Shown here: in pieces, positions 1 through 64,000 of the stretch
Position numbering within the stretch: position 1 is the stretch's first letter
How the letters are laid out: the number at the start of each line of letters is the position of its first letter
Assembly (NCBI GenBank): GCA_027306785.1
Contig: DAHUZB010000009.1
Location: forward strand, 62,001 to 126,000
DNA from: Vulcanimicrobiota bacterium
Lineage (GTDB): Bacteria > Vulcanimicrobiota > Vulcanimicrobiia > Vulcanimicrobiales > Vulcanimicrobiaceae
Reading direction: 5' to 3'
DNA length: 64,000 nucleotides
Program-made: the position numbers and the translations under genes
Notes under the pieces: generated by a model
What the model saw: only the letters and a program-made list of their open reading frames with translations
Database searches by the model: none
What the model was told of the DNA's origin: nothing

Positions 1-511
1 CGACGTGCACGTAGAGTCCCTTGCCGTGCGCGTAGTCGCAGAGTTCGCGCAACTCGTCCTTTTCGTAGATGTCGCCGTACTCGGTCGTCATCGAGACCGT
101 CACGACGCGCGGCTGTGGGAAGTGCTCGCCGTGTCCGCCGAGCAGATACGGTTCGAGATCCGCGATGCGCAGTTTGCCGTCGCGCGTGGGAATCGGGATC
201 ACCTTCGATCCGGTGAAGCGTTCGAACGCGCCGCATTCGTCGGTCTGGATGTGCGCGGTCGCCGGCGCGAGCACCGCCTCCCAGGGCCGCACCGCGCAAC
301 TCAGCGCGACGACGTTCGCACCGGTGCCGTTGAACGCGAAATAGACGTCGGTGTCCTCGCCGAAGTGCGCCTTGAAGCGGGCCACGGCGCGGCGCGTCCA
401 GTCGTCGTCGCCGTAGCCGAGCGCATCGCCCGCATTCGCATCGAGGATCGCCTGCAAAATCTCCGGCGCGACCGGCGCGTTGTTGTCGCTTGCAAAGCTG
501 CGGTTCATCAT
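1..511 (-). CDS. ltaE: Threonine aldolase / beta-eliminating lyase, C-terminus off the window
   Basis: PLP-dependent fold-type I enzyme that probably cleaves threonine or allo-threonine to glycine and acetaldehyde. Only the N-terminal ~170 residues are in the window. The protein opens with MMNRSFASDNNAPVAPEIL, then GDALGYGDDDWT and VYFAFNGTGANVVAL, which match the threonine aldolase N-terminus; the later TEYGDIYEKDEL is also typical. The ATG overlaps the TGA of the preceding beta-CASP gene as ATGA, so the two are translationally coupled at the end of a three-gene minus-strand operon. The lysine that binds PLP lies outside the window. Other beta-eliminating lyases share this fold, so the exact substrate is inferred. 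Confidence 0.85.
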   Translation of the reverse strand, partial: MMNRSFASDNNAPVAPEILQAILDANAGDALGYGDDDWTRRAVARFKAHFGEDTDVYFAFNGTGANVVALSCAVRPWEAVLAPATAHIQTDECGAFERFTGSKVIPIPTRDGKLRIADLEPYLLGGHGEHFPQPRVVTVSMTTEYGDIYEKDELRELCDYAHGKGLYVHV

Positions 512-1866
512 AGCGTCACCGTGCTTCCGCGATGCGCGACGTCGGCCTGCATGCCGAATGCGGTGCGTGCGAGCGCGACGAGCGCCGCCGCGGATTCGGC
601 CTCGCCGTGTACGGCGTAGAGGTGCGGCGTGCCGGTCGCGGTCGCGAGCCAGGTTTTGAGCTCGTGCTGATCGGCGTGCGCGCTGAAGCCTTCGAGATGC
701 ACGATCGCCGCCCGCACGGGCAGGCTGTCGCCGTAGAGATGGATCGTGTGCGCGCCGTGCGTGAGATAGTACCCGAGCGTGCCCGCGCTTTGATAGCCCG
801 GGAAGATTACCGTCGCGCGACGATCGGCGAGATGGTTGTGCAGGTGATGCAGGATGCGTCCGCCCGAGGCCATGCCGCTCGCGGAGATGATGATGTGCGG
901 GCCCTCGACGCTGTTGAGCGCCTTCGATTCATCGGCGGTGACGTGCTGACGAAAATTCTGCACGCCGAAGGGCGTGCGCTCGGTATCGCCCGCGATCGCA
1001 CGGTGCGCATCGGGAAAGCGGGCGAAGATCGCGTCGACCTTCTCGGCCATCGGGCTGTCCAGGTGGACGAGAATGCGCGCGAGCTGCGGATCCTCGCGCT
1101 GCAGCGTCGCGATCGCGAGTAGAATGTCTTGCGAGCGTTCGATCGCAAACGCGGGGATCACGATCGCGCCGCCGCGCGCGATGCCCGCGTCGAGCGCCGC
1201 GCGCAGATCGGCGAGCGGCTGCGGGGGATGCACGCGGTCGCCGTAGGTCGATTCGCAGACGATCTCGTCGGCCGCGCCGATCGGCTCGGGATCGAAGAGC
1301 AGCGGGCGCCCGTACCGTCCGAGGTCGCCCGAGAAAATTACGCGCTTCGCCCCGATCCGCAGCGCGACGAAGGCGGAGCCGATGATGTGGCCCGCGTTGG
1401 AGTACGTGGCTTTCAGCACGCCCGCGACGTCGAACTCGGTGTGATAGGCGACGGGGCGCACGAGACGCTTGGTGCGGTCCACGTCGCGTTGATCGTAGTA
1501 CATCGGCGGGGCGTAGGGACGCTGGTGCTGGTAGCCGCGCTCCTGCAATTCCTGTTGGAGATGCGCGGAGTCGTCGAGCACGACGCCGAGCACCTCTTCG
1601 GTCGGCGGCGTGCAGTAGATCGGGCCGGAAAAGCCGTCGTGCACGAGCTTCGGCAGATAGCCGACGTGATCGAGGTGACCGTGCGTTACGATCACCGCGT
1701 CGATGTCGTCGGCCGCGATCGGCAGCGGCACGTCGTTGAGCGCGCGCACGTCGACGACGCCCTGGAACATGCCGCAGTCCACGAGGATGCGCTTGCCGTC
1801 GACGGTGAGCAGATGTTTGCTGCCGGTGACGGTGCCGGCGGCGCCCACGAAGGTTAATTCAGCCAC
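508..1866 (-). CDS. Beta-CASP metallo-beta-lactamase exonuclease-like protein
   Basis: 452-residue metallo-beta-lactamase fold protein of the RNA-processing beta-CASP group (RNase J/CPSF73-like, often annotated as an exonuclease of the beta-lactamase fold). Visible features are an early GTVTGSKHLL strand, the metal motif THGHLDHVGYLP near residue 60, FSGDLGRYGRP, SASGMASGGRILHHL and the late motif EGFSAHADQHEL, which supply the His/Asp ligands and the beta-CASP cap. It should be cytoplasmic and bind two zinc ions. Its start overlaps the SLOG gene by 8 bp and its stop overlaps the threonine aldolase start by 4 bp. RNA hydrolysis is inferred from the family, not shown here. Confidence 0.88.
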   Translation of the reverse strand: MAELTFVGAAGTVTGSKHLLTVDGKRILVDCGMFQGVVDVRALNDVPLPIAADDIDAVIVTHGHLDHVGYLPKLVHDGFSGPIYCTPPTEEVLGVVLDDSAHLQQELQERGYQHQRPYAPPMYYDQRDVDRTKRLVRPVAYHTEFDVAGVLKATYSNAGHIIGSAFVALRIGAKRVIFSGDLGRYGRPLLFDPEPIGAADEIVCESTYGDRVHPPQPLADLRAALDAGIARGGAIVIPAFAIERSQDILLAIATLQREDPQLARILVHLDSPMAEKVDAIFARFPDAHRAIAGDTERTPFGVQNFRQHVTADESKALNSVEGPHIIISASGMASGGRILHHLHNHLADRRATVIFPGYQSAGTLGYYLTHGAHTIHLYGDSLPVRAAIVHLEGFSAHADQHELKTWLATATGTPHLYAVHGEAESAAALVALARTAFGMQADVAHRGSTVTL

Positions 1867-2476
1867 GGGTCTCCTGCGTGACGACGGGTTTGCGCATCGC
1901 GTACTCGCCTTGGCGGTTGAACGCCACCGAGGACGGAATCGCTTCGCGCAGGTAGAGATCGAGACAGCGATCCACCAGGCGGGCGGGATCGTCGTCGGTG
2001 ATGATGGTCGAGCCGGTCTCTTTCTTGACCATCCCGGCGATCGACATGAATTCGTTCGAGATGCCGCCGGAGTTGGTGAGCACGCCGATCAGCTTACCTT
2101 CGTCGTATGCGATGCAGAACTCGCCGAGCGTGCCGCTGCGTCCGCCCACGAAGAGCACGAAATCCGATGAATGAATGTTGTGCGTTTCGCGGCCCATCAA
2201 TCCCGAGCCGGTGAAGACCATGGTGGTGTAGGGCTGTAGCGGTGAGCCGTAGACGTTCACGTGCTCCTCGCGCGAAAGCGCGGGCGAGACGCCGAGACTC
2301 TGTCCCCCCGCTTCGTGCGCGCCGAGCACCGCCGCGTGCGGGAGGCCGGGGCAGGCGCCGGTGACGATCGTCGCGCCGCGCTCCGCAATGTGATACCCGA
2401 GCTTGCGTGCAAGTTCGAGCTCCTCGGGGGTGATGCGTCCGCCGGCGGAACCCATCACGCCGATTTGGATTTTCAT
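1859..2476 (-). CDS. SLOG/LOG-family Rossmann protein (TIGR00725-like)
   Basis: 205-residue Rossmann-like protein opening with MKIQIGVMGSAGGRITPEE, followed by GATIVTGACPGLPHAAVLGA and FVGGRSGTLGEFCIAYDEGK. The last is a variant of the PGGxGTxxE motif of LOG/lysine-decarboxylase-like proteins, which bind nucleotide-type ligands. Some LOG relatives are cytokinin-activating phosphoribohydrolases; the motif differences make that assignment unsafe. It is the first gene of the operon with the beta-CASP hydrolase. Its ATG is only 14 bp from the oppositely oriented ATG of the M14-type gene, and no purine-rich ribosome site is visible upstream, so a leaderless transcript is possible. Confidence 0.8.
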   Translation of the reverse strand: MKIQIGVMGSAGGRITPEELELARKLGYHIAERGATIVTGACPGLPHAAVLGAHEAGGQSLGVSPALSREEHVNVYGSPLQPYTTMVFTGSGLMGRETHNIHSSDFVLFVGGRSGTLGEFCIAYDEGKLIGVLTNSGGISNEFMSIAGMVKKETGSTIITDDDPARLVDRCLDLYLREAIPSSVAFNRQGEYAMRKPVVTQETRG

Positions 2477-2490
2477 GGAGAGAAGTGTTT

Positions 2491-3207
2491 ATGGCGATGG
2501 AGAGGCCCACCTACCGCGAGCTTGAACGCCGTTGGAAGGCGTTGCGTGCGTCGCGCGACGTGCGCATCCGCGAGGTCGCATGCGTCGGCGCGCCGCGTAC
2601 GCTGCTCTGCGCCGAGCTCGGCGACCCTTCGCGCCCGCTCATCACGATCGCCGCGGGCGTGCACGGCGACGAGCCGGCGGGCGCCCTGGCGCTGCTTGCG
2701 CTGGTGGAAGACGATGCGCTCGATCCGCGCTTCGCCTATCGCCTGTGGCCCTGCACGAACCCGAGCGGTTACGAGGCGGGCACGCGCGCGAGCGCCGAAG
2801 GTACCGACATCAATCGCACCTTCGGGCGCGGCGGCGGCTCGCCGGAAGCGCGCGCGATCGTCACCGCCAATCGCGATTACAAGTTCGCGCTCGCGCTCGA
2901 TCTGCACGAAGACGACGAAGCCGAGGGCTTCTACTGCTACGCCTACGGCGACGAGGGCATCGGCGATGCCGCGCTCGCCGCGGTGCGTGCGAGCGGCGCA
3001 CCGTGCGATCCGCAAGGCTGTCTGCGGCCCGATCCCCACCTCGAGGCGGAGAGCATCGGCGGGCTCTCGCTCTCGTTGCTGCTGCGCCGCAACGCCGCGG
3101 CGCGCACCCTCACCTTCGAAAGCCCCGCCCGCCTCGAGCTTGCGGAGCGAATCGCGATGCACGCAACCGCCGTACGGGCGGCGTGTTCTCAGACTACTGT
3201 AAAATGA
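2491..3207 (+). CDS. M14-type zinc amidohydrolase (AstE/aspartoacylase-like)
   Basis: 238-residue protein resembling succinylglutamate desuccinylase/aspartoacylase and M14 carboxypeptidases. Zinc ligands are predicted as H58 and E61 in GVHGDEPAG and H139 in DLHEDDEAEG; TDINRTFG (N108, R109) fits the substrate-carboxylate site, and a late TFESP matches the usual catalytic-Glu strand. The ATG at 2491 is preferred over an in-frame GTG 6 bp earlier, because GGAGAGAAG lies at a suitable distance before it. The substrate is unknown. Its stop codon lies inside the 14-bp palindrome that precedes the ETF-QO gene. Confidence 0.72.
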   Translation: MAMERPTYRELERRWKALRASRDVRIREVACVGAPRTLLCAELGDPSRPLITIAAGVHGDEPAGALALLALVEDDALDPRFAYRLWPCTNPSGYEAGTRASAEGTDINRTFGRGGGSPEARAIVTANRDYKFALALDLHEDDEAEGFYCYAYGDEGIGDAALAAVRASGAPCDPQGCLRPDPHLEAESIGGLSLSLLLRRNAAARTLTFESPARLELAERIAMHATAVRAACSQTTVK

Positions 3208-3214
3208 TCATTTT
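3201..3214. promoter_or_regulatory. Perfect 14-bp AT-rich palindrome before ETF-QO
   Basis: AAAATGATCATTTT is perfectly self-complementary and AT-rich in an otherwise very GC-rich region. It covers the stop codon of the M14-type gene and lies 27 bp before the ETF-QO ATG. It could be an operator for a dimeric regulator of beta-oxidation electron transfer or simply part of the promoter. Function is inferred from symmetry and position only. Confidence 0.35.
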
Positions 3215-3240
3215 GAGCTTGCTCGAAAGGGACCGCCATC

Positions 3241-4899
3241 ATGGCTCAGCGCGATCAACTTGAAGTCGACGTTCTCTTCGTCGGTGCCGGCCCCGCCAGT
3301 CTCGCGGGCGCAATCCGTCTCGGGCAGCTCGCCAAGGCCGCGGGCCGCGAGCTCGAGATCCTCGTGATCGAAAAGGCCGCCGAGATCGGCAATCACGGGC
3401 TCTCCGGGCTCGTCCTCGATCCGAAAGCGATCGAAGAGCTGCTGCCCGACTGGCTCGAGCTCGGGGCCCCGGTCGATGCGCCGGTCGGCCGCGACGAGCT
3501 CTGGTTCCTCACCGCAGGCGGCAAGATCAAGGCGCCGTTCACGCCGCCGCCGCTCAACAACCACGGCAAATACGTTGCCTCGCTGCAGCGCCTCACGAAG
3601 TGGATGGCGGCGCAGGCGGAGGAGCTCGGCATCCAGGTCTTCGGTGAGTTTCCGGGCCAGGAGCTGCTGTGGGAGGGCGATCGCGTCGTCGGCGTGCGCA
3701 CGGGCGACAAGGGCGTCGATCACGCGGGAAACCCGAAATCGAACTACGAGCCCGGCGCCGATCTGCTCGCGAAGATCGTCGTGCTCGGTGAAGGCCCGCG
3801 CGGCACGCTCGCCAAGCAAGCGATTCCGCGCCTGAATCTGGACGAAGGCAAGGAGCCGCAGGTCTATGCGGCGGGCGTGAAAGAGCTCTGGCAGCTGCCC
3901 GACGAGCGCTTCGCGACCGGCAGCGTGATCCACACGCTCGGCTATCCGCTGCCGCCGGAAACGTTCGGCGGCGGCTTCATGTACGGCATGAAGGACAACG
4001 TGCTCGACATCGGTCATGTCACGGGGCTCGACTACAAGAACCCGACGACCGATCCGCACAACGAATTGCAGCGGATGAAAGAGCATCCCGAGGTTCGCAA
4101 GCTGCTCGAGGGCGGGAAGATGATCCGCTACGGCGCGAAGGCGATTCCCGAAGGCGGGCTCTTCGCGATGATCCGTCCCTACGCCGACGGCCTGATGATC
4201 TGCGGCGACTCGGCCGGGTTCTTGAACGGCATGCGTCTCAAGGGCGTGCATCTCGCGATGAAATCGGGCATGATGGCGGCCGAAACCGCGTGGGACGCGC
4301 TGCAAGCCGAGAAGTACGACACGGCGCAGCTCTCCGCATACGAAGAGCGTTTCCGCAACTCGTGGGCGTACACCGAACTGCGCGGCGCGCGCAATTTCCA
4401 TCAGGGTTTCGAGCACGGCATGTGGGCGGGCATGTTCAACGCGGGTCTCGCCACGTTCATGGGCGGTCGCGCGTTCGGCGTTATCGACAAGCTCTCGTCG
4501 AAGCCGGGCTACGAACGCATGGAGAAGGCGGGCTACCAACCCAAAGAGACGCCGCGCGCGAAGATCGACAACGTGCTGACGTTCGATAAACTCACCGACG
4601 TCTTCAACTCGGGCACGGTGCACGAAGAGGATCAGCCGTGCCATTTGAAGGTCGCCGACACCAACGTCTGTCGCGATCGCTGCACGGTCGAGTACGGCAA
4701 TCCGTGCGCGTACTTCTGCCCCGCGAAAGTCTACGAACCGATGTTTACGAAGGACGCGTCGGGTGCGGTGGAAGGACGGCTGCAGATCAACTTCACGAAC
4801 TGCGTGCACTGCAAGACCTGCGATATCGCCGATCCGTATCAGATCATCACGTGGGTGCCGCCGCAGGGCGGTGAAGGTCCCGTCTACACGGGCATGTAG
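3241..4899 (+). CDS. Electron-transfer flavoprotein:ubiquinone oxidoreductase
   Basis: 552-residue FAD and 4Fe-4S membrane-associated enzyme that passes electrons from ETF (acyl-CoA and other dehydrogenases) to quinone. The N-terminal FAD motif is VLFVGAGPASLAGAIRLG. Later comes GDSAGFLNGMRLKGVHLAMKS, typical of ETF-QO, and the C-terminus carries the cluster cysteines within GNPCAYFCPAKVYEP and NFTNCVHCKTCDIADP, ending PQGGEGPVYTGM. The length matches the family (about 550). A GAAAGGGA ribosome site precedes the ATG. No etfAB genes are adjacent. Assignment is strong; a FixC-type role is unlikely because of the complete ETF-QO C-terminus. Confidence 0.95.
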   Translation: MAQRDQLEVDVLFVGAGPASLAGAIRLGQLAKAAGRELEILVIEKAAEIGNHGLSGLVLDPKAIEELLPDWLELGAPVDAPVGRDELWFLTAGGKIKAPFTPPPLNNHGKYVASLQRLTKWMAAQAEELGIQVFGEFPGQELLWEGDRVVGVRTGDKGVDHAGNPKSNYEPGADLLAKIVVLGEGPRGTLAKQAIPRLNLDEGKEPQVYAAGVKELWQLPDERFATGSVIHTLGYPLPPETFGGGFMYGMKDNVLDIGHVTGLDYKNPTTDPHNELQRMKEHPEVRKLLEGGKMIRYGAKAIPEGGLFAMIRPYADGLMICGDSAGFLNGMRLKGVHLAMKSGMMAAETAWDALQAEKYDTAQLSAYEERFRNSWAYTELRGARNFHQGFEHGMWAGMFNAGLATFMGGRAFGVIDKLSSKPGYERMEKAGYQPKETPRAKIDNVLTFDKLTDVFNSGTVHEEDQPCHLKVADTNVCRDRCTVEYGNPCAYFCPAKVYEPMFTKDASGAVEGRLQINFTNCVHCKTCDIADPYQIITWVPPQGGEGPVYTGM

Positions 4900-4977
4900 C
4901 GCACGCTCGGATGTGAGCGCCGCCAACATTCCGGGCTCCCGTTCCCTCTGTATCGGCATGAACGGAAGGAGAGCAGC

Positions 4978-5517
4978 GTGACGTTGGTGGTCGAACAGTC
5001 GTTGATCGAGCGTGCCCGCGCGGGGGGCGACGCGCTCAATGCGTTGATCGAAACGATCTGGCCCGAAGTTTATCGGGTCGCAATCGGTATCGTTCGAGAT
5101 CGGGCGGCGGCCGAGGACGCCGCGCAAGAGGCGTGCGCGTCGATCGCACGCACCTTGCCGAGCCTCAAACGCAGCGACGCGTTCTACGGCTGGATGTATC
5201 GCATCGCCGGGCGCTGCGCCGTCGATGCCGAGAAACGGCGTCGGCGTCACGCGCACGGCGAACTCCCGGAGTTACCGACGCGCGACGAGCGCGATGCGCA
5301 GATCGACTTGCACGCTGCGCTGCTCGCGCTGCCGCTCGCGCAGCGCAGCGCAGTCGTGCTGCACTACTACGCCGGGCTTACCAGCGCCGAGATCGCACGT
5401 GCGCTCGGCGTGCCGTCTCCGACCGTTCGTTTTTACCTGATGCTCGCGCGGCGCACGCTGCGCGAGCGGCTCGCCGTCGAGATCATCGGCGGTACGGAGG
5501 CATGCGAACGTGCATAA
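4978..5517 (+). CDS. ECF-type RNA polymerase sigma factor
   Basis: 179-residue extracytoplasmic-function sigma factor. Region 2 is seen around residues 20-70 (VYRVAIGIVRDRAAAEDAAQ, FYGWMYRIAGRCAVD) and region 4 around 105-165 (LPLAQRSAVVLHYYAGLT, then SAEIARALGVPSPTVRFYL). There is no sigma-1.1 or sigma-3 domain. It starts at GTG after a good GGAAGGAGAG site. The next gene overlaps by 8 bp and encodes a single-span membrane protein that is the likely anti-sigma factor. The inducing signal is unknown. Confidence 0.9.
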   Translation: MTLVVEQSLIERARAGGDALNALIETIWPEVYRVAIGIVRDRAAAEDAAQEACASIARTLPSLKRSDAFYGWMYRIAGRCAVDAEKRRRRHAHGELPELPTRDERDAQIDLHAALLALPLAQRSAVVLHYYAGLTSAEIARALGVPSPTVRFYLMLARRTLRERLAVEIIGGTEACERA

Positions 5518-6286
5518 CGACGATCACCTGCGCGAGGAGCTTCGCGCGACGCTCGGGGCCATCGGCGCTCCCCGCGTCAACGTACATTCGATCCTCAACC
5601 GAGAGACCCGCGCCGAGACGAGGCTGCGGCCGCGTATGCGCGCGGGCTACGCGGTGCTCGCGGCGGCGCTGGCGCTTGCGTTCTTGCCGATCATGCATGC
5701 CGACGCGCTGCTCGCAGCGGTTGGATCGAACGTCACGGCGTTCTTGCGCGTGATCGGCGCTCCCAGCGGTCCACCCGTCCCGCGCACGCTGATGACGCGG
5801 TTGCAGGCGGCCTCGCATCCGACCGATTTTGCCTCGGCGGCGAGTGCGGTTCCGTTCACACTCGTTGCGCCCGCGGGTCTTCCGCAGGATGCTCGCCTCG
5901 TTGGTATGCGCCTCTCGACGCCGGGCGAATGGAGCGCTAAAACCAAACGGTGGTCGCTCGGCTCGAAGATGGTGCGGTGGACGTATACACGGCCGGACGG
6001 GCGGACCTTCGCCCTCACCGCACAGCGCTACGATCCGCACGCGCGTTACTTCGCGTACATCTGGAAGACGGCCGAGGGTGCACCGGCGCCCAAAGGCGCC
6101 GTCAAGGTCGTCCGCTACGATCGGTTCTCGTGGCGCGTCGGAAACGCAGTGATGGGCGCGACCGCCGACGGTATCGACGCTGCCGAGATCGCACGGATCC
6201 GTCGTGCGATGCACGGCATCCCGATCCCGGGCATTCGCACGGCCGGTCCTCACGGCGGCCGCCGACTGCAGATCGTTACGCACTGA
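5510..6286 (+). CDS. Membrane protein, putative anti-sigma factor
   Basis: 258-residue protein with a short cytoplasmic N-terminus (about 42 residues), one hydrophobic segment at about 43-62 (YAVLAAALALAFLPIMHADA) and a ~190-residue exported domain. The organisation and the 8-bp overlap with the ECF gene suggest an anti-sigma factor that holds the sigma factor at the membrane. No His/Cys zinc motif is present, so it is not a ZAS-type anti-sigma. The external part has no motif I recognise. Start is GTG at 5510, nine bases after GGTACGGAGG. The role is inferred from context. Confidence 0.6.
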   Translation: MHNDDHLREELRATLGAIGAPRVNVHSILNRETRAETRLRPRMRAGYAVLAAALALAFLPIMHADALLAAVGSNVTAFLRVIGAPSGPPVPRTLMTRLQAASHPTDFASAASAVPFTLVAPAGLPQDARLVGMRLSTPGEWSAKTKRWSLGSKMVRWTYTRPDGRTFALTAQRYDPHARYFAYIWKTAEGAPAPKGAVKVVRYDRFSWRVGNAVMGATADGIDAAEIARIRRAMHGIPIPGIRTAGPHGGRRLQIVTH

Positions 6287-6364
6287 GACCTCGCCCGGGC
6301 GGGAGCCGCGTGCGACAAGAGTACGCTCGGGGTATGCCTTGGAGCTTGGTATGCTGGGACCGAA

Positions 6365-7519
6365 ATGGAACGAGCGAATCACGGCGCCGACGTTGCAATC
6401 GTCGGCGCCGGCCTCATCGGGCTTGCGGTCGCCTTCGAACTCGCGCAGCGCGGGGCGGCGGTCCGAGTCTTCGATACCGCCGAGCCTGCCCGCGCGGCAT
6501 CGTGGGCGGGCGCGGGAATGCTCGCGCCGTACACCGAGCGCATTGCCGACGAGGTGCTGCTCGCGCTCTGTGCCGATTCGCTCGCGGCCTATCCGGCCTT
6601 CGTAGAACGCGTGCGAGATGCGGGCGGGGTGGAGGTGGAACTTTCGCTCGGCGGCATCGTGAACGCCGCGTTCGACGAAGCGAAACTCGATGCGCTACGC
6701 GATCACGCACGCGATCTGGAGCGGCGCGGTATCGCGCACGACCTGCTCGATCGCAGCGCCACGCTCGCCGCGCAGCCCGCGCTCGGACGTCATGTCCTCG
6801 GCGCCCTCTCGATTCGCGGCGAAGGCTACGTGGATAACCGACAGCTCGGCCGCGCCCTCGTCGCCGCGTGCGAAGCGGCGGGCGTGAGTATCGTGCGCGA
6901 CGCGCGGTCGGTCGCGCTCGAATGCGACGAACGCCGTGTGCTCGGCGTGCGTAGCGAGCGGGGCTTCTCGCCCGCGACCACGGTCGTCGTGGCCGCGGGC
7001 GCCTGGAGCGGCGCGATTCCCGGGTTGCCGGATGCGTGTGCGCCGCCGGTGACGCCGGTCAAGGGACAGATGCTCGCGCTTGCGATTCCGCGCGGTTTCG
7101 TGCGACGCACCACGTGGGTGCCCGGCGCCTATCTGGTGCCGCGCGAAGACGGTCGGCTGCTCATCGGTGCTACCGCCGAGCACGTCGGCTTCGACGAGCG
7201 GGTCACGGCCGAGGGCGTGCGTCGCCTGCTCGACGCGGCGCTCGCGGCCGCTCCCTCGCTCGGCGATTTCGGCATCTGCGAGACGTGGGCGGGCCTGCGG
7301 CCCGGCAGTCCCGACGAACGGCCGATCCTCGGCGCGACCGCGCGCGACGGGCTCGTGCTCGCGACCGGGCACTACCGCAACGGCATCCTGCTCGCCCCGA
7401 TCACCGCGCAGGTGATTGCCGATTTCGTCGAGACCGGCGATGCCGCGCCGCTCGAGCCGTGGAGTCTCGCTCGCTTCGGCAAAGGTGCGCCCGCCGCGGC
7501 GCGAATGACGCAGGCGTGA
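6365..7519 (+). CDS. thiO: Glycine oxidase ThiO
   Basis: 384-residue FAD-dependent amine oxidase of the DAO family. It oxidises glycine to dehydroglycine (iminoglycine) for the thiazole ring of thiamine. The FAD motif is ADVAIVGAGLIGLAVAFELA at residues 8-27. Further on, GAGMLAPYTE and a C-terminal GHYRNGILLAPITA match ThiO. The gene heads a tight cluster and its TGA overlaps the thiS start as GTGA. No TPP riboswitch could be recognised upstream. Assignment as ThiO rather than another glycine or sarcosine oxidase rests on the adjacent thiS and thiG. Confidence 0.9.
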   Translation: MERANHGADVAIVGAGLIGLAVAFELAQRGAAVRVFDTAEPARAASWAGAGMLAPYTERIADEVLLALCADSLAAYPAFVERVRDAGGVEVELSLGGIVNAAFDEAKLDALRDHARDLERRGIAHDLLDRSATLAAQPALGRHVLGALSIRGEGYVDNRQLGRALVAACEAAGVSIVRDARSVALECDERRVLGVRSERGFSPATTVVVAAGAWSGAIPGLPDACAPPVTPVKGQMLALAIPRGFVRRTTWVPGAYLVPREDGRLLIGATAEHVGFDERVTAEGVRRLLDAALAAAPSLGDFGICETWAGLRPGSPDERPILGATARDGLVLATGHYRNGILLAPITAQVIADFVETGDAAPLEPWSLARFGKGAPAAARMTQA

Positions 7520-7716
7520 AAGCAGCAGTCAACGGTCACGATCGCGAGCTGCCCGACGGCACGACGATCGAGCAGCTCCTCGAGTTGCTCGGCGCGCCGC
7601 GCTCGGGCATCGCGGTCGCGAAGAACGAGAAAGTCGTTCGCCGCGCGGAGTACGCGACGCACGAAGTGCGCGACGGCGATTCGATCGAGATCATCAAAGC
7701 GGTCGCAGGCGGATAG
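7516..7716 (+). CDS. thiS: Sulfur-carrier protein ThiS
   Basis: 66-residue ubiquitin-like sulfur carrier. The start is the GTG overlapping the thiO stop. The protein begins with (V)[14 protein letters not shown], contains a typical [14 protein letters not shown] tail and ends in the essential Gly-Gly. After adenylation and thiocarboxylation it delivers sulfur to ThiG. No thiF is in the window, so activation must come from an unlinked ThiF/MoeB-type enzyme, perhaps helped by the rhodanese gene two positions downstream. Confidence 0.93.
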
Positions 7717-7720
7717 CAGC

Positions 7721-8506
7721 ATGACGGATACCCTCAAGATCGGTTCCTACGAATTTTCCTCGCGCCTCATCGTCGGGACCGGCAAATACCCGTCGATGGC
7801 GGCGATGCAGGCGGCGCACGCCGCGAGCGGCGCCGAGATGGTGACGGTCGCGATTCGCCGCATCAATCTCGACGATCCGAGCGGCAAGACGATGCTCGAT
7901 TACATCGACCGCGCGAAGATGCGGATTCTGCCGAACACGGCGGGCTGCTACACCGCGAAAGACGCGCTGCTCACCGCGCAACTCGCGCGCGAACTGCTCG
8001 AGACCGATCTCATCAAACTCGAGGTGATCGGCGATCCCGACACGTTGCATCCCGACGCGCGCGAGACGCTCGTTGCGGCGGAGAGACTCGTGCACGAAGG
8101 CTTTACCGTGCTGCCGTACATCGGCGACGATCCGGTCGTCTGCAAACAGCTCGAAGAGCTGGGCTGCGCGGCGGTGATGCCGCTCGCCGCTCCGATCGGC
8201 AGTGGGCTCGGCGTCTGCAATCCCTACACCATCCGTATCATCAAAGAGCGAGCGAAGGTGCCGGTCATCGTCGACGCGGGCGTCGGTACCGCATCCGACG
8301 CCGCGATCGCGATGGAGCTCGGCGTCGACGCGCTGCTGATGAACACCGGTATCGCCGCCGCGCAGGATCCGGTGCTGATGGCCGAAGCGATGAAGTATGC
8401 GGTGATCGCGGGGCGTCAGGCGTTTCGCGCGGGCCGCATGGAAAAGCGTCTCTACGCCAATGCCTCGAGCCCGATGCGCGACCTCATCTCCGGTAAAGCG
8501 ACGTAG
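7721..8506 (+). CDS. thiG: Thiazole synthase ThiG
   Basis: 261-residue TIM-barrel enzyme that builds the thiamine thiazole phosphate from deoxyxylulose 5-phosphate, dehydroglycine and ThiS thiocarboxylate. Seen motifs are [13 protein letters not shown] at the start, [11 protein letters not shown], the catalytic-lysine strand [23 protein letters not shown] and [17 protein letters not shown]. The length is normal. It starts 5 bp after thiS, and the rhodanese gene begins 2 bp after its stop, so this is one operon. Confidence 0.96.
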
Positions 8507-8507
8507 C

Positions 8508-8825
8508 GTGAAAGAACTCTCCGTCACCGAACTCGCGCGCTTGCGCGCCGAGCATCCCGAACTCGTGCTGCTCGACGTGCGTGAACCGGTCGAGCTTCGC
8601 ATGGCGTCGATCCCCGGCGCGCTCGCGATGCCGATGCGCACGGTGCCCGCGCGACTGCACGAACTGCCCAAAGACCGCCCGATCGCGGTGATCTGCCATC
8701 ACGGCGGGCGCAGCTACCAGGTCGCGCGTTTTCTGCTCGCGCAGGGTTTCGGCGACGTGGCCAACGTGGACGGCGGCATCGATGCCTACGCGACGCAGGT
8801 CGATCCGTCGATTCCTCGCTACTAG
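8508..8825 (+). CDS. Single-domain rhodanese-like sulfurtransferase
   Basis: 105-residue rhodanese domain starting at GTG 8508. Motifs are LLDVREPVELRMASIPGA and the active-site loop VICHHGGRSYQVARFL, in which the persulfide-forming Cys is in a CxxGxRS-type loop. Being the last gene of the thiO-thiS-thiG cluster, it may supply persulfide sulfur for ThiS thiocarboxylate formation; that role is inferred. Its stop overlaps the stop of the convergent methyltransferase gene by 4 bp. Confidence 0.87.
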   Translation: MKELSVTELARLRAEHPELVLLDVREPVELRMASIPGALAMPMRTVPARLHELPKDRPIAVICHHGGRSYQVARFLLAQGFGDVANVDGGIDAYATQVDPSIPRY

Positions 8826-9382
8826 ACGCGTCTACGCGCGATCGCAAACCAATGACGCGCGCCGCGCAACGGCGCGCGTTCGTGCGCCCAGGAGCCCGCG
8901 ATCTCGTCGACGGCGCGCTCCTCGAGGCTGAGAATCTCCCACGCGGACGCGAGCAGCGCGCGAAGGCCGGCTTCGTCGAAGAAGATATGCGCAACGCCCG
9001 CTTCGTCGCCGAACTCGGGCGCGTAGACGCCGGGTTCGACGGCGATGCCTTCGCCGTAGCGCGCGTCGTTGACCGATCCGAAGGTCGCGAAGAGCGGCGC
9101 ACCGGGTTCGATCGCGCGCGCGATCGCGCCGAGTAGCGCTTCGAGCTCGGCGCGGGTTCCGTGCAGCAAGGCGTGGCTCGAGAGCGCCGCCGCCGCGGGA
9201 CCGTCCGCCGCTGCGAGCGAGACGGGTTCGAATCCGGCCGCGCGCAGAGCACGCGTGTTGCGCCCGCTGCCCGCGCCCACCTCGAGCACGCGCGCGCCCG
9301 GACGGCGCGCGAGCGCGTCGATCGCGGCGAGCGCGAGCGGATGGGGCGGGCGCGACGCGGGGTTCGGCGAATCAGCTGTCAT
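8822..9382 (-). CDS. Class I SAM-dependent methyltransferase
   Basis: 186-residue methyltransferase with the SAM-binding motif VLEVGAGSGRNTRALRAAG near residue 33. The segment FDEAGLRALLASAWEILSLEE resembles small TehB/UbiE-like methyltransferases. The substrate is not evident. The ATG is only 2 bp from the ATG of the divergent channel gene, so each promoter would lie within the other gene. Confidence 0.75.
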   Translation of the reverse strand: MTADSPNPASRPPHPLALAAIDALARRPGARVLEVGAGSGRNTRALRAAGFEPVSLAAADGPAAAALSSHALLHGTRAELEALLGAIARAIEPGAPLFATFGSVNDARYGEGIAVEPGVYAPEFGDEAGVAHIFFDEAGLRALLASAWEILSLEERAVDEIAGSWAHERAPLRGARHWFAIARRRV

Positions 9383-9384
9383 CT

Positions 9385-11316
9385 ATGGCGACCGAGACGC
9401 TCATTATCGTCGTCGGCGGCGACTACCTGGCGTACGAAATCTGCCGCGAGATTTTGAAGACCGCGGGCCAGCGCGTCGCGCTCGTGTGGAAGCACGACGA
9501 CGAGCGAGCGGCGCGGTTGCTCGCGCAGACGGTCGCGCAGCTCTCGGCGCAGTATCCGCATACGTTTCGATTCCACAACGACGATCCGAGCGATGCGGCG
9601 AGCCTGCGCGCGGCGGGGCTGGAGCCGCCCGCCGCGACGAGCGCGCAGCCGAACTACTGCATCGTCGCCGTCTCGCAGGACGATCGTCTGAACCTGCGCG
9701 TCGCGCTGCTCGCGCGCGACATCAACGATCGCGTGCGCGTGACGATCCGTCAATTCAATCCGGTGCTCGGACACAAGATCCAAGAAGGATTGCGCTACAA
9801 TTGCACCGCGATCTCGCCCGCGGCGCACGCGGCGGCGACCTACGCGGCCTCCGCGGTCGATCCGTCGTGCTTCTACGCGCTCCCGTTTCCGACGCTCGAG
9901 ACGCTCGTCGCACGCGCCGCGCAACGGAACGGCCGCGCCGCCGACGAGCGCGACGTGCGCGAAGAGCCCGCCGGACTCTTCGGATTCTGCGAACGCGCGG
10001 CCGAAGATTTCGGCATCGTCGGGATGACCGTCGCGCAGGCGGAGGAGCGGCTTCGCGCGCGCGTGGTGGCGATCGACGGCCGCGCGCCGTATCTCTGCCA
10101 CGGCGACGAGGATCGTGCCGATCGGGCGCTGATCGAGGCGCCGTTGGACGCGGGCGCGCGCGTCGTGGTCTTCGGTCCGATCGCGGCGATCAAACGCAGC
10201 TGGCCGCGTACGGAACGGTCGTCACGAGCGCCCTTCGCACGGCGTGTGCGCGAGCGGCTGCGTGCCGCGCGGGTCGCCCTGCGCCGTACCGAGCCGATCT
10301 TGCGCGCGGTGGCCCTGGCGAGCATCGTGCTCTACGCGGTCTTCACCGTGTTCTTCACCTTCGCATTGCGCCTCAATCCCATCGAAGCGCTCTACTTCGT
10401 CATGACGACGATGACGACGGTCGGCTACGGTGATATCACGCCGTGTCGCAACTGCGTGGGGCAGCCGATGACACCGCACGAGGTCGGTACGCTGCTCGTC
10501 GGCATGGCGACGATGATCGCGGGCGTGAGCATCTTCGCGGTCTTCACCGCGACGATCACTGCGGCGCTGAACGCCGCGACGGTGCGCCGCTTGCGCGGCT
10601 TGCGTCGCATCGTGCGGCGCGATCACGTGATCGTCTGCGGCGCTGGCAACGTGGGCTCGCTCGTCGTCGACTACCTCCGCGAACTCGGCGAACACGTGGT
10701 CGTGGTCGAGCGAAATCCCGACGGGATTCTGATCGAGCTCGCGCGCGACCGGAAGGTCGATCTGCTCACCGGCGACGCGACCAATGACGAGACGATCGCG
10801 TACTGTTCGCCCGAGCACGCGAAGGCGCTGGTCGGCGTGACCAACAGCGACACGGCGAACTTGGAAGTCGCTCTCGGCGCGCGGACGCGCATGCGCGAGC
10901 GCGCGAACGCCGATCTCCACGTCGTGCTACGCATCGACGACCTCGCCTTCGGAGCCTCGATCAAGCGCCACTTCGGCGTCGCCTCGTTCTCCACGACCGA
11001 ACTGACCGCGCCGACGATCGCCGGGCTCGCACGCTTCGAGAGCACGCGCGGGCGCTTCGATATCTTCCGCGGGACGCCGCATCAGCGCACGTTCCAACTC
11101 GCCGAGCGCTTTCAGGGCGCCGAGAACGAGCCGCCCCCCGCGCCGCCGGAACGCCCGGGGTATCAGGTGCGCTTCATCCCGCTCTTCGTGTGGCGCGAGG
11201 ACGGTGGCAGAGGTGTTGCCGTGCGGGTACACAAGTTCCAGGACGACGTGCGGCCGGGTGACCGGCTGCTCTTCATGGTCCCTTTGGACCAATTCGATCG
11301 TCATGCAGGAGGATAG
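9385..11316 (+). CDS. RCK-pore-RCK ion channel / NAD-binding potassium channel
   Basis: 643-residue protein with three parts. Residues 1-270 form a Rossmann RCK-like domain opening TLIIVVGGDYLAYEI. Residues about 300-395 form a two-helix pore with selectivity filter TVGYGD at 345-350. From about residue 415 a second TrkA-N/RCK domain begins with DHVIVCGAGNVGSLVVDYL and ends in a TrkA-C-like tail. Such BK-like channels gate potassium by nucleotide or ion binding to the RCK ring. The order RCK-pore-RCK is unusual, since most bacterial channels carry RCK domains only after the pore. Between filter and second helix sits an extra CRNC-containing insert. The downstream peroxiredoxin starts 2 bp after the stop. 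Confidence 0.85.
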   Translation: MATETLIIVVGGDYLAYEICREILKTAGQRVALVWKHDDERAARLLAQTVAQLSAQYPHTFRFHNDDPSDAASLRAAGLEPPAATSAQPNYCIVAVSQDDRLNLRVALLARDINDRVRVTIRQFNPVLGHKIQEGLRYNCTAISPAAHAAATYAASAVDPSCFYALPFPTLETLVARAAQRNGRAADERDVREEPAGLFGFCERAAEDFGIVGMTVAQAEERLRARVVAIDGRAPYLCHGDEDRADRALIEAPLDAGARVVVFGPIAAIKRSWPRTERSSRAPFARRVRERLRAARVALRRTEPILRAVALASIVLYAVFTVFFTFALRLNPIEALYFVMTTMTTVGYGDITPCRNCVGQPMTPHEVGTLLVGMATMIAGVSIFAVFTATITAALNAATVRRLRGLRRIVRRDHVIVCGAGNVGSLVVDYLRELGEHVVVVERNPDGILIELARDRKVDLLTGDATNDETIAYCSPEHAKALVGVTNSDTANLEVALGARTRMRERANADLHVVLRIDDLAFGASIKRHFGVASFSTTELTAPTIAGLARFESTRGRFDIFRGTPHQRTFQLAERFQGAENEPPPAPPERPGYQVRFIPLFVWREDGGRGVAVRVHKFQDDVRPGDRLLFMVPLDQFDRHAGG

Positions 11317-11318
11317 TC

Positions 11319-11774
11319 GTGTTAGCTGAGGGAGACAAGCTTCCCAAGCTGACGCTACTCGACGATGCGGGGAACCGCGTCTCGACGCACGATCTGCTCG
11401 GCGGCCATCTCGTCTTCTGGTTCTATCCGAAAGACGACACGCCGGGTTGAACGAACGAGGGGACGCAGTTCCGCGATATGATCGCCGACTTCGAGAAGAA
11501 GAAGGCGACCGTCGTGGGCGTCAGTCGCGATTCGGTCGAATCGCACCGCAAATTCAAAGAGAAATACGGATTCCCGTTTATGCTGCTCGCGGACACGGAG
11601 TCGGAACTCTGTGACGCATTCGGCGTGATCGTCGAAAAGAACATGTACGGACGCATCACCAAGGGCGTCGCGCGCGCGACGTTCCTGATCGATCCGAAGG
11701 GCACGATCGTCAAGGTCTGGCCCAAGGTCAAAGTCGACGGCCATGCCGCGGAGGTACTCGCATCGCTACCGTAA
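11319..11774 (+). CDS. bcp: Peroxiredoxin (BCP/PrxQ type) with predicted selenocysteine at the catalytic site (TGA codon 44)
   Basis: 151-residue thiol-peroxidase homologue read from GTG 11319 (AGGAGG six bases upstream) through an in-frame TGA at 11448-11450 to TAA. The context is FWFYPKDDTPG-[TGA]-TNEGTQFRD. BCP/PrxQ proteins have FYPKxxTPGCTxEACxFRD here, so the TGA falls exactly on the peroxidatic Cys. Everything after it stays conserved: VVGVSRDSVESHRKFKEKYG, FPFMLLAD, ATFLIDPKG. The simplest reading is selenocysteine insertion. The usual resolving Cys five residues later is Thr, so the enzyme would be of 1-Cys (1-Sec) type. The start is 2 bp after the channel gene, and TAATG couples it to the next gene. 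A pseudogene or sequencing error is the alternative. Confidence 0.85.
11467..11490 (+). promoter_or_regulatory. Candidate bacterial SECIS hairpin
   Basis: Within the peroxiredoxin reading frame, GCGAT (11473-11477) pairs with ATCGC (11481-11485) around a 3-nt ATG loop. A lower stem AGTT/GACT (11467-11470 with 11487-11490, one G-U pair) is separated by a 2x1 internal loop. The apical loop begins 28 nt after the TGA, inside the spacing known for bacterial SECIS elements. The loop has G only at its third position, which is not ideal. Pairing was done by eye. Confidence 0.45.
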
Positions 11775-12550
11775 TGGCGGCGACGATGCGCGTGCGGGTC
11801 GTGGGATCGAGTCCATCGGTCCCACGGCCCGGGCGCGCGTGCAGTTGCCATCTGATCCGCACCCGCGAAGCGAACGTGCTGCTCGATTTCGGCACGGGCG
11901 CGTTCGCCAATCTGCGCGAGGTGATGGATTATCCGGACCTCGATGCGATCGTCATCAGCCACATGCACGCGGATCACTTTCTCGATCTGATCCCGCTGCG
12001 CTACGGGCTCAAATACGGTCCGCTGCTGCGCGAGGAACGGCTCCCGCTCTGGCTACCGCCGGGCGGCGAAGCGCAGCTGCGCGCGCTCGCGACCACCTTT
12101 GCCTCCGAGGGGCCGAACGATTTTCTCGACGAGGTCTTCGAGATCAGCGAGTACGACCCGCGCGGCGAGGTCTACGTCGGCAATCTCACGATCTCGTTTG
12201 CAAAAACCGTCCACTACATCGACGCCTACGCGATTCGGGTCGAACGCGACGGTGCGAGCGTATGCTATTCCAGCGATACCGCGCCGTGCGACGCCGTCGA
12301 AGAGTTGGCCCGCGGCTGCAGCCTCTTTCTCTGCGAGGCCGCGCTCGGGCTCGCGCAGGAAGATGGTCCCGTGCGGGGACATCTCTCCGCCGTCGAAGCC
12401 GGGCAGATGGCGCAGCGCGCGGGCGCGCGTCGACTGGTCCTCACGCACTACGGCACCGAGTTCGCCCCCGGTGAGCTCGAAGACGCCGCGCGCAGCACCT
12501 ATCGCGGGCCGTGCGCCGCAGCCGACGACGGCACGGAAGTCTCCGTCTAG
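11774..12550 (+). CDS. RNase Z-like metallo-beta-lactamase hydrolase
   Basis: 258-residue MBL-fold protein. The metal site is seen in VISHMHADHFLDLIPLRYG near residue 62, SSDTAPCDAVEELA near 170 and RLVLTHYGTE near 225; LLDFGTGAFANL precedes them. This pattern fits the RNase Z/ElaC-like or arylsulfatase-like branch. It lacks the extended arm of true tRNA 3'-processing RNase Z, so an unknown small-molecule or RNA substrate is possible. It shares the TAATG junction with the selenoprotein peroxiredoxin and is probably co-translated with it. Confidence 0.75.
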   Translation: MAATMRVRVVGSSPSVPRPGRACSCHLIRTREANVLLDFGTGAFANLREVMDYPDLDAIVISHMHADHFLDLIPLRYGLKYGPLLREERLPLWLPPGGEAQLRALATTFASEGPNDFLDEVFEISEYDPRGEVYVGNLTISFAKTVHYIDAYAIRVERDGASVCYSSDTAPCDAVEELARGCSLFLCEAALGLAQEDGPVRGHLSAVEAGQMAQRAGARRLVLTHYGTEFAPGELEDAARSTYRGPCAAADDGTEVSV

Positions 12551-12560
12551 AAACGCGCCG

Positions 12561-13115
12561 CTAGTTCTCCATCGGCGCGTCGCCGCGCGGGAGCGAGAAT
12601 TGGATCAGCGCGCGGACCGGGGCGAGGCCGCGGCTGACGATCGCGCACGGCGTGACGTGCAGACCGAGCTCCTCCAGGCGCGACTTGGCCGCGAGCAATT
12701 CGCGCCCGTTCGTCACCACGTCCTCGAGCAGCAGCACGTTTTGTCCCCGTTCGAACGGCCCCTCGACGAACTCGTTCGCGAACGCGCCGTAGCCTTTGGG
12801 ATTTTTGCGCACCGCGATCATCGGCAGCCCCGTCATCTGCGAGACGGCGGTCGCGATGATGACGCCGCCGAGTTCGGTGCCCGCGATGAGGGCGGGGTTG
12901 ATCTCGGTGATGAGCGGCACGAAGAGACGCGCGATGCGGCGGAGCACGACGGGATCGGAGAAGAGCGCGAATTTATCGATGTAGTAATCGCTGCGCGCGC
13001 CGCCCGAGAGCACGTAGTCACCGCGTGTGAGCGCGCGCTCCGCGATCGTCTTGCGCAGCCACGCGAGCTCCGCCGGCGGACCGACCGGGCGCCCCGGCTG
13101 ACCTAGATGCTCCAT
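12561..13115 (-). CDS. pyrE: Orotate phosphoribosyltransferase
   Basis: About 184 residues; transfers phosphoribose from PRPP to orotate in pyrimidine synthesis. The PRPP loop NVLLLEDVVTNGRELLAA is clear near residue 125. GARSDYYIDKFALFSDP near residue 40 matches the PyrE signature, and VRKNPKGYGAFANEFVEG fits the flexible loop. The ATG at 13115 is used here; in-frame GTG 13121 and TTG 13130 are also possible. Its start overlaps the end of the preceding binding-protein gene. Confidence 0.88.
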   Translation of the reverse strand: MEHLGQPGRPVGPPAELAWLRKTIAERALTRGDYVLSGGARSDYYIDKFALFSDPVVLRRIARLFVPLITEINPALIAGTELGGVIIATAVSQMTGLPMIAVRKNPKGYGAFANEFVEGPFERGQNVLLLEDVVTNGRELLAAKSRLEELGLHVTPCAIVSRGLAPVRALIQFSLPRGDAPMEN

Positions 13116-14737
13116 TGCCACGCGTTCCAATTCTCCACGACCGGGTTGGGGGTAAAGTTCTTGAAGTCCACGCTGACCGGCTGTTCCTGGCGCAGCCAGT
13201 TGATGTAGATCTGCGGCACGTCGCGTGCGAGCAGCGCCTGGATCTTCGCGTAGGCCTGCTTACGGGTCGCTTGATCGTAGTGCGTGAGCGCCATCGTCTG
13301 TGCCGCGTCCATCTCGGGCGAGCAGTAGCGTGAGTAGTTGTACCCGCCGGGCGGCACGTTCTTGCACATGAACTGCGAGCTGTCGTCGGGATCGATTCCG
13401 GCGAACCAGCCGTCGAGCGCGATGTCGAAGCGGCCGAGCTGCAGGATGCCGCCTTCACCCGCGGGCGCGTAGAGCTGCGCGCCGGGGAAGACCTTGATCT
13501 GTGCGTTGATGCCGACGCGATGGAGCTGCGCCTGCACCTGAACGGCGAGCTGGCGGTAGGTGATGTTCGAGTTGTCGGTCACGAGCAGCAGGGAGAGCGG
13601 CTGTCCGTTCTTTTGGAGCGTTCCGCCCGGCCCCGGCGTATAGCCCGCCTGCGCGAGCAGCGCCCTGGCCTTGGCCGGGTCGTACGGCAGCGAGCGGACG
13701 GCCGGATCGAAGGCCCACATCCAATTCGGAATATCCTCGCTCGCGAGCGTCTCCTGGCCGTACATCGTGGTCTTGACCAGGTTCGCTTTGTCGACCGCGT
13801 AGGCGATCGCGCGCCGGACCGCCACGTCGTTCAGCGGCGCGCGCGCCGTGTTCATCTGCATCGTGTAGTAGCCGTTGACGTTCATCCACACGATGCGCAC
13901 GCCGTCGCTGCCTTCGATCTCGGGATAGGTGCGGATGGAGGCTTGATAGACCCAGTCGATCGCATGCTCTTTGAGCAGGTTGATCGAGGTGTTCTCGTCG
14001 GGGACGATCTTCAGTTCGATGCGCTTGAGGCCCGGTTTGCCCATGAAGAAGTCGTCGTTCGCGACGAGCGTGATGTGATCGTTACGCACCCACTCGCCGA
14101 ACTTGAACGGGCCGTCGGTAACGTTCGGTTCGCTGTTGAACGGAATCTGATTGATGTTCGGATACTTCGCGAGCACGTGCTCGGGGGCGACCGGATACGG
14201 CTGATCGCTGTCGGTGAAGAAGGTGTTGACGAAGGGCGCGAATTTCTCTTTGAGGTGTACGACGACCGTGGAGGGGTTCGGGGTGTCGATCGATTTGATC
14301 TCGTCGTACCCGTGTCGCGACACGATGTTGTTGTCGGGATTCATGATCGCTTGCCACGACCACTTCACGTCCGTGCTCGTCACCGGCACGCCGTCGCTCC
14401 ACTTCGCGTCGGTGCGCAGATGATAGGTGATCGTCAGCCCGTCTTTGCTCACGCCGCCGTTCTCCATCGTCGGCACTTCGGTCGCGAGCATCGGCTGCTG
14501 CACGCCCTTCTCGTCGGGATTGATGAGCGGCACGAACATGAACCGATCGATGAAGACGTCGGTCGTGTTCGAGGAGAGCAGCGGATTGAGATTCTTGGGC
14601 TCGTTCTGCACGGCGATGCGCAGCACGCCGGGGCGGGTCCAGGAATGATCGCCGTTCGCCGACACGGTGCCGTTCGAGACTTTCGAACAACCGGTGACGA
14701 GCGCGGCGAGGGTCACGAGTGCGAGCAGACGATTCAC
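13103..14737 (-). CDS. Peptide ABC transporter substrate-binding lipoprotein (SBP family 5)
   Basis: About 544 residues from GTG 14737, giving the lipoprotein signal NRLLALVTLAALVTGCSK with lipobox LVTGC. The mature part has RPGVLRIAVQNEPKNLNPLL, then DGLTITYHLRTDAKWSDGVP and the C-terminal family 5 fold. It is expected to be membrane-anchored and to capture oligopeptides or similar ligands. A GGAGG lies 14 bp before this start, which is long; GTG 14758 would include that GGAGG inside the coding region. No permease or ATPase gene is adjacent. It resembles the two binding proteins at 54-57 kb in the same window. Confidence 0.9.
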   Translation of the reverse strand: MNRLLALVTLAALVTGCSKVSNGTVSANGDHSWTRPGVLRIAVQNEPKNLNPLLSSNTTDVFIDRFMFVPLINPDEKGVQQPMLATEVPTMENGGVSKDGLTITYHLRTDAKWSDGVPVTSTDVKWSWQAIMNPDNNIVSRHGYDEIKSIDTPNPSTVVVHLKEKFAPFVNTFFTDSDQPYPVAPEHVLAKYPNINQIPFNSEPNVTDGPFKFGEWVRNDHITLVANDDFFMGKPGLKRIELKIVPDENTSINLLKEHAIDWVYQASIRTYPEIEGSDGVRIVWMNVNGYYTMQMNTARAPLNDVAVRRAIAYAVDKANLVKTTMYGQETLASEDIPNWMWAFDPAVRSLPYDPAKARALLAQAGYTPGPGGTLQKNGQPLSLLLVTDNSNITYRQLAVQVQAQLHRVGINAQIKVFPGAQLYAPAGEGGILQLGRFDIALDGWFAGIDPDDSSQFMCKNVPPGGYNYSRYCSPEMDAAQTMALTHYDQATRKQAYAKIQALLARDVPQIYINWLRQEQPVSVDFKNFTPNPVVENWNAWQWSI

Positions 14738-14795
14738 GTGCGCGTTCAAGACCTCCACAGGAAAGAAGCGCAGCTAGAACCGCGCTTCCGTCACG

Positions 14796-16862
14796 TCATA
14801 CCGCTGCTTTCGGTCCTGCGACCCGATTGCCTGGTACGGGATCGTATCGCTCGTGGCGCGCGCGGAAGCGGCCGAGCCCTTGCGTTGCCGTGCGCAACTC
14901 GGTGATGTAACGCGCGAGTTCCGCTTGCGGCACGTCGGCTTCCACGACGTCGCAGCCGGGCGCGTCGGCCGGATTCATACCCAGGATCTGTCCGCGTTTG
15001 CCCGTGAGCTGCGAGATCACGGTCGAGGTATATGCGCTCGGCACGGTTACCGCGATGCGCGAGATCGGTTCGAGCACGGTCGGGCGGCATTGGGGCAGCG
15101 CGTCGCGCACGCCCATGCCGGCGGCGGTCTTGAACGATTGCTCGCTCGAATCGACGTCGTGGTACTGACCGTCGACGAGGGTGACGTGGAGATCGGTCAC
15201 GGGAAAGCCGTTCGGTCCGTGGGCGAGCGCTTCGCGCACGCCCTTTTCGACGGCGGGAATGAACTGCTTGGGCACCACCCCGCCCACGATCGTCTCGGAG
15301 AATTCGATGCCCGTGCCGCGCTCGCGCGGCTCGAAGCGCAGACGCACGTCGGCGAATTGGCCGTGCCCGCCGGTCTGATGCTTGTAGCGCGAATGTACCT
15401 CGGTGGGCGCGGTGATCGTCTCGAGGTACGGAATCTGCGGTGCGCCGGTCTCGACATCCACCTTGTACTTGCGCGAGAGCCGCTCGACCGCGATCGCGAC
15501 GTGCTGCTCGCCGCTGCCGAGCAGCACGAGCTCGTTCGTCACGTCGGCGCGCGCGAGCCGCAGCGCCGGATCCTCTTCGACGATACGCGCGAGCATCGCA
15601 AAGAGCTTGGCTTCGTCGATACGTTCGCGCGGCTTGATCGCGATCGCGAAACTCGGCTCGTCGAGCGCGACGCTCGGCAGCAGCACCTTGTGTCCGTTCC
15701 CGGTGAGCGTATCGCCGGTCTTCACCGAATCGAGGCGCGCGATGGCGACGATCGCGCCGGGTCCCGCCTCGGCGAGGGCCTCCTGTTTGCGGCCTTGCAG
15801 ACGAAAGAGTCCGCCCGAGCGCACCTTCTCGCCGTTGCGGCTGACGTTCGTGAGCGTCGCGTCGGCTTTGAGCGTGCCCGAGAGCACGCGCACGATCGAG
15901 AGCTTGCCGGATTGCGGATGGATCGTCGTCTTGATAACGTTCGCGACGAGCGGTCCGTCGGGATCGGGAGCGATGGGGCGCCCCTCCGCGTCGAGCAGCG
16001 GTGCATCGGCGGGAGATGGAAACCAGCGTTCGATCGCGCGCACGAGCGCGGCGACGCCGCTGCCGCTTGCGCCCGCGGCGACGAGCACGGGGAGGATCTG
16101 GTCGTGCGAGCACTCGCTGCAGAGATCGCGCTCGACCTCCTCGAGCGGTGGTTCGATTCCCTCGAGCAGCTCCTCCATCAGGTGGTCGTCGAAGTCGGCC
16201 ATCGCTTCGAGGAGGTCTGCGTGCGCGCGCTCGGCGCGCTCGCGCACGTCCGTCGGCATCGGCGTCTCGCGTTCGCCGGCGTCGTCATAGAGATGCGCGC
16301 TCATCTCGGCGAGATCGACGTAGCCGCGCAGTCCGCTGTGCTTGTCGTTCTGCGCCTCGCGCGCGACGATCGGCCATTGCTCGGCGACGACGTGGCGCCC
16401 GTAGAGCTGTTGCAGCGCCGCGAGCGTGCCTTCGTAATCGGCGCCGGGGCGGTCCATTTTGTTGACGACGAAACAGTGCGGCAGGCGGCGCGCTTCGATC
16501 GCGGCGATCAGGGCCTGCGTCAGCGGGACGCGCGAGGGGTCGGCCTCGACGACCACGACCGCGGCATCGACACCGGCAAGCGCGAGCTTCGTCTCCTCGA
16601 AGAAGTCGACGAAGCCCGGGGCATCGACGATAGTGACGTCGAGCGGGCCGCAGGAGCAGTGTGCGAAGCCGACGGTGGTCGACTGCGCGTGCGCGATGTC
16701 CTCGGGCTCGTGATCGGTGACGGTCGAGCCTTCGGTGACGCTCCCTCGCCGCGGAATCGCTCCGCACTGCGCGAGCAGCGCTTCGACGAGCGTCGTCTTG
16801 CCCGCGTGGTGCGGACCGACGAACGCGACGTTCCTCCGGCGATCGATCTCCGGCATGGGCAC
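14796..16862 (-). CDS. Elongation factor G-like GTPase
   Basis: 688-residue translational GTPase with all EF-G-like domains. G1 is VGPHHAGKTTLVEALL, G3 is VDAPGFVDFFEET and G4 is VVNKMDRPGADYEG. Domain IV carries HSRYKHQTGGHGQFADVRLR and the C-terminus EPISRIAVTVPSAY then GQILGMN. Two changes mark it as a paralogue rather than the housekeeping factor: G1 lacks the usual AHIDAGKT, and the catalytic His of DTPGHVDF is replaced by Phe. It corresponds to the EF-G-like (EF-G-2/FusA2) group, whose role is poorly defined. A canonical fusA should exist elsewhere. Confidence 0.88.
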   Translation of the reverse strand: MPMPEIDRRRNVAFVGPHHAGKTTLVEALLAQCGAIPRRGSVTEGSTVTDHEPEDIAHAQSTTVGFAHCSCGPLDVTIVDAPGFVDFFEETKLALAGVDAAVVVVEADPSRVPLTQALIAAIEARRLPHCFVVNKMDRPGADYEGTLAALQQLYGRHVVAEQWPIVAREAQNDKHSGLRGYVDLAEMSAHLYDDAGERETPMPTDVRERAERAHADLLEAMADFDDHLMEELLEGIEPPLEEVERDLCSECSHDQILPVLVAAGASGSGVAALVRAIERWFPSPADAPLLDAEGRPIAPDPDGPLVANVIKTTIHPQSGKLSIVRVLSGTLKADATLTNVSRNGEKVRSGGLFRLQGRKQEALAEAGPGAIVAIARLDSVKTGDTLTGNGHKVLLPSVALDEPSFAIAIKPRERIDEAKLFAMLARIVEEDPALRLARADVTNELVLLGSGEQHVAIAVERLSRKYKVDVETGAPQIPYLETITAPTEVHSRYKHQTGGHGQFADVRLRFEPRERGTGIEFSETIVGGVVPKQFIPAVEKGVREALAHGPNGFPVTDLHVTLVDGQYHDVDSSEQSFKTAAGMGVRDALPQCRPTVLEPISRIAVTVPSAYTSTVISQLTGKRGQILGMNPADAPGCDVVEADVPQAELARYITELRTATQGLGRFRARHERYDPVPGNRVAGPKAAV

Positions 16863-16889
16863 GCTCCCTTCACGGGGCGTTGCCGCCCC

Positions 16890-18734
16890 TTAACGACGTT
16901 TCGCGCTGGTACTCTTGCTCGTTCCCTTCGAGGGCTTGGCGGCGGCCTTGGCGGGCTTTTTCGCCGCCGGCTTTTTGGCTACGGGCTTCGCGGCGCTCTT
17001 GGCCGCAGGCTTCTTGGCTTTCACGGCCGCCTTGGGCGCCGCTTTCTTGGCGGGCGCCTTCTTGGCGGGCGCGGCCTTCTTGGCCGGAGCGCTCTTCTTG
17101 GCGGGCGCGGCCTTCTTGGCCGGAGCCGCCTTCTTGGCGGCGGCCTTCTTGACCGGAGCGGCTTTCTTTACCGCAGCCGCCTTCTTGGCGGGCGCGGCCT
17201 TCTTCGCCGCACTTGCCTTGGCGGCAGGCGCGCTCTTCTTGACCGCCGGAGCCGCCTTGGCCGGAGCGGCTTTGACTACGGTCGCCTTGGCCGGTGCCGT
17301 CTTTTTCGCCGGTGCGGCGGGCTTCGCCGGGGCGGGTTTCGCGGCCGCCTTGGGCGCGGGCTTCGGCTTCTCCGCGCTCGGCGTTGCCGCTGCGGCGGCC
17401 TTGGGTGCCGCCGGCTTCTTGGCTGCCTTGGGCGCCTTGGGCGCGGGCTCGGTCGGTTCGACCGCCGGTTCGGCGGGCGCATCGACGGTCTCGGCCTGCG
17501 GCGCGGAACGACGGGCCTTGGCTTTGGCGGACGAGGCGGCCGATGCGGCGCTGCGCTTCGAACCGGACTTCGTAGGCTTTTCTTCGGGCTCGGGTGTCTT
17601 GGTGGTGCGCTCCGAGCTCGCCGCGCTGCGCTTGGAGCTGACGGAACGGCCGGTCCGCGCTTCGCGTTCCGACGGTTCCTCCTCGGGCAGGCCGAGCTCG
17701 GCGCGGCTCAGGCCGCTGATGCTGCTGCCGGGCTGAGCGGGCTCGCTCGCCGTCGCCTTGTGCTTCTCGATGTGCTCGCGCGTGGCGCGCAGCACAACGC
17801 GCGCGAGGCGCCCGCCGACCGGAAAGACCAGCTCGTTGATCTCCGATTCGTCGAGCATCTGCAGCACGGTGTCGAAACCGCCGCCCTGATCCTTCGGGCT
17901 GTGCGCGTCGGAGCCGATCGCGATGCCGACGCCGAGCGCTTTGGCCTTGCGCATCAGGCGCTTGTTGGCGGCGATGTACTTCTCGCGCTGCTCCGGAGCG
18001 ATGTCGCGGTAGAGCGGGCGGGTGTTGATCTCAACCGCCATGCCGCGCGCGTGCGCGGCCTGCAGCAGCCGGTCTTCGTAGCCCTCCAGCACCTCGTCGC
18101 TCGGCCAATGACCGAACGTCGCGGGCTTGTAGAGATGGCCGACGATGTGCCCGGGGAGCTTTTCGACGTCGTCGATCAGGCGCTCCATGTAGAGCGCCCA
18201 GGCGCGTTCGGTTCCGACGATCTCCCAAAAATGCGCGAATTCCGGATTGTCGAAGGGCCATGCCCAATCGGCGCCCTTTTCGGGATGCTCGATCGAGATG
18301 AAGTGCACCGAGCGGATGATGCCGTCGGGGCGCATCGCGTCGACGATGTTCTGCGCGTCGGGTCTTGCCCGTGGATCGTTGTCGACCTCGGCACCGATCG
18401 AGAAACGCATGCCGCGCCGCAGGCCTTCGCCCACGATCGCCGCATGCGCGACGTCGACGCCCGCGGTCTCGGCGGCGCCGTACAGATCGCCCGCGTGGGC
18501 GAGTTTGAGCGCGCGGCGCACGGTGTGAACCGCGCCCGGATCTTCGAACGTCAAATAGTTGATGTGGTCGGTGACCATCAGGAACCGCGGCGAATTCCGG
18601 CGACACGCGTGGTAGAACCACAGAAAGAGCATCCGCGCCGAATACGCGATCGGGCGTTCCTCGGCGAACGGACGGTGCTCGCCCTTGGCGTGACCGTGAA
18701 TGTCGGGGATGGCCGTAATACGGGGGTCGCTCAG
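16890..18734 (-). CDS. PHP-domain phosphoesterase fused to a histone-H1-like Lys/Ala/Pro tail
   Basis: About 614 residues. Residues 1-350 are a PHP-superfamily domain: AIPDIHGHAKGEH supplies the first metal ligands, with FLMVTDHINYLTFED, IGAEVDNDP, MAVEINTRPLYR and IGSDAHSPKDQGGG following, as in histidinol-phosphatase-like proteins. From about residue 385 the chain becomes acidic/serine-rich, then a ~230-residue tail of AAPAKK-type repeats resembling eukaryotic H1 and bacterial H1-like DNA-binding tails. The frame is open throughout. CTG 18734, overlapping the preceding TGA as CTGA with AAGGAAG upstream, gives the natural N-terminus; a GTG at 18830 would overlap pcp by 100 bp. Nucleic-acid binding by the tail is inferred. 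Confidence 0.8.
   Translation of the reverse strand: MSDPRITAIPDIHGHAKGEHRPFAEERPIAYSARMLFLWFYHACRRNSPRFLMVTDHINYLTFEDPGAVHTVRRALKLAHAGDLYGAAETAGVDVAHAAIVGEGLRRGMRFSIGAEVDNDPRARPDAQNIVDAMRPDGIIRSVHFISIEHPEKGADWAWPFDNPEFAHFWEIVGTERAWALYMERLIDDVEKLPGHIVGHLYKPATFGHWPSDEVLEGYEDRLLQAAHARGMAVEINTRPLYRDIAPEQREKYIAANKRLMRKAKALGVGIAIGSDAHSPKDQGGGFDTVLQMLDESEINELVFPVGGRLARVVLRATREHIEKHKATASEPAQPGSSISGLSRAELGLPEEEPSEREARTGRSVSSKRSAASSERTTKTPEPEEKPTKSGSKRSAASAASSAKAKARRSAPQAETVDAPAEPAVEPTEPAPKAPKAAKKPAAPKAAAAATPSAEKPKPAPKAAAKPAPAKPAAPAKKTAPAKATVVKAAPAKAAPAVKKSAPAAKASAAKKAAPAKKAAAVKKAAPVKKAAAKKAAPAKKAAPAKKSAPAKKAAPAKKAPAKKAAPKAAVKAKKPAAKSAAKPVAKKPAAKKPAKAAAKPSKGTSKSTSAKRR
16905..17420. repeat. Low-complexity repeats coding the Lys/Ala/Pro tail
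   Basis: On the plus strand, units such as TTCTTGGCGGGCGCGGCC and CTTCTTGGCCGGAGC recur many times, giving degenerate tandem repeats inside the PHP/H1-like gene. They encode the AAPAKK-type tail. Such DNA is prone to length change by slippage, so the tail length may vary between strains. Confidence 0.8.
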
Positions 18735-19444
18735 CGTTCTGCTTCCTTCACTCCGCGGGGAATCCAGAGCGACTTGCCTTGGCTGCGCGTCTGCGCTTGC
18801 TTGGCATCCGGCGTGCGCTGCTCCACCCACGGCACGAGTGTTTCGATCATGAGTTCGATGCCCTTTTTCATGAGTTCGAAGGACATCGAGGGGTTCGATT
18901 CCGAGCCCGCTGCGATCGCTTGAGCGGGAAGATACGGCAGGTGCACGAGGCCGACCAGCACCGGCGGCACCGCGGTCTCGGTCAATCCCAGCATCTCATA
19001 GAGCGCCTGATTGCCGATGAAGGTGCCGGCGGAGTTGGATACATACCCCGGAACGCCGTTAGCGTGCCACGTCTCGAGCACGCGATCGAACGGGAGGTTC
19101 GAAAGGCGCGCATCGGCGCCGCCGCGTGAGATCACATCGCTCTTGCGCATGACGCCGACGTTGTCGGGCGTCTCGAAGTCGAGCACGTTGACCGCCACAC
19201 GCTCCATCGCGAGAGCGCTGCGGCCGCCCATCTGGGCGAGGACGATCGCGATGTCGGGGTTGTCGGTCACCAGCGCCTGTTCGAAGCGTTCGCGCACGTT
19301 CCGCGTTTCGGCGGGGACGACGCGCACCGCAAGAGAGCGCCCCGAGATCATGCGACCCTCGAGGCTCCGTGCGACCATCTCGCTGGGACTGACTTTATCG
19401 CCGCCGAACGGTTCGAACCCGGCGATCAGGACGTGTTTTGCCAC
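18731..19444 (-). CDS. pcp: Pyrrolidone-carboxylate peptidase homologue lacking the catalytic cysteine
   Basis: 237-residue C15-family protein from GTG 19444. It opens HVLIAGFEPFGGDKVSPSE, continues QMGGRSALAMERVAVNV (E81), SNSAGTFIGNQALYEM (G144) and GLVHLPYLPAQA (H168). In the family the triad is Glu81-Cys144-His168, and the Cys lies in AGTFVCN. Here the Glu and His are kept at identical positions but Cys is Gly (codon GGC). The protein may therefore bind N-terminal pyroglutamate without cleaving it, or have another role. The C-terminus is longer than usual by about 20 residues. The PHP gene overlaps its stop. Confidence 0.85.
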   Translation of the reverse strand: MAKHVLIAGFEPFGGDKVSPSEMVARSLEGRMISGRSLAVRVVPAETRNVRERFEQALVTDNPDIAIVLAQMGGRSALAMERVAVNVLDFETPDNVGVMRKSDVISRGGADARLSNLPFDRVLETWHANGVPGYVSNSAGTFIGNQALYEMLGLTETAVPPVLVGLVHLPYLPAQAIAAGSESNPSMSFELMKKGIELMIETLVPWVEQRTPDAKQAQTRSQGKSLWIPRGVKEAER

Positions 19445-19473
19445 CTTAGCTAAGGTTAGCGTTCGCTCACGTC

Positions 19474-20214
19474 CTACCTTTCGGCGCGGTAGCCTTCCAT
19501 GCGAAGGATACGGGCTTTCATCTCGACGCCGTAGCCGTAATTGTGCAGGTGGCCCGACGAGTCGACCACGCGATGGCAGGGCAGCAGTAGCGGCAACGGA
19601 TTGCGCGCCATCACCTGACCGACGGCACGCGCGGCGCGCGGTTTGCCGATCTGCGAGGCGACCCACGCGTACGAGCGTACCTCGCCCGGCGGAATCTGCG
19701 CGGCGGCGCGCAGCGCTGCTTGTTCGAACGGGGTGAGGTCTTCGAGATCCACCGACGCGTCGTCGACGCGCCAGGTGCGGAAGAAGCGATCGAGGGTTTC
19801 GCTCAGCCACGCCGGCGTCTCACCGATCACGACCGGGCGGCGGAGGCGCGCTTCCACGCGTTCGCGCACTTCGTCGAGCGGCGCGCCGGTATCGATGCCG
19901 ATGTAGGCGATCCGGTGCTCCTTGAAGCCCACGAAGAGTCGGCCGAGCGGCGTCTGGATCGAGGTCAGCTCGACGGGAGTGCTGCGTTCCTTGTGCTTGA
20001 TCTGAGCGATGTGCTCGACGACGCGTTTGGTCAGGTCGCATCCGGGCTCCGGCTGCGGCAGGCACGAGAGGCAGTATGCGACGCCCTCGTATTCCTCGTA
20101 GAGGTCCTGACACGGCGGGCACGCACGGAGGTGCGTATCTACGGCGTCTTTGACGGTGGCTTGGCATTCGCCGCGCACTTCGTCCCAGAGTTCGTCGACT
20201 TCACGACAACGCAT
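19474..20214 (-). CDS. Zinc anti-sigma domain fused to O6-alkylguanine-DNA alkyltransferase
   Basis: 246-residue fusion. Residues 1-45 form a ZAS anti-sigma motif: C3, H28, C32, C35, i.e. Cys-x24-His-x3-Cys-x2-Cys (CREVDELW ... HLRACPPC). A linker with extra cysteines (C48, C51, C59) follows. Residues 80-246 are an Ogt/Ada-C-type alkyltransferase: TPLGRLFVGF, TPFEQAALRAAAQIPPGEVR, SYAWVASQIGKPRAARAVGQ, NPLPLLLPCHRVVDSSGHL with acceptor C213. The ATG follows GAAGGAGC and overlaps the upstream ECF sigma gene by 14 bp. Family knowledge says ZAS domains sequester ECF factors and the acceptor Cys is alkylated irreversibly. Inference: alkyl transfer may release the sigma factor. Confidence 0.87.
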   Translation of the reverse strand: MRCREVDELWDEVRGECQATVKDAVDTHLRACPPCQDLYEEYEGVAYCLSCLPQPEPGCDLTKRVVEHIAQIKHKERSTPVELTSIQTPLGRLFVGFKEHRIAYIGIDTGAPLDEVRERVEARLRRPVVIGETPAWLSETLDRFFRTWRVDDASVDLEDLTPFEQAALRAAAQIPPGEVRSYAWVASQIGKPRAARAVGQVMARNPLPLLLPCHRVVDSSGHLHNYGYGVEMKARILRMEGYRAER

Positions 20215-20884
20215 GGAGAGAAGCTCCTTCGGGGGCAAGTCGTCCGATCTGGGGTCCGAGAATGCGGCGCAGGATGCGCACGGCACGGTGTACGTGGGAT
20301 TTTACGGTGCCGATCGGCTGGTCGAGGATCTCCGCGATCTCCGGATGGCTGCGGCCCTCGATAAAGCGCAGCGTGGCGGCCGCGCGGAGGTGCATCGGCA
20401 ACTGGAGGAGCGCGCGCTCGACGAGGGCGACCTCGGCGTTGCGTTCGACGATCGTCTCCGGGCGCGGCGGACCTTCGTGGGACTCGCGCAGGAGTGCATC
20501 GGGATCGGCGAGGGCATCGAGCGCGACATTGGTCGGACGCTTGCTGCGCAGCCGATTGCGCGTGACGTTGAGCGTGATCGTGTAGAGCCACGGTTGAAGA
20601 CGAAGCTCGCTACGCTGCTCCGCGGACATCTTTCCGAGCGCGCGGAAGGCGCGCACGAACGCGTCCTGCACGATCTCCTCGGCATCCTCGCGGTTGCCGG
20701 TCATACGCAGGGCGAATCCGTACAGCCGGCGCTGGTAGTCATCGACGATCCGGTCGAAACTCTCAGTGCTCGGTACCGGGCTGTTCGCCGTCCGGTTGGA
20801 CGGCGGCTTCGGCGGTTGGACCGCAGGTGGCACGTGAACTCCATCGAGGAGTGGTGCGAGCGCGCTCATGACGGCTCCAACCAC
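20201..20884 (-). CDS. ECF-type sigma factor paired with the ZAS-alkyltransferase
   Basis: About 227 residues from 20884; an ATG six codons in (20866) would also serve. After a proline-rich N-terminal stretch, sigma region 2 is DDYQRRLYGFALRMTGNRED with AEEIVQDAFVRAFRAL and LQPWLYTITLNVTRNRLRSK. Region 4 is ERALLQLPMHLRAAATLRFI followed by HPEIAEILDQPIGTVKSHVH, the pattern of SigW/RpoE-like ECF factors. The following gene overlaps by 14 bp and encodes the likely cognate anti-sigma. A TGAAACCTT motif, identical to the -35 of SigW-type promoters, lies about 40 bp before the ATG on the minus strand, but no CGTA/CGTC -10 was found at the right distance. Confidence 0.92.
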   Translation of the reverse strand: MVGAVMSALAPLLDGVHVPPAVQPPKPPSNRTANSPVPSTESFDRIVDDYQRRLYGFALRMTGNREDAEEIVQDAFVRAFRALGKMSAEQRSELRLQPWLYTITLNVTRNRLRSKRPTNVALDALADPDALLRESHEGPPRPETIVERNAEVALVERALLQLPMHLRAAATLRFIEGRSHPEIAEILDQPIGTVKSHVHRAVRILRRILGPQIGRLAPEGASLHALS

Positions 20885-20924
20885 TCAAGGCTCGCCTAAG
20901 GTTTCAAAGCGGGTAACGGTATCT

Positions 20925-21043
20925 CCCTGGCAGGGGGGGCGCAGAGCGCGGTCGAGAACCCTTGGCCATGGTACACGAAGTGCCGCACGCACCATCCTGA
21001 AACCGCCGCGAGTCGCCGATTGCGACGCGGCGGTTTTTCGTTT
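20925..21043 (+). ncRNA. Candidate structured leader or small RNA ending in an intrinsic terminator
   Basis: Between the divergent ECF gene and the gene at 21080 the plus strand contains consecutive short hairpins: CCCT/AGGG around 20925-20935, GCGC-aga-GCGC just after, and ATGGT/ACCAT enclosing CAC-gaa-GTG near 20968-20995. A strong terminator (21001-21038) then ends 40 bp before the next ATG. This fits an attenuator or riboswitch-like leader for the 21080 gene, or a separate small RNA. It matches no riboswitch class I can recall; foldings are by eye. Confidence 0.4.
21001..21038 (+). terminator. Intrinsic terminator upstream of the 21080 gene
   Basis: CCGCCGCG-a-GTCGC pairs with GCGAC-GCGGCGG around a short loop, and TTTTT follows directly. 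There is no T run on the minus strand, so it acts on plus-strand transcripts only, although no plus-strand protein gene precedes it. This is the main evidence for the leader or small RNA described above. Confidence 0.8.
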
Positions 21044-21079
21044 ACGGCACAGTGCTTACACCCGATGTGAGGACCCGCA

Positions 21080-21472
21080 ATGCAGCAAGTCATCGAACCG
21101 ACGGAGATCACCTTCGACGCGTACACGATGTGTAGTTTCATTCCGCAGCTCGGCTCGGCGCGCGCCGTGCCGCTTGCGCTCATCGGTTACCGTCGCAACG
21201 AAGATCCGTGGTTCGTCTGGCTCGTTCCGAAAGAAGGTATCAGTGCGGTCGGTCTCACCGACGACCCGTACTATGCGAAAGTGCTCCACGATCCGCATAG
21301 CTACTTCACGAAAAAGCTCTCGAAGTACATCGAGGAGACCGGATGCGTCAAGCGCGGTCTCGAGATGCTGATCGACTGCCATCAGAATCATCTGGCGTTC
21401 ACGCCGCTGACGCATCTGAGCGAGATGCCGTTCCAACATCCGCTCGAAGTCGAGCTGGTCGGCGCCTACTGA
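21080..21472 (+). CDS. Hypothetical protein
   Basis: 130-residue soluble protein that I do not recognise. It begins MQQVIEPTEITFDAYTMCSF and contains YRRNEDPWFVWLVPKEGISA and KKLSKYIEETGCVKRGLEML. It has no signal peptide, membrane span or obvious catalytic motif. A GTGAGGA ribosome site precedes the ATG. It is divergent from the ECF/ZAS-alkyltransferase operon and follows the leader with its own terminator, so its expression is likely conditional. Its stop abuts the stop of the convergent gene with no gap. Confidence 0.7.
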   Translation: MQQVIEPTEITFDAYTMCSFIPQLGSARAVPLALIGYRRNEDPWFVWLVPKEGISAVGLTDDPYYAKVLHDPHSYFTKKLSKYIEETGCVKRGLEMLIDCHQNHLAFTPLTHLSEMPFQHPLEVELVGAY

Positions 21473-22207
21473 CTATTCGGCGTCGCGGCCGTCGCTCGCG
21501 CGAATCGTACGCTGATAGACGATCCGCACGGGGACGGCCGCGCCCTCGCTTGCCAGCCGTCCGTCGATCGTCAACGTCGCGTCGAGCGCGAGCAAGAGCG
21601 CGGAGCTCGTTGCGTAGTAGGCGGTGCCGTTCATGCGAATTGTTCCGTCGAGGTGCGCGTCGGGTCGCTCCGGGAGCGTCCCCGTCATCGGTCCGTCGGC
21701 GGCGAAGCGCACCCCGACGACCGGCGTTCCGTCCACCTTGCCGCCCGGCGCGGGGCGCAGATAGCCGTGCAGGCGCGCACCTCCGAGCGGCGAGGTCGCT
21801 TCGAACGGAACGGGTGCGTGCAGCGCGCGCAGGTCCTTCATCGTCGTCGGATCGAGCTGCACCGCGAACGGCTGATTGAGGATCGTCAGGAAGTCCGGGT
21901 CCTCGTCGTCGCGATCTTCGAAGCTGCCGTCGTGCAGCATCTCCTGCACGAAGCGCGCGTGCACGTGCGCCGTGCCGTTCTCGTCGGTCCGCGAGTACGA
22001 CGCCGCGGCGACGAAGCGCTCCGTCGTTCCGTCGTGCGCGATCGTCAGATGCTGGTGGCCTTCGTAGGTGATGTGGGTCGTCGGCAGATCGGCGCCGATG
22101 CGGTAGGCGTCGTCGCCGTGCATCACGTAGTCGCGGCGGGCGACCGGAACGGCGGCAAGGAGTGCGAGAGCGAAGAGCGCGGCGGCGAAGCGAATCGTGG
22201 AACGCAT
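21473..22207 (-). CDS. Exported hypothetical protein
   Basis: 244 residues with an N-terminal signal (STIRFAAALFALALLAAVPV) and a predicted periplasmic part rich in beta strands. Segments such as THITYEGHQHLTIAHDGTTE and a C-terminal ALDATLTIDGRLASEG suggest an all-beta lipid- or ligand-binding fold, but no family could be named. It is transcribed away from the downstream hypothetical gene and may share a transcript with the membrane protein gene upstream, since only 18 bp separate them. Confidence 0.65.
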   Translation of the reverse strand: MRSTIRFAAALFALALLAAVPVARRDYVMHGDDAYRIGADLPTTHITYEGHQHLTIAHDGTTERFVAAASYSRTDENGTAHVHARFVQEMLHDGSFEDRDDEDPDFLTILNQPFAVQLDPTTMKDLRALHAPVPFEATSPLGGARLHGYLRPAPGGKVDGTPVVGVRFAADGPMTGTLPERPDAHLDGTIRMNGTAYYATSSALLLALDATLTIDGRLASEGAAVPVRIVYQRTIRASDGRDAE

Positions 22208-22225
22208 GTATCTCTCTCTACCGTA

Positions 22226-22936
22226 TCATTCGCTGCAAGCGTCGCGAGCGCGCAGGCCGATCGCGTCGAAGTAGGTGAAGGCGGTGATCGTGACGATCGC
22301 CGGTTCCAAGAACGTACCCAGCGGTACGTTGCCCCAAAACGACGGGTGCGCGATGCCGTGCGCGCGGAGCAGCGCGGTGATCCCGTTCCCCGCCAAGAAC
22401 GGCACGAACTGCAACGCGAAGAGTCCGAGGGCGCGCGAAAAGTTCGCGCCGCGTAGCGCCGTGCGAACGCTCTCGCCGAACGAGCGTCCGATCAGCATCC
22501 ACCACGCGGTGCCTTCGTGGGCGACCGCGACCACGGGCGCATAGATCAGCGCGGCCGAGAGCAGCATGAACGCGATTGCGAAGAGTTTATCGACGAAGCC
22601 GCCGCCGATCGACGCGATGCCCGACGACGCGACGTAGGTGAGCGCGACGTTCACGACGATCACGGCCCACGCGCGCTCGAACGCGCGCGACCAGGCGGAT
22701 TCGCCGAGCGTGCCGTCGCGCGCATCGGCGAGCGCGAGGGCGATGATCAGCGCATCGAATGCGGGATCGACGGTGAAGGCGAGAAAAGGCTGCGCGACCG
22801 GCGAGCGCCAGAGGTAAGCCGCCGCGCCGAAGGCCGCGATCACGACGAGCGACGCCGCCGCATAGACGAGTGCGTGGCGTGCGACCGAGGAGAGGGCCCG
22901 TCGCAGGAGCGCGAGCATCGGAGTGAGCGTCATCAA
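22226..22936 (-). CDS. Polytopic membrane protein of unknown function
   Basis: 236 residues with about five hydrophobic segments: ALVYAAASLVVIAAFGAAAY, AWAVIVVNVALTYVASSGIA, LFAIAFMLLSAALIYAPVVA, LGLFALQFVPFLAGNGITAL and a C-terminal span near TFLEPAIVTITAFTYFDAIG. This resembles bacterial membrane proteins of the DUF975/YciC-like kind, but the match is by hydropathy pattern only. No transport or catalytic motif is seen. Neighbours are also unknown. Confidence 0.65.
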   Translation of the reverse strand: MMTLTPMLALLRRALSSVARHALVYAAASLVVIAAFGAAAYLWRSPVAQPFLAFTVDPAFDALIIALALADARDGTLGESAWSRAFERAWAVIVVNVALTYVASSGIASIGGGFVDKLFAIAFMLLSAALIYAPVVAVAHEGTAWWMLIGRSFGESVRTALRGANFSRALGLFALQFVPFLAGNGITALLRAHGIAHPSFWGNVPLGTFLEPAIVTITAFTYFDAIGLRARDACSE

Positions 22937-22951
22937 GGTGTGCGTGCGAGC

Positions 22952-23272
22952 CTAGGGATGGAATTCCAAGCCCGCGCCGCGCGAGCGCGCGGCGAAGAAA
23001 CGCACGTTGACCGTCCCGTCGCAAACGATCACGGATTCCGCGTCGCTGAAGTGGCGGCCGTTGACATCGATCGTGAAGTCGCCCGCCGCGAGCCCGGCGA
23101 GCGTGCGTCGCACGCTGCGCTGAAATTTGTCGTAGGGCGCGCGCGCGCCGATCGCCTCGCGGACGGCGAGCGCGAGCAGGTCGCGCACGCGCAGCGGCGT
23201 CGCAAGCGCGAAGGCAGCCGAGCCGCCGGAGGCGACGGCATGCAGATCGAGCGGGACGCGCACGCGAATCAC
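22952..23272 (-). CDS. Small hypothetical protein
   Basis: About 106 residues from GTG 23272 (VIRVRVPLDLHAVASGGSAA). It contains TPLRVRDLLALAVREAIGAR and NGRHFSDAESVIVCDGTVNV. No domain was recognised; the mixed alpha/beta pattern with a terminal VRFF strand could be a small ligand-binding or ubiquitin-like fold. An upstream in-frame start at 23389 would run into the divergent gene, so the shorter form is preferred. Confidence 0.5.
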   Translation of the reverse strand: MIRVRVPLDLHAVASGGSAAFALATPLRVRDLLALAVREAIGARAPYDKFQRSVRRTLAGLAAGDFTIDVNGRHFSDAESVIVCDGTVNVRFFAARSRGAGLEFHP

Positions 23273-23320
23273 CCGGGTAGTTTTTGCGCTGCTTCGAGGA
23301 GCCGCCTGCCGGTGCAGAGT

Positions 23321-23719
23321 ATGGTTCGCCCAATGTCCCAATTCGGGAATGTCCCGGCTCACGCGCTCGTGGACGCCGTCGAGAAACATGTGGCGAAGCT
23401 GGACGAGGCTGATCTCGCAGCGTTGCTGCGCGCGGAGCTTCCGTCAATGTCGGTCGCTGCGGTCGCGGCGCTCGTGCGCGCGATCTTCGATGCGTTTCGC
23501 GATCGCGGCGAATCCTCCGAGGATGCAGCCGAAGGCGCGAGCGCCTCGCTCGACGCGCTCGAACGCGGCGATGCGGCGGCGGCCGACGCGCTGATCGCCT
23601 ACGCCCGCGAGAACGCGGGACTACTCAAAGAATCGATCGCGCTCTTTGCCGAGCATCATGCCGAGATGCTGCCCGCGCTTCCGCGCGCGCTGCTCGACGG
23701 CATCAGCGAGCGGCTGTAA
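23321..23719 (+). CDS. Small acidic helical protein
   Basis: 132 residues from ATG 23321; ATG 23333 (MSQFGNVPAHAL) is equally possible. The sequence is Ala/Glu/Asp-rich and predicted almost wholly helical (VDAVEKHVAKLDEADLAALL; SVAAVAALVRAIFDAFRDRG). No family recognised. It lies divergent from the 23272 gene and 9 bp before a membrane-anchored protein, with which it is probably co-transcribed. Confidence 0.6.
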   Translation: MVRPMSQFGNVPAHALVDAVEKHVAKLDEADLAALLRAELPSMSVAAVAALVRAIFDAFRDRGESSEDAAEGASASLDALERGDAAAADALIAYARENAGLLKESIALFAEHHAEMLPALPRALLDGISERL

Positions 23720-23728
23720 AGGAGACCC

Positions 23729-24529
23729 GTGCACGACGCTCCGCGCCGCCGACGGCTCGAACCCGACGAACCCAAAGGCGGAATGCCGATCTTCCCGCTG
23801 ATCGTGCTGGTGATTCTCGCCGGCTTCTTGCTCGGCGGCCTACTCTCACGGCTGCACAACGCGCGCTCCCCCGGCTTGCCCTCACCCGCGCCGTCGATCA
23901 CGCCGATCGTCGAGCCGACGCCGACGCTCGCCCCGCGCGCGACGCCCCATCCGTTCGTCTCGCCGAGCGCGTCGCCGTCGGCCTCGCCATCGGCCAAGCC
24001 GAGTGCCTCGCCTGCCGCGTCGCCGTCGGCCGCCGCCTCACCCTCGAGCGCGCCGAGCGCCGCAGCGAAAGCAACGCCCACCGCCGCGCCGACCGTCATC
24101 ATCATCACCCCGTCGCCGAAGCCGTCGCATCGTCCGGCCGTGGTGCGGAGCGCCGCGCCGCCGACCGTTGCACCCACCGGCATCCCGACCCCGATCGGCG
24201 TGCCGTCGGCCACGCCGACCCCCGTGCTCGCCACCGGTCCGGCGACCGCCGGCCACGCGATGTCGATCGTGCAGTCCTATCTCTCGGCGCTCGCGCACGG
24301 TCAGGAATCGGTCGCGACCGGATATCTGATGCGCGGGCTTCCCAACGAATCGTTCATGACGGCGTCCGCGACGGTCAGCGATCTGCGCGTAAGCAAACGC
24401 ACCGACGGCACGTTCAAAGTGACCGCCGATATTGCTACCGCGAGCGGTCAGTACTTCGAAACGTTCAAGCTCGAACCGGGCCCGAACGGGTTGCAGATCT
24501 CGGAGCATTTCGCGATCAAGGTCCAGTAG
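23729..24529 (+). CDS. Membrane-anchored protein with Ser/Pro/Ala-rich stalk
   Basis: 266 residues from GTG 23729 after GGAGA. A short cytoplasmic N-terminus and one span at about 20-40 (MPIFPLIVLVILAGFLLGGL) are followed by a ~120-residue low-complexity stalk of Pro/Thr and SPSA repeats. A compact C-terminal domain (about 180-266; SIVQSYLSALAHGQESVATG ... FETFKLEPGPNGLQISEHFA) resembles NTF2-like or lumazine-binding-like accessory domains in pattern. It probably displays this domain in the periplasm. No function can be assigned. Confidence 0.65.
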   Translation: MHDAPRRRRLEPDEPKGGMPIFPLIVLVILAGFLLGGLLSRLHNARSPGLPSPAPSITPIVEPTPTLAPRATPHPFVSPSASPSASPSAKPSASPAASPSAAASPSSAPSAAAKATPTAAPTVIIITPSPKPSHRPAVVRSAAPPTVAPTGIPTPIGVPSATPTPVLATGPATAGHAMSIVQSYLSALAHGQESVATGYLMRGLPNESFMTASATVSDLRVSKRTDGTFKVTADIATASGQYFETFKLEPGPNGLQISEHFAIKVQ

Positions 24530-24570
24530 GCTCCGTCGTCTTCCGATGTGATTGGCGGACGTGCGACCGG

Positions 24571-24665
24571 GGGACGCCCGCGTTTTTCCGTCGTGGAAAA
24601 ACGCTGCTCGCTGAAATCGGCCTCTCGCCCATCCTGGGCTTCGGCCGATTCTAGAGACGCCCCCG
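24571..24665 (+). repeat. REP-like hairpin unit, copy 1
   Basis: The unit holds a perfect hairpin GCGTTTTTCC/GGAAAAACGC (24580-24602) and a second stem ATCGGCC/GGCCGAT (24616-24650), ending TCTAGAGACGCCCC. It is nearly identical, in reverse complement, to copy 2, with a handful of substitutions. Paired inverted copies of a hairpin unit are the hallmark of BIME/REPIN-type repeats mobilised by RAYT transposases. No RAYT gene is present in this window. Confidence 0.75.
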
Positions 24666-24718
24666 TCCGCACGCGCGCCAATCGCATCAGAAGCCGACTC
24701 CGCAGTGAGCTGTATATG

Positions 24719-24741
24719 TCTTGGGTCTTGGGTCTTGGGTG
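24719..24741 (+). repeat. Short tandem repeat, three copies of TCTTGGG
   Basis: Three head-to-tail copies of the heptamer TCTTGGG between the two REP-like units. Its closeness to the inverted repeats suggests it belongs to the same element or arose by slippage there. Confidence 0.8.
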
Positions 24742-24835
24742 CGTGGCGCGGGGCGTTCCCGGCGCCTGCGTAAGCCGCACGCCCGAGACTCAGGCGTCGC
24801 TCACACCAACAGTCATTTCACTCCGGTTGCTTCTG

Positions 24836-24979
24836 GGGTGTGTGGTGTGCGTGGGTGACGGGGCGTCTCTAGAATCGGCCGGAGCCAGGATGGCGGGAGG
24901 CCGATTTCAGCGAGTCGCGTTTTTCCACGATGGAAAAACGCGGGCGTCCCCGCCACCCACGCACACCACACGCCACCCC
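24836..24979. repeat. Outer inverted repeat enclosing REP-like copy 2
   Basis: GGGGTGTGTGGTGTGCGTGG at 24836-24855 is nearly complementary to 24953-24979 (CCACCCACGCACACCACACG and following bases). These arms enclose REP-like copy 2, so the whole block can fold as a long stem with the unit's hairpins at its tip. Only copy 2 has these flanks, so they may be the footprint of a separate insertion. Confidence 0.65.
24858..24951 (-). repeat. REP-like hairpin unit, copy 2 (inverted)
   Basis: Reverse-complement partner of the unit at 24571-24665, with the same AT-rich hairpin (GCGTTTTTCC/GGAAAAACGC, 24917-24941) and ATCGGCC/GGCCGAT stem. Differences are mostly compensated or in loops, which suggests the fold is conserved, not just the sequence. 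Confidence 0.75.
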
Positions 24980-24980
24980 C

Positions 24981-26606
24981 TCACACTTCAGCGCCGAGGC
25001 CCGTGTTGGCGCGCACTTGCAGTTCGTTGAACATCGCCTCCGATTCGGGGTCGCGGACGACGAGCGTGCCGATGACGGCGCAGATGAAACCGAGCGGAAT
25101 CGAGATGATGCCGGGGTTGTGGAGCGGGAAGATCGCGTGCCGGCCCATGACGGCGGGGCCGATGAGGATCAGGGCGACGGATGAGACGAGGCCCGCGATC
25201 ATGCCGCACATCGCGCCCAAACGCGTGAAGCGGCGCCACGTGAGCGCGAGCAGCAGCGCGGGCGCGTTGGTGCTCGCGGCGACCGCGAATGCGAGGCCGA
25301 CGAGAAAGGCGACGTTCACACCGCGCAGCGCGACCGATGCCACGATCGAGAGCCCGCCGACCACGAGCGCCGTCGCGCGCGCGACGAAGAGGTGCTCGAG
25401 ATCGGAGCCTTCGCCGTGTCGGATCAGGCTGTACCAGATATCGTGCGAAAACGCCGAGGTCGCGGCGATCGTGAGGCCCGCCACGACCGCGAGGATCGTC
25501 GCGAAGGCGACGGCTGCGATGAAGGCGGTGAGCAGCGGCCCGCCGAGTTTTTCGGCGAGCAGCGGTGCGGCGAGATTGTTGTTGGTGCGCGGCACCAGAT
25601 AGCCGTTTTTCGCGAGTTGTTCGTTGAGTTCGTCGGCTTGCTCGGGATGGCGCGTGATGTAACGGATCGCTTGCGTGTCGGTGACGTGCTTGCCGATCGA
25701 GTGAGCGCCGACGATCGTCGCCGCTCCCAGACCCATCAACGACGTCAACAGATAGAAGGTGCCGATGAGCGCCATCGCCCAGCCGACCGAGGTGCGCGCG
25801 GCGCGTGCCGAGGGGACGGTGAAGAAGCGCATGAGGATGTGCGGCAGTCCGGCGGTGCCGAGCACGAGCGCGATACCGAGCGAGATCACGTCGAGTGCCG
25901 CGTGCGGCCCCTTGAAGAAGAGACCGGGCTGCAGCAGGTTGGTGGTCGCATCGTCCACGCGCACGTGCGACGCCGCATCCAGCAAGGCGGGCAGCGAATA
26001 GCCGTAGTGCGCGAGCACGAGCACGCCGAGCGTCAGCGACGCAGCGAGCAACAGGCCCGCTTTGATGATCTGTACCCACGTCGTCGCGAGCATCCCGCCG
26101 AAGAGTACGTAGATCAGCATCAGCATGCCGACGAAGACGATCGCATAGGTCTCGTCGATGTGCACGACGAGCAGATTCAAAATCGAACCGGCGCCGACCA
26201 TCTGCGCGATCATGTAGAGCAGCGTGATCGCGAGCGTCGAGAGCGCGCTCACCGCACGCACGCCGCGTCCGCGTAAGCGAAACGCCACGACGTCGGCGAC
26301 GGTGTAGCGTCCCACGTTGCGCATCGGCTCCGCGAGTAAAAAGAGCACGGTGAGGTACGCGACGAGCCAGCCGACCGCGTACATGAAGCCGTCGAAGCCG
26401 TAGAACGCGATGAGTCCGGTGATGCCGAGGAACGTGGCGGCCGAGATGTAGTCGCCCGCGATCGCCCACCCGTTCTGGATGCCGCTGATCCGGCGATGGG
26501 CGGTGTAGAATCCGCGGCTCGAGGTGCTGCGCGCGGAGGCCCAATAGGTGACGACGAGCGTGATGCCCACGAAGATCGCGAACATGACGAGTGCCGGATT
26601 GTTCAC
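24981..26606 (-). CDS. actP: Acetate permease-like sodium:solute symporter
   Basis: 541-residue integral membrane transporter of the SSS family, probably taking up acetate or similar short monocarboxylates. It begins NNPALVMFAIFVGITLVVTY and shows the family segment GWAIAGDYISAATFLGITGL, then TLAITLLYMIAQMVGAGSIL and AGLTIAATSAFSHDIWYSLI; about 13 spans are apparent. The GTG start at 26606 overlaps the DUF485 stop as GTGA. The DUF485-actP pair is the usual yjcH-actP arrangement, which supports the assignment. Confidence 0.92.
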   Translation of the reverse strand: MNNPALVMFAIFVGITLVVTYWASARSTSSRGFYTAHRRISGIQNGWAIAGDYISAATFLGITGLIAFYGFDGFMYAVGWLVAYLTVLFLLAEPMRNVGRYTVADVVAFRLRGRGVRAVSALSTLAITLLYMIAQMVGAGSILNLLVVHIDETYAIVFVGMLMLIYVLFGGMLATTWVQIIKAGLLLAASLTLGVLVLAHYGYSLPALLDAASHVRVDDATTNLLQPGLFFKGPHAALDVISLGIALVLGTAGLPHILMRFFTVPSARAARTSVGWAMALIGTFYLLTSLMGLGAATIVGAHSIGKHVTDTQAIRYITRHPEQADELNEQLAKNGYLVPRTNNNLAAPLLAEKLGGPLLTAFIAAVAFATILAVVAGLTIAATSAFSHDIWYSLIRHGEGSDLEHLFVARATALVVGGLSIVASVALRGVNVAFLVGLAFAVAASTNAPALLLALTWRRFTRLGAMCGMIAGLVSSVALILIGPAVMGRHAIFPLHNPGIISIPLGFICAVIGTLVVRDPESEAMFNELQVRANTGLGAEV

Positions 26607-26932
26607 GCCGAAAACTCCGTGCGCGCGCGCTCCGCGATCCGCGCCGCATGCGCGTCCCAACGGCTCGCCGCGCGCATGTAGAGGGCGAGCAACAACCACG
26701 ACGTGACGAATTGCGCGAGCGCGAATGCGTAGGCGCGCGTGAGCGGGCCGATGACGGGCGCGCTCATCGCCGCGGGCGCGAGCGCGATGCTGATCGGGAG
26801 CGCCAAGTAGAAAAGCGCGAAGAAGACGGTGGCGGGCAGCACGAAGCGCCGCCGCGCGGCCATAAGCTCCCGAAATTCGGGATCCGACGCGAGCGCATCC
26901 CAGTCGCTCGGCGTCAGATGATGCTGGTGCAT
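26603..26932 (-). CDS. yjcH: DUF485 membrane protein (YjcH-like)
   Basis: 109 residues with two membrane spans (FVLPATVFFALFYLALPISI and AYAFALAQFVTSWLLLALYM) after a DWDALASDPEFRELMAARRR segment typical of DUF485. These small proteins are consistently encoded before actP-type symporters and may be accessory subunits. The stop overlaps the symporter start by 4 bp. Confidence 0.88.
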   Translation of the reverse strand: MHQHHLTPSDWDALASDPEFRELMAARRRFVLPATVFFALFYLALPISIALAPAAMSAPVIGPLTRAYAFALAQFVTSWLLLALYMRAASRWDAHAARIAERARTEFSA

Positions 26933-26950
26933 GGCGCCGAGCTTCGGCTC

Positions 26951-27214
26951 TTACAAACCGATCCCCGCCCGAATATCGTCGCCGACGAGCGCATCGACGG
27001 TGAGCCCGCCGAGAAAGACCAGGGTTGCAAGGATGCCGAACGTGCGCGCGCCGTCGAGGGGAAGCTGCGCGACGAGCACCAGCGCGAGCGCCGCGAAGAT
27101 CGTGCCGACGAGCAGCCTCAGCGCGCAGATCGGCAGCGTACGCAGCGAGCGGAAGGCGGTGACGCAGTCGCGCACGATGTCGCGCGGCGAGCGCGAGACG
27201 AGATCCCACAGCAC
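26951..27214 (-). CDS. Small membrane protein of unknown function
   Basis: 87 residues from GTG 27214 with two hydrophobic segments (LRLLVGTIFAALALVLVAQL and FGILATLVFLGGLTVDALVG). The open frame continues upstream for about 20 codons of hydrophobic sequence towards the sufU stop, but without ATG, GTG or TTG, so the true N-terminus is unclear. It sits between sufU and the DUF485 gene in the same direction. Confidence 0.5.
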   Translation of the reverse strand: MLWDLVSRSPRDIVRDCVTAFRSLRTLPICALRLLVGTIFAALALVLVAQLPLDGARTFGILATLVFLGGLTVDALVGDDIRAGIGL

Positions 27215-27280
27215 GAAGGCCGCGGCGGAGGCGAGCGTCGCTCCGAGAAGGCGCGCGGCGATCGAGAGCGCGATCGGCGT

Positions 27281-27670
27281 CTACTCTTCGTCGGGCCAGC
27301 CCGCGATCTCACCGATCGCGGCGCTCTTGAGCACGCGCAGGCCGAGCATCGCGCACTTCATGCGGGTCGGACTGATGCCGATCCCGACGTTCTCCAGCAC
27401 GATGTCTTTGGAAAGTTTGGCCGCGTCTTCCAAGCGCATACCCTTGATCGATTCGGTGAGCATCGAGGCCGAAGCCTGGCTGATCGCGCAGCCTTGCCCG
27501 GAAAATCGCACGTCGCGAATCACGCCGTCCCGCACGTCGAGCTCCATCCGAATGCGATCGCCGCAGAGCGGGTTCAGATCCTCCGCGCTCGCGCTCGGCG
27601 CATCGAGATGCCCCTGATTGCGCGGGTTCCGGTAGTGATCGAGAATGAAATCGCGGTAGAAATCGTCCAT
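27281..27670 (-). CDS. sufU: SufU sulfur-transfer / Fe-S assembly protein
   Basis: 129-residue SufU/IscU-fold protein that accepts persulfide sulfur from SufS through zinc-ligand exchange. It opens MDDFYRDFILDHYRNPRNQG and has the three conserved Cys in NPLCGDRIRMEL, SGQGCAISQASASML and TRMKCAMLGLRVL. The segment between the second and third Cys is longer than in IscU, as expected for SufU. It follows sufS by 2 bp. Confidence 0.93.
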   Translation of the reverse strand: MDDFYRDFILDHYRNPRNQGHLDAPSASAEDLNPLCGDRIRMELDVRDGVIRDVRFSGQGCAISQASASMLTESIKGMRLEDAAKLSKDIVLENVGIGISPTRMKCAMLGLRVLKSAAIGEIAGWPDEE

Positions 27671-27672
27671 GG

Positions 27673-28917
27673 TTAGAGTTTGAAGACGCGAGCGGCCTTT
27701 TCGAGTCCCTCGACGAGCGCGTCGACATCGGCGGCGGTGTTGTAGACGTAGAAGGACGCGCGGGCGGTCGCCGACCAGCCCATCTTATCCATCAGCGGCA
27801 TCGTGCAGTGATGCCCCGCGCGGATGCAGATCCCCTCGGTGTCGAGGATCGAGGCCATGTCATGGGCGTGGATGTCCGCGAAATTGAACGAGATCACGCC
27901 GGAGGAGCGCGCGGGATCCTTCGGGCCGTAGATCGCGAGGCCGCGGGCTTCGAGCGGTGCGAGGCGCTCGAATGCATAGCTAAGCAGGTCGCGCTCGTGC
28001 GCGCGCACCCAGTCCATGCCGAGCGCTTCGAGATACTCGACCGCGACGCCGAAGCCGATCGCGTCGGCGATATTGCTGGTTCCGGCCTCGAACTTCCACG
28101 GAAGATCGTTGAAGCTCGTGCGCTCGTAGCCTACCTTGCGGATCATGTCGCCGCCCGCCAGAAACGGAGGCATCGCTTCGAGCAACGCGCGTTTGCCGTA
28201 GAGCACGCCGATACCGGTCGGGGCGAGCATCTTGTGACCGCTGAAGGCGTAGAAATCGACATCGAGCGCTCGCACGTCGACCGGGAGGTGCGGGGCGCCC
28301 TGCGCGCCGTCGACCAGGATCGTCGCGCCCGCCGCGCGTGCTTTCGGCAGAATCCTCTCGAGCGGCGTAATGGTGCCGAGCGTGTTGCTCACGTGCGTGA
28401 TCGCAAGCAGCTTTACGCCTTCGAGCAGGCGATCGATGTCGTCGAGGATGAGCTCGCCGCGTCCGTCGACGGGGATGAAGCGCAGCGTCGCGCCGGTTCG
28501 CTCGGCGAGCACCTGCCACGGCACGAGGTTCGAGTGATGTTCGATCTCGGTCGTGAGAATGACATCGCCCGCGTGCAGATTGTGCGCGCCCCAGGAGTAG
28601 GCGACGAGGTTGATCGCCTCGGTCGCGTTTCGCGTCCAAATGATCTCCTGCGGCTGCGCGTTGATGAAGCGCGCGACCTTCGCGCGCGCGGCTTCGAACT
28701 CGTCGGTGGCGCGCGCCGCGATCTCGTAGACGCCGCGGTGAATGTTCGCGTTGTACTCGCGGTAGTAGGTGTCGAGCGCGTCGATCACCGCGTTCGGTTT
28801 CTGCGACGTGGCGGCCGAATCGAGATAGACCAGGCGTTTGCCGCGCGAAGTGGGGCGGGCGAGGATCGGAAAATCCGCGATCACGCGCTGCGCGGTCTGT
28901 TCGTCGAATGCGATCAT
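27673..28917 (-). CDS. sufS: Cysteine desulfurase SufS
   Basis: 414-residue PLP-dependent group II cysteine desulfurase. Features: FPILARPTSRGKRLVYLDSA, VLTTEIEHHSNLVPW-type region, and the PLP-lysine loop DFYAFSGHKMLAPTGIGVLY. The active-site Cys is expected in the late segment IRAGHHCTMPLMDKMGWSAT. It releases sulfur from cysteine for cluster assembly. The sufD stop overlaps its start by 4 bp and sufU follows, so it is within a single sufCDSU operon. Confidence 0.95.
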   Translation of the reverse strand: MIAFDEQTAQRVIADFPILARPTSRGKRLVYLDSAATSQKPNAVIDALDTYYREYNANIHRGVYEIAARATDEFEAARAKVARFINAQPQEIIWTRNATEAINLVAYSWGAHNLHAGDVILTTEIEHHSNLVPWQVLAERTGATLRFIPVDGRGELILDDIDRLLEGVKLLAITHVSNTLGTITPLERILPKARAAGATILVDGAQGAPHLPVDVRALDVDFYAFSGHKMLAPTGIGVLYGKRALLEAMPPFLAGGDMIRKVGYERTSFNDLPWKFEAGTSNIADAIGFGVAVEYLEALGMDWVRAHERDLLSYAFERLAPLEARGLAIYGPKDPARSSGVISFNFADIHAHDMASILDTEGICIRAGHHCTMPLMDKMGWSATARASFYVYNTAADVDALVEGLEKAARVFKL

Positions 28918-30056
28918 GCGTCGCCGACCTTTCGTTCGAGCGTCGCGCGCAGTTCGTCGCGCAGCGCCTCGGTGGGGAAGTGCTCGATCACGGGCTCGAA
29001 GAAGCCCAGTGCGATCATGCGCTCCGCCTCGGTACGCGTGATGCCGCGGCTCGTCATGTAGAAGAGCGCGTCTTCGTCGAGCGCGCCGACGGTTGCGCCG
29101 TGAAAGGCCTTGACGTCGTTTGCGGCGATCTCGAGCGCGGGAACGGAATCCACGTGCGCGCGCTTGGAGAGCAGCAGCGAATCGTCGCGTAGCGACGCGT
29201 TGCTATGCTGCGCGTGCGCCGCGATGCGGATGTTTCCGAGAAAGCGCGCCTGTCCGGCGCCGCTCGCCGCGGTTTTGACGATCGTCTCGGAAACGGCGTC
29301 GCCGGTGCGATGATCGACGGTACTCACGACGTCGGCGTGCTGCGTGCCGGTGGGGAAGAAGAGCGAGGCGATCGCGGCTTCGATACCGGGTTCTTCGATT
29401 GTGACCGCGACATCGGCGAGCGCGAGCGCCGCACCGAGTTCGGCGGTTGCCCAGGTGACGCGCGCATTGCGGCCCGGCCGCGCGACGCGGGTCGAGAACG
29501 CGCGCGCATCGTCGGGCGCGAACTGCGCGGCGGCGTAGGTGACGGCGGCGCCGTCGCCGGTGACGATCTCGGTGACGCCGCAGGCGAAGCCGCCCGCGCC
29601 GAGTTCGAGGCGTTCGATCACGGTCGCGCGCGCGCCGCGCTCGGCGAGCACCAGGGTGTGCGGAAAGAGCGAGGCGCCCGCATCGCCCGCGTAGCGCACG
29701 ACGATCGGATCGTCGATCGCGCAGTCGGCGGGCACGTAGATGAACGCGCCGAGACCGCCATAGGCGAGCGTCAGCCACGCGTACTTGTGCTGCTCCTCGA
29801 GCGCACGGCGAAAGACGCGTGCGACGAGTTCGCCGTGATCGCGTCGCGCCGTCTGTAGATCGCAGACGATCGCTCGCGACGGAACCTGTTCGAAGCTGAC
29901 GGAGCCGCCCGCTCGTTCGGCGGCGGCAGCGTCGATCGCGAGCGCTTCGAGATCGTATTTGAAGTAACGGCTCGGCTTCTCGCGGCCGCTCGGTGTGGCG
30001 CGGTAGCGTTCGAGCAGCGCGGCGCGATCGTCGCCGGAGACGAGCAGGTTAGGCAA
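28914..30056 (-). CDS. sufD: Fe-S cluster assembly protein SufD
   Basis: 380-residue beta-helical SufB/SufD-family protein. The C-terminal signature VPALEIAANDVKAFHGATVG then LDEDALFYMTSRGIT is that of SufD (conserved His in HGATVG). The SufB Cys/Glu scaffold motif is not seen. It should form a complex with SufC and, if present elsewhere, SufB. Its start overlaps sufC by 8 bp. No sufB lies in the operon, which is unusual for a sufCDSU layout. Confidence 0.9.
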   Translation of the reverse strand: MPNLLVSGDDRAALLERYRATPSGREKPSRYFKYDLEALAIDAAAAERAGGSVSFEQVPSRAIVCDLQTARRDHGELVARVFRRALEEQHKYAWLTLAYGGLGAFIYVPADCAIDDPIVVRYAGDAGASLFPHTLVLAERGARATVIERLELGAGGFACGVTEIVTGDGAAVTYAAAQFAPDDARAFSTRVARPGRNARVTWATAELGAALALADVAVTIEEPGIEAAIASLFFPTGTQHADVVSTVDHRTGDAVSETIVKTAASGAGQARFLGNIRIAAHAQHSNASLRDDSLLLSKRAHVDSVPALEIAANDVKAFHGATVGALDEDALFYMTSRGITRTEAERMIALGFFEPVIEHFPTEALRDELRATLERKVGDA

Positions 30057-30819
30057 CGGCGCCGACCTCTTCGCGAATCTTGTCGTAGCCCTCGCGTTCG
30101 ATGCGATGCGCGAGATCGGCGTCGCCGGTCTTCACGATACGGCCGTCCATCATTACGTGCACGACATCGGGGGTGACGTGCTGCAGGATGCGCGGGTAGT
30201 GCGTGATGATGAGGAAGCCCGTGTTCTTGCCCTCGTCGCTCGCGCGCAGGGCCTTGACCGACTCGCCGACATCTTTGAGCGCGTCGACGTCGAGGCCCGA
30301 ATCGGTCTCGTCGAGGATCGCGTACTTCGGCGCGAGCACGGCCATCTGCAGCATCTCGAGGCGCTTCTTTTCGCCGCCGGAGAAGCCGTCGTTGAGGTAA
30401 CGGCCCAAGAACGACGGATCCATGCCGAGCACGTCCATCTTCTCAAGCAGCAGCGCGCGGAATTTCGCGGGCGTGAGCTCGCCGGGGCGCACCGCTTGGC
30501 GGGCCGCGAAGAGGAAGTTCGGCACCTTCACGCCCGGAATCGCCGCCGGGTACTGGAACGAGAGAAAGAGCCCGGCCCGCGCGCGCTTGTCGGCCGCGAG
30601 GTCGAGCAGGCTCTCGCCGTCGAGCGTGGCCGTTCCGCCGGTCACGTCGTACTTGGGATGACCGGTCAGCGAGAAGGCGAGCGTGGATTTGCCGCTGCCG
30701 TTCGGGCCCATGAGGGCGTGGACTTTCCCCGGCTCGACCACGAGATCGATACCTTTGAGAATTTCCTTGCCTTCGACGCTGCAACGCAGCCCCGCGATGC
30801 GAAGCCCTTGATCGGACAC
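30049..30819 (-). CDS. sufC: Fe-S assembly ATPase SufC
   Basis: 256-residue ABC-type ATPase. Walker A is MGPNGSGKSTLAFSL, the signature region is DGFSGGEKKRLEMLQMAVL and Walker B is YAILDETDSGLDVDAL, all matching SufC. The GTG at 30819 is chosen because AAGGAG stands at the right distance before it; the frame stays open to 30873. It is the first gene of the operon and energises SufB/SufD remodelling. Confidence 0.95.
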   Translation of the reverse strand: MSDQGLRIAGLRCSVEGKEILKGIDLVVEPGKVHALMGPNGSGKSTLAFSLTGHPKYDVTGGTATLDGESLLDLAADKRARAGLFLSFQYPAAIPGVKVPNFLFAARQAVRPGELTPAKFRALLLEKMDVLGMDPSFLGRYLNDGFSGGEKKRLEMLQMAVLAPKYAILDETDSGLDVDALKDVGESVKALRASDEGKNTGFLIITHYPRILQHVTPDVVHVMMDGRIVKTGDADLAHRIEREGYDKIREEVGAVA

Positions 30820-30857
30820 GGCTGACTCCTTGGGAGGTGACGGAATGATGCCTGTGT

Positions 30858-30887
30858 AGCTTATGGCAGTCACCCGCAGAAAGTCAA
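30858..30887 (-). promoter_or_regulatory. Probable suf operon promoter with nearby SufR-site candidate
   Basis: On the minus strand TTGACT (30882-30887) and TAAGCT (30858-30863) are separated by 18 bp, giving a credible -35/-10 pair upstream of sufC. Between it and the divergent sufR start lies the inverted repeat CGAGGC-N14-GCCTCG (about 30907-30932), a candidate SufR operator. Assignment is by eye. Confidence 0.5.
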
Positions 30888-30937
30888 GGATTTACTTTAC
30901 TATCTCCGAGGCGGCGTGATAGGATAGCCTCGAAGTC

Positions 30938-31570
30938 ATGCAGGTCGACCGCTTTTTTCAGACCACGCGCGGCAAGATCGTCGCGGAATTGCGCCGGCGG
31001 GGCTCCGCCTCGGCGGCGGAGCTGGCCGCGCTTTTCGGGCTCTCGCCGAATGCCGTGCGCCAGCAGCTCGTGGTGCTGGAACGCGACGGCCTGGTCGAAG
31101 AAGCCTCGGTGCGCCGCGGCCCGACGAAGCCGACGCTCGAGTTTTCACTCACCGCCGCCGCCGACAAGCTCTTCCCGCAGAATTACGACAAGATGCTCTC
31201 GGCCGTGCTCCGCGAGGTCAAGAGCAAGTACGGCGAAGGCGCGATCGAGGAGATATTCGATGCGATCGCGCGCCGTGCGGTGGGCAAGGCGAAGGAGCGT
31301 GTGACCGCGGATGCGCCCGAAGAGCGCGTGGCGCAACTCACCGAGGTTCTACGCGACGGCGGCGTGGTCGCCGAATACAGTCTGATCGACGGCGGGTTCA
31401 TGCTGCAAGAGCACTCGTGTCCGTACTCCGGCGTCGTCAAGGAGCACCCGGAGATGTGCTCGGTCATCCATCACGTGCTCGATGAGACGATCGGCGGCGA
31501 ACATCGCCAAGTCGAATCGCTCGCGTCGGGCGGAAAAAGTTGTACGTTCGAACTCAAGGGAGTCAGATAG
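30938..31570 (+). CDS. sufR: SufR-type Fe-S-sensing repressor
   Basis: 210-residue regulator with an N-terminal winged helix (RRRGSASAAELAALFGLSPN ... AVRQQLVVLERDGLVEEASV) and a C-terminal cysteine region HSCPYSGVVKEHPEMCSVIH ... GGKSCTFEL. The spacing is C-x12-C-x13-E-x13-C, close to the SufR consensus of four cysteines, but the third position is Glu here. It is divergent from sufCDSU and probably represses that operon when holding a cluster. The next gene, a NifU-like scaffold, starts 5 bp after its stop. Confidence 0.88.
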   Translation: MQVDRFFQTTRGKIVAELRRRGSASAAELAALFGLSPNAVRQQLVVLERDGLVEEASVRRGPTKPTLEFSLTAAADKLFPQNYDKMLSAVLREVKSKYGEGAIEEIFDAIARRAVGKAKERVTADAPEERVAQLTEVLRDGGVVAEYSLIDGGFMLQEHSCPYSGVVKEHPEMCSVIHHVLDETIGGEHRQVESLASGGKSCTFELKGVR

Positions 31571-31575
31571 GGTCC

Positions 31576-32070
31576 ATGGATTTTCCGAAGTTTCAGCAAT
31601 TGGTCGAAGCACGTCCCGGTTTCCACACGATGGAGAATCCGACCGCGTCGGGTGAGTACTTCAGCGACTCGTGCGGCGATATGTACAACTTCTTTTTGAA
31701 GATCGGCCCGGGCGCGGTGATCGAGGATATCTCGTACTTCACCACCGGCTGCGGCTTCGGCACGGCGACCTGTTCGCTCGTCGTCGATCTCGCCAAGCAC
31801 AAGACGATCGATGAAGCGCTCGCGCTCACGACCGGCGACGTGGAAGCCCAGCTCGGCGGCTACCCCGAGAAGAAGAAAGATTATCCCGAGCGCGCGCTCG
31901 AAGCGCTGCAGGTCGCGATCGACGACTACCGCGCGAAGGTGGCAAGCGGCAGCGTGCCCGATTACGGCGCGATGCCGGCGCCGGAACGCCGCGCCCCCGA
32001 ACCCGTCGCCGTTGCTGCGGCTGCACCGCCCGTCGACGCCGACGGCAAAATGGTCATCCGCCTCCACTAA
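31576..32070 (+). CDS. IscU/NifU-N-like iron-sulfur scaffold protein
   Basis: 164 residues from ATG 31576. The fold signature includes FHTMENPTASGEYFSDSCGD with a Cys before GDMYNFFLKI, then SYFTTGCGFGTATCSLVVDL, matching the Cys positions of IscU/NifU N-domains, although the third Cys region differs. After residue 125 the tail is Pro/Ala-rich. Together with SufU it is the second scaffold-type protein at this locus; co-transcription with sufR suggests a role under iron or oxidative stress. Confidence 0.8.
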   Translation: MDFPKFQQLVEARPGFHTMENPTASGEYFSDSCGDMYNFFLKIGPGAVIEDISYFTTGCGFGTATCSLVVDLAKHKTIDEALALTTGDVEAQLGGYPEKKKDYPERALEALQVAIDDYRAKVASGSVPDYGAMPAPERRAPEPVAVAAAAPPVDADGKMVIRLH

Positions 32071-32079
32071 CCTCAAGCG

Positions 32080-32142
32080 GCGCTCCGATAACCGGAGCGC
32101 GCGTCACGCCGAGCGGCGCTCCGTGTCACCCGGAGCGCCGCT
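32080..32142. repeat. Two related GC hairpins downstream of the scaffold gene
   Basis: GCGCTCCG/CGGAGCGC (32080-32100, 8-bp stem) and AGCGGCGCTCCG/CGGAGCGCCGCT (32112-32142, perfect 12-bp stem, 7-nt loop) share the same core. They may terminate the sufR-scaffold transcript, but neither is followed by a T run. The shared core suggests duplication of a small palindromic repeat. Confidence 0.65.
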
Positions 32143-32153
32143 ACGTGTCATCC

Positions 32154-32233
32154 TGAGCCTGTCGAAGGGTGAGCCTGTCGAAGGGTGAGCCTGTCGAAGG
32201 GTGAGCCTGTCGAAGGATGAGCCGCTCGAAGGG
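32154..32233 (+). repeat. Five tandem copies of a 16-bp repeat
   Basis: TGAGCCTGTCGAAGGG is repeated head-to-tail five times with no spacer; the fourth copy ends in A and the fifth has GCCGCT in place of GCCTGT. Preceded by TGTCATCC, the unit resembles the CATCCTGAGC...TCGAAGGATG intergenic repeats known in many genomes. Without spacers it is not a CRISPR array. It fills the gap between the scaffold gene and the convergent toxin gene. Confidence 0.9.
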
Positions 32234-32235
32234 CG

Positions 32236-32622
32236 TTACAGCGAGATGATGTTGATCGCGCTTTCGCTCAGGGCTTTCATATCGATCGGGTCGGTCGTCG
32301 CGATATCCGTCGCCTGATGGTGCTCGGCCGCGGCCATGATGACGGCGTCGACCGTTCCCGCGTTTTTCCGTCGCGCGAGTTTGCGTCCGGCGTTGCGCGC
32401 GATGGGTTCATCGATGCTCGCGACGCGCTCGACCGCGTGAACGATGCGATTGATCGTGGCGTCGCGCGGACCTCCGCGCGTCGCTTCGGCGAGCGCTATT
32501 GCCGGAACGATGATCGACGCGCCCTCGGACGCCCACTTTTTTAGCAGCGCGTCGATGCGCCGATCCCGTTCGCCGAGAATTAACGCACCCGAGTCGAGAA
32601 TTAGCGTGCGCCTTTGCGCCAT
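32236..32622 (-). CDS. PIN-domain (VapC-like) toxin
   Basis: 128-residue PIN-domain ribonuclease starting at ATG 32622. The acidic catalytic residues are visible in RTLILDSGALIL, VPAIALAEATRGGP, GTVDAVIMAAAEHH and ATTDPIDMKAL. PIN toxins of VapBC modules cleave RNA and are neutralised by the linked antitoxin. The start overlaps the ribbon-helix-helix antitoxin gene by 22 bp, so the pair forms a standard module. Confidence 0.87.
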   Translation of the reverse strand: MAQRRTLILDSGALILGERDRRIDALLKKWASEGASIIVPAIALAEATRGGPRDATINRIVHAVERVASIDEPIARNAGRKLARRKNAGTVDAVIMAAAEHHQATDIATTDPIDMKALSESAINIISL

Positions 32623-32879
32623 GCCGCCTCCGCGAATGCCGTCGCCTCGCTCGGAATCGGGCCGAGGCGCTCCAAGCGCTCTTCGAGCCATTCGGCAATG
32701 CGTTCGCGCTGAATCTCGTGTTCGAGTGCTCGCGCGGCAAATGCGCTGAACTGTTGTTTGCCGGCGATTTTCTCGACGCTTGCCTCAAGCGCCCGCGGCA
32801 GCGTGATGGTGCGCCGCGAGAATGCAGCTTCAGCTTTCTGAGCGGGTTTGGCACGCTTGTGCTTCGCGGAAGTAGCCAT
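32601..32879 (-). CDS. Ribbon-helix-helix antitoxin
   Basis: 92-residue protein from ATG 32879. After a basic N-terminus (SAKHKRAKPAQKAEA) comes a CopG/RHH-like segment SRRTITLPRALEASVEKIAG, then a helical toxin-binding part LEHEIQRERIAEWLEERLER. It should bind the adjacent PIN toxin and repress the module through the palindrome just upstream. An earlier in-frame ATG at 32891 would lie inside that palindrome. Confidence 0.82.
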   Translation of the reverse strand: MATSAKHKRAKPAQKAEAAFSRRTITLPRALEASVEKIAGKQQFSAFAARALEHEIQRERIAEWLEERLERLGPIPSEATAFAEAAWRKGAR

Positions 32880-32885
32880 GAAATA

Positions 32886-32906
32886 GATCATACGTTATAT
32901 ATGATC
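32886..32906. promoter_or_regulatory. Probable autoregulatory operator of the toxin-antitoxin module
   Basis: GATCATA-N7-TATGATC is a perfect inverted repeat in an AT-rich patch, directly upstream of the antitoxin ATG. It overlaps a TATAAC that could act as the -10. This is the expected binding site for an RHH antitoxin dimer pair. Confidence 0.7.
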
Positions 32907-32926
32907 CGAAGTCGAGAACGCGTCTT

Positions 32927-32961
32927 CAGTCCGCAGTCCGCAGTCCGCAGCCCGCAGCCCG
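32927..32961. repeat. Five tandem heptamers (CAGTCCG x3, CAGCCCG x2)
   Basis: A short perfect-period 7-bp tandem repeat lies between the toxin-antitoxin module and thpR. It may vary in copy number. No coding or regulatory role is evident. Confidence 0.85.
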
Positions 32962-32986
32962 CGACCGCGAGCAGGGCCGGCTGCGC

Positions 32987-33526
32987 TCACGCTCGGAACG
33001 CAGCACGGTAGCGTGTGTCGTAACGCAGCGATCCGTTGCGTCGGAGCGATTCGAAGAGCCTGATCTCCGTGACCGGCATCGGCTGCGGGTTGAGATCGAG
33101 CATCGGCAACGGACGCTCCGATTCGCCGTGCACGCGGGCAAGCGTGATGTGCGCGACCGCATCGTCCTCGAACGTGAAACCGAGCGTGCGATAGGCTCCG
33201 CGTAGCGCGTAGACGAGGTCGCGAAAGTGCGCACCCGCATCGCGCGAGCCGAGATAGACGATGCGCGGGCGACGCTCGTTCGGAAAGGCGCCGAGCCGAT
33301 CGAGCGTAAGATCGAACGTTACGCTCTCGCACGCGACCGCGTCGATGACGCTTGCGATCTCCTCCACGCGTTCCCGCGCAACCTCGCCGAGAAACGCGAG
33401 CGTGAGATGGAGATTTTCGGGAGCGGTGTGCCGACAATCGAACGCTGCGCGCGCCAAGTGCCGCTGCGCCTCAACGCACGCGCCGCGCGTTGCCTCGTCG
33501 AGCGCGAGTCCGACGAAGCAGCGCAT
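32987..33526 (-). CDS. thpR: RNA 2',3'-cyclic phosphodiesterase
   Basis: 179-residue LigT/ThpR 2H phosphoesterase. The two catalytic HxTx motifs are clear: NLHLTLAFLGEV near residue 40 and VAHITLARVHGE near residue 126. Enzymes of this family open 2',3'-cyclic phosphates on RNA ends. The start overlaps the stop of the upstream MBL hydrolase by one base (TAATG), so the two are co-translated. Confidence 0.92.
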   Translation of the reverse strand: MRCFVGLALDEATRGACVEAQRHLARAAFDCRHTAPENLHLTLAFLGEVARERVEEIASVIDAVACESVTFDLTLDRLGAFPNERRPRIVYLGSRDAGAHFRDLVYALRGAYRTLGFTFEDDAVAHITLARVHGESERPLPMLDLNPQPMPVTEIRLFESLRRNGSLRYDTRYRAAFRA

Positions 33527-34161
33527 TATTGTAGGTACGGATTCGCGACGCGTTCTTTTCCGATCGTCGTGAAGGGCCCGTGTCCCGGCACGACCGGCGT
33601 GGCATCGGGAAAATCCATGAGCTTGCGATGGATCGACGCGACGATATCCTCCATCGAGGTTCCGCCCAAATCCCAGCGTCCGATCGCACCGGCGAAGAGC
33701 GTGTCGCCGGTGAGCAGGCGCGTCTGCGCGCCGTCGCCGCAGGCAAAGCAGACGCTCCCCGGCGTGTGTCCCGGCGTATGCAGCACCTCCACGCTCACGC
33801 CGCCGATCGAGATCCGATCGCCGTCGCGCAGATCGCCGTCGAGTTGCACCACGGCAGGCATCGCAGGCAACCCGAAGCGCGCCGCGAGCATCGGCTGCGC
33901 ATGGTAGATCGGCAGATCCTCCGGATGCAGCAGCGCCGCCGCGTGCGTACGCTCGCGCAATCCCCCGACGTCCGCGATGTGGTCGAAATGCGCGTGCGTA
34001 TGAATCAGATACTTCGCGGTGAGCCCCAGCCGCTCCAAGTGCCGCATCACATCAGGAACGCCATCCCCGCCATCAACGACGATCGCCTCGCGTGTGGCTT
34101 CGTCACCGACGATCGTGCAATTACACCCGAGCATCCCAACCGAAAACGTTTCAACGATCAT
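33526..34161 (-). CDS. Glyoxalase II-like metallo-beta-lactamase hydrolase
   Basis: 211-residue MBL-fold hydrolase. ATG 34161 is chosen because GAGGGAG precedes it. Metal ligands are seen in LIHTHAHFDHIADVGGL near residue 57, VLHTPGHTPGSVCF near 128, TGDTLFAG near 148 and VPGHGPFTTIG near 195. The pattern fits hydroxyacylglutathione-hydrolase-like YcbL-type enzymes. The physiological thioester or other substrate is not known. Confidence 0.88.
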   Translation of the reverse strand: MIVETFSVGMLGCNCTIVGDEATREAIVVDGGDGVPDVMRHLERLGLTAKYLIHTHAHFDHIADVGGLRERTHAAALLHPEDLPIYHAQPMLAARFGLPAMPAVVQLDGDLRDGDRISIGGVSVEVLHTPGHTPGSVCFACGDGAQTRLLTGDTLFAGAIGRWDLGGTSMEDIVASIHRKLMDFPDATPVVPGHGPFTTIGKERVANPYLQ

Positions 34162-34204
34162 CGCTCCCTCATCCCATCTCCGAACGACCTGCCGCGAGAC
34201 CCTA

Positions 34205-34696
34205 TTACTCGCCCCACGCACCGACATCGCGAAATCTCCCATTGAAATACCCGAGCGGCGCTCCGGGGCTCGCGTCGCACGAGAGCACGCGGCCGATGAA
34301 GATGGAATGCGTGCCCGCATGATGCTCTTCGGCCACCTCGCAGTCGAAGTGCGCGATCGTTCCGGGCAGTACCGGTGCACCCGTGACATCGGTCGTGAAG
34401 GCGATGTCGTCGAACTGATGCTCGCGGATCTTTCCGGCGAAGCGTTCGGCGAGTTCCTGTTGATCGGCGGCGAGCACGTTCACGCAGAAGATGCGCGACG
34501 AGGCGATGTAGAGGTAACTGCGCGCCTCGCGATTGACGCAGATCAGCAGCATCGGCGGATCGGCCGAGACCGAGGCGAAGGCGGTGAGCGTGATGCCGCG
34601 CGGTTCGCCGTCGCGCACGCTCGTCACCACGGTGACGCCGGTCGGAAAGCGGCGCATCGCCGAGCGGAATGCGTCCGCGCGCGCCGTCGCGCTCAT
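34205..34696 (-). CDS. Flavin reductase-like FMN-binding protein
   Basis: 163-residue flavin reductase of the HpaC/RutF-like type. It opens DAFRSAMRRFPTGVTVVTSV, continues GEPRGITLTAFASVSADPPM and IFCVNVLAADQQELAERFAG, and ends with HSIFIGRVLSCDASPGAPLG. Such proteins reduce FMN or FAD with NAD(P)H for partner monooxygenases, but none is adjacent here. The start overlaps the methyltransferase stop by 4 bp. Confidence 0.88.
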   Translation of the reverse strand: MSATARADAFRSAMRRFPTGVTVVTSVRDGEPRGITLTAFASVSADPPMLLICVNREARSYLYIASSRIFCVNVLAADQQELAERFAGKIREHQFDDIAFTTDVTGAPVLPGTIAHFDCEVAEEHHAGTHSIFIGRVLSCDASPGAPLGYFNGRFRDVGAWGE

Positions 34697-35322
34697 CGAA
34701 TGCGCGCGCCGATGCCCGTGCCGTCGCCGAGGGGAAGGATGGTCGCGTCGAGCTCGGGGTGCGAGAGAAAGTAGTCGTTGAAGGCGCGCATCGCGACCAC
34801 GTCGGCATCGTCGTCGGGCGAGGGCGGCGCGGCGACGCGGCCGTCGAGCATGCAGTTGTCGATCACCACGATACCCGAGCGTTTGAGCATCGGCACCACG
34901 AGATCGAGGTAGGCGCGATACTGCGCTTTGTCCGCGTCGATGAAGACGATATCGAGATTGCGTTGCTGAAAGTTTTCCAGCAGTTCGAGCGCGTCTTGGT
35001 TGAAGATCGTGATGTGATCGTCTTCGCCCGCGCGGCGAATGTAGGTGAGCGCGACCTCGGTACGCGCCGTGTCGGGATCGATCGTCCAGAGCTTGCCCGC
35101 GGGGGGCTGCGCAAGCGCCATCCAGAGGGTGGAGTATCCGTAGGCGGTGCCGACCTCGAGGATGCGGTTGGCCTGCATCATGTGGACGAGGACCGAAAGA
35201 AAGCGGCCGGTCTCGCGCGAGACGATCGGAATCCCGTCCTTGCGGCCGTGCTGTTCGAGTTCGAGCAGCAGCGGGTGCGGGGCCGGGTGGCTCGCTTCCA
35301 AATATCGCAGAATCTCGGTCAT
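34693..35322 (-). CDS. O-methyltransferase, class I SAM-dependent
   Basis: 209-residue O-methyltransferase (catechol/caffeoyl-CoA-OMT-like). From ATG 35322 it begins TEILRYLEASHPAPHPLLLE. It has RILEVGTAYGYSTLWMALAQ (SAM site), DIVFIDADKAQYRAYLDLVV (metal/SAM) and VVIDNCMLDGRVAAP. These are divalent-metal-dependent enzymes acting on hydroxylated aromatics or similar acceptors; the substrate is unknown. It is co-directional with the flavin reductase gene. Confidence 0.9.
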   Translation of the reverse strand: MTEILRYLEASHPAPHPLLLELEQHGRKDGIPIVSRETGRFLSVLVHMMQANRILEVGTAYGYSTLWMALAQPPAGKLWTIDPDTARTEVALTYIRRAGEDDHITIFNQDALELLENFQQRNLDIVFIDADKAQYRAYLDLVVPMLKRSGIVVIDNCMLDGRVAAPPSPDDDADVVAMRAFNDYFLSHPELDATILPLGDGTGIGARIR

Positions 35323-35379
35323 CTCGGGAACCTGACTTAGCGGGAACCCCCCGCCGACCTCCTCGAACTGAACGTGCCC

Positions 35380-36102
35380 ATGCGTAGGCAGTTGCGCCTG
35401 TTTCCGCTCAACGCGGTGCTCTTCCCGGGGGCCGTGCTGAACCTCCATATCTTCGAGCCACGCTACAAGCAGATGATCAACGAGTGCTTGGAAACCGGCG
35501 AAGGCTTCGGGGTTGCGCTGATCGCGGACGGCGCCGAAGCGGGCGATCCCAATGTGACGCCGCACGAGATCGGCTCGATCGCCGAGATCGTCGAGGTGCA
35601 GACGCTTCCTTTCGGGCGATATTTTATCTCGACGATCGGCCGCGAGCGCTTTCGCATCCGCGAGATCATCGCGCGCGAGCCCTATCTCGTGGTCGATGCC
35701 GAGGTGCTCGATCCGACCTCGCCGCCCGTCGCCGACGTGGAATCCGCGACGCTCTTACCCGCCGTCCGCGATCTCTTCGATGAATATCTCGCCATGCTCA
35801 TCGAGTTTTCGGGAACCGAACGCGGTGTGGAACTGCCCGACGGCGATCCGACCGGAACCTCGTATTTGATCGGCGACGCGCTCCAGGTCGCGGAGGCGAT
35901 CAAACAGCGCCTGCTCGAGATCGACGATACGGGCGCGCGTCTGCGGGCCGAGCGCGAATTTCTCGAACGCCTGCTGCCGCAGCTGCGCCGACTCTTGGAG
36001 CGGCGTCGCGACGAGCTGGAACGGCGGCAAGAGCGCGGTGAGGATAACTCCTATCGCACCGATCAGGAGCGCTACTTCGGAAAGTTCTTCTCGCTGAACT
36101 AA
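35380..36102 (+). CDS. LON substrate-binding (N-terminal) domain protein
   Basis: 240-residue stand-alone Lon N-terminal domain protein, lacking the AAA+ ATPase and protease parts. It opens RRQLRLFPLNAVLFPGAVLN with LHIFEPRYKQMINECLETGE, as in the LON superfamily. Later it has a helical segment rich in Arg/Glu ending YFGKFFSLN. Stand-alone LON proteins may recognise protein substrates; their role is poorly understood. It is divergent from the methyltransferase and convergent with folD (4-bp overlap). Confidence 0.87.
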   Translation: MRRQLRLFPLNAVLFPGAVLNLHIFEPRYKQMINECLETGEGFGVALIADGAEAGDPNVTPHEIGSIAEIVEVQTLPFGRYFISTIGRERFRIREIIAREPYLVVDAEVLDPTSPPVADVESATLLPAVRDLFDEYLAMLIEFSGTERGVELPDGDPTGTSYLIGDALQVAEAIKQRLLEIDDTGARLRAEREFLERLLPQLRRLLERRRDELERRQERGEDNSYRTDQERYFGKFFSLN

Positions 36103-36959
36103 CGCGTCGCCGAGATGTGCTCGGCGGATTTCACCACGTTGCGCAGCAGCGCGACGTTGGTGACCGGGCCGACGCCGCCCGGGACCGGCGTGATCGCACC
36201 CGCCACCTCGACCGCGGAGTCGAACTCCACGTCGCCCTTGAGGACGCCGTCGACGACCGTGGTGCCGACGTCGATCACGGTTGCCCCCGGCGCGATGTCG
36301 GCGCCGCCGATGAGCCCCGGCACGCCGGTCGCGACCACCACGACCTCGGCCATGCGCAGGTAGGGCTGCAGACTCTCGCTCTCTTTGTGCAGCACGGTGA
36401 CGGTCGCGTCTTGCGCGAGCATCAGCATCGCGACCGGCGCGCCCACCACGACCGAGCGTCCGATCATCACCGCGCGTTTGCCGCGCAGGGGCCAATGCGG
36501 GCTGCGTTCGAGCAGCAGCATCACGGCCGCGGGGGTGGCGGGTACGTACTCGGTGCCGCTGCCGAAGGCCAGGTTTCCCTGATTGGTCGGATGGGTGCCG
36601 TCGACGTCCTTGTGCACCGGGATCGCATCGGCGATCTCGCGGATCGAGAGATGCGGCGGCAGCGGCTGTTGCAGCATCACGCCGTGCACGCGGTCGTCGT
36701 CCTGCAAGCGTTCCAGTTCGGCACGAACGGCGACCGAAGTCGCATCTGCGGGAAGGCGCGCGACCTCGACCTCGATGCCGACGCGCTCGCCGGTGCGGAC
36801 GAGGTTGCGAACGTAGGCGACACTGCTTTCGTTTTCACCGACGAAAACGATCACGAGCTTGGGATGAATCCCGCGCTCGCGTAGCGCACTCGTACGTGCG
36901 AGGAGCTCCGTCCGCAGTTCGGCGGCGAGAGCTTTCCCGTCGAGAATGTGGGCCGACAC
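36099..36959 (-). CDS. folD: Bifunctional methylene-THF dehydrogenase / cyclohydrolase
   Basis: 286-residue FolD that interconverts 5,10-methylene-THF and 10-formyl-THF. Motifs: VGENESSVAYVRNL (catalytic Tyr/Lys region), MLQQPLPPHLSIREI, VMIGRSVVVGAPVAMLMLAQ (NADP site) and the C-terminal TPVPGGVGPVTNVALL. The start is GTG 36959. Its first bases overlap the start of the divergent small gene at 36946. Confidence 0.96.
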   Translation of the reverse strand: MSAHILDGKALAAELRTELLARTSALRERGIHPKLVIVFVGENESSVAYVRNLVRTGERVGIEVEVARLPADATSVAVRAELERLQDDDRVHGVMLQQPLPPHLSIREIADAIPVHKDVDGTHPTNQGNLAFGSGTEYVPATPAAVMLLLERSPHWPLRGKRAVMIGRSVVVGAPVAMLMLAQDATVTVLHKESESLQPYLRMAEVVVVATGVPGLIGGADIAPGATVIDVGTTVVDGVLKGDVEFDSAVEVAGAITPVPGGVGPVTNVALLRNVVKSAEHISATR

Positions 36960-37278
36960 GCGGTCGCGGTTTCGTCCACCGGAGGAGAGGCACCTGGAAC
37001 ACGTACGACGCGAAGTGCGTCTGGGCTCGGAATTTGCGGCGGAGGCCTTTGCGAAAGCCTTCGATCGCTTCGTGCAAGCCTACAACGTGCGCCCGCTCTT
37101 GGCGCGCTGCAGCCCGGACGTGCTGGAACGCTATTGCCGCCTCTTCGAGGCGGGCGAAGATGCCGCGCGGCGGCGCGAAGTGCGCTACCGCGATATTCCG
37201 TTGCTCGCGGCGGTGCTGCCGGTGGGCACCATCGCGTTCGAGGGCGAGGTTGACGAAGATCGGATGGGTGACTGGTGA
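36946..37278 (+). CDS. Small hypothetical protein before the TlpA gene
   Basis: 110 residues if ATG 36946 is used, but that start lies inside folD. A good GGAGGAGAGG at 36981-36990 instead points to a start near 36994 (CTG) or GTG 37015 (VRLGSEFAAEAFAKAFDRFV). The common part holds AYNVRPLLARCSPDVLERYC and RYRDIPLLAAVLPVGTIAFE. I do not recognise the family. It overlaps the TlpA start as GTGA, so the two are coupled. Confidence 0.55.
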   Translation: MWADTRSRFRPPEERHLEHVRREVRLGSEFAAEAFAKAFDRFVQAYNVRPLLARCSPDVLERYCRLFEAGEDAARRREVRYRDIPLLAAVLPVGTIAFEGEVDEDRMGDW

Positions 37279-37808
37279 GCGACCGGCTGCGCTACGTGTT
37301 GATCGCGGCGGCGCTGGTGCTTGCCGCGGTGATCGTATACCCGTTCTTTCGCTCGGGCGGCGCGCGTCCGGCCGGGCCGGCCGGGCTCGCGGGTTCGACC
37401 GCGCCGGTCTACGCGATGCAGACCGATACGGGTACCTCCGCCTCGCTCGCCGGCTACCGCGGTAAGATCGTGGTGATGAACCTGTGGGCGTCGTGGTGCC
37501 CGCCGTGCCGTGCGGAGATGCCCGATCTCGAGCGCCTGGCGCGGCAGTTCGCCGCGCGCGGCGTCGTCGTCGTCGGTGTGAATCAGGGTGAATCGGCGCA
37601 GCGTGCGGCGGCGTTCGCGCAGTCGCTCGGCATCACGTTTCCGATCTGGGTCGACGATCAGCAGCGCTACGGACGCGTCTACGCCGCGCTCGGCTTGCCG
37701 ACGACCGTGATCATCGGGCGCAACGGCGTGGTGGTGCGCGGTTTCGACGGCGCGCTCACGCTGCCGCAGATGCGCGCGGCGGTCGCGCCCTTGGTGAAGA
37801 CGCCATGA
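37275..37808 (+). CDS. TlpA/ResA-type membrane-anchored thioredoxin
   Basis: 177 residues from GTG 37275. An N-terminal anchor (YVLIAAALVLAAVIVYPFF) is followed by a periplasmic thioredoxin fold with the redox motif WASWCPPCRAEMP near residue 75, VVVGVNQGESAQRAAAF and cis-Pro region LGLPTTVIIGRNG. It probably reduces or exchanges disulfides outside the membrane, for example in cytochrome c maturation. Its stop overlaps the next membrane-protein gene by 4 bp. Confidence 0.92.
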   Translation: MSDRLRYVLIAAALVLAAVIVYPFFRSGGARPAGPAGLAGSTAPVYAMQTDTGTSASLAGYRGKIVVMNLWASWCPPCRAEMPDLERLARQFAARGVVVVGVNQGESAQRAAAFAQSLGITFPIWVDDQQRYGRVYAALGLPTTVIIGRNGVVVRGFDGALTLPQMRAAVAPLVKTP

Positions 37809-38725
37809 TGCTCTCGCTCCTCACCGCGCTGCTCGTGCTGATCGGCGTCTGTATCGAACTGATCCTCCCGGGGCGCTCGCTCTACCACGCGGGCTGGTAC
37901 AACGTGCTGTTGGCGGCGCTCGTCGTGGTGCTCGCGATGCGCATGCGTCGCACGCTGCAGGCGATGCAGCGGCCGGCCGAACGTATCGGCGCGATCATCG
38001 CGGCCTTCGGCGTGGGCGTCATCGCATTCGCCGGAATTGCGAGCGGCTTGCTCGGTCCCGATGCGCAGACGATCGTCGGCGCGCCGGGCGAGAACGTGCG
38101 CGTCGCCGATCTCGGCGGCACGCTCGACTTCCCGCTCGCGCAGGGGAACGGTGCGCCGGTCGTCTCGCTCGTGCGCGGCACGAGCGCACTGCCGATCGAT
38201 CGCACGCGCTACGTGGGCGCCTTCGTGCTGCAGCCGAAGCCGCGCGACGTCGTTGCGGTCGAAGCCTCCGATGCGCGCGACGCGCACCTGACGATCACGC
38301 AGCCGACCGGCACCGCATTTCTCTCGCCGGTGCTGCTGATGACCACGCGACAGTCGCTGCTCGGCTTCGACGTACCGAACGACGCGTTCTCGCTGCCCGC
38401 CGCGCATCGTATGGTGCGCGCGGTGCTCTTTCCGGCGCCGGTCGCCGCGCAGATTCGCACGCTCGGCGCGCCGCCGGGAACCGCCGCGGTACTCTTCGAG
38501 GTGGAGAACGACGGCGCGAGCGGCGGCAAGAATCACATCGGTGTGGCGCTCGACGGCGGGCGCACGACGATTGCGGGTATCACGCTGCGTCCGCGCGTCC
38601 TGAGCTATCCGGCGATCACCACGATCGCGATCCCGCACGTTGTCGCGGTCGCGATCGGGCTGCTCTGCGTGCTCGGCGGCCTCTTGACGGCACTCGTGCC
38701 GCCGGGTAAGCTGGGCAAACAATGA
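37805..38725 (+). CDS. Membrane protein with large exported domain
   Basis: 306 residues: N-terminal spans (SLLTALLVLIGVCIELILPG, YNVLLAALVVVLAMRM, IGAIIAAFGVGVIAFAGIAS), an exported domain of about 180 residues, and a C-terminal span (IPHVVAVAIGLLCVLGGLLT). The topology and position after a TlpA thioredoxin suggest a role in envelope redox chemistry or cytochrome c assembly, but no Cys pair or haem motif is seen. The family is not recognised. Confidence 0.65.
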   Translation: MMLSLLTALLVLIGVCIELILPGRSLYHAGWYNVLLAALVVVLAMRMRRTLQAMQRPAERIGAIIAAFGVGVIAFAGIASGLLGPDAQTIVGAPGENVRVADLGGTLDFPLAQGNGAPVVSLVRGTSALPIDRTRYVGAFVLQPKPRDVVAVEASDARDAHLTITQPTGTAFLSPVLLMTTRQSLLGFDVPNDAFSLPAAHRMVRAVLFPAPVAAQIRTLGAPPGTAAVLFEVENDGASGGKNHIGVALDGGRTTIAGITLRPRVLSYPAITTIAIPHVVAVAIGLLCVLGGLLTALVPPGKLGKQ

Positions 38726-38784
38726 CGAACCGCGTCGCGTTCCCGTGCCCGCCGCAGCCGCATCAGGAGATGCCGGTTCGGTAG
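38722..38784 (+). CDS. Possible 20-residue peptide overlapping the upstream stop
   Basis: ATG overlaps the previous TGA as ATGA and opens a 20-codon frame (MTNRVAFPCPPQPHQEMPVR) that stops 24 bp before a strong terminator. It would be the last gene of the TlpA transcript. No homology is known to me and no ribosome site is visible; it could be chance. Confidence 0.2.
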   Translation: MTNRVAFPCPPQPHQEMPVR

Positions 38785-38808
38785 CGCACGCGTCGTCGTA
38801 GATCAGAC

Positions 38809-38846
38809 GAACGAGGCCGCTCCAACCGGAGCGGCCTCGTTCTTTT
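38809..38846 (+). terminator. Strong intrinsic terminator after the TlpA operon
   Basis: GAACGAGGCCGCTCC and GGAGCGGCCTCGTTC form a perfect 15-bp stem with an AACC loop, followed by TTTT. It ends the transcript from about 36.95 kb and separates it from proC. Confidence 0.92.
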
Positions 38847-38866
38847 CATATCCGGGAGCCATCATC

Positions 38867-39601
38867 GTGCACATCGGCATCATCGGGAGAGGGACCCTCG
38901 GCGGCGCGATCGCGCACGCGCTCGACGCGAGCGCTCACGCCGCCACCGTCATCAGTACCACCCGCGCGAACGCGCGCGAAAATCGCGCGCTCGCGCAGGC
39001 AAGCGACGTGGTGCTGCTCTGCGTGAAACCGCACGACGTGCCGTCGGTGCTGCGCGAGATCGCACCGGAACTCCGTGCGGAGCAGGTGGTGATCTCGACC
39101 GCGGCGGGCGTGCGGCTCGACGACCTGCGTGCGTGGAGCGGCGAGCGCGCGCGCATGGTGCGCACGATGCCGAACACGCCCGCGCGCGTGAGGCGCGCGA
39201 TGACGGTGATCGCCTCGAGCTCGCACTGCGATCCGGGCGCGCTCGCGGTGACGCGCGAGCTGTTCGATACGATCGGCGAGACGGCGGTGCTCGATGAACG
39301 CCTGATGGACGCGGTGACCGCGGTGAGCGGCTGCGGCCCCGCGTATGCGTTCACGTTTATCGAGGCGATGATCGACGCGTCGATCGCGCTCGGCATTCCC
39401 TACGATCAGGCGCGGCTGCTCGTCGCGCAGACGCTGCTCGGATCGGCCCATCTGCTGCTCGCGAGCGACGCGCATCCGGGCGCGCTGCGCCACGAGGTGG
39501 CAACGCCCGGCGGGCGTACGATTCGCGGCCTGCTCGCGCTCGAAGAGCATGGCGTACGCGGGGCGATCGCGCGCGCCGTGATCGCCGCGAGCGGCGCTTA
39601 G
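38867..39601 (+). CDS. proC: Pyrroline-5-carboxylate reductase
   Basis: 244 residues from GTG 38867. It reduces pyrroline-5-carboxylate to proline with NAD(P)H. The N-terminus IGIIGRGTLGGAIAHALDAS is the nucleotide site; MVRTMPNTPARVRRAMTVIA and AVSGCGPAYAFTFIEAMIDA are diagnostic of ProC, as is LRHEVATPGGRTIRGLLALE. It is slightly short (usual 260-280). Its stop overlaps the convergent pmbA stop by 4 bp. Confidence 0.93.
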   Translation: MHIGIIGRGTLGGAIAHALDASAHAATVISTTRANARENRALAQASDVVLLCVKPHDVPSVLREIAPELRAEQVVISTAAGVRLDDLRAWSGERARMVRTMPNTPARVRRAMTVIASSSHCDPGALAVTRELFDTIGETAVLDERLMDAVTAVSGCGPAYAFTFIEAMIDASIALGIPYDQARLLVAQTLLGSAHLLLASDAHPGALRHEVATPGGRTIRGLLALEEHGVRGAIARAVIAASGA

Positions 39602-40929
39602 AACTCGGTCGTGCTGGTGAAGCGGAAGCCTTCGATCTTGACCGTCGGAACCACGAGCGAATAGCCGTAGCCGCCGGTGCGGTGCGCGTCGTTTGCGAAG
39701 ACCGCGTGCGCGAGCGCATCGACGATACTTTGATTGAAGCGCAGGTTGCGCACGCCGCCCGCGATGCGCCCGTGATCGATTAGGAACGTGCCGTCGCGCG
39801 TCATGCCCGTGACGATCGCGCGTTTCTGATCGACGGTGCGGATGTACCAAAAGCGCGAGATCAGCAGTCCGCGCTCGGTCTGCGAAATGAGTTCGTCCGC
39901 GCTCGTGCTGCCGGGATCGACGACCACGTTGAGCGCTTGCGGACCCCAGGCGTTCGGCGCGGGCAGCGCGTGCCCGGTGTTCGGGCGGCCGAGTTTGTGC
40001 GCGTAGTAGCTGTCGGTGACGATCTCACGCACCGCGCCGCGCTCGACCAACGTCGGGCGCGTCTTCGGCTGTGCTTCGTAGTCGAAGGGCATCCCGGGTG
40101 CGAGCGGATGGGCGTAGTCGTCGCGGATCGTCACGCCGTCGGCGAAGAATCGCTCGCCGAGGCGTCCCGAAAAGAACGACGAGCCCTCGTCGTACGACTG
40201 TGCCGAGAAGTGCGAAAGCAGATAGGTGAGCAGTTCGCCGATCGCCGGCGGCTCGAGGATCACCGTCCACGGACCGGGCTCCACGCTGCGCGGATTCGCA
40301 CCGTCGCGCGTTTTGGTGACCGCGCGGCGGCCGATCTCGTGTCCGTCGATGCGCTCGATGTCGGTCGCGTAGTGTTCGGCGAAGCCGCTCGAATCGTCGG
40401 CGATCACCTTCACGTTCGCTTGCGCGTCGGTGCCGTCGAACGAGGCGAGGGCGCCCGCGCTGTTTGCGATGGTGATGCCGCTCGATGAGGTGGCGACGTA
40501 GCCCGCGCCCCAAAAGCCCGCGATCTCCGCTTGACTCACGATCGCGTCGGCGATGTGCGCGCGCGCGAACGGATCGGCGTGCGCGGTCGTTTCCACATAT
40601 GCACCCGGCGGTGTCGGCGTCGCTCCGCCGCTCGGCAGCGCGGGCTGCTGCGGGTCGGCGGGTGCGAACGCGGCGAGCGCGATCGCGCGCGCCGTGACCG
40701 CATCGACCGCGGCATCGCTCGTTTCGTTCGTGGAGGCGACGCCGGTGCGACCGCCGACGATCGCGCGCACCGAGATCGAGCGGTCGGTCGCGGCGACGTT
40801 TTGATTCGAGATGCCGCGGGTGAAGCGCGTGAGCGCGCTGTCGGAGACGCTCACGATCACCTCGGTCTGATCCGCGGTCGATGCGGCGAGCGCGCGCTTC
40901 GCGATCGCTTCGCGTTCGGCGCTAGTCAC
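39598..40929 (-). CDS. pmbA: TldE/PmbA-family partner of TldD
   Basis: 443-residue member of the TldD/PmbA superfamily. It lacks the HExxxH zinc motif and ends GYGYSLVVPTVKIEGFRFTS. Characteristic segments are IANSAGALASFDGTDAQANV and a late PFDYEAQPKTRPTLVERGAV. In E. coli TldD and TldE form a heterodimeric protease that trims peptides such as microcin B17 and CcdA. The gene overlaps tldD by 8 bp, consistent with complex formation. Confidence 0.88.
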   Translation of the reverse strand: MTSAEREAIAKRALAASTADQTEVIVSVSDSALTRFTRGISNQNVAATDRSISVRAIVGGRTGVASTNETSDAAVDAVTARAIALAAFAPADPQQPALPSGGATPTPPGAYVETTAHADPFARAHIADAIVSQAEIAGFWGAGYVATSSSGITIANSAGALASFDGTDAQANVKVIADDSSGFAEHYATDIERIDGHEIGRRAVTKTRDGANPRSVEPGPWTVILEPPAIGELLTYLLSHFSAQSYDEGSSFFSGRLGERFFADGVTIRDDYAHPLAPGMPFDYEAQPKTRPTLVERGAVREIVTDSYYAHKLGRPNTGHALPAPNAWGPQALNVVVDPGSTSADELISQTERGLLISRFWYIRTVDQKRAIVTGMTRDGTFLIDHGRIAGGVRNLRFNQSIVDALAHAVFANDAHRTGGYGYSLVVPTVKIEGFRFTSTTEF

Positions 40930-42373
40930 CGTAGCCTACCCCCACCTGCACGTTGCGAAAGCGCGCGGGCGCCGCGGCCTGCGTGGTGCGGCCGGTCTGC
41001 ATCGGTTCGCCCTTGCCGCAGTTCGGCGTACCCCACGCGAACCAGGAAAGTTCGTCGGCGATCGCGTCGCACGAACGCCAGAAGGTGGGCGTCATGCCCG
41101 CGTACGTGGGATTTTTGAGCAGTCGGCCGCGTTTGCCGTTTTTGATCTCCCAGCCGATCTCGCAGCCGAATTGAAAGTTGAGGCGGCGATCATCGATCGA
41201 CCACGAGCGATTGCTCTCCATGTACACGCCGTCGCGCACGTCGTCGAAGAGATGCTCGAAGGGCGTGCCGCCCGGCAGCAGGCTCAGGTTGCACATGCGG
41301 ATCATCGGCACGTACTCCCAACTCTGCGCGCGCACGCAGGCATTGCTCTCGCGACCGATGCTGCGGGCCGTGTCGTTGCTCATCTCGTATCCGCGTAGCA
41401 CGCCGTCGCGCACGATATCGGATCGTCCCGACTGCGTGCCCTCGTCATCGTACCCGCAGGTGGCCATGCCGAGCGGCATCGTGTTGTCGATCACGATCGT
41501 CACGAGCGGCGAACCGTATTCGAGCCGGTCGAGTTGATCGAGCTCGAGGAAGCTCGTGCCGGAGAAGTTCGCCTCCCAGCCGAGCACGCGGTCGAGTTCG
41601 GCGGGATGCCCGCACGACTCGTGAATCTGCAGCGAGACCTGCGATCCGCCGAGGATCACGTCGAAGGTGCCGCTCGGACACTGCGGCGCGGTCAGCAGCG
41701 CGGCGGCCTCTTCGCCGATGCGCGCGGCATTCTCGCGCAGCCGCGCGGCCTCGACGATCTCCCAGCCGCCCGACTGATAGAGACCCACGTCGCCGGGAAA
41801 GGTGCGCGTCTGCACGTCGCCGTCGCCGACCGCCATCGCCTGCAGCCCGCTGCCGCTCTGTCGAATGCGCTGCTCGATCTTCGAGCCGATGCTGCTGAAG
41901 AAGAACTTGTCGGTGAGCCACAGGTCGATCCAGGCGCGCGCGACCGCGATCTGCGGCGCCGCGTGCGCGAGTTTTTCGGCTTCGAGCAGCAACGCGACGC
42001 GCTCGCCGAGCGGTACCGAGGCGGGATCGCGCGTCACCGGCGTCGCGAAGCGATCCGTGTACGCGCGCTCGGGCGGCGCGCCGAACGGCCGCCGCGCGAT
42101 CGAGGCGCTCGCGCGCGCGATTGCGACCGCGCGGGCGGCCGCGGCATCGACGCCGGTCGGGGTCAGATCCGCGCTCGCGGCAAAGCCCCAGGCGCCGTCG
42201 ACCAGCGCACGGATACCGTAGCCGGTGCTCGCGGCGTCGGAAAGGGTCGAGACGATGCCGTTACGCACCTCGATGCGTTCGTTGCGGACCCGCTCGAAGC
42301 GGACGTCGGCGTACTGCGCGCCGCGGGCAGCGGCGGTATCGAGCGTGCGGTCGGCGAGCTCCTCAAACTCCAT
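40922..42373 (-). CDS. tldD: TldD-family zinc protease
   Basis: 483-residue TldD homologue. The HExxxH zinc site is in SLQIHESCGHPAELDRVLGW near residue 258, and TIVIDNTMPLGMATCGYDDE follows. It opens FEELADRTLDTAAARGAQYA. It should be the catalytic subunit of a TldD/TldE complex with the downstream product. The pair may process an unlinked peptide, since no RiPP precursor was found next to it. Confidence 0.92.
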   Translation of the reverse strand: MEFEELADRTLDTAAARGAQYADVRFERVRNERIEVRNGIVSTLSDAASTGYGIRALVDGAWGFAASADLTPTGVDAAAARAVAIARASASIARRPFGAPPERAYTDRFATPVTRDPASVPLGERVALLLEAEKLAHAAPQIAVARAWIDLWLTDKFFFSSIGSKIEQRIRQSGSGLQAMAVGDGDVQTRTFPGDVGLYQSGGWEIVEAARLRENAARIGEEAAALLTAPQCPSGTFDVILGGSQVSLQIHESCGHPAELDRVLGWEANFSGTSFLELDQLDRLEYGSPLVTIVIDNTMPLGMATCGYDDEGTQSGRSDIVRDGVLRGYEMSNDTARSIGRESNACVRAQSWEYVPMIRMCNLSLLPGGTPFEHLFDDVRDGVYMESNRSWSIDDRRLNFQFGCEIGWEIKNGKRGRLLKNPTYAGMTPTFWRSCDAIADELSWFAWGTPNCGKGEPMQTGRTTQAAAPARFRNVQVGVGYGD

Positions 42374-42394
42374 GCGCCGCGTTTGTTCGCGCGC

Positions 42395-44494
42395 CTACGG
42401 CGACCCTGCGACGACCGCGCGGACGTCGCGCAGGGTGATCGTGCCCGCGACCTCCGGCGGCGCGATCGTGTAGATGGCGGTCAGGCGCGCGGGCCGAGTG
42501 AGCGCGGGCGGAAAGCGGACGACGACGTGGCGCCAACCCGGATGGTCGAGCACGATCGCGGGCAGGTACAGTCCTTGGTTCGCCGCATTGCGCAGCGCGA
42601 TCTTCACCTGCGCTCCGCTGCCGTCGTCGAGGACGTCGAAGGAGAGCGCGACGCTGCCGCTGGGCAGCGGGGCTTCGAGCACCGCGTAGGCGGCGCGTTC
42701 GCTTGGGCCCAGGTCGTAGCGGAGGGTGACGCAGTCCGGGCATGCGTCGCCGACCGTGACCCCGCCGTCACCGCCGCGGGGCGCGGTGAGAAAGCGCGCC
42801 GGGGCGGCGAAAGGCAGCGCGACTTCGTGCGAGCCGACCGTCACGCGAACGGTGGCGAGCCGGTCGCCGAGCAGCAGCGAGACGAGCGCATCGTGCGTGC
42901 CGACGCGCAGCGTCCCGTTCGGGTCGATTGCGCCGCCTTGGGCTCGCCACGGCAGCGCGGTCGGAAGCGCGAGCGCGTAGCCCTGCGCGTCGTACGCGCG
43001 CGCTTGCAACGCGAGCGAGCCGTTCTCGGCGACGTTGGGCTGTGCGGGCAGCAGCGCCAGGCGGGCGGGCGTCGCGTCGACTTCGACGGGCACGCGTGCG
43101 ACGAATGCGCCGTCGTGCACCACGATCGCGCCACGGCCGGGAGCGCTTGCGGTAAAGCGGCCGTCCGCGACACTGCCGAGCGCGGCGGGCTCGACGCGCA
43201 TCGTCGGGTCGGCGGTCGCGGGGACGACGTGATCGGCGGCATCGACCGTCGCGAGCGCGAGCGGTACGCTCGCGCCGACCACCGCGCGAATCGCCGCGGG
43301 CGTGGAGACGACCCGGGTCGCGGGGCCGATCGGCGCATCGGAGTAGACGAAGAGGCCGTCGGCGACCGAGCGTTCGCGTCCGTCCGAGGGGACGTTGGCG
43401 AGCGTGGCGTCGGGGGATCCGAGCGTGCGCACCGCGAGCGTCGAGGAGCCGCCGCCGTCGAACGCCAGGCCGCGCACGGCGCCGAAGGCGAGCATCAGCG
43501 CCGCGAACTCGCGTCGCGTTACGCCGACCGACTCGTCGGGCTGACGGCCGTCGACTTCGAGCAGGTAGAGCGTGCCGTCGGGCGCGATCGCCGCGCCGCT
43601 CGTGGGAATGCGCGTATCGTAGTCGCCGCCGTTCGGACCGTCGGGGTCGTGCACCCACGCACCGCGCTCAAGGATCAGCGGGCCGCCGCCGACCGCCGCC
43701 GCGATCGTATCGAGCGGGATCGGCGAGAGATCGCCGCTCGCGGCGAGCGTGTCGCCGACGTTCGGTACGCCGGCCGTTCCGTATGCGTTCTCGCCGATGG
43801 CGGCGTAGTAGCCGGGCGGCTGTGCGACGGTATTGTCGACGATGCCGGTCACGCGATAGGTCGCGAACGGCGGCGTGCCGTTGGTCGGCGCAAGCGCGAC
43901 GAGCGTGATCGTGTCGCGCGGCGGGACGGTGCCGAAAGCCGGGGTGAGCATCGAGATGCCGCCGCCGGGCGGCGGCATGACGTTGACCGCGTCGATCTGC
44001 ACGCTGCGATCGGGGAGCGTCAGGGTGCCCAGGAACGAGAGTTCCGTGATCTGCGGCGTGCCGTCGCGTTCGATGACGAGTGCCGCGCGCTTACGCGGTG
44101 AACGAACGAGCGTGCCGTGGGTGACGACGACGTTCGTGGGTTGATCGGTCTGTCCGATATCGAAGTAGTCGCCGTTGATGCCCGCGACCGCGCCGGTGCG
44201 ATCCGCCATCGCGGTGACGGGCTCGCCGCGCGAGGTCAGCGCGCCGTGCGCGAGCACGGTATCGAGATGGAGATCGGGGCGGTGCGGCGCGATCGCGACC
44301 GCGTGCACGACGATCGGTCCCGCCGCCGTGACGAGATCGTACTCGCCGTACTCGACGCCCGGCGCGACCGCCGAGATCGTCGGTGCATCGGCGGTGATTT
44401 GCGGAAAGGGCGCGGGAACGGCGAGCTGCACGGGCAGCAGCGTGAGGAGCAGTGCGGCGATGGTCACGGGAAGATCAACGTACGACGCGCGCAT
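42395..44494 (-). CDS. Exported phosphodiester glycosidase family protein
   Basis: 699 residues from ATG 44494 with a signal-anchor (LPVTIAALLLTLLPVQLAVP). Residues about 40-390 contain the NAGPA/DUF2233-type domain: GAVAGINGDYFDIGQTDQPT, AAAVGGGPLILERGAWV, EVDGRQPDESVGVTRREFAA and GLAFDGGGSSTLAVRTLG. These match phosphodiester alpha-GlcNAcase-like enzymes. The C-terminal 300 residues are beta-rich, probably Ig- and jelly-roll-like carbohydrate-binding modules. It may act on envelope glycans. Its start overlaps the beta-propeller gene by 20 bp. Confidence 0.85.
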   Translation of the reverse strand: MRASYVDLPVTIAALLLTLLPVQLAVPAPFPQITADAPTISAVAPGVEYGEYDLVTAAGPIVVHAVAIAPHRPDLHLDTVLAHGALTSRGEPVTAMADRTGAVAGINGDYFDIGQTDQPTNVVVTHGTLVRSPRKRAALVIERDGTPQITELSFLGTLTLPDRSVQIDAVNVMPPPGGGISMLTPAFGTVPPRDTITLVALAPTNGTPPFATYRVTGIVDNTVAQPPGYYAAIGENAYGTAGVPNVGDTLAASGDLSPIPLDTIAAAVGGGPLILERGAWVHDPDGPNGGDYDTRIPTSGAAIAPDGTLYLLEVDGRQPDESVGVTRREFAALMLAFGAVRGLAFDGGGSSTLAVRTLGSPDATLANVPSDGRERSVADGLFVYSDAPIGPATRVVSTPAAIRAVVGASVPLALATVDAADHVVPATADPTMRVEPAALGSVADGRFTASAPGRGAIVVHDGAFVARVPVEVDATPARLALLPAQPNVAENGSLALQARAYDAQGYALALPTALPWRAQGGAIDPNGTLRVGTHDALVSLLLGDRLATVRVTVGSHEVALPFAAPARFLTAPRGGDGGVTVGDACPDCVTLRYDLGPSERAAYAVLEAPLPSGSVALSFDVLDDGSGAQVKIALRNAANQGLYLPAIVLDHPGWRHVVVRFPPALTRPARLTAIYTIAPPEVAGTITLRDVRAVVAGSP

Positions 44495-45776
44495 GCGGGT
44501 GCCATACCGCAACGGCGAGCGGATAGCCGCCGGTAGGAAAGGGAGCGTTCGCTTCGCGGCGGAGATCGATCGTGGAGAAGAGATCGATCTCGTTCGCGCG
44601 CGCGCACGGCACGTAGAGCGTCGAACCGTCGACCGTCGGCTTCCACGGCGTCGTACAGGTGTCGAGCGGAGCGTGTACGGGGCGCAGCGTGCGCGCGTCG
44701 AGCACATCGACGACGTTGTCGCGTTCGTCGGTGACGAAGAGGCGTCGATGCGCGGCGTCGAGCGCGACGCCGACCGGAAAATCGAGCGGCGCGCTGCGCG
44801 CGATCACGTGCGGCACCGCGCCGGAGGTGTCGAGTGCGACCACGCTGCCCGCCGCGGCGAACGGCGAGCCCGTGCTCTGGTTCGAGACGGCGTAGAGGCG
44901 CGTGCCGTCGGCCGAGAGCGCGAGTGAGAAGACGCGCGCGACCGCGTGCACGCGACGCAGTTCGACCATCGTATCGGCATCGACGATCGAGATCGTGCCG
45001 TCGTTGACGTTCGCGACGTAGATGCGTCGGCGTTTCGCGTCGACGGCGATGCCTTCGGCGGTCATGCCGAGGATGCGGCGTTTTACCGTGCCGTCGCGGG
45101 CGATGCGCGTGAGCGCGCCCGCGCCGTTGACATCGCGATCCGTCGCATAGACGGCGCCGTTTGCCGCGTCGATGGCGATCTCGTCGCTGAAGAGCACGCC
45201 GTCGTATCGCCGCACGCGCCACGGCTCGAGGTGCGCGATCGTCAACGTCCCGCCGTCGGTCGTTCCGGCCGCGAGCACGCCGCTCGGACCGATCGCGACA
45301 TCGCTCGGCGCGCCGCCGATGCCGAGCACCGCGCGCTCGTCGAACGGTGACGCCGCGTCGTGAATCACGATGCCGTCGTCGTAGCTTGCGACCGCGATGA
45401 AGGCGCGCGCGGGGTCGGGCGGCGAGGCGAACGTGAAGCGTCGCGCCGCCAGGCTCTCCGCGTTGGCGGCGACCAACATCGCGCTCGATTGCGACGGCGC
45501 GGACGGCACGTCGTAGTCGTGCGCATTCACGCTGCCGGGGCCGGTCAGCGTGACGCGGTACGGCGGCGTCATCCCGTTCACGCGTAGCGGAATGCTGCTG
45601 CCGGGAAGATAGGGGAGCCGAGCGGCTGCAAAGGATGCGACGGCGCGCACGATCGCGTGCGCGCGCGGCACGGCGGCGGGGAGTATCAGAATCAGCGCCG
45701 CGGCGGCGGTCAGACGTCGAGCGAGCACGCGTTGACGATGACGCTTGCGCTCGCCGTGCTGTGACGCGCCGTTCAC
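44475..45776 (-). CDS. Exported YncE/NHL-like beta-propeller protein
   Basis: 433 residues from GTG 45776, which overlaps the nitrilase stop as GTGA. A signal peptide (LTAAAALILILPAAVPRAHA) leads into repeated propeller blades with the pattern of YncE/SMP-30-like proteins: IAIDAANGAVYATDRDVNGA, IAVDAKRRRIYVANVNDGTI, LALSADGTRLYAVSNQSTGS, VALDAAHRRLFVTDERDNVV. Such proteins bind ligands or act as scaffolds; no catalytic residues can be claimed. It is in a tight operon with the phosphodiester glycosidase and nitrilase genes. Confidence 0.82.
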   Translation of the reverse strand: MNGASQHGERKRHRQRVLARRLTAAAALILILPAAVPRAHAIVRAVASFAAARLPYLPGSSIPLRVNGMTPPYRVTLTGPGSVNAHDYDVPSAPSQSSAMLVAANAESLAARRFTFASPPDPARAFIAVASYDDGIVIHDAASPFDERAVLGIGGAPSDVAIGPSGVLAAGTTDGGTLTIAHLEPWRVRRYDGVLFSDEIAIDAANGAVYATDRDVNGAGALTRIARDGTVKRRILGMTAEGIAVDAKRRRIYVANVNDGTISIVDADTMVELRRVHAVARVFSLALSADGTRLYAVSNQSTGSPFAAAGSVVALDTSGAVPHVIARSAPLDFPVGVALDAAHRRLFVTDERDNVVDVLDARTLRPVHAPLDTCTTPWKPTVDGSTLYVPCARANEIDLFSTIDLRREANAPFPTGGYPLAVAVWHPHARVVR

Positions 45777-47050
45777 GCGCGCGGGTCCGCGGCGAGCGCG
45801 GCGATGCGCGCGAGGCCTTCGGCGACGTCGGTGCCCGGCGCGACCATCGTCTGCTCGGTACGCGCGAGGTCGATCGCGGCACTCGCGATGCGATACGCGC
45901 CGAAGGTTCCCGCGATAACGGTGCCGTCGGGATCGATCGCGCGCGCGCGTTCGCCGTCGAAGAGCACGACGTAGATGCGCAGTTCGAGCGCGCGAGCGCG
46001 CGCGATCGGTTCGAGCCACGGATGCGGCTGCGCGGCATCGAGCACGATCAGGCGATAGCCCGCGAGGCGGTACGCGATCGTCGTCGCGGGATCGAACGCA
46101 TCGAGCGCATCGATCCGTGCCGCGTGCAGGATCCGCGCGGGATCGTAGGCGGTGCGCCGCGGAGCAAGCGCCGCATCGGCGTCGAGCGTGCGCAACCGCT
46201 CGTCGATATCGGGCGGCAGCGCATCGGCGCAGAGTGCGAGACGTAGCGTGCGCGGCCGTACCTGCACCGGTTCCGGAGCGTGCGCGCGAGTGCGCGAGCG
46301 CGGCGCGGCACCGACCGCGACGGTCGCGCCGATGCGCTCCTCGTCGTGCTCGCTCGCGAGCGCGACGAGCGCGCCCGACGCGTCGACGATCTGCGATTTT
46401 CCGCAGTAGGCCGTCATGCCCGCCTCGACGCCGCACTTGTTGGCGGCGACGAACGGAACGCCGTTTTCGAGGGCGCGCACGCGCGCGAGAAGATCGGCCT
46501 GCGCGTTTTCGAGGCGCTGCGGATCGCGCCCCGAGGTCACCCACGCGGTCGGCATCACCAGCAGTTCGGCTCCGCGGTCGACGAGCGTGCGCGCGATCTG
46601 CGGCATGCGCCCGTCGGCACAGACGAGGACGCCGAGCGAGCCGATCGAGGTGCGGACGGGCGCGATGCGCTCGCCCGCGGCAAACCATTTGCGGTCGAAA
46701 TGCCAGAGGAAGAGCTTTTCCGCCGAACCCGCGCGCGTACCATCGCGATCGATGACGACGGCGCTGTTGTAGAGACGCCCCTCGCGCCGCACGGCGGCAC
46801 CCGCGACGATAACGCAGGTACGCTCGCGCGCGATGCGGGCGAGCGAAGCGAGGCTCTGCTCGATCGCCGTGTCGTCGACGCGGTCGTCACCGAGGACGTA
46901 GGCCGGGAAGGTCGCTTCGGGAAGCACGAGCAGATCGCACTCGCGTGCCGCTTCATCGACGGCGGCAAGCAGGCGATCGCCCAGTGCGGAGAAGTCGGCG
47001 CGGTCGTGCGCGCGCAGTTGAAGCGCGGCGATGCGAAGGCTGCGGATCAC
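45773..47050 (-). CDS. Nitrilase-superfamily amidohydrolase with a second degenerate domain
   Basis: About 425 residues from GTG 47050; GTG 47107 would add 19. The first 250 residues are a complete carbon-nitrogen hydrolase: LVLPEATFPAYVLG (Glu), GSAEKLFLWHFDRKWFAAGE (Lys) and LGVLVCADGRMPQIARTLVD (Cys). The remaining ~160 residues (LRLALCADALPPDIDERL ... YRLIVLDAAQPHPWLEPIA ... RAIDPDGTVIAGTFGAYRIA) look like a second, shortened copy of the fold without its own triad. Most family members have one domain of 260-300 residues. Substrate unknown; the operon context suggests envelope or glycan metabolism. Confidence 0.85.
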   Translation of the reverse strand: MIRSLRIAALQLRAHDRADFSALGDRLLAAVDEAARECDLLVLPEATFPAYVLGDDRVDDTAIEQSLASLARIARERTCVIVAGAAVRREGRLYNSAVVIDRDGTRAGSAEKLFLWHFDRKWFAAGERIAPVRTSIGSLGVLVCADGRMPQIARTLVDRGAELLVMPTAWVTSGRDPQRLENAQADLLARVRALENGVPFVAANKCGVEAGMTAYCGKSQIVDASGALVALASEHDEERIGATVAVGAAPRSRTRAHAPEPVQVRPRTLRLALCADALPPDIDERLRTLDADAALAPRRTAYDPARILHAARIDALDAFDPATTIAYRLAGYRLIVLDAAQPHPWLEPIARARALELRIYVVLFDGERARAIDPDGTVIAGTFGAYRIASAAIDLARTEQTMVAPGTDVAEGLARIAALAADPRA

Positions 47051-47170
47051 ACCGCGAGGTTCTACCGTTCGGCGCTCCGGCCTTGCCGGAACGTGGACGG
47101 AGGGCACGAACGTTTACCGCGAGAGAAGGTGCACACCCTCATCACTGCTCGACCCTCGTAGGAGAACTTC

Positions 47171-47842
47171 GTGAAACGAACCCTCGTCTTGTCGTGCGCG
47201 CTTCTGGCGCTCGGAGCGGCCGCGACGGCCGCGCACGCGGCACCCGCCAAGAAAGATGCGTGTGCTTCCAAACCGAGCAAATGGGCGCGCGAACAATGCG
47301 AAGACTTTACGCATTCCGCGCCCGGAGATCAGTACTTCGGGCGTTTGAAGCTGAGCTATCTCGGCATCAACAATACGTTCCACGACGAAACGATTCGCGC
47401 CGGCGCGTACACGACCGATCCGAGTATCATCCACGACGTGAGCTTTGCCGACGAAGCGCTCAACCAATGGTCGCATCTGTATCCGAACGATCCGCAACTC
47501 GCGCGCACGTACTTCCTCGCGATCCAGTTGTACAAGAAGATCTATACGCAAAGCGCGCAGCAGAAGGCGTGGAGCTACATGCAACTGCTCGTCCATCGCT
47601 TTCCGACGACCTACTTCGGCAAGATCATGAAGGCCGATCTCGCCCGCGGCTTTACGGAGCATTGGTTTGCCAATCCGCAGATGTGTCCGACGCCGCTCCC
47701 GGCCGGCGTAAAGCCGGAAGCGACGCCCGATGCCACGCCGACGCCCGCGCCGCAGCCCGGCCGACCGAACGTCGACATCATCACGCCGCCGTGCGTGCAA
47801 CCCTCGATCGCGCCTTCGTCCGCTCCCTCCACAAAACCGTAA
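47171..47842 (+). CDS. Exported hypothetical protein
   Basis: 223 residues with a signal peptide (KRTLVLSCALLALGAAATAA) and four or more cysteines in the mature part (KKDACASKPS, REQCEDFTHS, PQMCPTPLP). The middle is helical and resembles tetratricopeptide-like packing (ALNQWSHLYPNDPQLARTYF), and the C-terminus is Pro/Ala/Ser-rich. No named family recognised. It is followed by a bidirectional terminator. Confidence 0.65.
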   Translation: MKRTLVLSCALLALGAAATAAHAAPAKKDACASKPSKWAREQCEDFTHSAPGDQYFGRLKLSYLGINNTFHDETIRAGAYTTDPSIIHDVSFADEALNQWSHLYPNDPQLARTYFLAIQLYKKIYTQSAQQKAWSYMQLLVHRFPTTYFGKIMKADLARGFTEHWFANPQMCPTPLPAGVKPEATPDATPTPAPQPGRPNVDIITPPCVQPSIAPSSAPSTKP

Positions 47843-47868
47843 GCGGCCAACAACGCTCGAGCAAACGG

Positions 47869-47913
47869 CAAAAAAAGATCGGCCCCGGGCGAACCCGGGG
47901 CCGATTCTTTTTA
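47869..47913. terminator. Bidirectional intrinsic terminator between convergent genes
   Basis: ATCGGCCCCGGG and CCCGGGGCCGAT pair perfectly (12 bp, loop CGAA). TTCTTTTT follows on the plus strand and a T7 run follows on the minus strand (plus-strand A run before the stem). It serves both the 47171 gene and the convergent outer-membrane protein gene. Confidence 0.93.
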
Positions 47914-47929
47914 GCGTTACCGCTGGATA

Positions 47930-49258
47930 CTAGAACTTGAGGCCGAGACCGAGGTACGGGCCGAAGTTCGAGCCGTCGCCCGGAGCATTGGTCTTGTTCC
48001 GGTACGATTCGCCGAGGATACCGCCTTCGATGAAGAGCGGGCTGTTGGCGAACGAGTAGGCCACACCGAACTGCGCCTTCAGGATGTTGTAGGCGAGCTG
48101 GTAGCCGGTGCCGGTGCCCGGATTCGTGTAGTTACCCTTCACGTTTCCGTAGTACCACACGCTGCCGTAGAGCGAGAACGGGTGGTCGAGGTCCGGCAGT
48201 TTCTCGAGGCCGAAACCGATGTTCGACATCTTCGGATAGCCGGCGTTGTTCGCGCGCCACATGTAGCCGACGCCGATGTAGATGCGCGGGTTGGCGATCT
48301 TGAGGCCGAAGCGGGCATCGAAATCGTACGAGCGGACCTGGAAGGCCGGCACGAACGTCGAGCCGGTCTGGCCGATCGTCGTCACATAGCAACCCGGATC
48401 GTTTGCGGCGCCCGAGCAGTTATGCGGGTAGTTGAACTGACGGTAGTCGCCTTCGAGCATCCACGGCAGGTTGAAGAGGTTGAACTCTGCAGCACCGCGG
48501 ATCGCGTACGAGAAGCCGTTACCGTTGTTGTTGTTCGAGGTGTTGCCCGGGTTGAACTCGTCGTACACCTTGGGCGAGAGAATGTAATCGCCCGCGATGA
48601 AGACGTCCTTATACGGGGTCGCAACCGGAGCGGGGGTCGGGGTCGGCGGCGGCGTGGCCGGCGCTTCGCTCGGCGTCGGTTCGGGGGTCGGCGGCGGGGT
48701 CGGAACGACGTAGCGAACGACGACGACCTGCTTGTCGGGCACCCACTCGACGTAGGCTCCCATGCCTTCCGAAATGACGCGGATCGGGACCACGACGTGG
48801 CCCTTATAGATCATCGGCGGGACGTCCAGCGGACGCGATTCGCCGTTGACGATGACTTCCGGCTTACCGACCGTGACCTTCACGTCGGCGCCGGGCTTGC
48901 TAACGTCCACCGTCTTGCTGGCCGCGTTGTACGAGACAGTCGCGCCCATTTGCTCGAACATCGAACGAAGCGGGATCAGAACCGTACCGCCACGCACGAG
49001 CGCAGCGAGCACGCGACCCTTTTTCAGGACGTCGGGCTTGGCATAGACATGGTGGTCGTTGAAGAGAATCGGGATCTGCCCCGACGGCGGGGAACCGAAG
49101 TTCGCCGGCGGAGCCGCCATGGTCGAGCCCGACGCCTGCGCGATCGCGTTGGTTCCAATGTTTCCATGCGACGCGGAGGTGGTCGGAGCTGCGACCGCGT
49201 TAAGTCCAAGGCCGGCTGCGAACAGCGCGGCGAGGACTCCGGTGCTCAGTCGCTTCAA
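47930..49258 (-). CDS. Copper-amine-oxidase-N-like domain fused to an outer-membrane beta-barrel
   Basis: 442 residues. After a signal peptide (STGVLAALFAAGLGLNAVAA), residues about 60-190 contain a duplicated CuAO-N1/stalk-type motif: VLIPLRSMFEQMGATVSYNA ... KPEVIVNGESRPLDVPPMIY ... VVVPIRVISEGMGAYVEW. A Pro/Thr/Glu linker (about 190-220) follows. The last ~220 residues alternate polar/hydrophobic in barrel strands, ending with the C-terminal Phe of outer-membrane proteins (GPYLGLGLKF). The N-domain probably contacts peptidoglycan or surface glycans, as an envelope tether. A long leader with a stable hairpin precedes it. Confidence 0.85.
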   Translation of the reverse strand: MKRLSTGVLAALFAAGLGLNAVAAPTTSASHGNIGTNAIAQASGSTMAAPPANFGSPPSGQIPILFNDHHVYAKPDVLKKGRVLAALVRGGTVLIPLRSMFEQMGATVSYNAASKTVDVSKPGADVKVTVGKPEVIVNGESRPLDVPPMIYKGHVVVPIRVISEGMGAYVEWVPDKQVVVVRYVVPTPPPTPEPTPSEAPATPPPTPTPAPVATPYKDVFIAGDYILSPKVYDEFNPGNTSNNNNGNGFSYAIRGAAEFNLFNLPWMLEGDYRQFNYPHNCSGAANDPGCYVTTIGQTGSTFVPAFQVRSYDFDARFGLKIANPRIYIGVGYMWRANNAGYPKMSNIGFGLEKLPDLDHPFSLYGSVWYYGNVKGNYTNPGTGTGYQLAYNILKAQFGVAYSFANSPLFIEGGILGESYRNKTNAPGDGSNFGPYLGLGLKF

Positions 49259-49455
49259 TGTATCCTCCTAGTAAGTTTGAGACCTCAGCTTGTATTGGGT
49301 TTCCGCGACGCGAACGTCTGTTGGACCCGCGACCCAGCCTCTCGGCGTACAGGGCGCGGATCCCCCCAAGACAATCCTTTTCCATCTGTTCGGGGGGCTG
49401 TTTGCCCCCCCTGCAGTAAGACCCTTGCTGATTACGGGTTTTTCTTACGGTACCT
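49259..49455 (-). promoter_or_regulatory. Long leader of the barrel gene with a G6-C6 hairpin
   Basis: The 197-bp gap contains GGGGGGC-tgttt-GCCCCCC (49401-49419), further GC stems, and AGGAGGA just before the start codon of the barrel gene (minus strand). There is no T run after the hairpin in either direction, so it is not a clear terminator for the thioesterase gene. It may be an RNA regulatory leader; it matches no riboswitch class I could verify. Confidence 0.35.
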
Positions 49456-49851
49456 TCACGCAAGCTTTTCTTCAAGCTTGGCCAGGAACTTTGAGCGATC
49501 GATCAGGTACCGCTCGTGGGTGCCCTCGGCGACCGCCTCCTGTTCGTCGAAGACCGCGACCGCGAAACTGACGCGGGGGCCGTCGACCATCACGACCTCG
49601 ACCTCCGTCCGGACGATGAACCCCACCGGAACCGGTTTGTGATGTTCGAGGTCGATGTGGGTGCCGAGCGAGACCGTCTCGGATCCCAGCATCGGTTCGA
49701 GGCACGCGATGGCCGCATTTTCGACGAGCTGCACCAGCATCGAGGTGGAGAGAACGTCAACACCCTTGTTGCCCGCCTTTTCGGCGGTCATCCATTCTTC
49801 GACGCGCGTCTGCAAGCTATGCGAGCGACCAATGTCGAGTTTCGCGCTCAT
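49456..49851 (-). CDS. Hotdog-fold thioesterase (fluoroacetyl-CoA thioesterase-like)
   Basis: 131 residues from ATG 49851; a start at 49872 is less likely. The pattern SAKLDIGRSHSLQTRVEEW, then DVLSTSMLVQLVENAAIACL and GTHIDLEHHKPVPVGFIVRT matches the FlK-like hotdog thioesterases, whose catalytic Thr/Glu/His residues are compatible with these segments. It would hydrolyse a small acyl-CoA. It is transcribed upstream of the barrel gene but separated from it by a long leader. Confidence 0.85.
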   Translation of the reverse strand: MSAKLDIGRSHSLQTRVEEWMTAEKAGNKGVDVLSTSMLVQLVENAAIACLEPMLGSETVSLGTHIDLEHHKPVPVGFIVRTEVEVVMVDGPRVSFAVAVFDEQEAVAEGTHERYLIDRSKFLAKLEEKLA

Positions 49852-50008
49852 GCGGGGGTGAAATACGCGCAAAGTGCCGCCTCTCCTCGATGGGACAGCG
49901 GGTTATCAGGATTGGTCGCCAAGGTAGTGAATCAATTGAGCCTCATCGACCGTAGTACGAACAGATTCAAGCGTCGATTCGCGTCTGAACAACTTTCATA
50001 GGAGCAAC

Positions 50009-51271
50009 ATGCAGTACCAACGCTTGGCGGTCGCCGCGATTGCGGCAACGTTCGCCCTCACCGCCTGCGGCAAAGGCGGCGCGCCGCGAGGCCCGGCGCC
50101 GCTTAACGTCGATGTCGCAACCGCGGCACAGCGTGACATCGCGACGTACCTTCCGCTCGACGGCCAGATCGCCCCGCTCGAGCAATCGACGCTTGCCTTT
50201 CAGCAGAGCGGACCGATCACCGCGATCTACGTGAACGTCGGCGATCGCGTGCACGCGGGCCAGGTGCTCGCGCGCATCGACGACTCGACGCTGCGCGCGC
50301 AACTCGCTCAGGCGCAGGCGCAGGCGACGCAGCAGGGCGCCTCGGCGCAGGGCGCACAGGTCGGCCTGCCCGTGCAGCAGCAGCAGAACGCGGCGGCGCT
50401 CGCGACCGCGCAGGCCGCGCTCGCGAATGCGAAGCTAAGCTACGATCAGGACCGGCAGCTCTTCACGCAAGGCTACGTCTCGCAGTCGCAATTGGAAGCG
50501 GCGCGCGCGGCCTACGTGCAGGCACAGAACGAATACCGGAACGCGCAGATCGGCATGCGTAACGACGTCGTGAGCGCGCAGAACGTGAAGGCCGCGCAGG
50601 CGGCGGCGCAGGCCGCGGCGGCGAACGCGAACACGCTGCGCACCGAGATCGGTCAGACCACGCTCTACGCGCCGTACGACGGCGTGATCACCGCGCGTAA
50701 CATGGATCCGGGCGCGTTCGCCGGGCCGCAGTCGCCGGTGCTCGCGATCTCGCGCATCGACACGGTCTGGATCAACATCAACGTGCCCGACGAGGATCTC
50801 AAGTACGTGCAGCCGGGATCGAAGGTGACGTTCACCTCCACGTCGCTGCCGGGCAAGAGCTTCACGTCGCGCATCGCGACCGTGAATGCGGTTCCCACGC
50901 AGGGCACGCTCTCGTATCTCGCGCGCATCCGTATGCCCAATCCCGGCGACGTGCTGCGCGGCGGAATGCTCGTCACGGCGACGCTCGTGAAGCAGTCGAA
51001 GGCGAATGCTATCGTCGTGCCGCGTTCGGCGATCGCGCAGACCGAGAACGGCGCCGCCGTGTACGTGGTCGGTGCCGACAATAAGGCGCAGGAAGTGCCC
51101 GTGCGCGTCGGCGTGCAGACCGACACGCTCTCGGAGGTGATCTCGCCGAAGGTGCAAGCCGGAACGAAGGTCATCACGACGCGCCCCGACGCCCTCAAAG
51201 ACGGCAGCGTGGTCGCGATCGACGGCGCGACGCCCGCATCGTCGCAGAAGCCGGCCGGGTCGGCGCAATGA
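50009..51271 (+). CDS. RND-type efflux periplasmic adaptor (MFP) lipoprotein
   Basis: 420 residues with lipoprotein signal (LAVAAIAATFALTACGKGG, lipobox LTAC). The family order is visible: barrel-sandwich GQIAPLEQSTLAFQQSGPIT, lipoyl part VNVGDRVHAGQVLARIDDST, long Gln/Ala coiled-coil hairpin (about 95-210), then TTLYAPYDGVITARNMDPGA and the C-terminal beta domain. It links an inner-membrane transporter to TolC. The next gene is a TolC homologue with an ATGA overlap, but no RND permease is encoded nearby. Confidence 0.93.
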   Translation: MQYQRLAVAAIAATFALTACGKGGAPRGPAPLNVDVATAAQRDIATYLPLDGQIAPLEQSTLAFQQSGPITAIYVNVGDRVHAGQVLARIDDSTLRAQLAQAQAQATQQGASAQGAQVGLPVQQQQNAAALATAQAALANAKLSYDQDRQLFTQGYVSQSQLEAARAAYVQAQNEYRNAQIGMRNDVVSAQNVKAAQAAAQAAAANANTLRTEIGQTTLYAPYDGVITARNMDPGAFAGPQSPVLAISRIDTVWININVPDEDLKYVQPGSKVTFTSTSLPGKSFTSRIATVNAVPTQGTLSYLARIRMPNPGDVLRGGMLVTATLVKQSKANAIVVPRSAIAQTENGAAVYVVGADNKAQEVPVRVGVQTDTLSEVISPKVQAGTKVITTRPDALKDGSVVAIDGATPASSQKPAGSAQ

Positions 51272-52749
51272 TCGCCGCCCGTCCGCTCCTCGCGCGGTCG
51301 CTCGTCGCGACGCTCGCGCTCCTCCCGCTCGTGCCGGGGCTCGCGCACGCGCAGGCGACGAGCGCGCCGCTGCCGATGATGACGCCCGCGCCGATGCCGA
51401 CCGCGGCCGGAACCCCGGTTCCGTATCCCGCCTACGGCTCGCCCGCCCCCGACGTCACGCAGCAGCGCAAACGTCCCGGCGTTCCGACCACCGTCAACCT
51501 CGCGCAAGCGATCGATATCGCGGTCGCGCAATCGCCCGCCTTCGCTTCGCAGCGCGCGCAGTATCGCGCGATCGCGGCCAAGTACGGCGCCGAGAAAGGC
51601 GCGCTCTTTCCGAGCATCTCGGGAAGCGCGTCGATCACGCGCGATTACGGTTCGCTCGGCACGAGCACGACCGGATCGTCGAGCGGCAGCGGTTCGAACG
51701 CGAAAGGCTATTTGACGACCGAGAGCGCCAAGGCGACCCTCTCGCAGCTCATCTTCGACGGCGGTCGCGTGATCGCGGGCATCCGCTCCGCCAAGGACGC
51801 GGATCTGGCCGGGCGCGAGACGCTGCTACGTCAACTCCAAACGCTCGCGTTCAACGTGGCGACCGCGTATTACGGCGTGCTGCAAGCGAAGGCGAGCGTC
51901 GCTTCGAACGCCGCGCTCGCGCATCAATTCGAGACCGAGGAGCAGGTCGTTTCGGCGCGGATTCGCACCGGCGCGGCGGCGCGCTCGGATCTCGCGGCGG
52001 CGGAGTTTCAAGCCGCGCAGGCGCGCGGTGCGCTGATCACCGCGCAGGGCAGCGAGATTGCCGCGGAGTCGACCTTCGCCACGACGCTCGGGCTCGACGC
52101 GGACACCGCGGTCAACCCGCAGCCGCTCGCGGCGAATCCGTCGCAGATCAAGACGATGTCGTATCGGCAGTCGCTCGATGCGGCGCTCCATCTGCGCCCC
52201 GATTATCTCGCGGCCGAGCATACGGTCGATTCCTCGAAAGAGAACCTGCGCTTCGCGAAGCTCGCGCGCTTCCCGGAGATCACGCTCAATGCGAGCAGCG
52301 GTACCTCGCGGACCCTGCTCACCACGCCGAGCGTCGCAACGCCGTTTTCGGGCACCGGTTCGCTCGGCGCGACGATCAGCGTGCCGATCTACGACCAAGG
52401 TCTGACCAACTACAATGTCGCGGTCGCGGCATCGCAGCTCGATCAGGCGCAGTCCGGGCTCACGGCGTCGCGTCTCACGGTGGAATCCGACGTGCGCGGC
52501 GCGCTCGCGGATCTCATCTCGGCGCGCGCGAGCCTGGTGCAGGCGAACGCCGAGCTCCAGAGCGCGACGGTGAACAGTCAGGCGACCGCGGCGCGCTATA
52601 AAGTCGGCGCGGCGACGATCACGGACATCGTGACGGCCAACGCCTCGCTCTCCTCGGCGCAGCGCGATCAAATCACCGCGCTCTACAACGAGCGGCTGGC
52701 CGAAGAACGCTACGCGTACGCACTCGGCGAGAGCGATCTGAAGCTCTAA
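51268..52749 (+). CDS. TolC-family outer-membrane efflux protein
   Basis: 493 residues with a signal peptide (VATLALLPLVPGLAHAQATS) and a Pro-rich N-terminal extension (about 30-75). The TolC core follows: VNLAQAIDIAVAQSPAFASQ, ATLSQLIFDGGRVIAGIRSA, LAFNVATAYYGVLQAKASVA and a second similar half with VPIYDQGLTNYNVAVAASQL. It forms the trimeric outer-membrane channel of a tripartite pump with the preceding adaptor. The transporter partner must be elsewhere. Confidence 0.93.
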   Translation: MIAARPLLARSLVATLALLPLVPGLAHAQATSAPLPMMTPAPMPTAAGTPVPYPAYGSPAPDVTQQRKRPGVPTTVNLAQAIDIAVAQSPAFASQRAQYRAIAAKYGAEKGALFPSISGSASITRDYGSLGTSTTGSSSGSGSNAKGYLTTESAKATLSQLIFDGGRVIAGIRSAKDADLAGRETLLRQLQTLAFNVATAYYGVLQAKASVASNAALAHQFETEEQVVSARIRTGAAARSDLAAAEFQAAQARGALITAQGSEIAAESTFATTLGLDADTAVNPQPLAANPSQIKTMSYRQSLDAALHLRPDYLAAEHTVDSSKENLRFAKLARFPEITLNASSGTSRTLLTTPSVATPFSGTGSLGATISVPIYDQGLTNYNVAVAASQLDQAQSGLTASRLTVESDVRGALADLISARASLVQANAELQSATVNSQATAARYKVGAATITDIVTANASLSSAQRDQITALYNERLAEERYAYALGESDLKL

Positions 52750-52799
52750 ATTCGCCTCGGCGCGGGGCGCGCGGGGACGGTCGTCAAAGGAGCGGGGGT

Positions 52800-53966
52800 A
52801 TGTCCGCCAATCCTTCGACCGTCCCCGTTTCCATTTCCGACCCCGTCAACGCCGCGATCCTCGCCGTCTCCGAAGATCGTCTCGCGGGCTTCCAGCGCGA
52901 TCCCTTCGGTGCGATCGCCGAACAGAGCGGCATCGCCGTGGAGACCGTACTCGAGCGCATCGCGGCGATGCTCGCCGCCGGCACGATCCGCCGCGTGCGT
53001 CAGACGCTGATGTCGACGAACCTCGCGCGCGGCGCGCTCGTCGCGTGGCAGGTGCCGAACGACCGTCTCGATGCCGCCTTCGATCATCTCTTCAACAACG
53101 ATCCGTTTTCCGGGCACGTCGTGATTCGCTCGACCGACGCGGTGACGCCCGGCAGCACGTATCGTCTGTGGACCACGCTCAAAGTGCCGCAGGGATTCTC
53201 GCTACGAAAACACGCCGAGGTGCTGCGCAGGGAGATCGGCGCCGAGCACTTTCGTCTGATGCCCGCCAAGATGGTCTTCGCGCTCGGCGTGGGCCACGTG
53301 CGCCGACGCGGACTCGAACCCGGTGCCCGCGCCGAAGCGCTCGCGGAGCCGACCAACACGGCGATCGTCGAACTCTCCGATCTCGAGTGGCGTGTTCTGA
53401 CCGCGCTCAAGCGCGAACTGACGCCCGACGAGATCGTGCGTAACCTCTGGGATGCGCGCGCGGCGGAGGCGGGCGTCACGCTCGATGAGTTCGAGCGGGT
53501 CGCGCGCGATCTCAACGCACGCGGGGTGATCGGCCGCTTCTCGACCTTCCTCGAGCACGTGAAGCCGACGGCGAACAACGAACGCGTGACGCGCTACAAC
53601 GCGCTCTTCCATTGGGCGGTTCCGAAAGGGCGCGAGATGGATGCCGGGCGCGAGGTGGGACGCCACTACGTGATCACGCATGCCTATTGGCGCGAGGGCG
53701 GCGCGGAGTTTCGCGACGTCAACATCATGGCGGTCGCGCACGGCATGGAGAAGGAGCGCGTGCTCGCGCACAAGGCGGCGATCGACGCGCACCTGCGCGA
53801 CGAAGGCATCGAGTTTACCTACACCAACGTTTTTTGGGGCGGACGCAGCGAGATCAAACCCTCGGAGATCACGCCCGACGCATTTCGGGCGTTCTGCGCC
53901 GAGCGGGGAATCGATCCTGAAACCATGCGCGCCGAAGGCGGCGACGACGAAGGAGGCTCCATCTGA
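52800..53966 (+). CDS. Tandem Lrp/AsnC-like protein, siroheme-decarboxylase (AhbAB/NirDL-like) candidate
   Basis: 388 residues with two Lrp/AsnC-like halves. The first begins SDPVNAAILAVSEDRLAGFQ (HTH-like) and continues VVIRSTDAVTPGSTYRLWTT; the second begins ELSDLEWRVLTALKRELTPD with GRHYVITHAYWREGGAEFRD and IEFTYTNVFWGGRSEIK. Fused or paired domains of this type occur in siroheme decarboxylases of haem d1 and alternative haem synthesis, whose active sites use His/Arg residues comparable to the YVITHAYWRE stretch. A plain transcription regulator is the alternative. The following lipoprotein gene overlaps its stop. Confidence 0.6.
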   Translation: MSANPSTVPVSISDPVNAAILAVSEDRLAGFQRDPFGAIAEQSGIAVETVLERIAAMLAAGTIRRVRQTLMSTNLARGALVAWQVPNDRLDAAFDHLFNNDPFSGHVVIRSTDAVTPGSTYRLWTTLKVPQGFSLRKHAEVLRREIGAEHFRLMPAKMVFALGVGHVRRRGLEPGARAEALAEPTNTAIVELSDLEWRVLTALKRELTPDEIVRNLWDARAAEAGVTLDEFERVARDLNARGVIGRFSTFLEHVKPTANNERVTRYNALFHWAVPKGREMDAGREVGRHYVITHAYWREGGAEFRDVNIMAVAHGMEKERVLAHKAAIDAHLRDEGIEFTYTNVFWGGRSEIKPSEITPDAFRAFCAERGIDPETMRAEGGDDEGGSI

Positions 53967-55624
53967 AGGCACTGCTGCGCGCGGCGATTGCGGGAATCGC
54001 GATCGCCGCCACCATGTCCGCGTGCACCAAGACGACAAGCACGAGCGGAGGCGCGCATCCATGGACGCGTCCCGGCGTGCTGCGCATCGCCGAGAACGAA
54101 GACCTGAAGAACTTGAATCCCGTGCTCGACGGCACCACGCCGACGGTCGATCTCTCGATGTTCATCTACTCGTACGCGGTTCGCTACGACCAGAACGCGA
54201 AACCGGTGCCCGATGCTCTGAGCGAGATCCCGACGATCGCGAACGGCGACGTGAGCAAAGACGGGTTGACGTTGAAATACAAGCTGCGCCGGAACATCAC
54301 GTGGCAAGACGGACGGCCGCTGACCTGTAAGGATCTTCGTTTCACGTGGCAGTACGTGATGGACCCGCACACCAACGTCTCGGCGACCGACGGCTACAGC
54401 TCGATCAAGGATATCGACTGCAGTAATCCCTACGTCGCGGTCATCCACCTGAAAAAAGCCTACGCACCGTTCCTGCAGACGATCTTCGGTCCGAACGGCA
54501 ACGCGCCGATTCTGCCCGAGCACATCCTCGCGAAGTACATGGACGGCAAGGGCGGTCAGAACACGGCGCCATATAATTCGATGCCGATCGGCAGCGGGCC
54601 GTTCAAGGTGATCGAGTGGCAGCGCGGCACCGTCGTGAAGATGGTCGCGAATCCGACCTACTTCCTCGGGAAGCCGAAGCTCCGCGAGGTCGATTTCTAT
54701 ATCGAACCCGACGAGAATACGCTCGAGACGCAGGTGCAGACGCACGCGATCGATATGCTGGCGCGCGGCACCGCGATCAACTGGCCGCGCTACGCGGCGC
54801 TCGGGGCCGATCCGAAGAACGGGCTCAAGGCGATCCAGGTGAACTCGTTCATCTACGATCATATCGATTTCAACCTGCGCAATCCGATCCTCGCCGACGC
54901 GCGCGTGCGGCGCGCACTCGCCTACGCGACGAACCGGAAGGAGATCATCGACAAAATTTTTCACGGCGCCGAGTACCCGTCGGATACGCCCGAGCACCCG
55001 TTGCTCTCGTGGGCCTACACGGCCGATACCCTGCATTATCCGTTCGATCCGGCGAAGGCCAAACAGATGCTCGACGCGGCCGGCTGGCACGTGGGCCCGG
55101 ACGGCATCCGCGTGAAGAACGGGCAGCGCCTGGAATTCAACCTGAGCACGCAGACCGAGGCGACGAACGGGAAAGCGGTGCAGGCGCTGATTCAGCGCGA
55201 ATGGCACGACGTCGGCGTGCAGGCCGACGTGAAGAACTATCCGACCGCGCAGTTCTTCGAGAACGGCACGCAAGGCGTGCTCGAGGGCGGCCACTACGAC
55301 GCGGCGCTCTTCGCGTGGGTCGGCGCGGCCGATCCCGATCTCAATGCGCTCTACTCGGCCAACAACCTCGCGCCGCGCGGACAGAACAACCTCTTTTGGG
55401 AGAACGCGACGGCGACGCGCGCGCTCGCCGATGCGCTGACGACCGTCGATCAAGCCCGCCGCAAGGCCGACTACGTCACCTTCCAGCAAGAGCTCGCGAA
55501 GGACGTGCCGACGATCATTATCGGGTTCCGTAAGGAGCCGTACGTGTACAACACCGACCTGCGGGGCTTCGCGCCCTCGCCGGTCATCTCGCCCTTCTGG
55601 AATCCGTGGGAGTATTCGATTTGA
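53963..55624 (+). CDS. Peptide-binding lipoprotein, SBP family 5 (copy A)
   Basis: 553 residues if CTG 53963 is used. CTGA overlaps the previous stop and AGGAGG lies six bases upstream, giving the signal KALLRAAIAGIAIAATMSAC with a lipobox ending MSAC; ATG 54014 would delete the signal. The mature part reads RPGVLRIAENEDLKNLNPVL, then DGLTLKYKLRRNITWQDGRP, typical of DppA/OppA-like proteins. It ends SPFWNPWEYSI. A second binding protein follows directly, and no permease or ATPase genes flank them. Confidence 0.9.
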   Translation: MKALLRAAIAGIAIAATMSACTKTTSTSGGAHPWTRPGVLRIAENEDLKNLNPVLDGTTPTVDLSMFIYSYAVRYDQNAKPVPDALSEIPTIANGDVSKDGLTLKYKLRRNITWQDGRPLTCKDLRFTWQYVMDPHTNVSATDGYSSIKDIDCSNPYVAVIHLKKAYAPFLQTIFGPNGNAPILPEHILAKYMDGKGGQNTAPYNSMPIGSGPFKVIEWQRGTVVKMVANPTYFLGKPKLREVDFYIEPDENTLETQVQTHAIDMLARGTAINWPRYAALGADPKNGLKAIQVNSFIYDHIDFNLRNPILADARVRRALAYATNRKEIIDKIFHGAEYPSDTPEHPLLSWAYTADTLHYPFDPAKAKQMLDAAGWHVGPDGIRVKNGQRLEFNLSTQTEATNGKAVQALIQREWHDVGVQADVKNYPTAQFFENGTQGVLEGGHYDAALFAWVGAADPDLNALYSANNLAPRGQNNLFWENATATRALADALTTVDQARRKADYVTFQQELAKDVPTIIIGFRKEPYVYNTDLRGFAPSPVISPFWNPWEYSI

Positions 55625-57249
55625 AGCGACTGTTGGGTCTCGCTCTCGCCCTCGGCGTGCTCGCCGCGGGCTGCACCAAGGTCGGCGGCGGCGGCGTCGA
55701 CGGCCGCGCCAACGCCTGGACGCATCCGCACGTGCTGACCTTCGCCGATGCGGGCGACATTAACACGCTCAATCCCGATCTCGGTCAGTTCTCCGACATC
55801 GGCCATCTATCGTCGCTCACGATGGCGTGGCTGATCAAGTGGGACGATCATAACGCCGCCTATCCCGAACTCGCGACCGAGGTGCCGACCAAGGCGAACG
55901 GCGGCGTGAGCCCGGACGGGCTGACGATCACCTATCACCTGCGTCACGGGGTGAAATGGTCGGACGGTGCACCGTTCACCGCCGACGACGTCGTATTCTC
56001 GACGAAAGTCGTGCTGAACCCGGCGAACAACATCGTGAACCGTCAGGGGTGGAATTACATCACGAAGATCGACGAGCCGGATAAATATACGGTCGTCTTT
56101 CATCTGCGCAAGCCGTTCTCGCCGTTTATCGAAGACTTTTTTTCGTCGGCGGGCGCCAACCCGTGCATTCTTCCCAAGCATCTGCTTGCGAAGTACAAGA
56201 ACATCAACAACGTTCCGTACAACAACCTTCCGGTCGGCATCGGTCCGTTCAAGTACGAGCGCTGGGATCGCCAGCAGCAGGTCGTGCTGGTCGCAAATCC
56301 GCTCTACTTCCGCGGGCGGCCCAAGCTCGACAAGATCGTCTTCAAGATCGTCCCCGATCGCAACACCCTGCTCTCGCAGATGCAGGCGCACGAAGTCGAT
56401 ATGTGGGATCTCGTGCCGGGAAACTACCTCGGCCGTCTGAAGGCGATTCCGGGCGTCAAGATCGTCGAGGTGCCGAGCTACTACTACGATCATCTCGATT
56501 TCAATCTGAATAATCCGGCGCTCAAAGATCCGATCGTACGGCAGGCGCTACGCCTGGGTTGGAATCGCGCCGCGCGTCTAGAGAAGATCGGACACGGTCT
56601 CGGCACGCTCTCCGACTCCGTGACGCCGCTCGACGCGCCGTACGCGGTGAAGGAGCCGCTCGTCGGCTACGATCCGGCGAAGGCGAACGCGATGCTCGAT
56701 GCCGACGGCTGGAAGCGTGGACCCGACGGCATCCGCGAAAAGAACGGCATGAAGCTCGACTTCCGCTATGCGATCTACGCAGGCACGCCCGATGTCGACA
56801 ACGGCATCGAGATGCTGCGTCAGGATTGGAAAAAGCTCGGCGTCGCGTTCAGCGTGAAGCACTATCCGATCGCGCTCTACTTCGCGCCGCTGCAAGAGGG
56901 CGGTATCGTCTACAGCAACAAATGGGACATCACGAGCTTCGCCTGGCAGAACGATGCAATCGGCGACTACTCGCAGATCTATGCATGCGATGCGTTCCCG
57001 CCGCAAGGCCAGAACAACCCGCGCTGGTGCGATCCGGTTGCGGACAAGGCGATGCACGCGCTCTACGCGCACTACGAACAGCTCCACCGCAACGGCGACG
57101 TGAAGATCGTCGTCGATCGCCTCGCGAACGACGTGCCGGTGATCGTGCAGGATCAGCGCGTGGACGTCTACGCGGTCAATTCGGATATCAAGAACTTCGA
57201 TCCGAACGCGATCACGCCGTTCGATAACTTCATGAACGTCGATATCTAG
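55621..57249 (+). CDS. Peptide-binding lipoprotein, SBP family 5 (copy B)
   Basis: 542 residues from TTG 55621, which overlaps the preceding TGA as TTGA with GGAG in place. The signal is KRLLGLALALGVLAAGCTK (lipobox LAAGC). The mature chain has HPHVLTFADAGDINTLNPDL, DGLTITYHLRHGVKWSDGAP and the family 5 C-lobe. It is clearly paralogous to copy A and to the protein at 13.1-14.7 kb. Differences in the ligand lobe suggest distinct ligands. Confidence 0.9.
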   Translation: MKRLLGLALALGVLAAGCTKVGGGGVDGRANAWTHPHVLTFADAGDINTLNPDLGQFSDIGHLSSLTMAWLIKWDDHNAAYPELATEVPTKANGGVSPDGLTITYHLRHGVKWSDGAPFTADDVVFSTKVVLNPANNIVNRQGWNYITKIDEPDKYTVVFHLRKPFSPFIEDFFSSAGANPCILPKHLLAKYKNINNVPYNNLPVGIGPFKYERWDRQQQVVLVANPLYFRGRPKLDKIVFKIVPDRNTLLSQMQAHEVDMWDLVPGNYLGRLKAIPGVKIVEVPSYYYDHLDFNLNNPALKDPIVRQALRLGWNRAARLEKIGHGLGTLSDSVTPLDAPYAVKEPLVGYDPAKANAMLDADGWKRGPDGIREKNGMKLDFRYAIYAGTPDVDNGIEMLRQDWKKLGVAFSVKHYPIALYFAPLQEGGIVYSNKWDITSFAWQNDAIGDYSQIYACDAFPPQGQNNPRWCDPVADKAMHALYAHYEQLHRNGDVKIVVDRLANDVPVIVQDQRVDVYAVNSDIKNFDPNAITPFDNFMNVDI

Positions 57250-57266
57250 CGTCGCGAACCGCGCAT

Positions 57267-57301
57267 ACGGCGGCCGCCCGGCTTACCGGTGCGGCCGTCG
57301 T
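57267..57301. terminator. GC-rich hairpin between convergent genes
   Basis: ACGGCGGCCGC pairs with GCGGCCGTCGT (one mismatch) around an inner CCGG/CCGG stem. There is no T run on either strand, so it may act as a Rho-dependent or mRNA-stabilising structure. It sits in the 56-bp gap between the binding-protein gene and the convergent hypothetical gene. Confidence 0.45.
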
Positions 57302-57305
57302 GCGT

Positions 57306-57878
57306 TCAGGGGGCCGGGCGCGATTCGGTCAGGACGTAGAGCGCGAGGCGCTCGATCGTGCCGCCGTTGCCCATCGCGTAAGCGGCGCCGCCGGGAAAGC
57401 GCGCTTCGAACATCTCGGCGTACGGACCGAGCTGCGCGGGCAGCGCGCTCGCGGTCGCAAAATACTCCGGCAGCACCGTGAACGGCTGCCCCACTTCGAT
57501 CTCGCCCGGTACGAAGCGGAAGCGTAGGTCGCGCGGTGCGAGATTCGGCGCGCGCTCGACGCGCGGTCGATAGAGCTCGGCCGACGCAAGCCGATCCTGC
57601 GAATAGAAGCAACTGAGGAACAAGCGGCCCCCGTCACCGGAGCGCACGCAATAGGTGTGCCATCCGCGCTGCGGGTAGGCGAACGCGATGCCGAGCGCAC
57701 GCTCCACGTCGGCGCGCGTCGTGCGCGTGACGTCGAGCGCGATCTCTTCGTTGAACAGCACGATCGGCTTTTCGGCCGGGGGCGGAAGCGCCGCCGAGGA
57801 CCGGCCGCGCTCGTAGATCTGCGCGAGGATATCCACCGCGCGCTGCATGGCGAAATCCGGCGGGCGCTCGTCGCTCAA
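57306..57878 (-). CDS. Hypothetical protein
   Basis: 190 residues from TTG 57878 (TTGA overlap with the M50 protease stop), or 180 from ATG 57848. It opens MQRAVDILAQIYERGRSSAA (from the ATG) and contains DVTRTTRADVERALGIAFAY, RGWHTYCVRSGDGGRLFLSC and EIEVGQPFTVLPEYFATASA. No family recognised; the beta-rich middle could be a ligand-binding domain. Co-translation with a membrane protease suggests a linked function. Confidence 0.6.
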   Translation of the reverse strand: MSDERPPDFAMQRAVDILAQIYERGRSSAALPPPAEKPIVLFNEEIALDVTRTTRADVERALGIAFAYPQRGWHTYCVRSGDGGRLFLSCFYSQDRLASAELYRPRVERAPNLAPRDLRFRFVPGEIEVGQPFTVLPEYFATASALPAQLGPYAEMFEARFPGGAAYAMGNGGTIERLALYVLTESRPAP

Positions 57879-58729
57879 AGTCCGCTCGCATTCGCCGGAA
57901 GATGCGCCTGCGCGCCGCCGAGCACCGCAAGCAATGCGAGCGAGACGGCGACGTACCACACGCTCACCCGTGCGCGTGCCGCGAAGCTCATTGCCGCCGC
58001 GCGCGGATCGGGCGCGCCGCGGAAGGCCGCGATCATCGAGGGCAGGCCCAAGAGCGCGAGGATGACGACGAAGAAGATCGGCAGATGCAGCCATACCGCG
58101 GCTGCGACGAAGAGCACGACGCCCGCGATCCAGAGCGGCGGCCATACCGCGCCGATGACGCGACCGCCGTCGAACGGCAGCACGGGCAGCATATTGAAGA
58201 GATTCAAAAATGCGGCGAGATCGGCGCAGGCGAACCAAAAGCGCTCGCCGTTCGCGATGCCGAGCGCGTAGCAGGCCCCGGCGAGGACGAGCCCGGTGAG
58301 CGGCCCGGCGAGCGCGATGTAGGCATCCTGCTCGAGATCGGGTGCGACCGCACCCGCGGTGAACGCGCCCATGAACGGCACGAAGACCGGCGCACGGACC
58401 GCGAGCCCGTAGTTTTTGTACGCCATGTAGTGCCCGAACTCGTGCGCTGCGAGCACCAGCACGAGCACGATGCCGAGCTGCCAACCGAAGACGGCAACGT
58501 AGAACCAGAGCGAGAGCAAAAATGTCCAGCTCGATCCGAGCAGCTTGAGTCCGAGGAGTAAGAATTTCGCTTGCAGCAGCAGCGCCAGAAAGGCTTTGAA
58601 TTTCGCGAGCAGCACGGCGCCGCCCGCGGCGATCGTGCCCCAGCCGCCGCGCCGAGGGCGCCGCTGCGGCTGCGGCTCGGACTGGTCGGGCGGCTGGTAC
58701 TCGCCGTCGATGGGATCGGGCTCGTGCAT
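57875..58729 (-). CDS. Site-2-type M50 membrane metalloprotease
   Basis: 284 residues from ATG 58729. After a charged, Pro/Arg-rich N-terminus, several spans follow. The zinc motif VLAAHEFGHYMAYKNYG has HEFGH at 96-100, and the third ligand is in NLFNMLPVLPFDGGRVIGA (D187). This is the short SpoIVFB/rhomboid-like M50 core without PDZ domains. Such proteases cleave within membranes, for example anti-sigma factors; two anti-sigma candidates are encoded in this window, although only the one at 5.5 kb is membrane-bound. Its ATG is 17 bp from the divergent NDH-2 start. Confidence 0.9.
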   Translation of the reverse strand: MHEPDPIDGEYQPPDQSEPQPQRRPRRGGWGTIAAGGAVLLAKFKAFLALLLQAKFLLLGLKLLGSSWTFLLSLWFYVAVFGWQLGIVLVLVLAAHEFGHYMAYKNYGLAVRAPVFVPFMGAFTAGAVAPDLEQDAYIALAGPLTGLVLAGACYALGIANGERFWFACADLAAFLNLFNMLPVLPFDGGRVIGAVWPPLWIAGVVLFVAAAVWLHLPIFFVVILALLGLPSMIAAFRGAPDPRAAAMSFAARARVSVWYVAVSLALLAVLGGAQAHLPANASGL

Positions 58730-58746
58730 GGCAGAAGGCTCTTCAC

Positions 58747-60090
58747 ATGAGCGATCCCTCACGTCCTGCGCGCATCGTGATTCTCGGAGGCGGTTTCGCC
58801 GGGATCGCGGTGGCGCGGCGCCTGGAGGCGCGGCTGCGCCCCGAGGAAGCGGAGATCGTGTTGATCAGCCGCGAGAACTTCTCGCTCTTCACGCCGATGC
58901 TGCCCGAGGTGAGTTCGGGCGCGCTCGACGTTCGCCACGTGGTCACGCCGATTCGCTCGCAATTGCGGCGCACGCGTTTCGTGCTCGCCGATGCCCGCGC
59001 GCTCGACGTCGATGCGAAGTGTATCGAATATCGTCACATCTTGAGCGGCGATGTGGAATCGCTCGCGTACGATCAGGTGGTGCTTGCGCTCGGCTCGTCG
59101 ACCTCGACGTTCGGATTACCGGGGATCGCGGAGCGCGTCTTCGCGCTCAAAACCCTCGAAGACGCGGGGATCCTGCGCAACCGCTTGGTATGGCTGCTCG
59201 AGCTCGCCGATGCCTCCGAGGACTCGGCGGAGCGGGAACGCCTGCTGACGATCGTGGTCGTCGGCGGCGGATTCACCGGGGTCGAAGCGGTCGGCGAACT
59301 GGTCGAGCTCTTCCGCAGCGTGCTGCATTTCTACCCGCACGTCGACGCATCGGCGCTGCGCATCGTGCTCGTCGAAGGCGGTCCGGCGCTCTTGCCCGGC
59401 CTCCCTGCGAAGATGGGGCGTTACTCGGCCGAACGGCTGCGCAAGCGGGGCGTCGAGATCGTGGTGGGTGACGGCGTCGCGGGTGCCGACGACGATGGAC
59501 TGGTGCTGCAAAGCGGGCGACGCATCGAGACCAAGACGATCGTGTGGAGTGCGGGCGTCGCACCGTCGCCCACGATCGCCGCGGCGAAGCTGCCGCGCAC
59601 CAAGCGCGGCGCGGTCGTGGTCGACCGCACGCTGCGCGTGGAGGGCGTGCCCGGCGCGTGGGCGCTCGGGGACTGCGCCTCGATCCCCGACGGCGCGGGC
59701 GGCACCTATCCGCCGACCGCGCAGCACGCGATTCGCGAAGGCCCGCTGCTCGCCGACAATATCGTCGCGACGCTGCGCGGCGCGCCGCTCGAGCCGTTCG
59801 CGTTTCGGTCGCTCGGCATGATGGCCTCGCTCGGCGCGCGCGAAGCCGTCGCGCAGCTTCCCGGCGATCGCGTGCTCACCGGGTTCCCCGCGTGGTTCCT
59901 GTGGCGTTCGTACTATCTGCTGCGATTGCCGGGGCTCGATCGGCGGCTGCGCGTGGCGTTCGACTGGACGCTCGAACTGCTCTTTCCGCGCGACATCGCG
60001 GAACTGCGCATCTACACGCGGCGCGCGCAATCGAGCGCGGCGGGCGATGCCGGGCTCGCCGCGCGCGATGAGACCACCGCGCGTCCGTAG
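58747..60090 (+). CDS. ndh: Type II NADH:quinone oxidoreductase (NDH-2)
   Basis: 447 residues; a single-subunit, non-pumping NADH dehydrogenase. The FAD motif is RIVILGGGFAGIAVARRLEA at the N-terminus and the NADH motif is TIVVVGGGFTGVEAVGELVE. ALGDCASIPDGAGGTYPPTA near the C-terminus matches the quinone-side region of NDH-2. A C-terminal FAWFLWRSYYLLRLPG-like stretch may associate with the membrane. It is divergent from the M50 protease gene and precedes the LeuA-like gene by 11 bp. Confidence 0.92.
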   Translation: MSDPSRPARIVILGGGFAGIAVARRLEARLRPEEAEIVLISRENFSLFTPMLPEVSSGALDVRHVVTPIRSQLRRTRFVLADARALDVDAKCIEYRHILSGDVESLAYDQVVLALGSSTSTFGLPGIAERVFALKTLEDAGILRNRLVWLLELADASEDSAERERLLTIVVVGGGFTGVEAVGELVELFRSVLHFYPHVDASALRIVLVEGGPALLPGLPAKMGRYSAERLRKRGVEIVVGDGVAGADDDGLVLQSGRRIETKTIVWSAGVAPSPTIAAAKLPRTKRGAVVVDRTLRVEGVPGAWALGDCASIPDGAGGTYPPTAQHAIREGPLLADNIVATLRGAPLEPFAFRSLGMMASLGAREAVAQLPGDRVLTGFPAWFLWRSYYLLRLPGLDRRLRVAFDWTLELLFPRDIAELRIYTRRAQSSAAGDAGLAARDETTARP

Positions 60091-60101
60091 AAGCGTCCGG
60101 C

Positions 60102-61502
60102 ATGGAACTGCGAGAGCCGATCGAGCGTCTGATCCGCGACCCGAAGGAGTTCACGCGCGGCGTGAGCTTTCCCGACCCCGCCGAGATTCGTCTCTACGAC
60201 GAGACACTGCGCGACGGCGAGCAGATGCCCGGTGTCTGCTATACGCCGCAGCAGAAGCTCGAGATCGCGAAGGCGCTCGCCGAGATCGGCGTGCACGTGA
60301 TGAGCGTCGGCTTTCCGGCCGCCTCCGACGGCGATCGCCGCACGCTGCAACTGGTCATGGACGCCAAGCGGCGCGGCGAGCTCGGCGAGGTCGAGATTGT
60401 CGTGATGTGCCGCAGCAATCGCAAAGACATCGACGTGACGATCGAGACGCTGCGCGCCGCGGGCGTCGATCCCGCGGCGGTGACGTTCTTCATTTTTACG
60501 AGCGGCAGCGATCTGCACCTCAAGTACAAGATCGGCAAGACGCTGCTGCGCTTCGAAGGGCGCGACGAGAGCGAATGGCTCGATCTTCCGCTCGAATTCT
60601 ATCGCAACGCGAACGTACGGATGCAGTGCGACGCGATCCGGCACGCGCGTGAATGCGGCGTCGAACGCATCGAGTTCGGCGGCGAAGACGGCAGCCGCGG
60701 CGACGTCGAGTATTTTCTCTCGTACTTCAAAGCCGGTCTCGAGGCGGGCGGCACGCGTCCCGCGTGGCCCGATACCGTCGGCTGCCTCACGCCCGAGGCG
60801 ATGCGCTGGTACGGAACGCGCCTCATCGCGGGCTTGCCCAAAGGGATTCCGGTCGTCGCGCATCTGCACAACGACTACGGCCTGGGCACGATCAACGCGA
60901 TTACCGCCACCTCGTGCGGATTCAAGGTGATCTCGGTGACGGCCAACGGCTACGGCGAGCGCGCCGGGAACGTGAAGCTGCACGAGTACGCCGTTGCGAT
61001 GCGCGTGCTTTACGGCGTCGAGATCCCCGGTTTCAAATACGAAAAGCTGCGCGACCTGGCGCGTTTCATGGAGCGCATGAGCGGGATCCCGATGCAGCAG
61101 CACGAGCCGATCATCGGCACCAAGGTCTTCGCGCACGAATCCGGCATCCACACGCACGGCGTGCAGATCGACCGGCGCATCTACGAAGCGGTGCCCTCGG
61201 AATTGGTGGGCGCGCATACGAGCTTCGTCTTCGGCAAACACTCGGGCGCCGCGCTCGTGGAGACGACGCTACGCAACCACGCCGACGCGCTCGCGCAGCA
61301 CGGCATCGAGGTGACGCCCGAGCTCGCACAGCGCGTGACCGACGAAGTCAAGCGCGTTCGCGAGGAGCGCGCCGCGTCGAGCAGCGCCGCCGAAACGATC
61401 GCGATCTACGAAGCGGCGACGAGCAAGCTTTCGATCTCCGAGAGCGATCTCGCCGCGATCGCGATCGCGCTCGAACGCCCGCAGGCGGTGAGCGCCGGTT
61501 AG
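60102..61502 (+). CDS. 2-isopropylmalate / homocitrate synthase family protein
   Basis: 466 residues of the HMG-CoA lyase-like acyltransferase family. It begins with ETLRDGEQMPGVCYTPQQKL (metal/keto-acid site), has PVVAHLHNDYGLGTINAITA (HxH metal motif) and ANGYGERAGNVKLHEYAVAM. The C-terminal regulatory LeuA dimer domain is not evident; residues 400-466 are a helical extension. It condenses a 2-oxo acid with acetyl-CoA, but leucine, lysine (homocitrate) or methylthio chain elongation cannot be told apart here. It follows NDH-2 by 11 bp. Confidence 0.88.
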   Translation: MELREPIERLIRDPKEFTRGVSFPDPAEIRLYDETLRDGEQMPGVCYTPQQKLEIAKALAEIGVHVMSVGFPAASDGDRRTLQLVMDAKRRGELGEVEIVVMCRSNRKDIDVTIETLRAAGVDPAAVTFFIFTSGSDLHLKYKIGKTLLRFEGRDESEWLDLPLEFYRNANVRMQCDAIRHARECGVERIEFGGEDGSRGDVEYFLSYFKAGLEAGGTRPAWPDTVGCLTPEAMRWYGTRLIAGLPKGIPVVAHLHNDYGLGTINAITATSCGFKVISVTANGYGERAGNVKLHEYAVAMRVLYGVEIPGFKYEKLRDLARFMERMSGIPMQQHEPIIGTKVFAHESGIHTHGVQIDRRIYEAVPSELVGAHTSFVFGKHSGAALVETTLRNHADALAQHGIEVTPELAQRVTDEVKRVREERAASSSAAETIAIYEAATSKLSISESDLAAIAIALERPQAVSAG

Positions 61503-62212
61503 GGTGCGAGCGCGGCCGCGTACACGGCGTCGACGTGTGCCGCGAGCGTGTTGATAAAGCGCACGGCTCCCCCGGCGAAGATCGGCTCGGCGAGACGATC
61601 GGGAAACGCTAGCGGCAGCTCCGTACACGCAAGCGCGACGGCGGTGTCCGGCGCATGAGTGTAACCGGCGCGCGCTGCGATCGCTTCGATCGTCTCCGCG
61701 GCGGCGCGGGCCTCGGCGGGCCGAGCCTGCAGCCGCTCGATCAGGGACTCGAGCTGCGCCCAATCCGTACGATCGGGCGCGGTCGGCGAGATCCCATGAC
61801 GCGCATAGCGCGCCGCGATCTCGGGCGAGGTCATGGTCAGCGACGTGCCGAGCACGAGCAACCGCTGCACGCCGTGACGCGCGCAGAGCTCGGCGACCGC
61901 GTCGACGATATCGACGACGGGAAGCTCGAGTCCATCGGTGATCGCGCGCAAGCGATGATGAGGAGTGTTGCTCGCGATGCAGGCGATCTCGGCGCCGCTG
62001 CGCTGTAAGCGCTGCAGCGCGTCGCGATGGTACCGATCGAAACACTCCCACGAGGCGTCGTTCTCGATGCGTCCGAGCATCGCGAGGGCGCGGTCGAGAT
62101 CGAGCGATTCGATCGTGACTTCCATGCGTCCCTCGCTGCGCTCGCAGAGCGCTGCGTAGTACGCGGCGGTGGAACGCCAGCCGAGGCCGCCGACGATGCC
62201 GATCTTTTTCAT
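61499..62212 (-). CDS. Aspartate/glutamate racemase-family protein with a Ser in place of the first catalytic Cys
   Basis: 237-residue member of the Asp/Glu/hydantoin racemase family: KKIGIVGGLGWRSTAAYYAA at the start, IACIASNTPHHRLRAITDG in the middle and VALACTELPLAFPDRLAEP at the end. In most aspartate racemases the middle motif is CNTPH; here it is SNT, while the second Cys (ACTELP) is intact. Family members with only one Cys can act in one direction only. It is in a minus-strand cluster with a monooxygenase-like and a P450 gene; the start overlaps the preceding gene by 4 bp. Confidence 0.88.
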   Translation of the reverse strand: MKKIGIVGGLGWRSTAAYYAALCERSEGRMEVTIESLDLDRALAMLGRIENDASWECFDRYHRDALQRLQRSGAEIACIASNTPHHRLRAITDGLELPVVDIVDAVAELCARHGVQRLLVLGTSLTMTSPEIAARYARHGISPTAPDRTDWAQLESLIERLQARPAEARAAAETIEAIAARAGYTHAPDTAVALACTELPLAFPDRLAEPIFAGGAVRFINTLAAHVDAVYAAALAP

Positions 62213-62553
62213 CCGTTCGCTTCGATGCTGTCGCGCGGAGCCTCGCTACGATCGGCGATGCCGTAATCGCGAATGACGCTCGCGATGCGCAGCCGATAGT
62301 CGCCGAAGATCTCGGCGCGTCCGCGCGCCTGCGCGCGCCGGTGGGCATCGAGCGTGCGCCGGCGTGCGACCGCCTCTTCGTCGCGCCGGAACGAGAGTGA
62401 GAGCAGTTTGCCCGGCGTGCTCAGGCTTTCGAACCGTTCGATCGAGATGAATCCGTCGATCTCATCGAGCAGTGGGCGCAACGCACTCGCCGTGTCGAGA
62501 TAGTCGTCGGTGCGTTCGGGGTTGGGAACTCCTTCGAAAATGACCGCGATCAT
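62209..62553 (-). CDS. Antibiotic-biosynthesis-monooxygenase-like (ABM) protein
   Basis: 114 residues. Starts IAVIFEGVPNPERTDDYLDT, continues LLDEIDGFISIERFESLSTP, KLLSLSFRRDEEAVARRRTL and ends in a helical tail. This is the ferredoxin-like dimeric ABM fold (YgiN/haem-degrading-like). Such proteins act as cofactor-free monooxygenases or haem-degrading enzymes. It overlaps the P450 stop and the racemase start by 4 bp each. Confidence 0.85.
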   Translation of the reverse strand: MIAVIFEGVPNPERTDDYLDTASALRPLLDEIDGFISIERFESLSTPGKLLSLSFRRDEEAVARRRTLDAHRRAQARGRAEIFGDYRLRIASVIRDYGIADRSEAPRDSIEANG

Positions 62554-63662
62554 GCGATACTCCCGGTCTCGTCGATGGGTGATGTGAAGATCGGAATGCG
62601 AACGTTGGGCGCCGGGTGGTACGATGCGGCGCGAAGCGTGGAGAGATCGATCCGCGCGCGCAGGTGTGCAACGCCTTGGGCAGCGATGCGCAGCGCGAGG
62701 CGCGTTCCCGGGCATGCGTGCGCGCCGAGGCCGAACGTATAGTACGGTAGCGAGCGCGCGGGATCGTCGTTGGCGGCGGCCAGTACGGCGAGCACGGTAT
62801 CGCCGCGGCGAACGGTCGCGCCGGCGATCGTCACATCGTGCGCCGCATACCGTCGGGTGTTGTGCACGGGGGCGTCGACACGCGCGACGTCGGCGACGAG
62901 CGCGTCGAGATCCGCGGCGTCGGCAGGGTGGGCGCACAGGGTATTGCCGATCAATCCGGCGACGGCATCGTGGCTTTGAAAGAGCAGGCCGACGGCGTTC
63001 GCGATCGCCGCCTCTCGCGTGAACGTCCGGTCGATGCGCGACGCGAGCGCGGCAAGCGGCGTCCCCGGCTCGCAGTGTTCGATGCACGCCTCGAACGTGC
63101 TGCGGAGGCGTTGCAGCGCGTGCTCACCGCTTGTGAGCGCGCGTGGGGGCGCGGCGGGAACGAGCGCCGTCACGAAAGCCCGAGCCGCTTCGGTCACCTC
63201 GTGCAGCGCTTCGTCGCGAATGCCGAGAAGCAGCGCGATCGTTCCGACGGGAAGCGCGAAGAGATAACGGTCGATGACGCGCGTATCATCGGCGCCGTCG
63301 ACGAGCAGCCGTCCGGCGCAACGAGCGATCGCTGCATCCGACTCCGCGCACGCGATGGTTTCGAGCGAGACGAGGAGTGCGGCGCGAGCCGCGTCGTGAT
63401 GCGGACCATCGGTCATTCGCGCGAGGAGCGCGAAGGCGCGGCCCAGATACGTCGCGTGAAGGGCGGTCGGCACGGGCTCGCTCGGCGGCCGAACGCGGAG
63501 CGCATCGTTGCCGAGCACGGCCTCGACGGCGGCTGAACTGCTTGCGACCCACGCGCCGAGCGCGTCGTCGCGATACCAAGGGCGCTCTTTCCGCAGCCGC
63601 GCATAGTAGGGATACGGATTGGGAGCGCTCGGTGCCGAGAGGGGATCGATGCGGTCGAACAT
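62550..63662 (-). CDS. Cytochrome P450 with atypical conserved motifs
   Basis: About 370 residues from ATG 63662 (GTG 63692 would add 10). The haem-thiolate loop YYTFGLGAHACPGTRLALR is textbook. Two normally conserved sites differ: the K-helix ExxR is DVAR (Asp for Glu) in LVADVARVDAPVHNTRR, and the I-helix oxygen-activation segment AGxET is SHDAV, with no Thr. Low-efficiency or peroxide-driven chemistry, or a non-classical P450, is therefore possible. No ferredoxin partner is nearby. It probably shares an operon with the ABM and racemase genes. Confidence 0.9.
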   Translation of the reverse strand: MFDRIDPLSAPSAPNPYPYYARLRKERPWYRDDALGAWVASSSAAVEAVLGNDALRVRPPSEPVPTALHATYLGRAFALLARMTDGPHHDAARAALLVSLETIACAESDAAIARCAGRLLVDGADDTRVIDRYLFALPVGTIALLLGIRDEALHEVTEAARAFVTALVPAAPPRALTSGEHALQRLRSTFEACIEHCEPGTPLAALASRIDRTFTREAAIANAVGLLFQSHDAVAGLIGNTLCAHPADAADLDALVADVARVDAPVHNTRRYAAHDVTIAGATVRRGDTVLAVLAAANDDPARSLPYYTFGLGAHACPGTRLALRIAAQGVAHLRARIDLSTLRAASYHPAPNVRIPIFTSPIDETGSIA

Positions 63663-63719
63663 TGCTTCGATTTTAAGCTCGGATCGCTTCACCCGCGCGT
63701 GAAGCGTCGCTCGGCGCGT

Positions 63720-64000
63720 TTACACGTCGATGCGGAACATGCGCGCGAGGAAGATGCGGCCCTCGGCGGTGATCGCGAGCGATCGTTCGTGCGCGTTGCG
63801 CCGCACCCACCCACGCGTGAGAAAACGCTCGAGAAGGGCCGCGCCGAGGCTTCCGGCGAGGTGCGGGCGCCGTTCGGTCCAGTCGGTGCACGCGCGCGCA
63901 AAGCTCCGCGAAGCCGCGCGCGCTCGCTCGACATCAACGCCGAGTGCGTGCAGAAATTTCGTTCCGGTGTCGGTCACGACGAAGGCCCGTTCGCCCGCGA
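63720..64000 (-). CDS. ArsR-type winged-helix regulator, N-terminus off the window
   Basis: Only the last ~93 residues are present: GERAFVVTDTGTKFLHALGV then CTDWTERRPHLAGSLGAALL and NAHERSLAITAEGRIFLARM, ending FRIDV. The paired TxxGxxFL segments and the conserved CTDWTERRPHLAG resemble the C-terminal part of a known subfamily of ArsR-like winged-helix regulators. It is upstream of and co-directional with the P450-ABM-racemase cluster and may control it. The DNA-binding helix is outside the window. Confidence 0.7.
   Translation of the reverse strand, partial: AGERAFVVTDTGTKFLHALGVDVERARAASRSFARACTDWTERRPHLAGSLGAALLERFLTRGWVRRNAHERSLAITAEGRIFLARMFRIDV

Follow-up and report, generated by a model that had tools for sequence, protein, structure and literature searches.

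A zinc anti-sigma domain joined to an O6-alkylguanine-DNA alkyltransferase behind an ECF sigma factor gene: a candidate dual-input anti-sigma factor in the Vulcanimicrobiales

Can an anti-sigma factor that is joined to a DNA repair enzyme pass the signal of a DNA lesion directly to its sigma factor? The question is raised by a locus in a Vulcanimicrobiota bacterium (GCA_027306785.1), a member of an order of soil bacteria that has received little study, where an ECF sigma factor gene is followed by a single reading frame that encodes both a ZAS anti-sigma domain and an Ogt-type alkyltransferase. Known ECF systems take envelope stress, redox state or metals as their inputs, and in the literature searched we found no ECF system for which direct reading of a DNA lesion has been demonstrated. 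Our study reports on the window, a stretch of 64,000 nucleotides of contig DAHUZB010000009.1 whose numbering is used throughout, and on related genomes, which are mostly MAGs; it demonstrates the architecture of the fusion, its conservation, a conserved promoter and a promoter-based regulon. Taken as a whole, our reading is that the locus may encode an ECF sigma factor and a soluble anti-sigma factor that doubles as an O6-alkylguanine-DNA alkyltransferase, and we give this dual-input anti-sigma factor an even chance of being right. The locus has the following features.

20879-20906, minus strand: predicted ECF promoter TGAAACC-N17-GGTT, with the -35 element at 20901-20906 and the -10 element at 20879-20882, 9 nt before the ATG at 20869.
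20201-20884, minus strand: ECF sigma factor with regions 2 and 4 (profiles), the likely start being ATG 20869 or GTG 20833.
20831-20842, minus strand: second conserved sigma start, an SD-like GGAG and then a GTG that lies 12 codons into the frame opened by the ATG (orthologue comparison).
19474-20214, minus strand: fusion protein of 246 aa with an ATG start, consisting of a ZAS anti-sigma domain (about residues 1-75), a linker and an Ogt alkyltransferase (about 80-246), from sequence, profiles, an AlphaFold2 model and 41 of 41 order genomes.
20110-20208, minus strand: zinc motif of the ZAS domain, C3-x24-H28-x3-C32-x2-C35, read from the sequence.
19567-19581, minus strand: alkyl-acceptor motif PCHRV, residues 212-216, with acceptor C213, read from the sequence.
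18734-19444, minus strand: pyroglutamyl-peptidase-like gene directly downstream of the fusion, in about the same place in 23 of the 41 fetched loci.

A first-pass annotation of this DNA had described a full ZAS motif (C3, H28, C32, C35) and an Ogt domain with an intact PCHRV (C213) in one frame, sharing 14 bp with the ECF frame. Its coordinates, frame, motifs and overlap were all confirmed, and the five residues are invariant in 41 of 41 genomes. In Pfam the fusion matches only PF01035 (DNA_binding_1), above cut-off on residues 162-241 (E = 4.4e-29), and zf-HC2 on residues 6-36, slightly under cut-off (E = 0.0012; 19.4 against 22.2 bits). In NCBIfam the ogt profile TIGR00589 matches above cut-off at 91 bits; the scores of anti-sigma profiles fall under theirs, the RsrA profile TIGR03988 aligning weakly with residues 3-74 (16.8 bits for a cut-off of 62.5). 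In the AlphaFold2 model, residues 80-246 form a complete alkyltransferase fold, with pLDDT mostly about 90 or above and 72-76 in two C-terminal blocks, and the top Foldseek matches of this part are M. tuberculosis OGT, human AGT and Ada-C. The N-terminal domain is modeled as helical at lower confidence, with ASD-like helices preceding the Ogt. Judged by sequence, the N-terminal part has the marks of a class I ZAS domain (ASDI), with Hx3Cx2C, an upstream Cys and adjacency to an ECF gene, and the C-terminal part is an Ogt/AGT protein in its profile matches, its PCHRV motif, its Arg finger and its active-site Tyr, Asn and Glu.

Full-length fusions were found in all 41 order genomes of a first search and in 94 of 103 in a wider one, including 58 of the 58 good genomes, defined as at least 90% complete; several of the absences are contig ends. 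A frameshift or assembly joint is ruled out by these full-length homologues, and absence from relatives, which had been named beforehand as grounds for rejecting the idea, is not what the order displays. The proposed check on whether an ECF gene always lies upstream gave a clear answer: it is directly upstream of the fusion and on the same strand in 41 of 41 genomes, the commonest overlap being 14 bp and the others 11, 0, -5 or -8. These comparisons support a real anti-sigma/Ogt join that always stands behind an ECF gene. A profile search of the phylum Eremiobacterota/Vulcanimicrobiota found no full-length fusion in the other families searched, and the named relatives in the public genome set are mostly Candidatus Eremiobacterota, with one Vulcanimicrobiota. 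Outside the phylum, a genome scan used exact short peptides only and is not sensitive enough to exclude other ZAS-Ogt fusions; none was recognisable among the best matches on plasmids, and literature searches returned no description of one.

Within the alkyltransferase, Y182, N205, H214, R215 and E240 are likewise invariant across the 41 genomes and the arginine finger R196 is kept in 40, which argues that selection maintains the transferase chemistry. The linker CxxC, in contrast, varies, with C48 present in 34/41 genomes and C51 in 33/41; since these cysteines are replaced in seven to eight genomes they are not essential, and an indispensable role for them as a redox or zinc site was not borne out. 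The fusion is the sole transferase found in several genomes (G002, G009, G024 and G027).

Upstream of the sigma gene, a conserved element, (T/C)GAAAC(C/T)-N16/17-(G/T)GT(C/T), lies about 10-15 nt before an in-frame ATG. This loose motif occurs in 34 of 39 orthologous operon upstream regions, where 0.17 would be expected from shuffles, and a conserved ECF promoter in this position supports autoregulation of the sigma operon, as predicted from sequence. A stricter form, GMAACY-N16/17-KGTYGA, fits trxB and misses the operon's own promoter; the loose form is therefore the one used for the claim of a shared promoter. The SD-like second start of the sigma gene recurs in 37 of 40 orthologues, a few of these being the upstream ATG itself. 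The pyroglutamyl-peptidase-like gene is possibly co-transcribed with the operon. Elsewhere in the neighborhood, positions 16890-18830 (minus strand) encode a protein with a PHP domain and a long C-terminal tail that is histone-like and rich in Lys, Ala and Pro; in most of the 41 loci fetched, its PHP part lies close to the fusion. Positions 21080-21472 (plus strand) hold a divergent 130-aa gene with no Pfam match that is conserved opposite the operon in 24 of these 41 loci. An ancestral ECF/ZAS pair was sought in the sister family f3 and gave no clear orthologue, the best matches being about 33-37% identical and mostly placed before other ZAS proteins.

A scan of 13 genomes with the promoter motif gave 100 matches against 52 for the reversed control, and about half of these genome-wide matches are probably due to chance. 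Motifs at promoter position, in intergenic sequence, precede trxB, trxA, peroxiredoxin, HtrA-like proteases, a DUF5069-like gene and uvrB, as well as glyoxalase-like and quinone-oxidoreductase-like genes, the gene functions having been read from sequence by eye and the gene calls near the matches taken from a simple codon-usage scorer. Orthologue footprinting found the operon-type promoter before trxB in 29 of 33 order genomes (0.11 expected) and before uvrB in 16 of 29 (0.09 expected); before trxB of the sister family f3, which has no fusion, it was found in 0 of 14. The bacterium's own genome has the motif before trxB, uvrB, a Dps-like gene and an aldehyde-dehydrogenase-like gene. Among the motif matches we saw neither alkA nor alkB, and the motif is missing from the two other genes of the alkyltransferase family in this genome. 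The predicted targets trxB, trxA, uvrB, dps, htrA and others look like a SigR/RsrA set for thiol stress and DNA repair, so that the alkylation-only regulon of the first-pass annotation is not supported. The DUF5069-like gene (about 144 aa) repeatedly follows a predicted ECF promoter in different genera (loci L090, L112, L125 and L128). The two other alkyltransferase-family proteins are an alkyltransferase-like protein with PAHR in place of PCHR (L314, G000:C33) and an AraC-HTH plus Ogt protein with PCHR and without an Ada zinc domain (L313, G000:C14).

We infer that the fusion binds the sigma factor and that two triggers can separate them. As long as the cell is unstressed, the N-terminal ZAS domain would silence the sigma factor; once C213 has irreversibly taken up an alkyl group from damaged DNA, the fusion would be altered or destabilised and would let the sigma factor go. 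Electrophiles or oxidants that hit the zinc-bound thiols may be a second trigger, as in RsrA, which thiol adducts can inactivate (PMC5288332). Free sigma factor would transcribe its own operon, where newly made repair protein and anti-sigma factor would provide negative feedback, along with genes for thiol repair and DNA repair, among them trxB, uvrB and dps. The chemistry retained in both domains agrees with an anti-sigma factor in which the Ogt serves for repair and for sensing alike, as do the feedback promoter and the constant presence of an adjacent ECF gene. The second input, redox or electrophile, is favored by the zinc site, which never varies, together with a thiol-type regulon. The narrower proposal that alkyl transfer to C213 itself frees the sigma factor would make a suicide repair enzyme an anti-sigma factor and, with the Ada-domain sister system described below, would mean that evolution had found a second route to the Ada adaptive response, by way of ECF sigma factors; we hold it tentatively, at slightly under even chances. 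Several points count against alkyl sensing: in genomes with no transferase found besides the fusion, the need for repair may by itself explain why C213 is conserved; the sensing could lie entirely in the ZAS domain; and thiol-redox genes dominate the predicted regulon.

We regard the main rival explanation as a real possibility, if a somewhat doubtful one. It holds that the protein is an RsrA-type sensor of thiols or electrophiles on which the Ogt rides as a passenger effector, co-induced in fixed stoichiometry, its alkylation having no signaling role. The predicted regulon (trxB, trxA, peroxiredoxin, htrA, quinone reductase, glyoxalase, uvrB and dps) matches those of SigR and SigH, and the SigH-RshA regulon of C. 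glutamicum comprises uvrA, uvrC, uvrD3, trxB, lipA and a gene cluster with a methylated-DNA-protein-cysteine methyltransferase (PMC3489674). The dual start and auto-promoter resemble those behind the sigma-R/sigma-R' isoforms (PMC4921905), and the genomes in which the fusion is the sole Ogt also suit a passenger. What this explanation leaves unaccounted for is that related ECF factors are repeatedly coupled to Ogts which lack the ZAS ligands but carry an Ada sensor domain, and that a diverged Ogt is retained beside a canonical one in Streptomyces.

These couplings make up a sister system, a second ECF-coupled Ogt present in 16 order genomes (loci L317-L322 and L324-L339) and in Actinomycetota (L363, L364, L366 and L367). 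The ECF gene abuts or overlaps the Ogt gene in the 15 order loci with upstream sequence, the sixteenth being cut by a contig end. This Ogt has PCHR and no ZAS ligands; at its C terminus it carries an Ada_Zn_binding domain (PF02805, with E values as low as 4.7e-15), and it has no HTH; the four cysteines of the domain are invariant in six aligned sequences, and Foldseek matches it to methylated N-Ada (1u8b). By profile comparison, this Ogt also has a stretch resembling ASD helix 4, which can be aligned to the fusion at residues 50-75. Rubrobacter and Nonomuraea have the same arrangement of ECF and Ogt-Ada_Zn, and on two Streptomyces plasmids it is followed by a separate canonical Ogt gene, with metF/metH near. 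The Streptomyces Ogt-Ada_Zn copies keep the PCHR and the Ada Cys and have diverged in the DNA-binding part; their retention beside a canonical Ogt fits a role as sensor.

In the sigma tree the window group is monophyletic (support 0.921) and sister to the Ada-type group with the actinobacterial sequences (0.955), and both systems with the actinobacterial sequences form one clade against the ECF factors of the sister family (0.998). The Ogt-only tree is unstable with the actinobacterial sequences (0.40) and gives an Ogt clade at 0.995 without them, so that a single origin of both systems rests on the sigma tree. A stand-alone Ogt of family f3 (L340, G047:C6), with no ECF gene nearby, clusters in one tree with the Ogts that are linked to ECF genes (0.995); it is possible that this is the form that preceded coupling. 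As the Ada-type zinc domain is a known methyl sensor, the sister system raises the credibility of alkylation sensing above what the window by itself would give, and by this analogy it appears to be the best indirect support for alkylation as the signal.

Two further explanations fare less well. The Ogt could be a lesion-occupancy device, in which binding to alkylated DNA, and not alkyl transfer, pulls the anti-sigma factor off the sigma factor or positions it. Lesion-binding alkyltransferase-like proteins without transfer are known, and have lost the acceptor Cys; the bacterium's own genome encodes the one with PAHR, and the helix-turn-helix and arginine finger (R196, 40/41) of the fusion are conserved. 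A pure binder would nevertheless be free to lose its acceptor Cys, and the invariance of C213, H214 and E240 in 41/41 genomes makes this explanation improbable. Least probable of all, and very much so, is that the fusion is not an anti-sigma factor, the zinc segment having another role and the ECF factor being controlled only at transcription; the zf-HC2 score under the Pfam cut-off speaks for it, but the Hx3Cx2C spacing with a Cys 25 residues upstream, the helical fold, an overlap with the ECF gene that almost every genome shows and the alignment of the RsrA profile across the whole ASD speak against it.

If the dual-input reading is true, DNA damage is read directly into gene expression by an anti-sigma factor joined to a repair enzyme. 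Since a single-turnover repair enzyme is joined to an anti-sigma factor, in a form that is fixed throughout the order, the link from lesion to sigma factor can be put to a direct test. The join further points to a possible mechanism for the group ECF122, whose Ogt partners may be sensors that carry a remnant sigma-contacting helix.

ECF122 has 6-O-methylguanine DNA methyltransferases as neighbors, its example being a Cellulomonas protein, and its entry gives no anti-sigma factor and an unknown mechanism (PMC8999054, citing the Casas-Pastor classification). The claim that no sigma system of this kind had been described must be qualified: the fusion itself was not found in the literature searched, but ECF122 had already been listed (PMC8999054). 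Window system and sister system alike resemble ECF122 in that the ECF gene adjoins a methylguanine methyltransferase gene, and the sister system probably belongs to this group; compared by description, the window protein differs in that its ZAS domain is complete and an Ada domain is absent, whereas ECF122 is listed without an anti-sigma factor. SigR-RsrA and SigH-RshA (ECF12, Actinomycetota) share with the window system a soluble zinc anti-sigma gene directly behind the ECF gene, an autoregulatory promoter, a regulon that contains trxB and DNA-repair genes, and two sigma starts, but RsrA has no C-terminal enzyme domain and the fusion scores far under the cut-off of TIGR03988 (16.8 against 62.5 bits). 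In ChrR (ECF11) a ZAS domain is likewise followed by a C-terminal sensor domain, there a cupin-like domain for singlet oxygen and not a DNA-repair domain. E. coli Ada, which becomes a transcription activator once a cysteine of its N-terminal zinc domain takes up a methyl group (PMC2753364), ties alkyl transfer from DNA to transcription within one protein, a link that for the window system is a prediction. The architecture of Ada, Ada_Zn_binding, AraC-type HTH and Ogt, is not that of the fusion: Ada is an activator with a DNA-binding part of its own, whereas the partner here is an ECF sigma factor.
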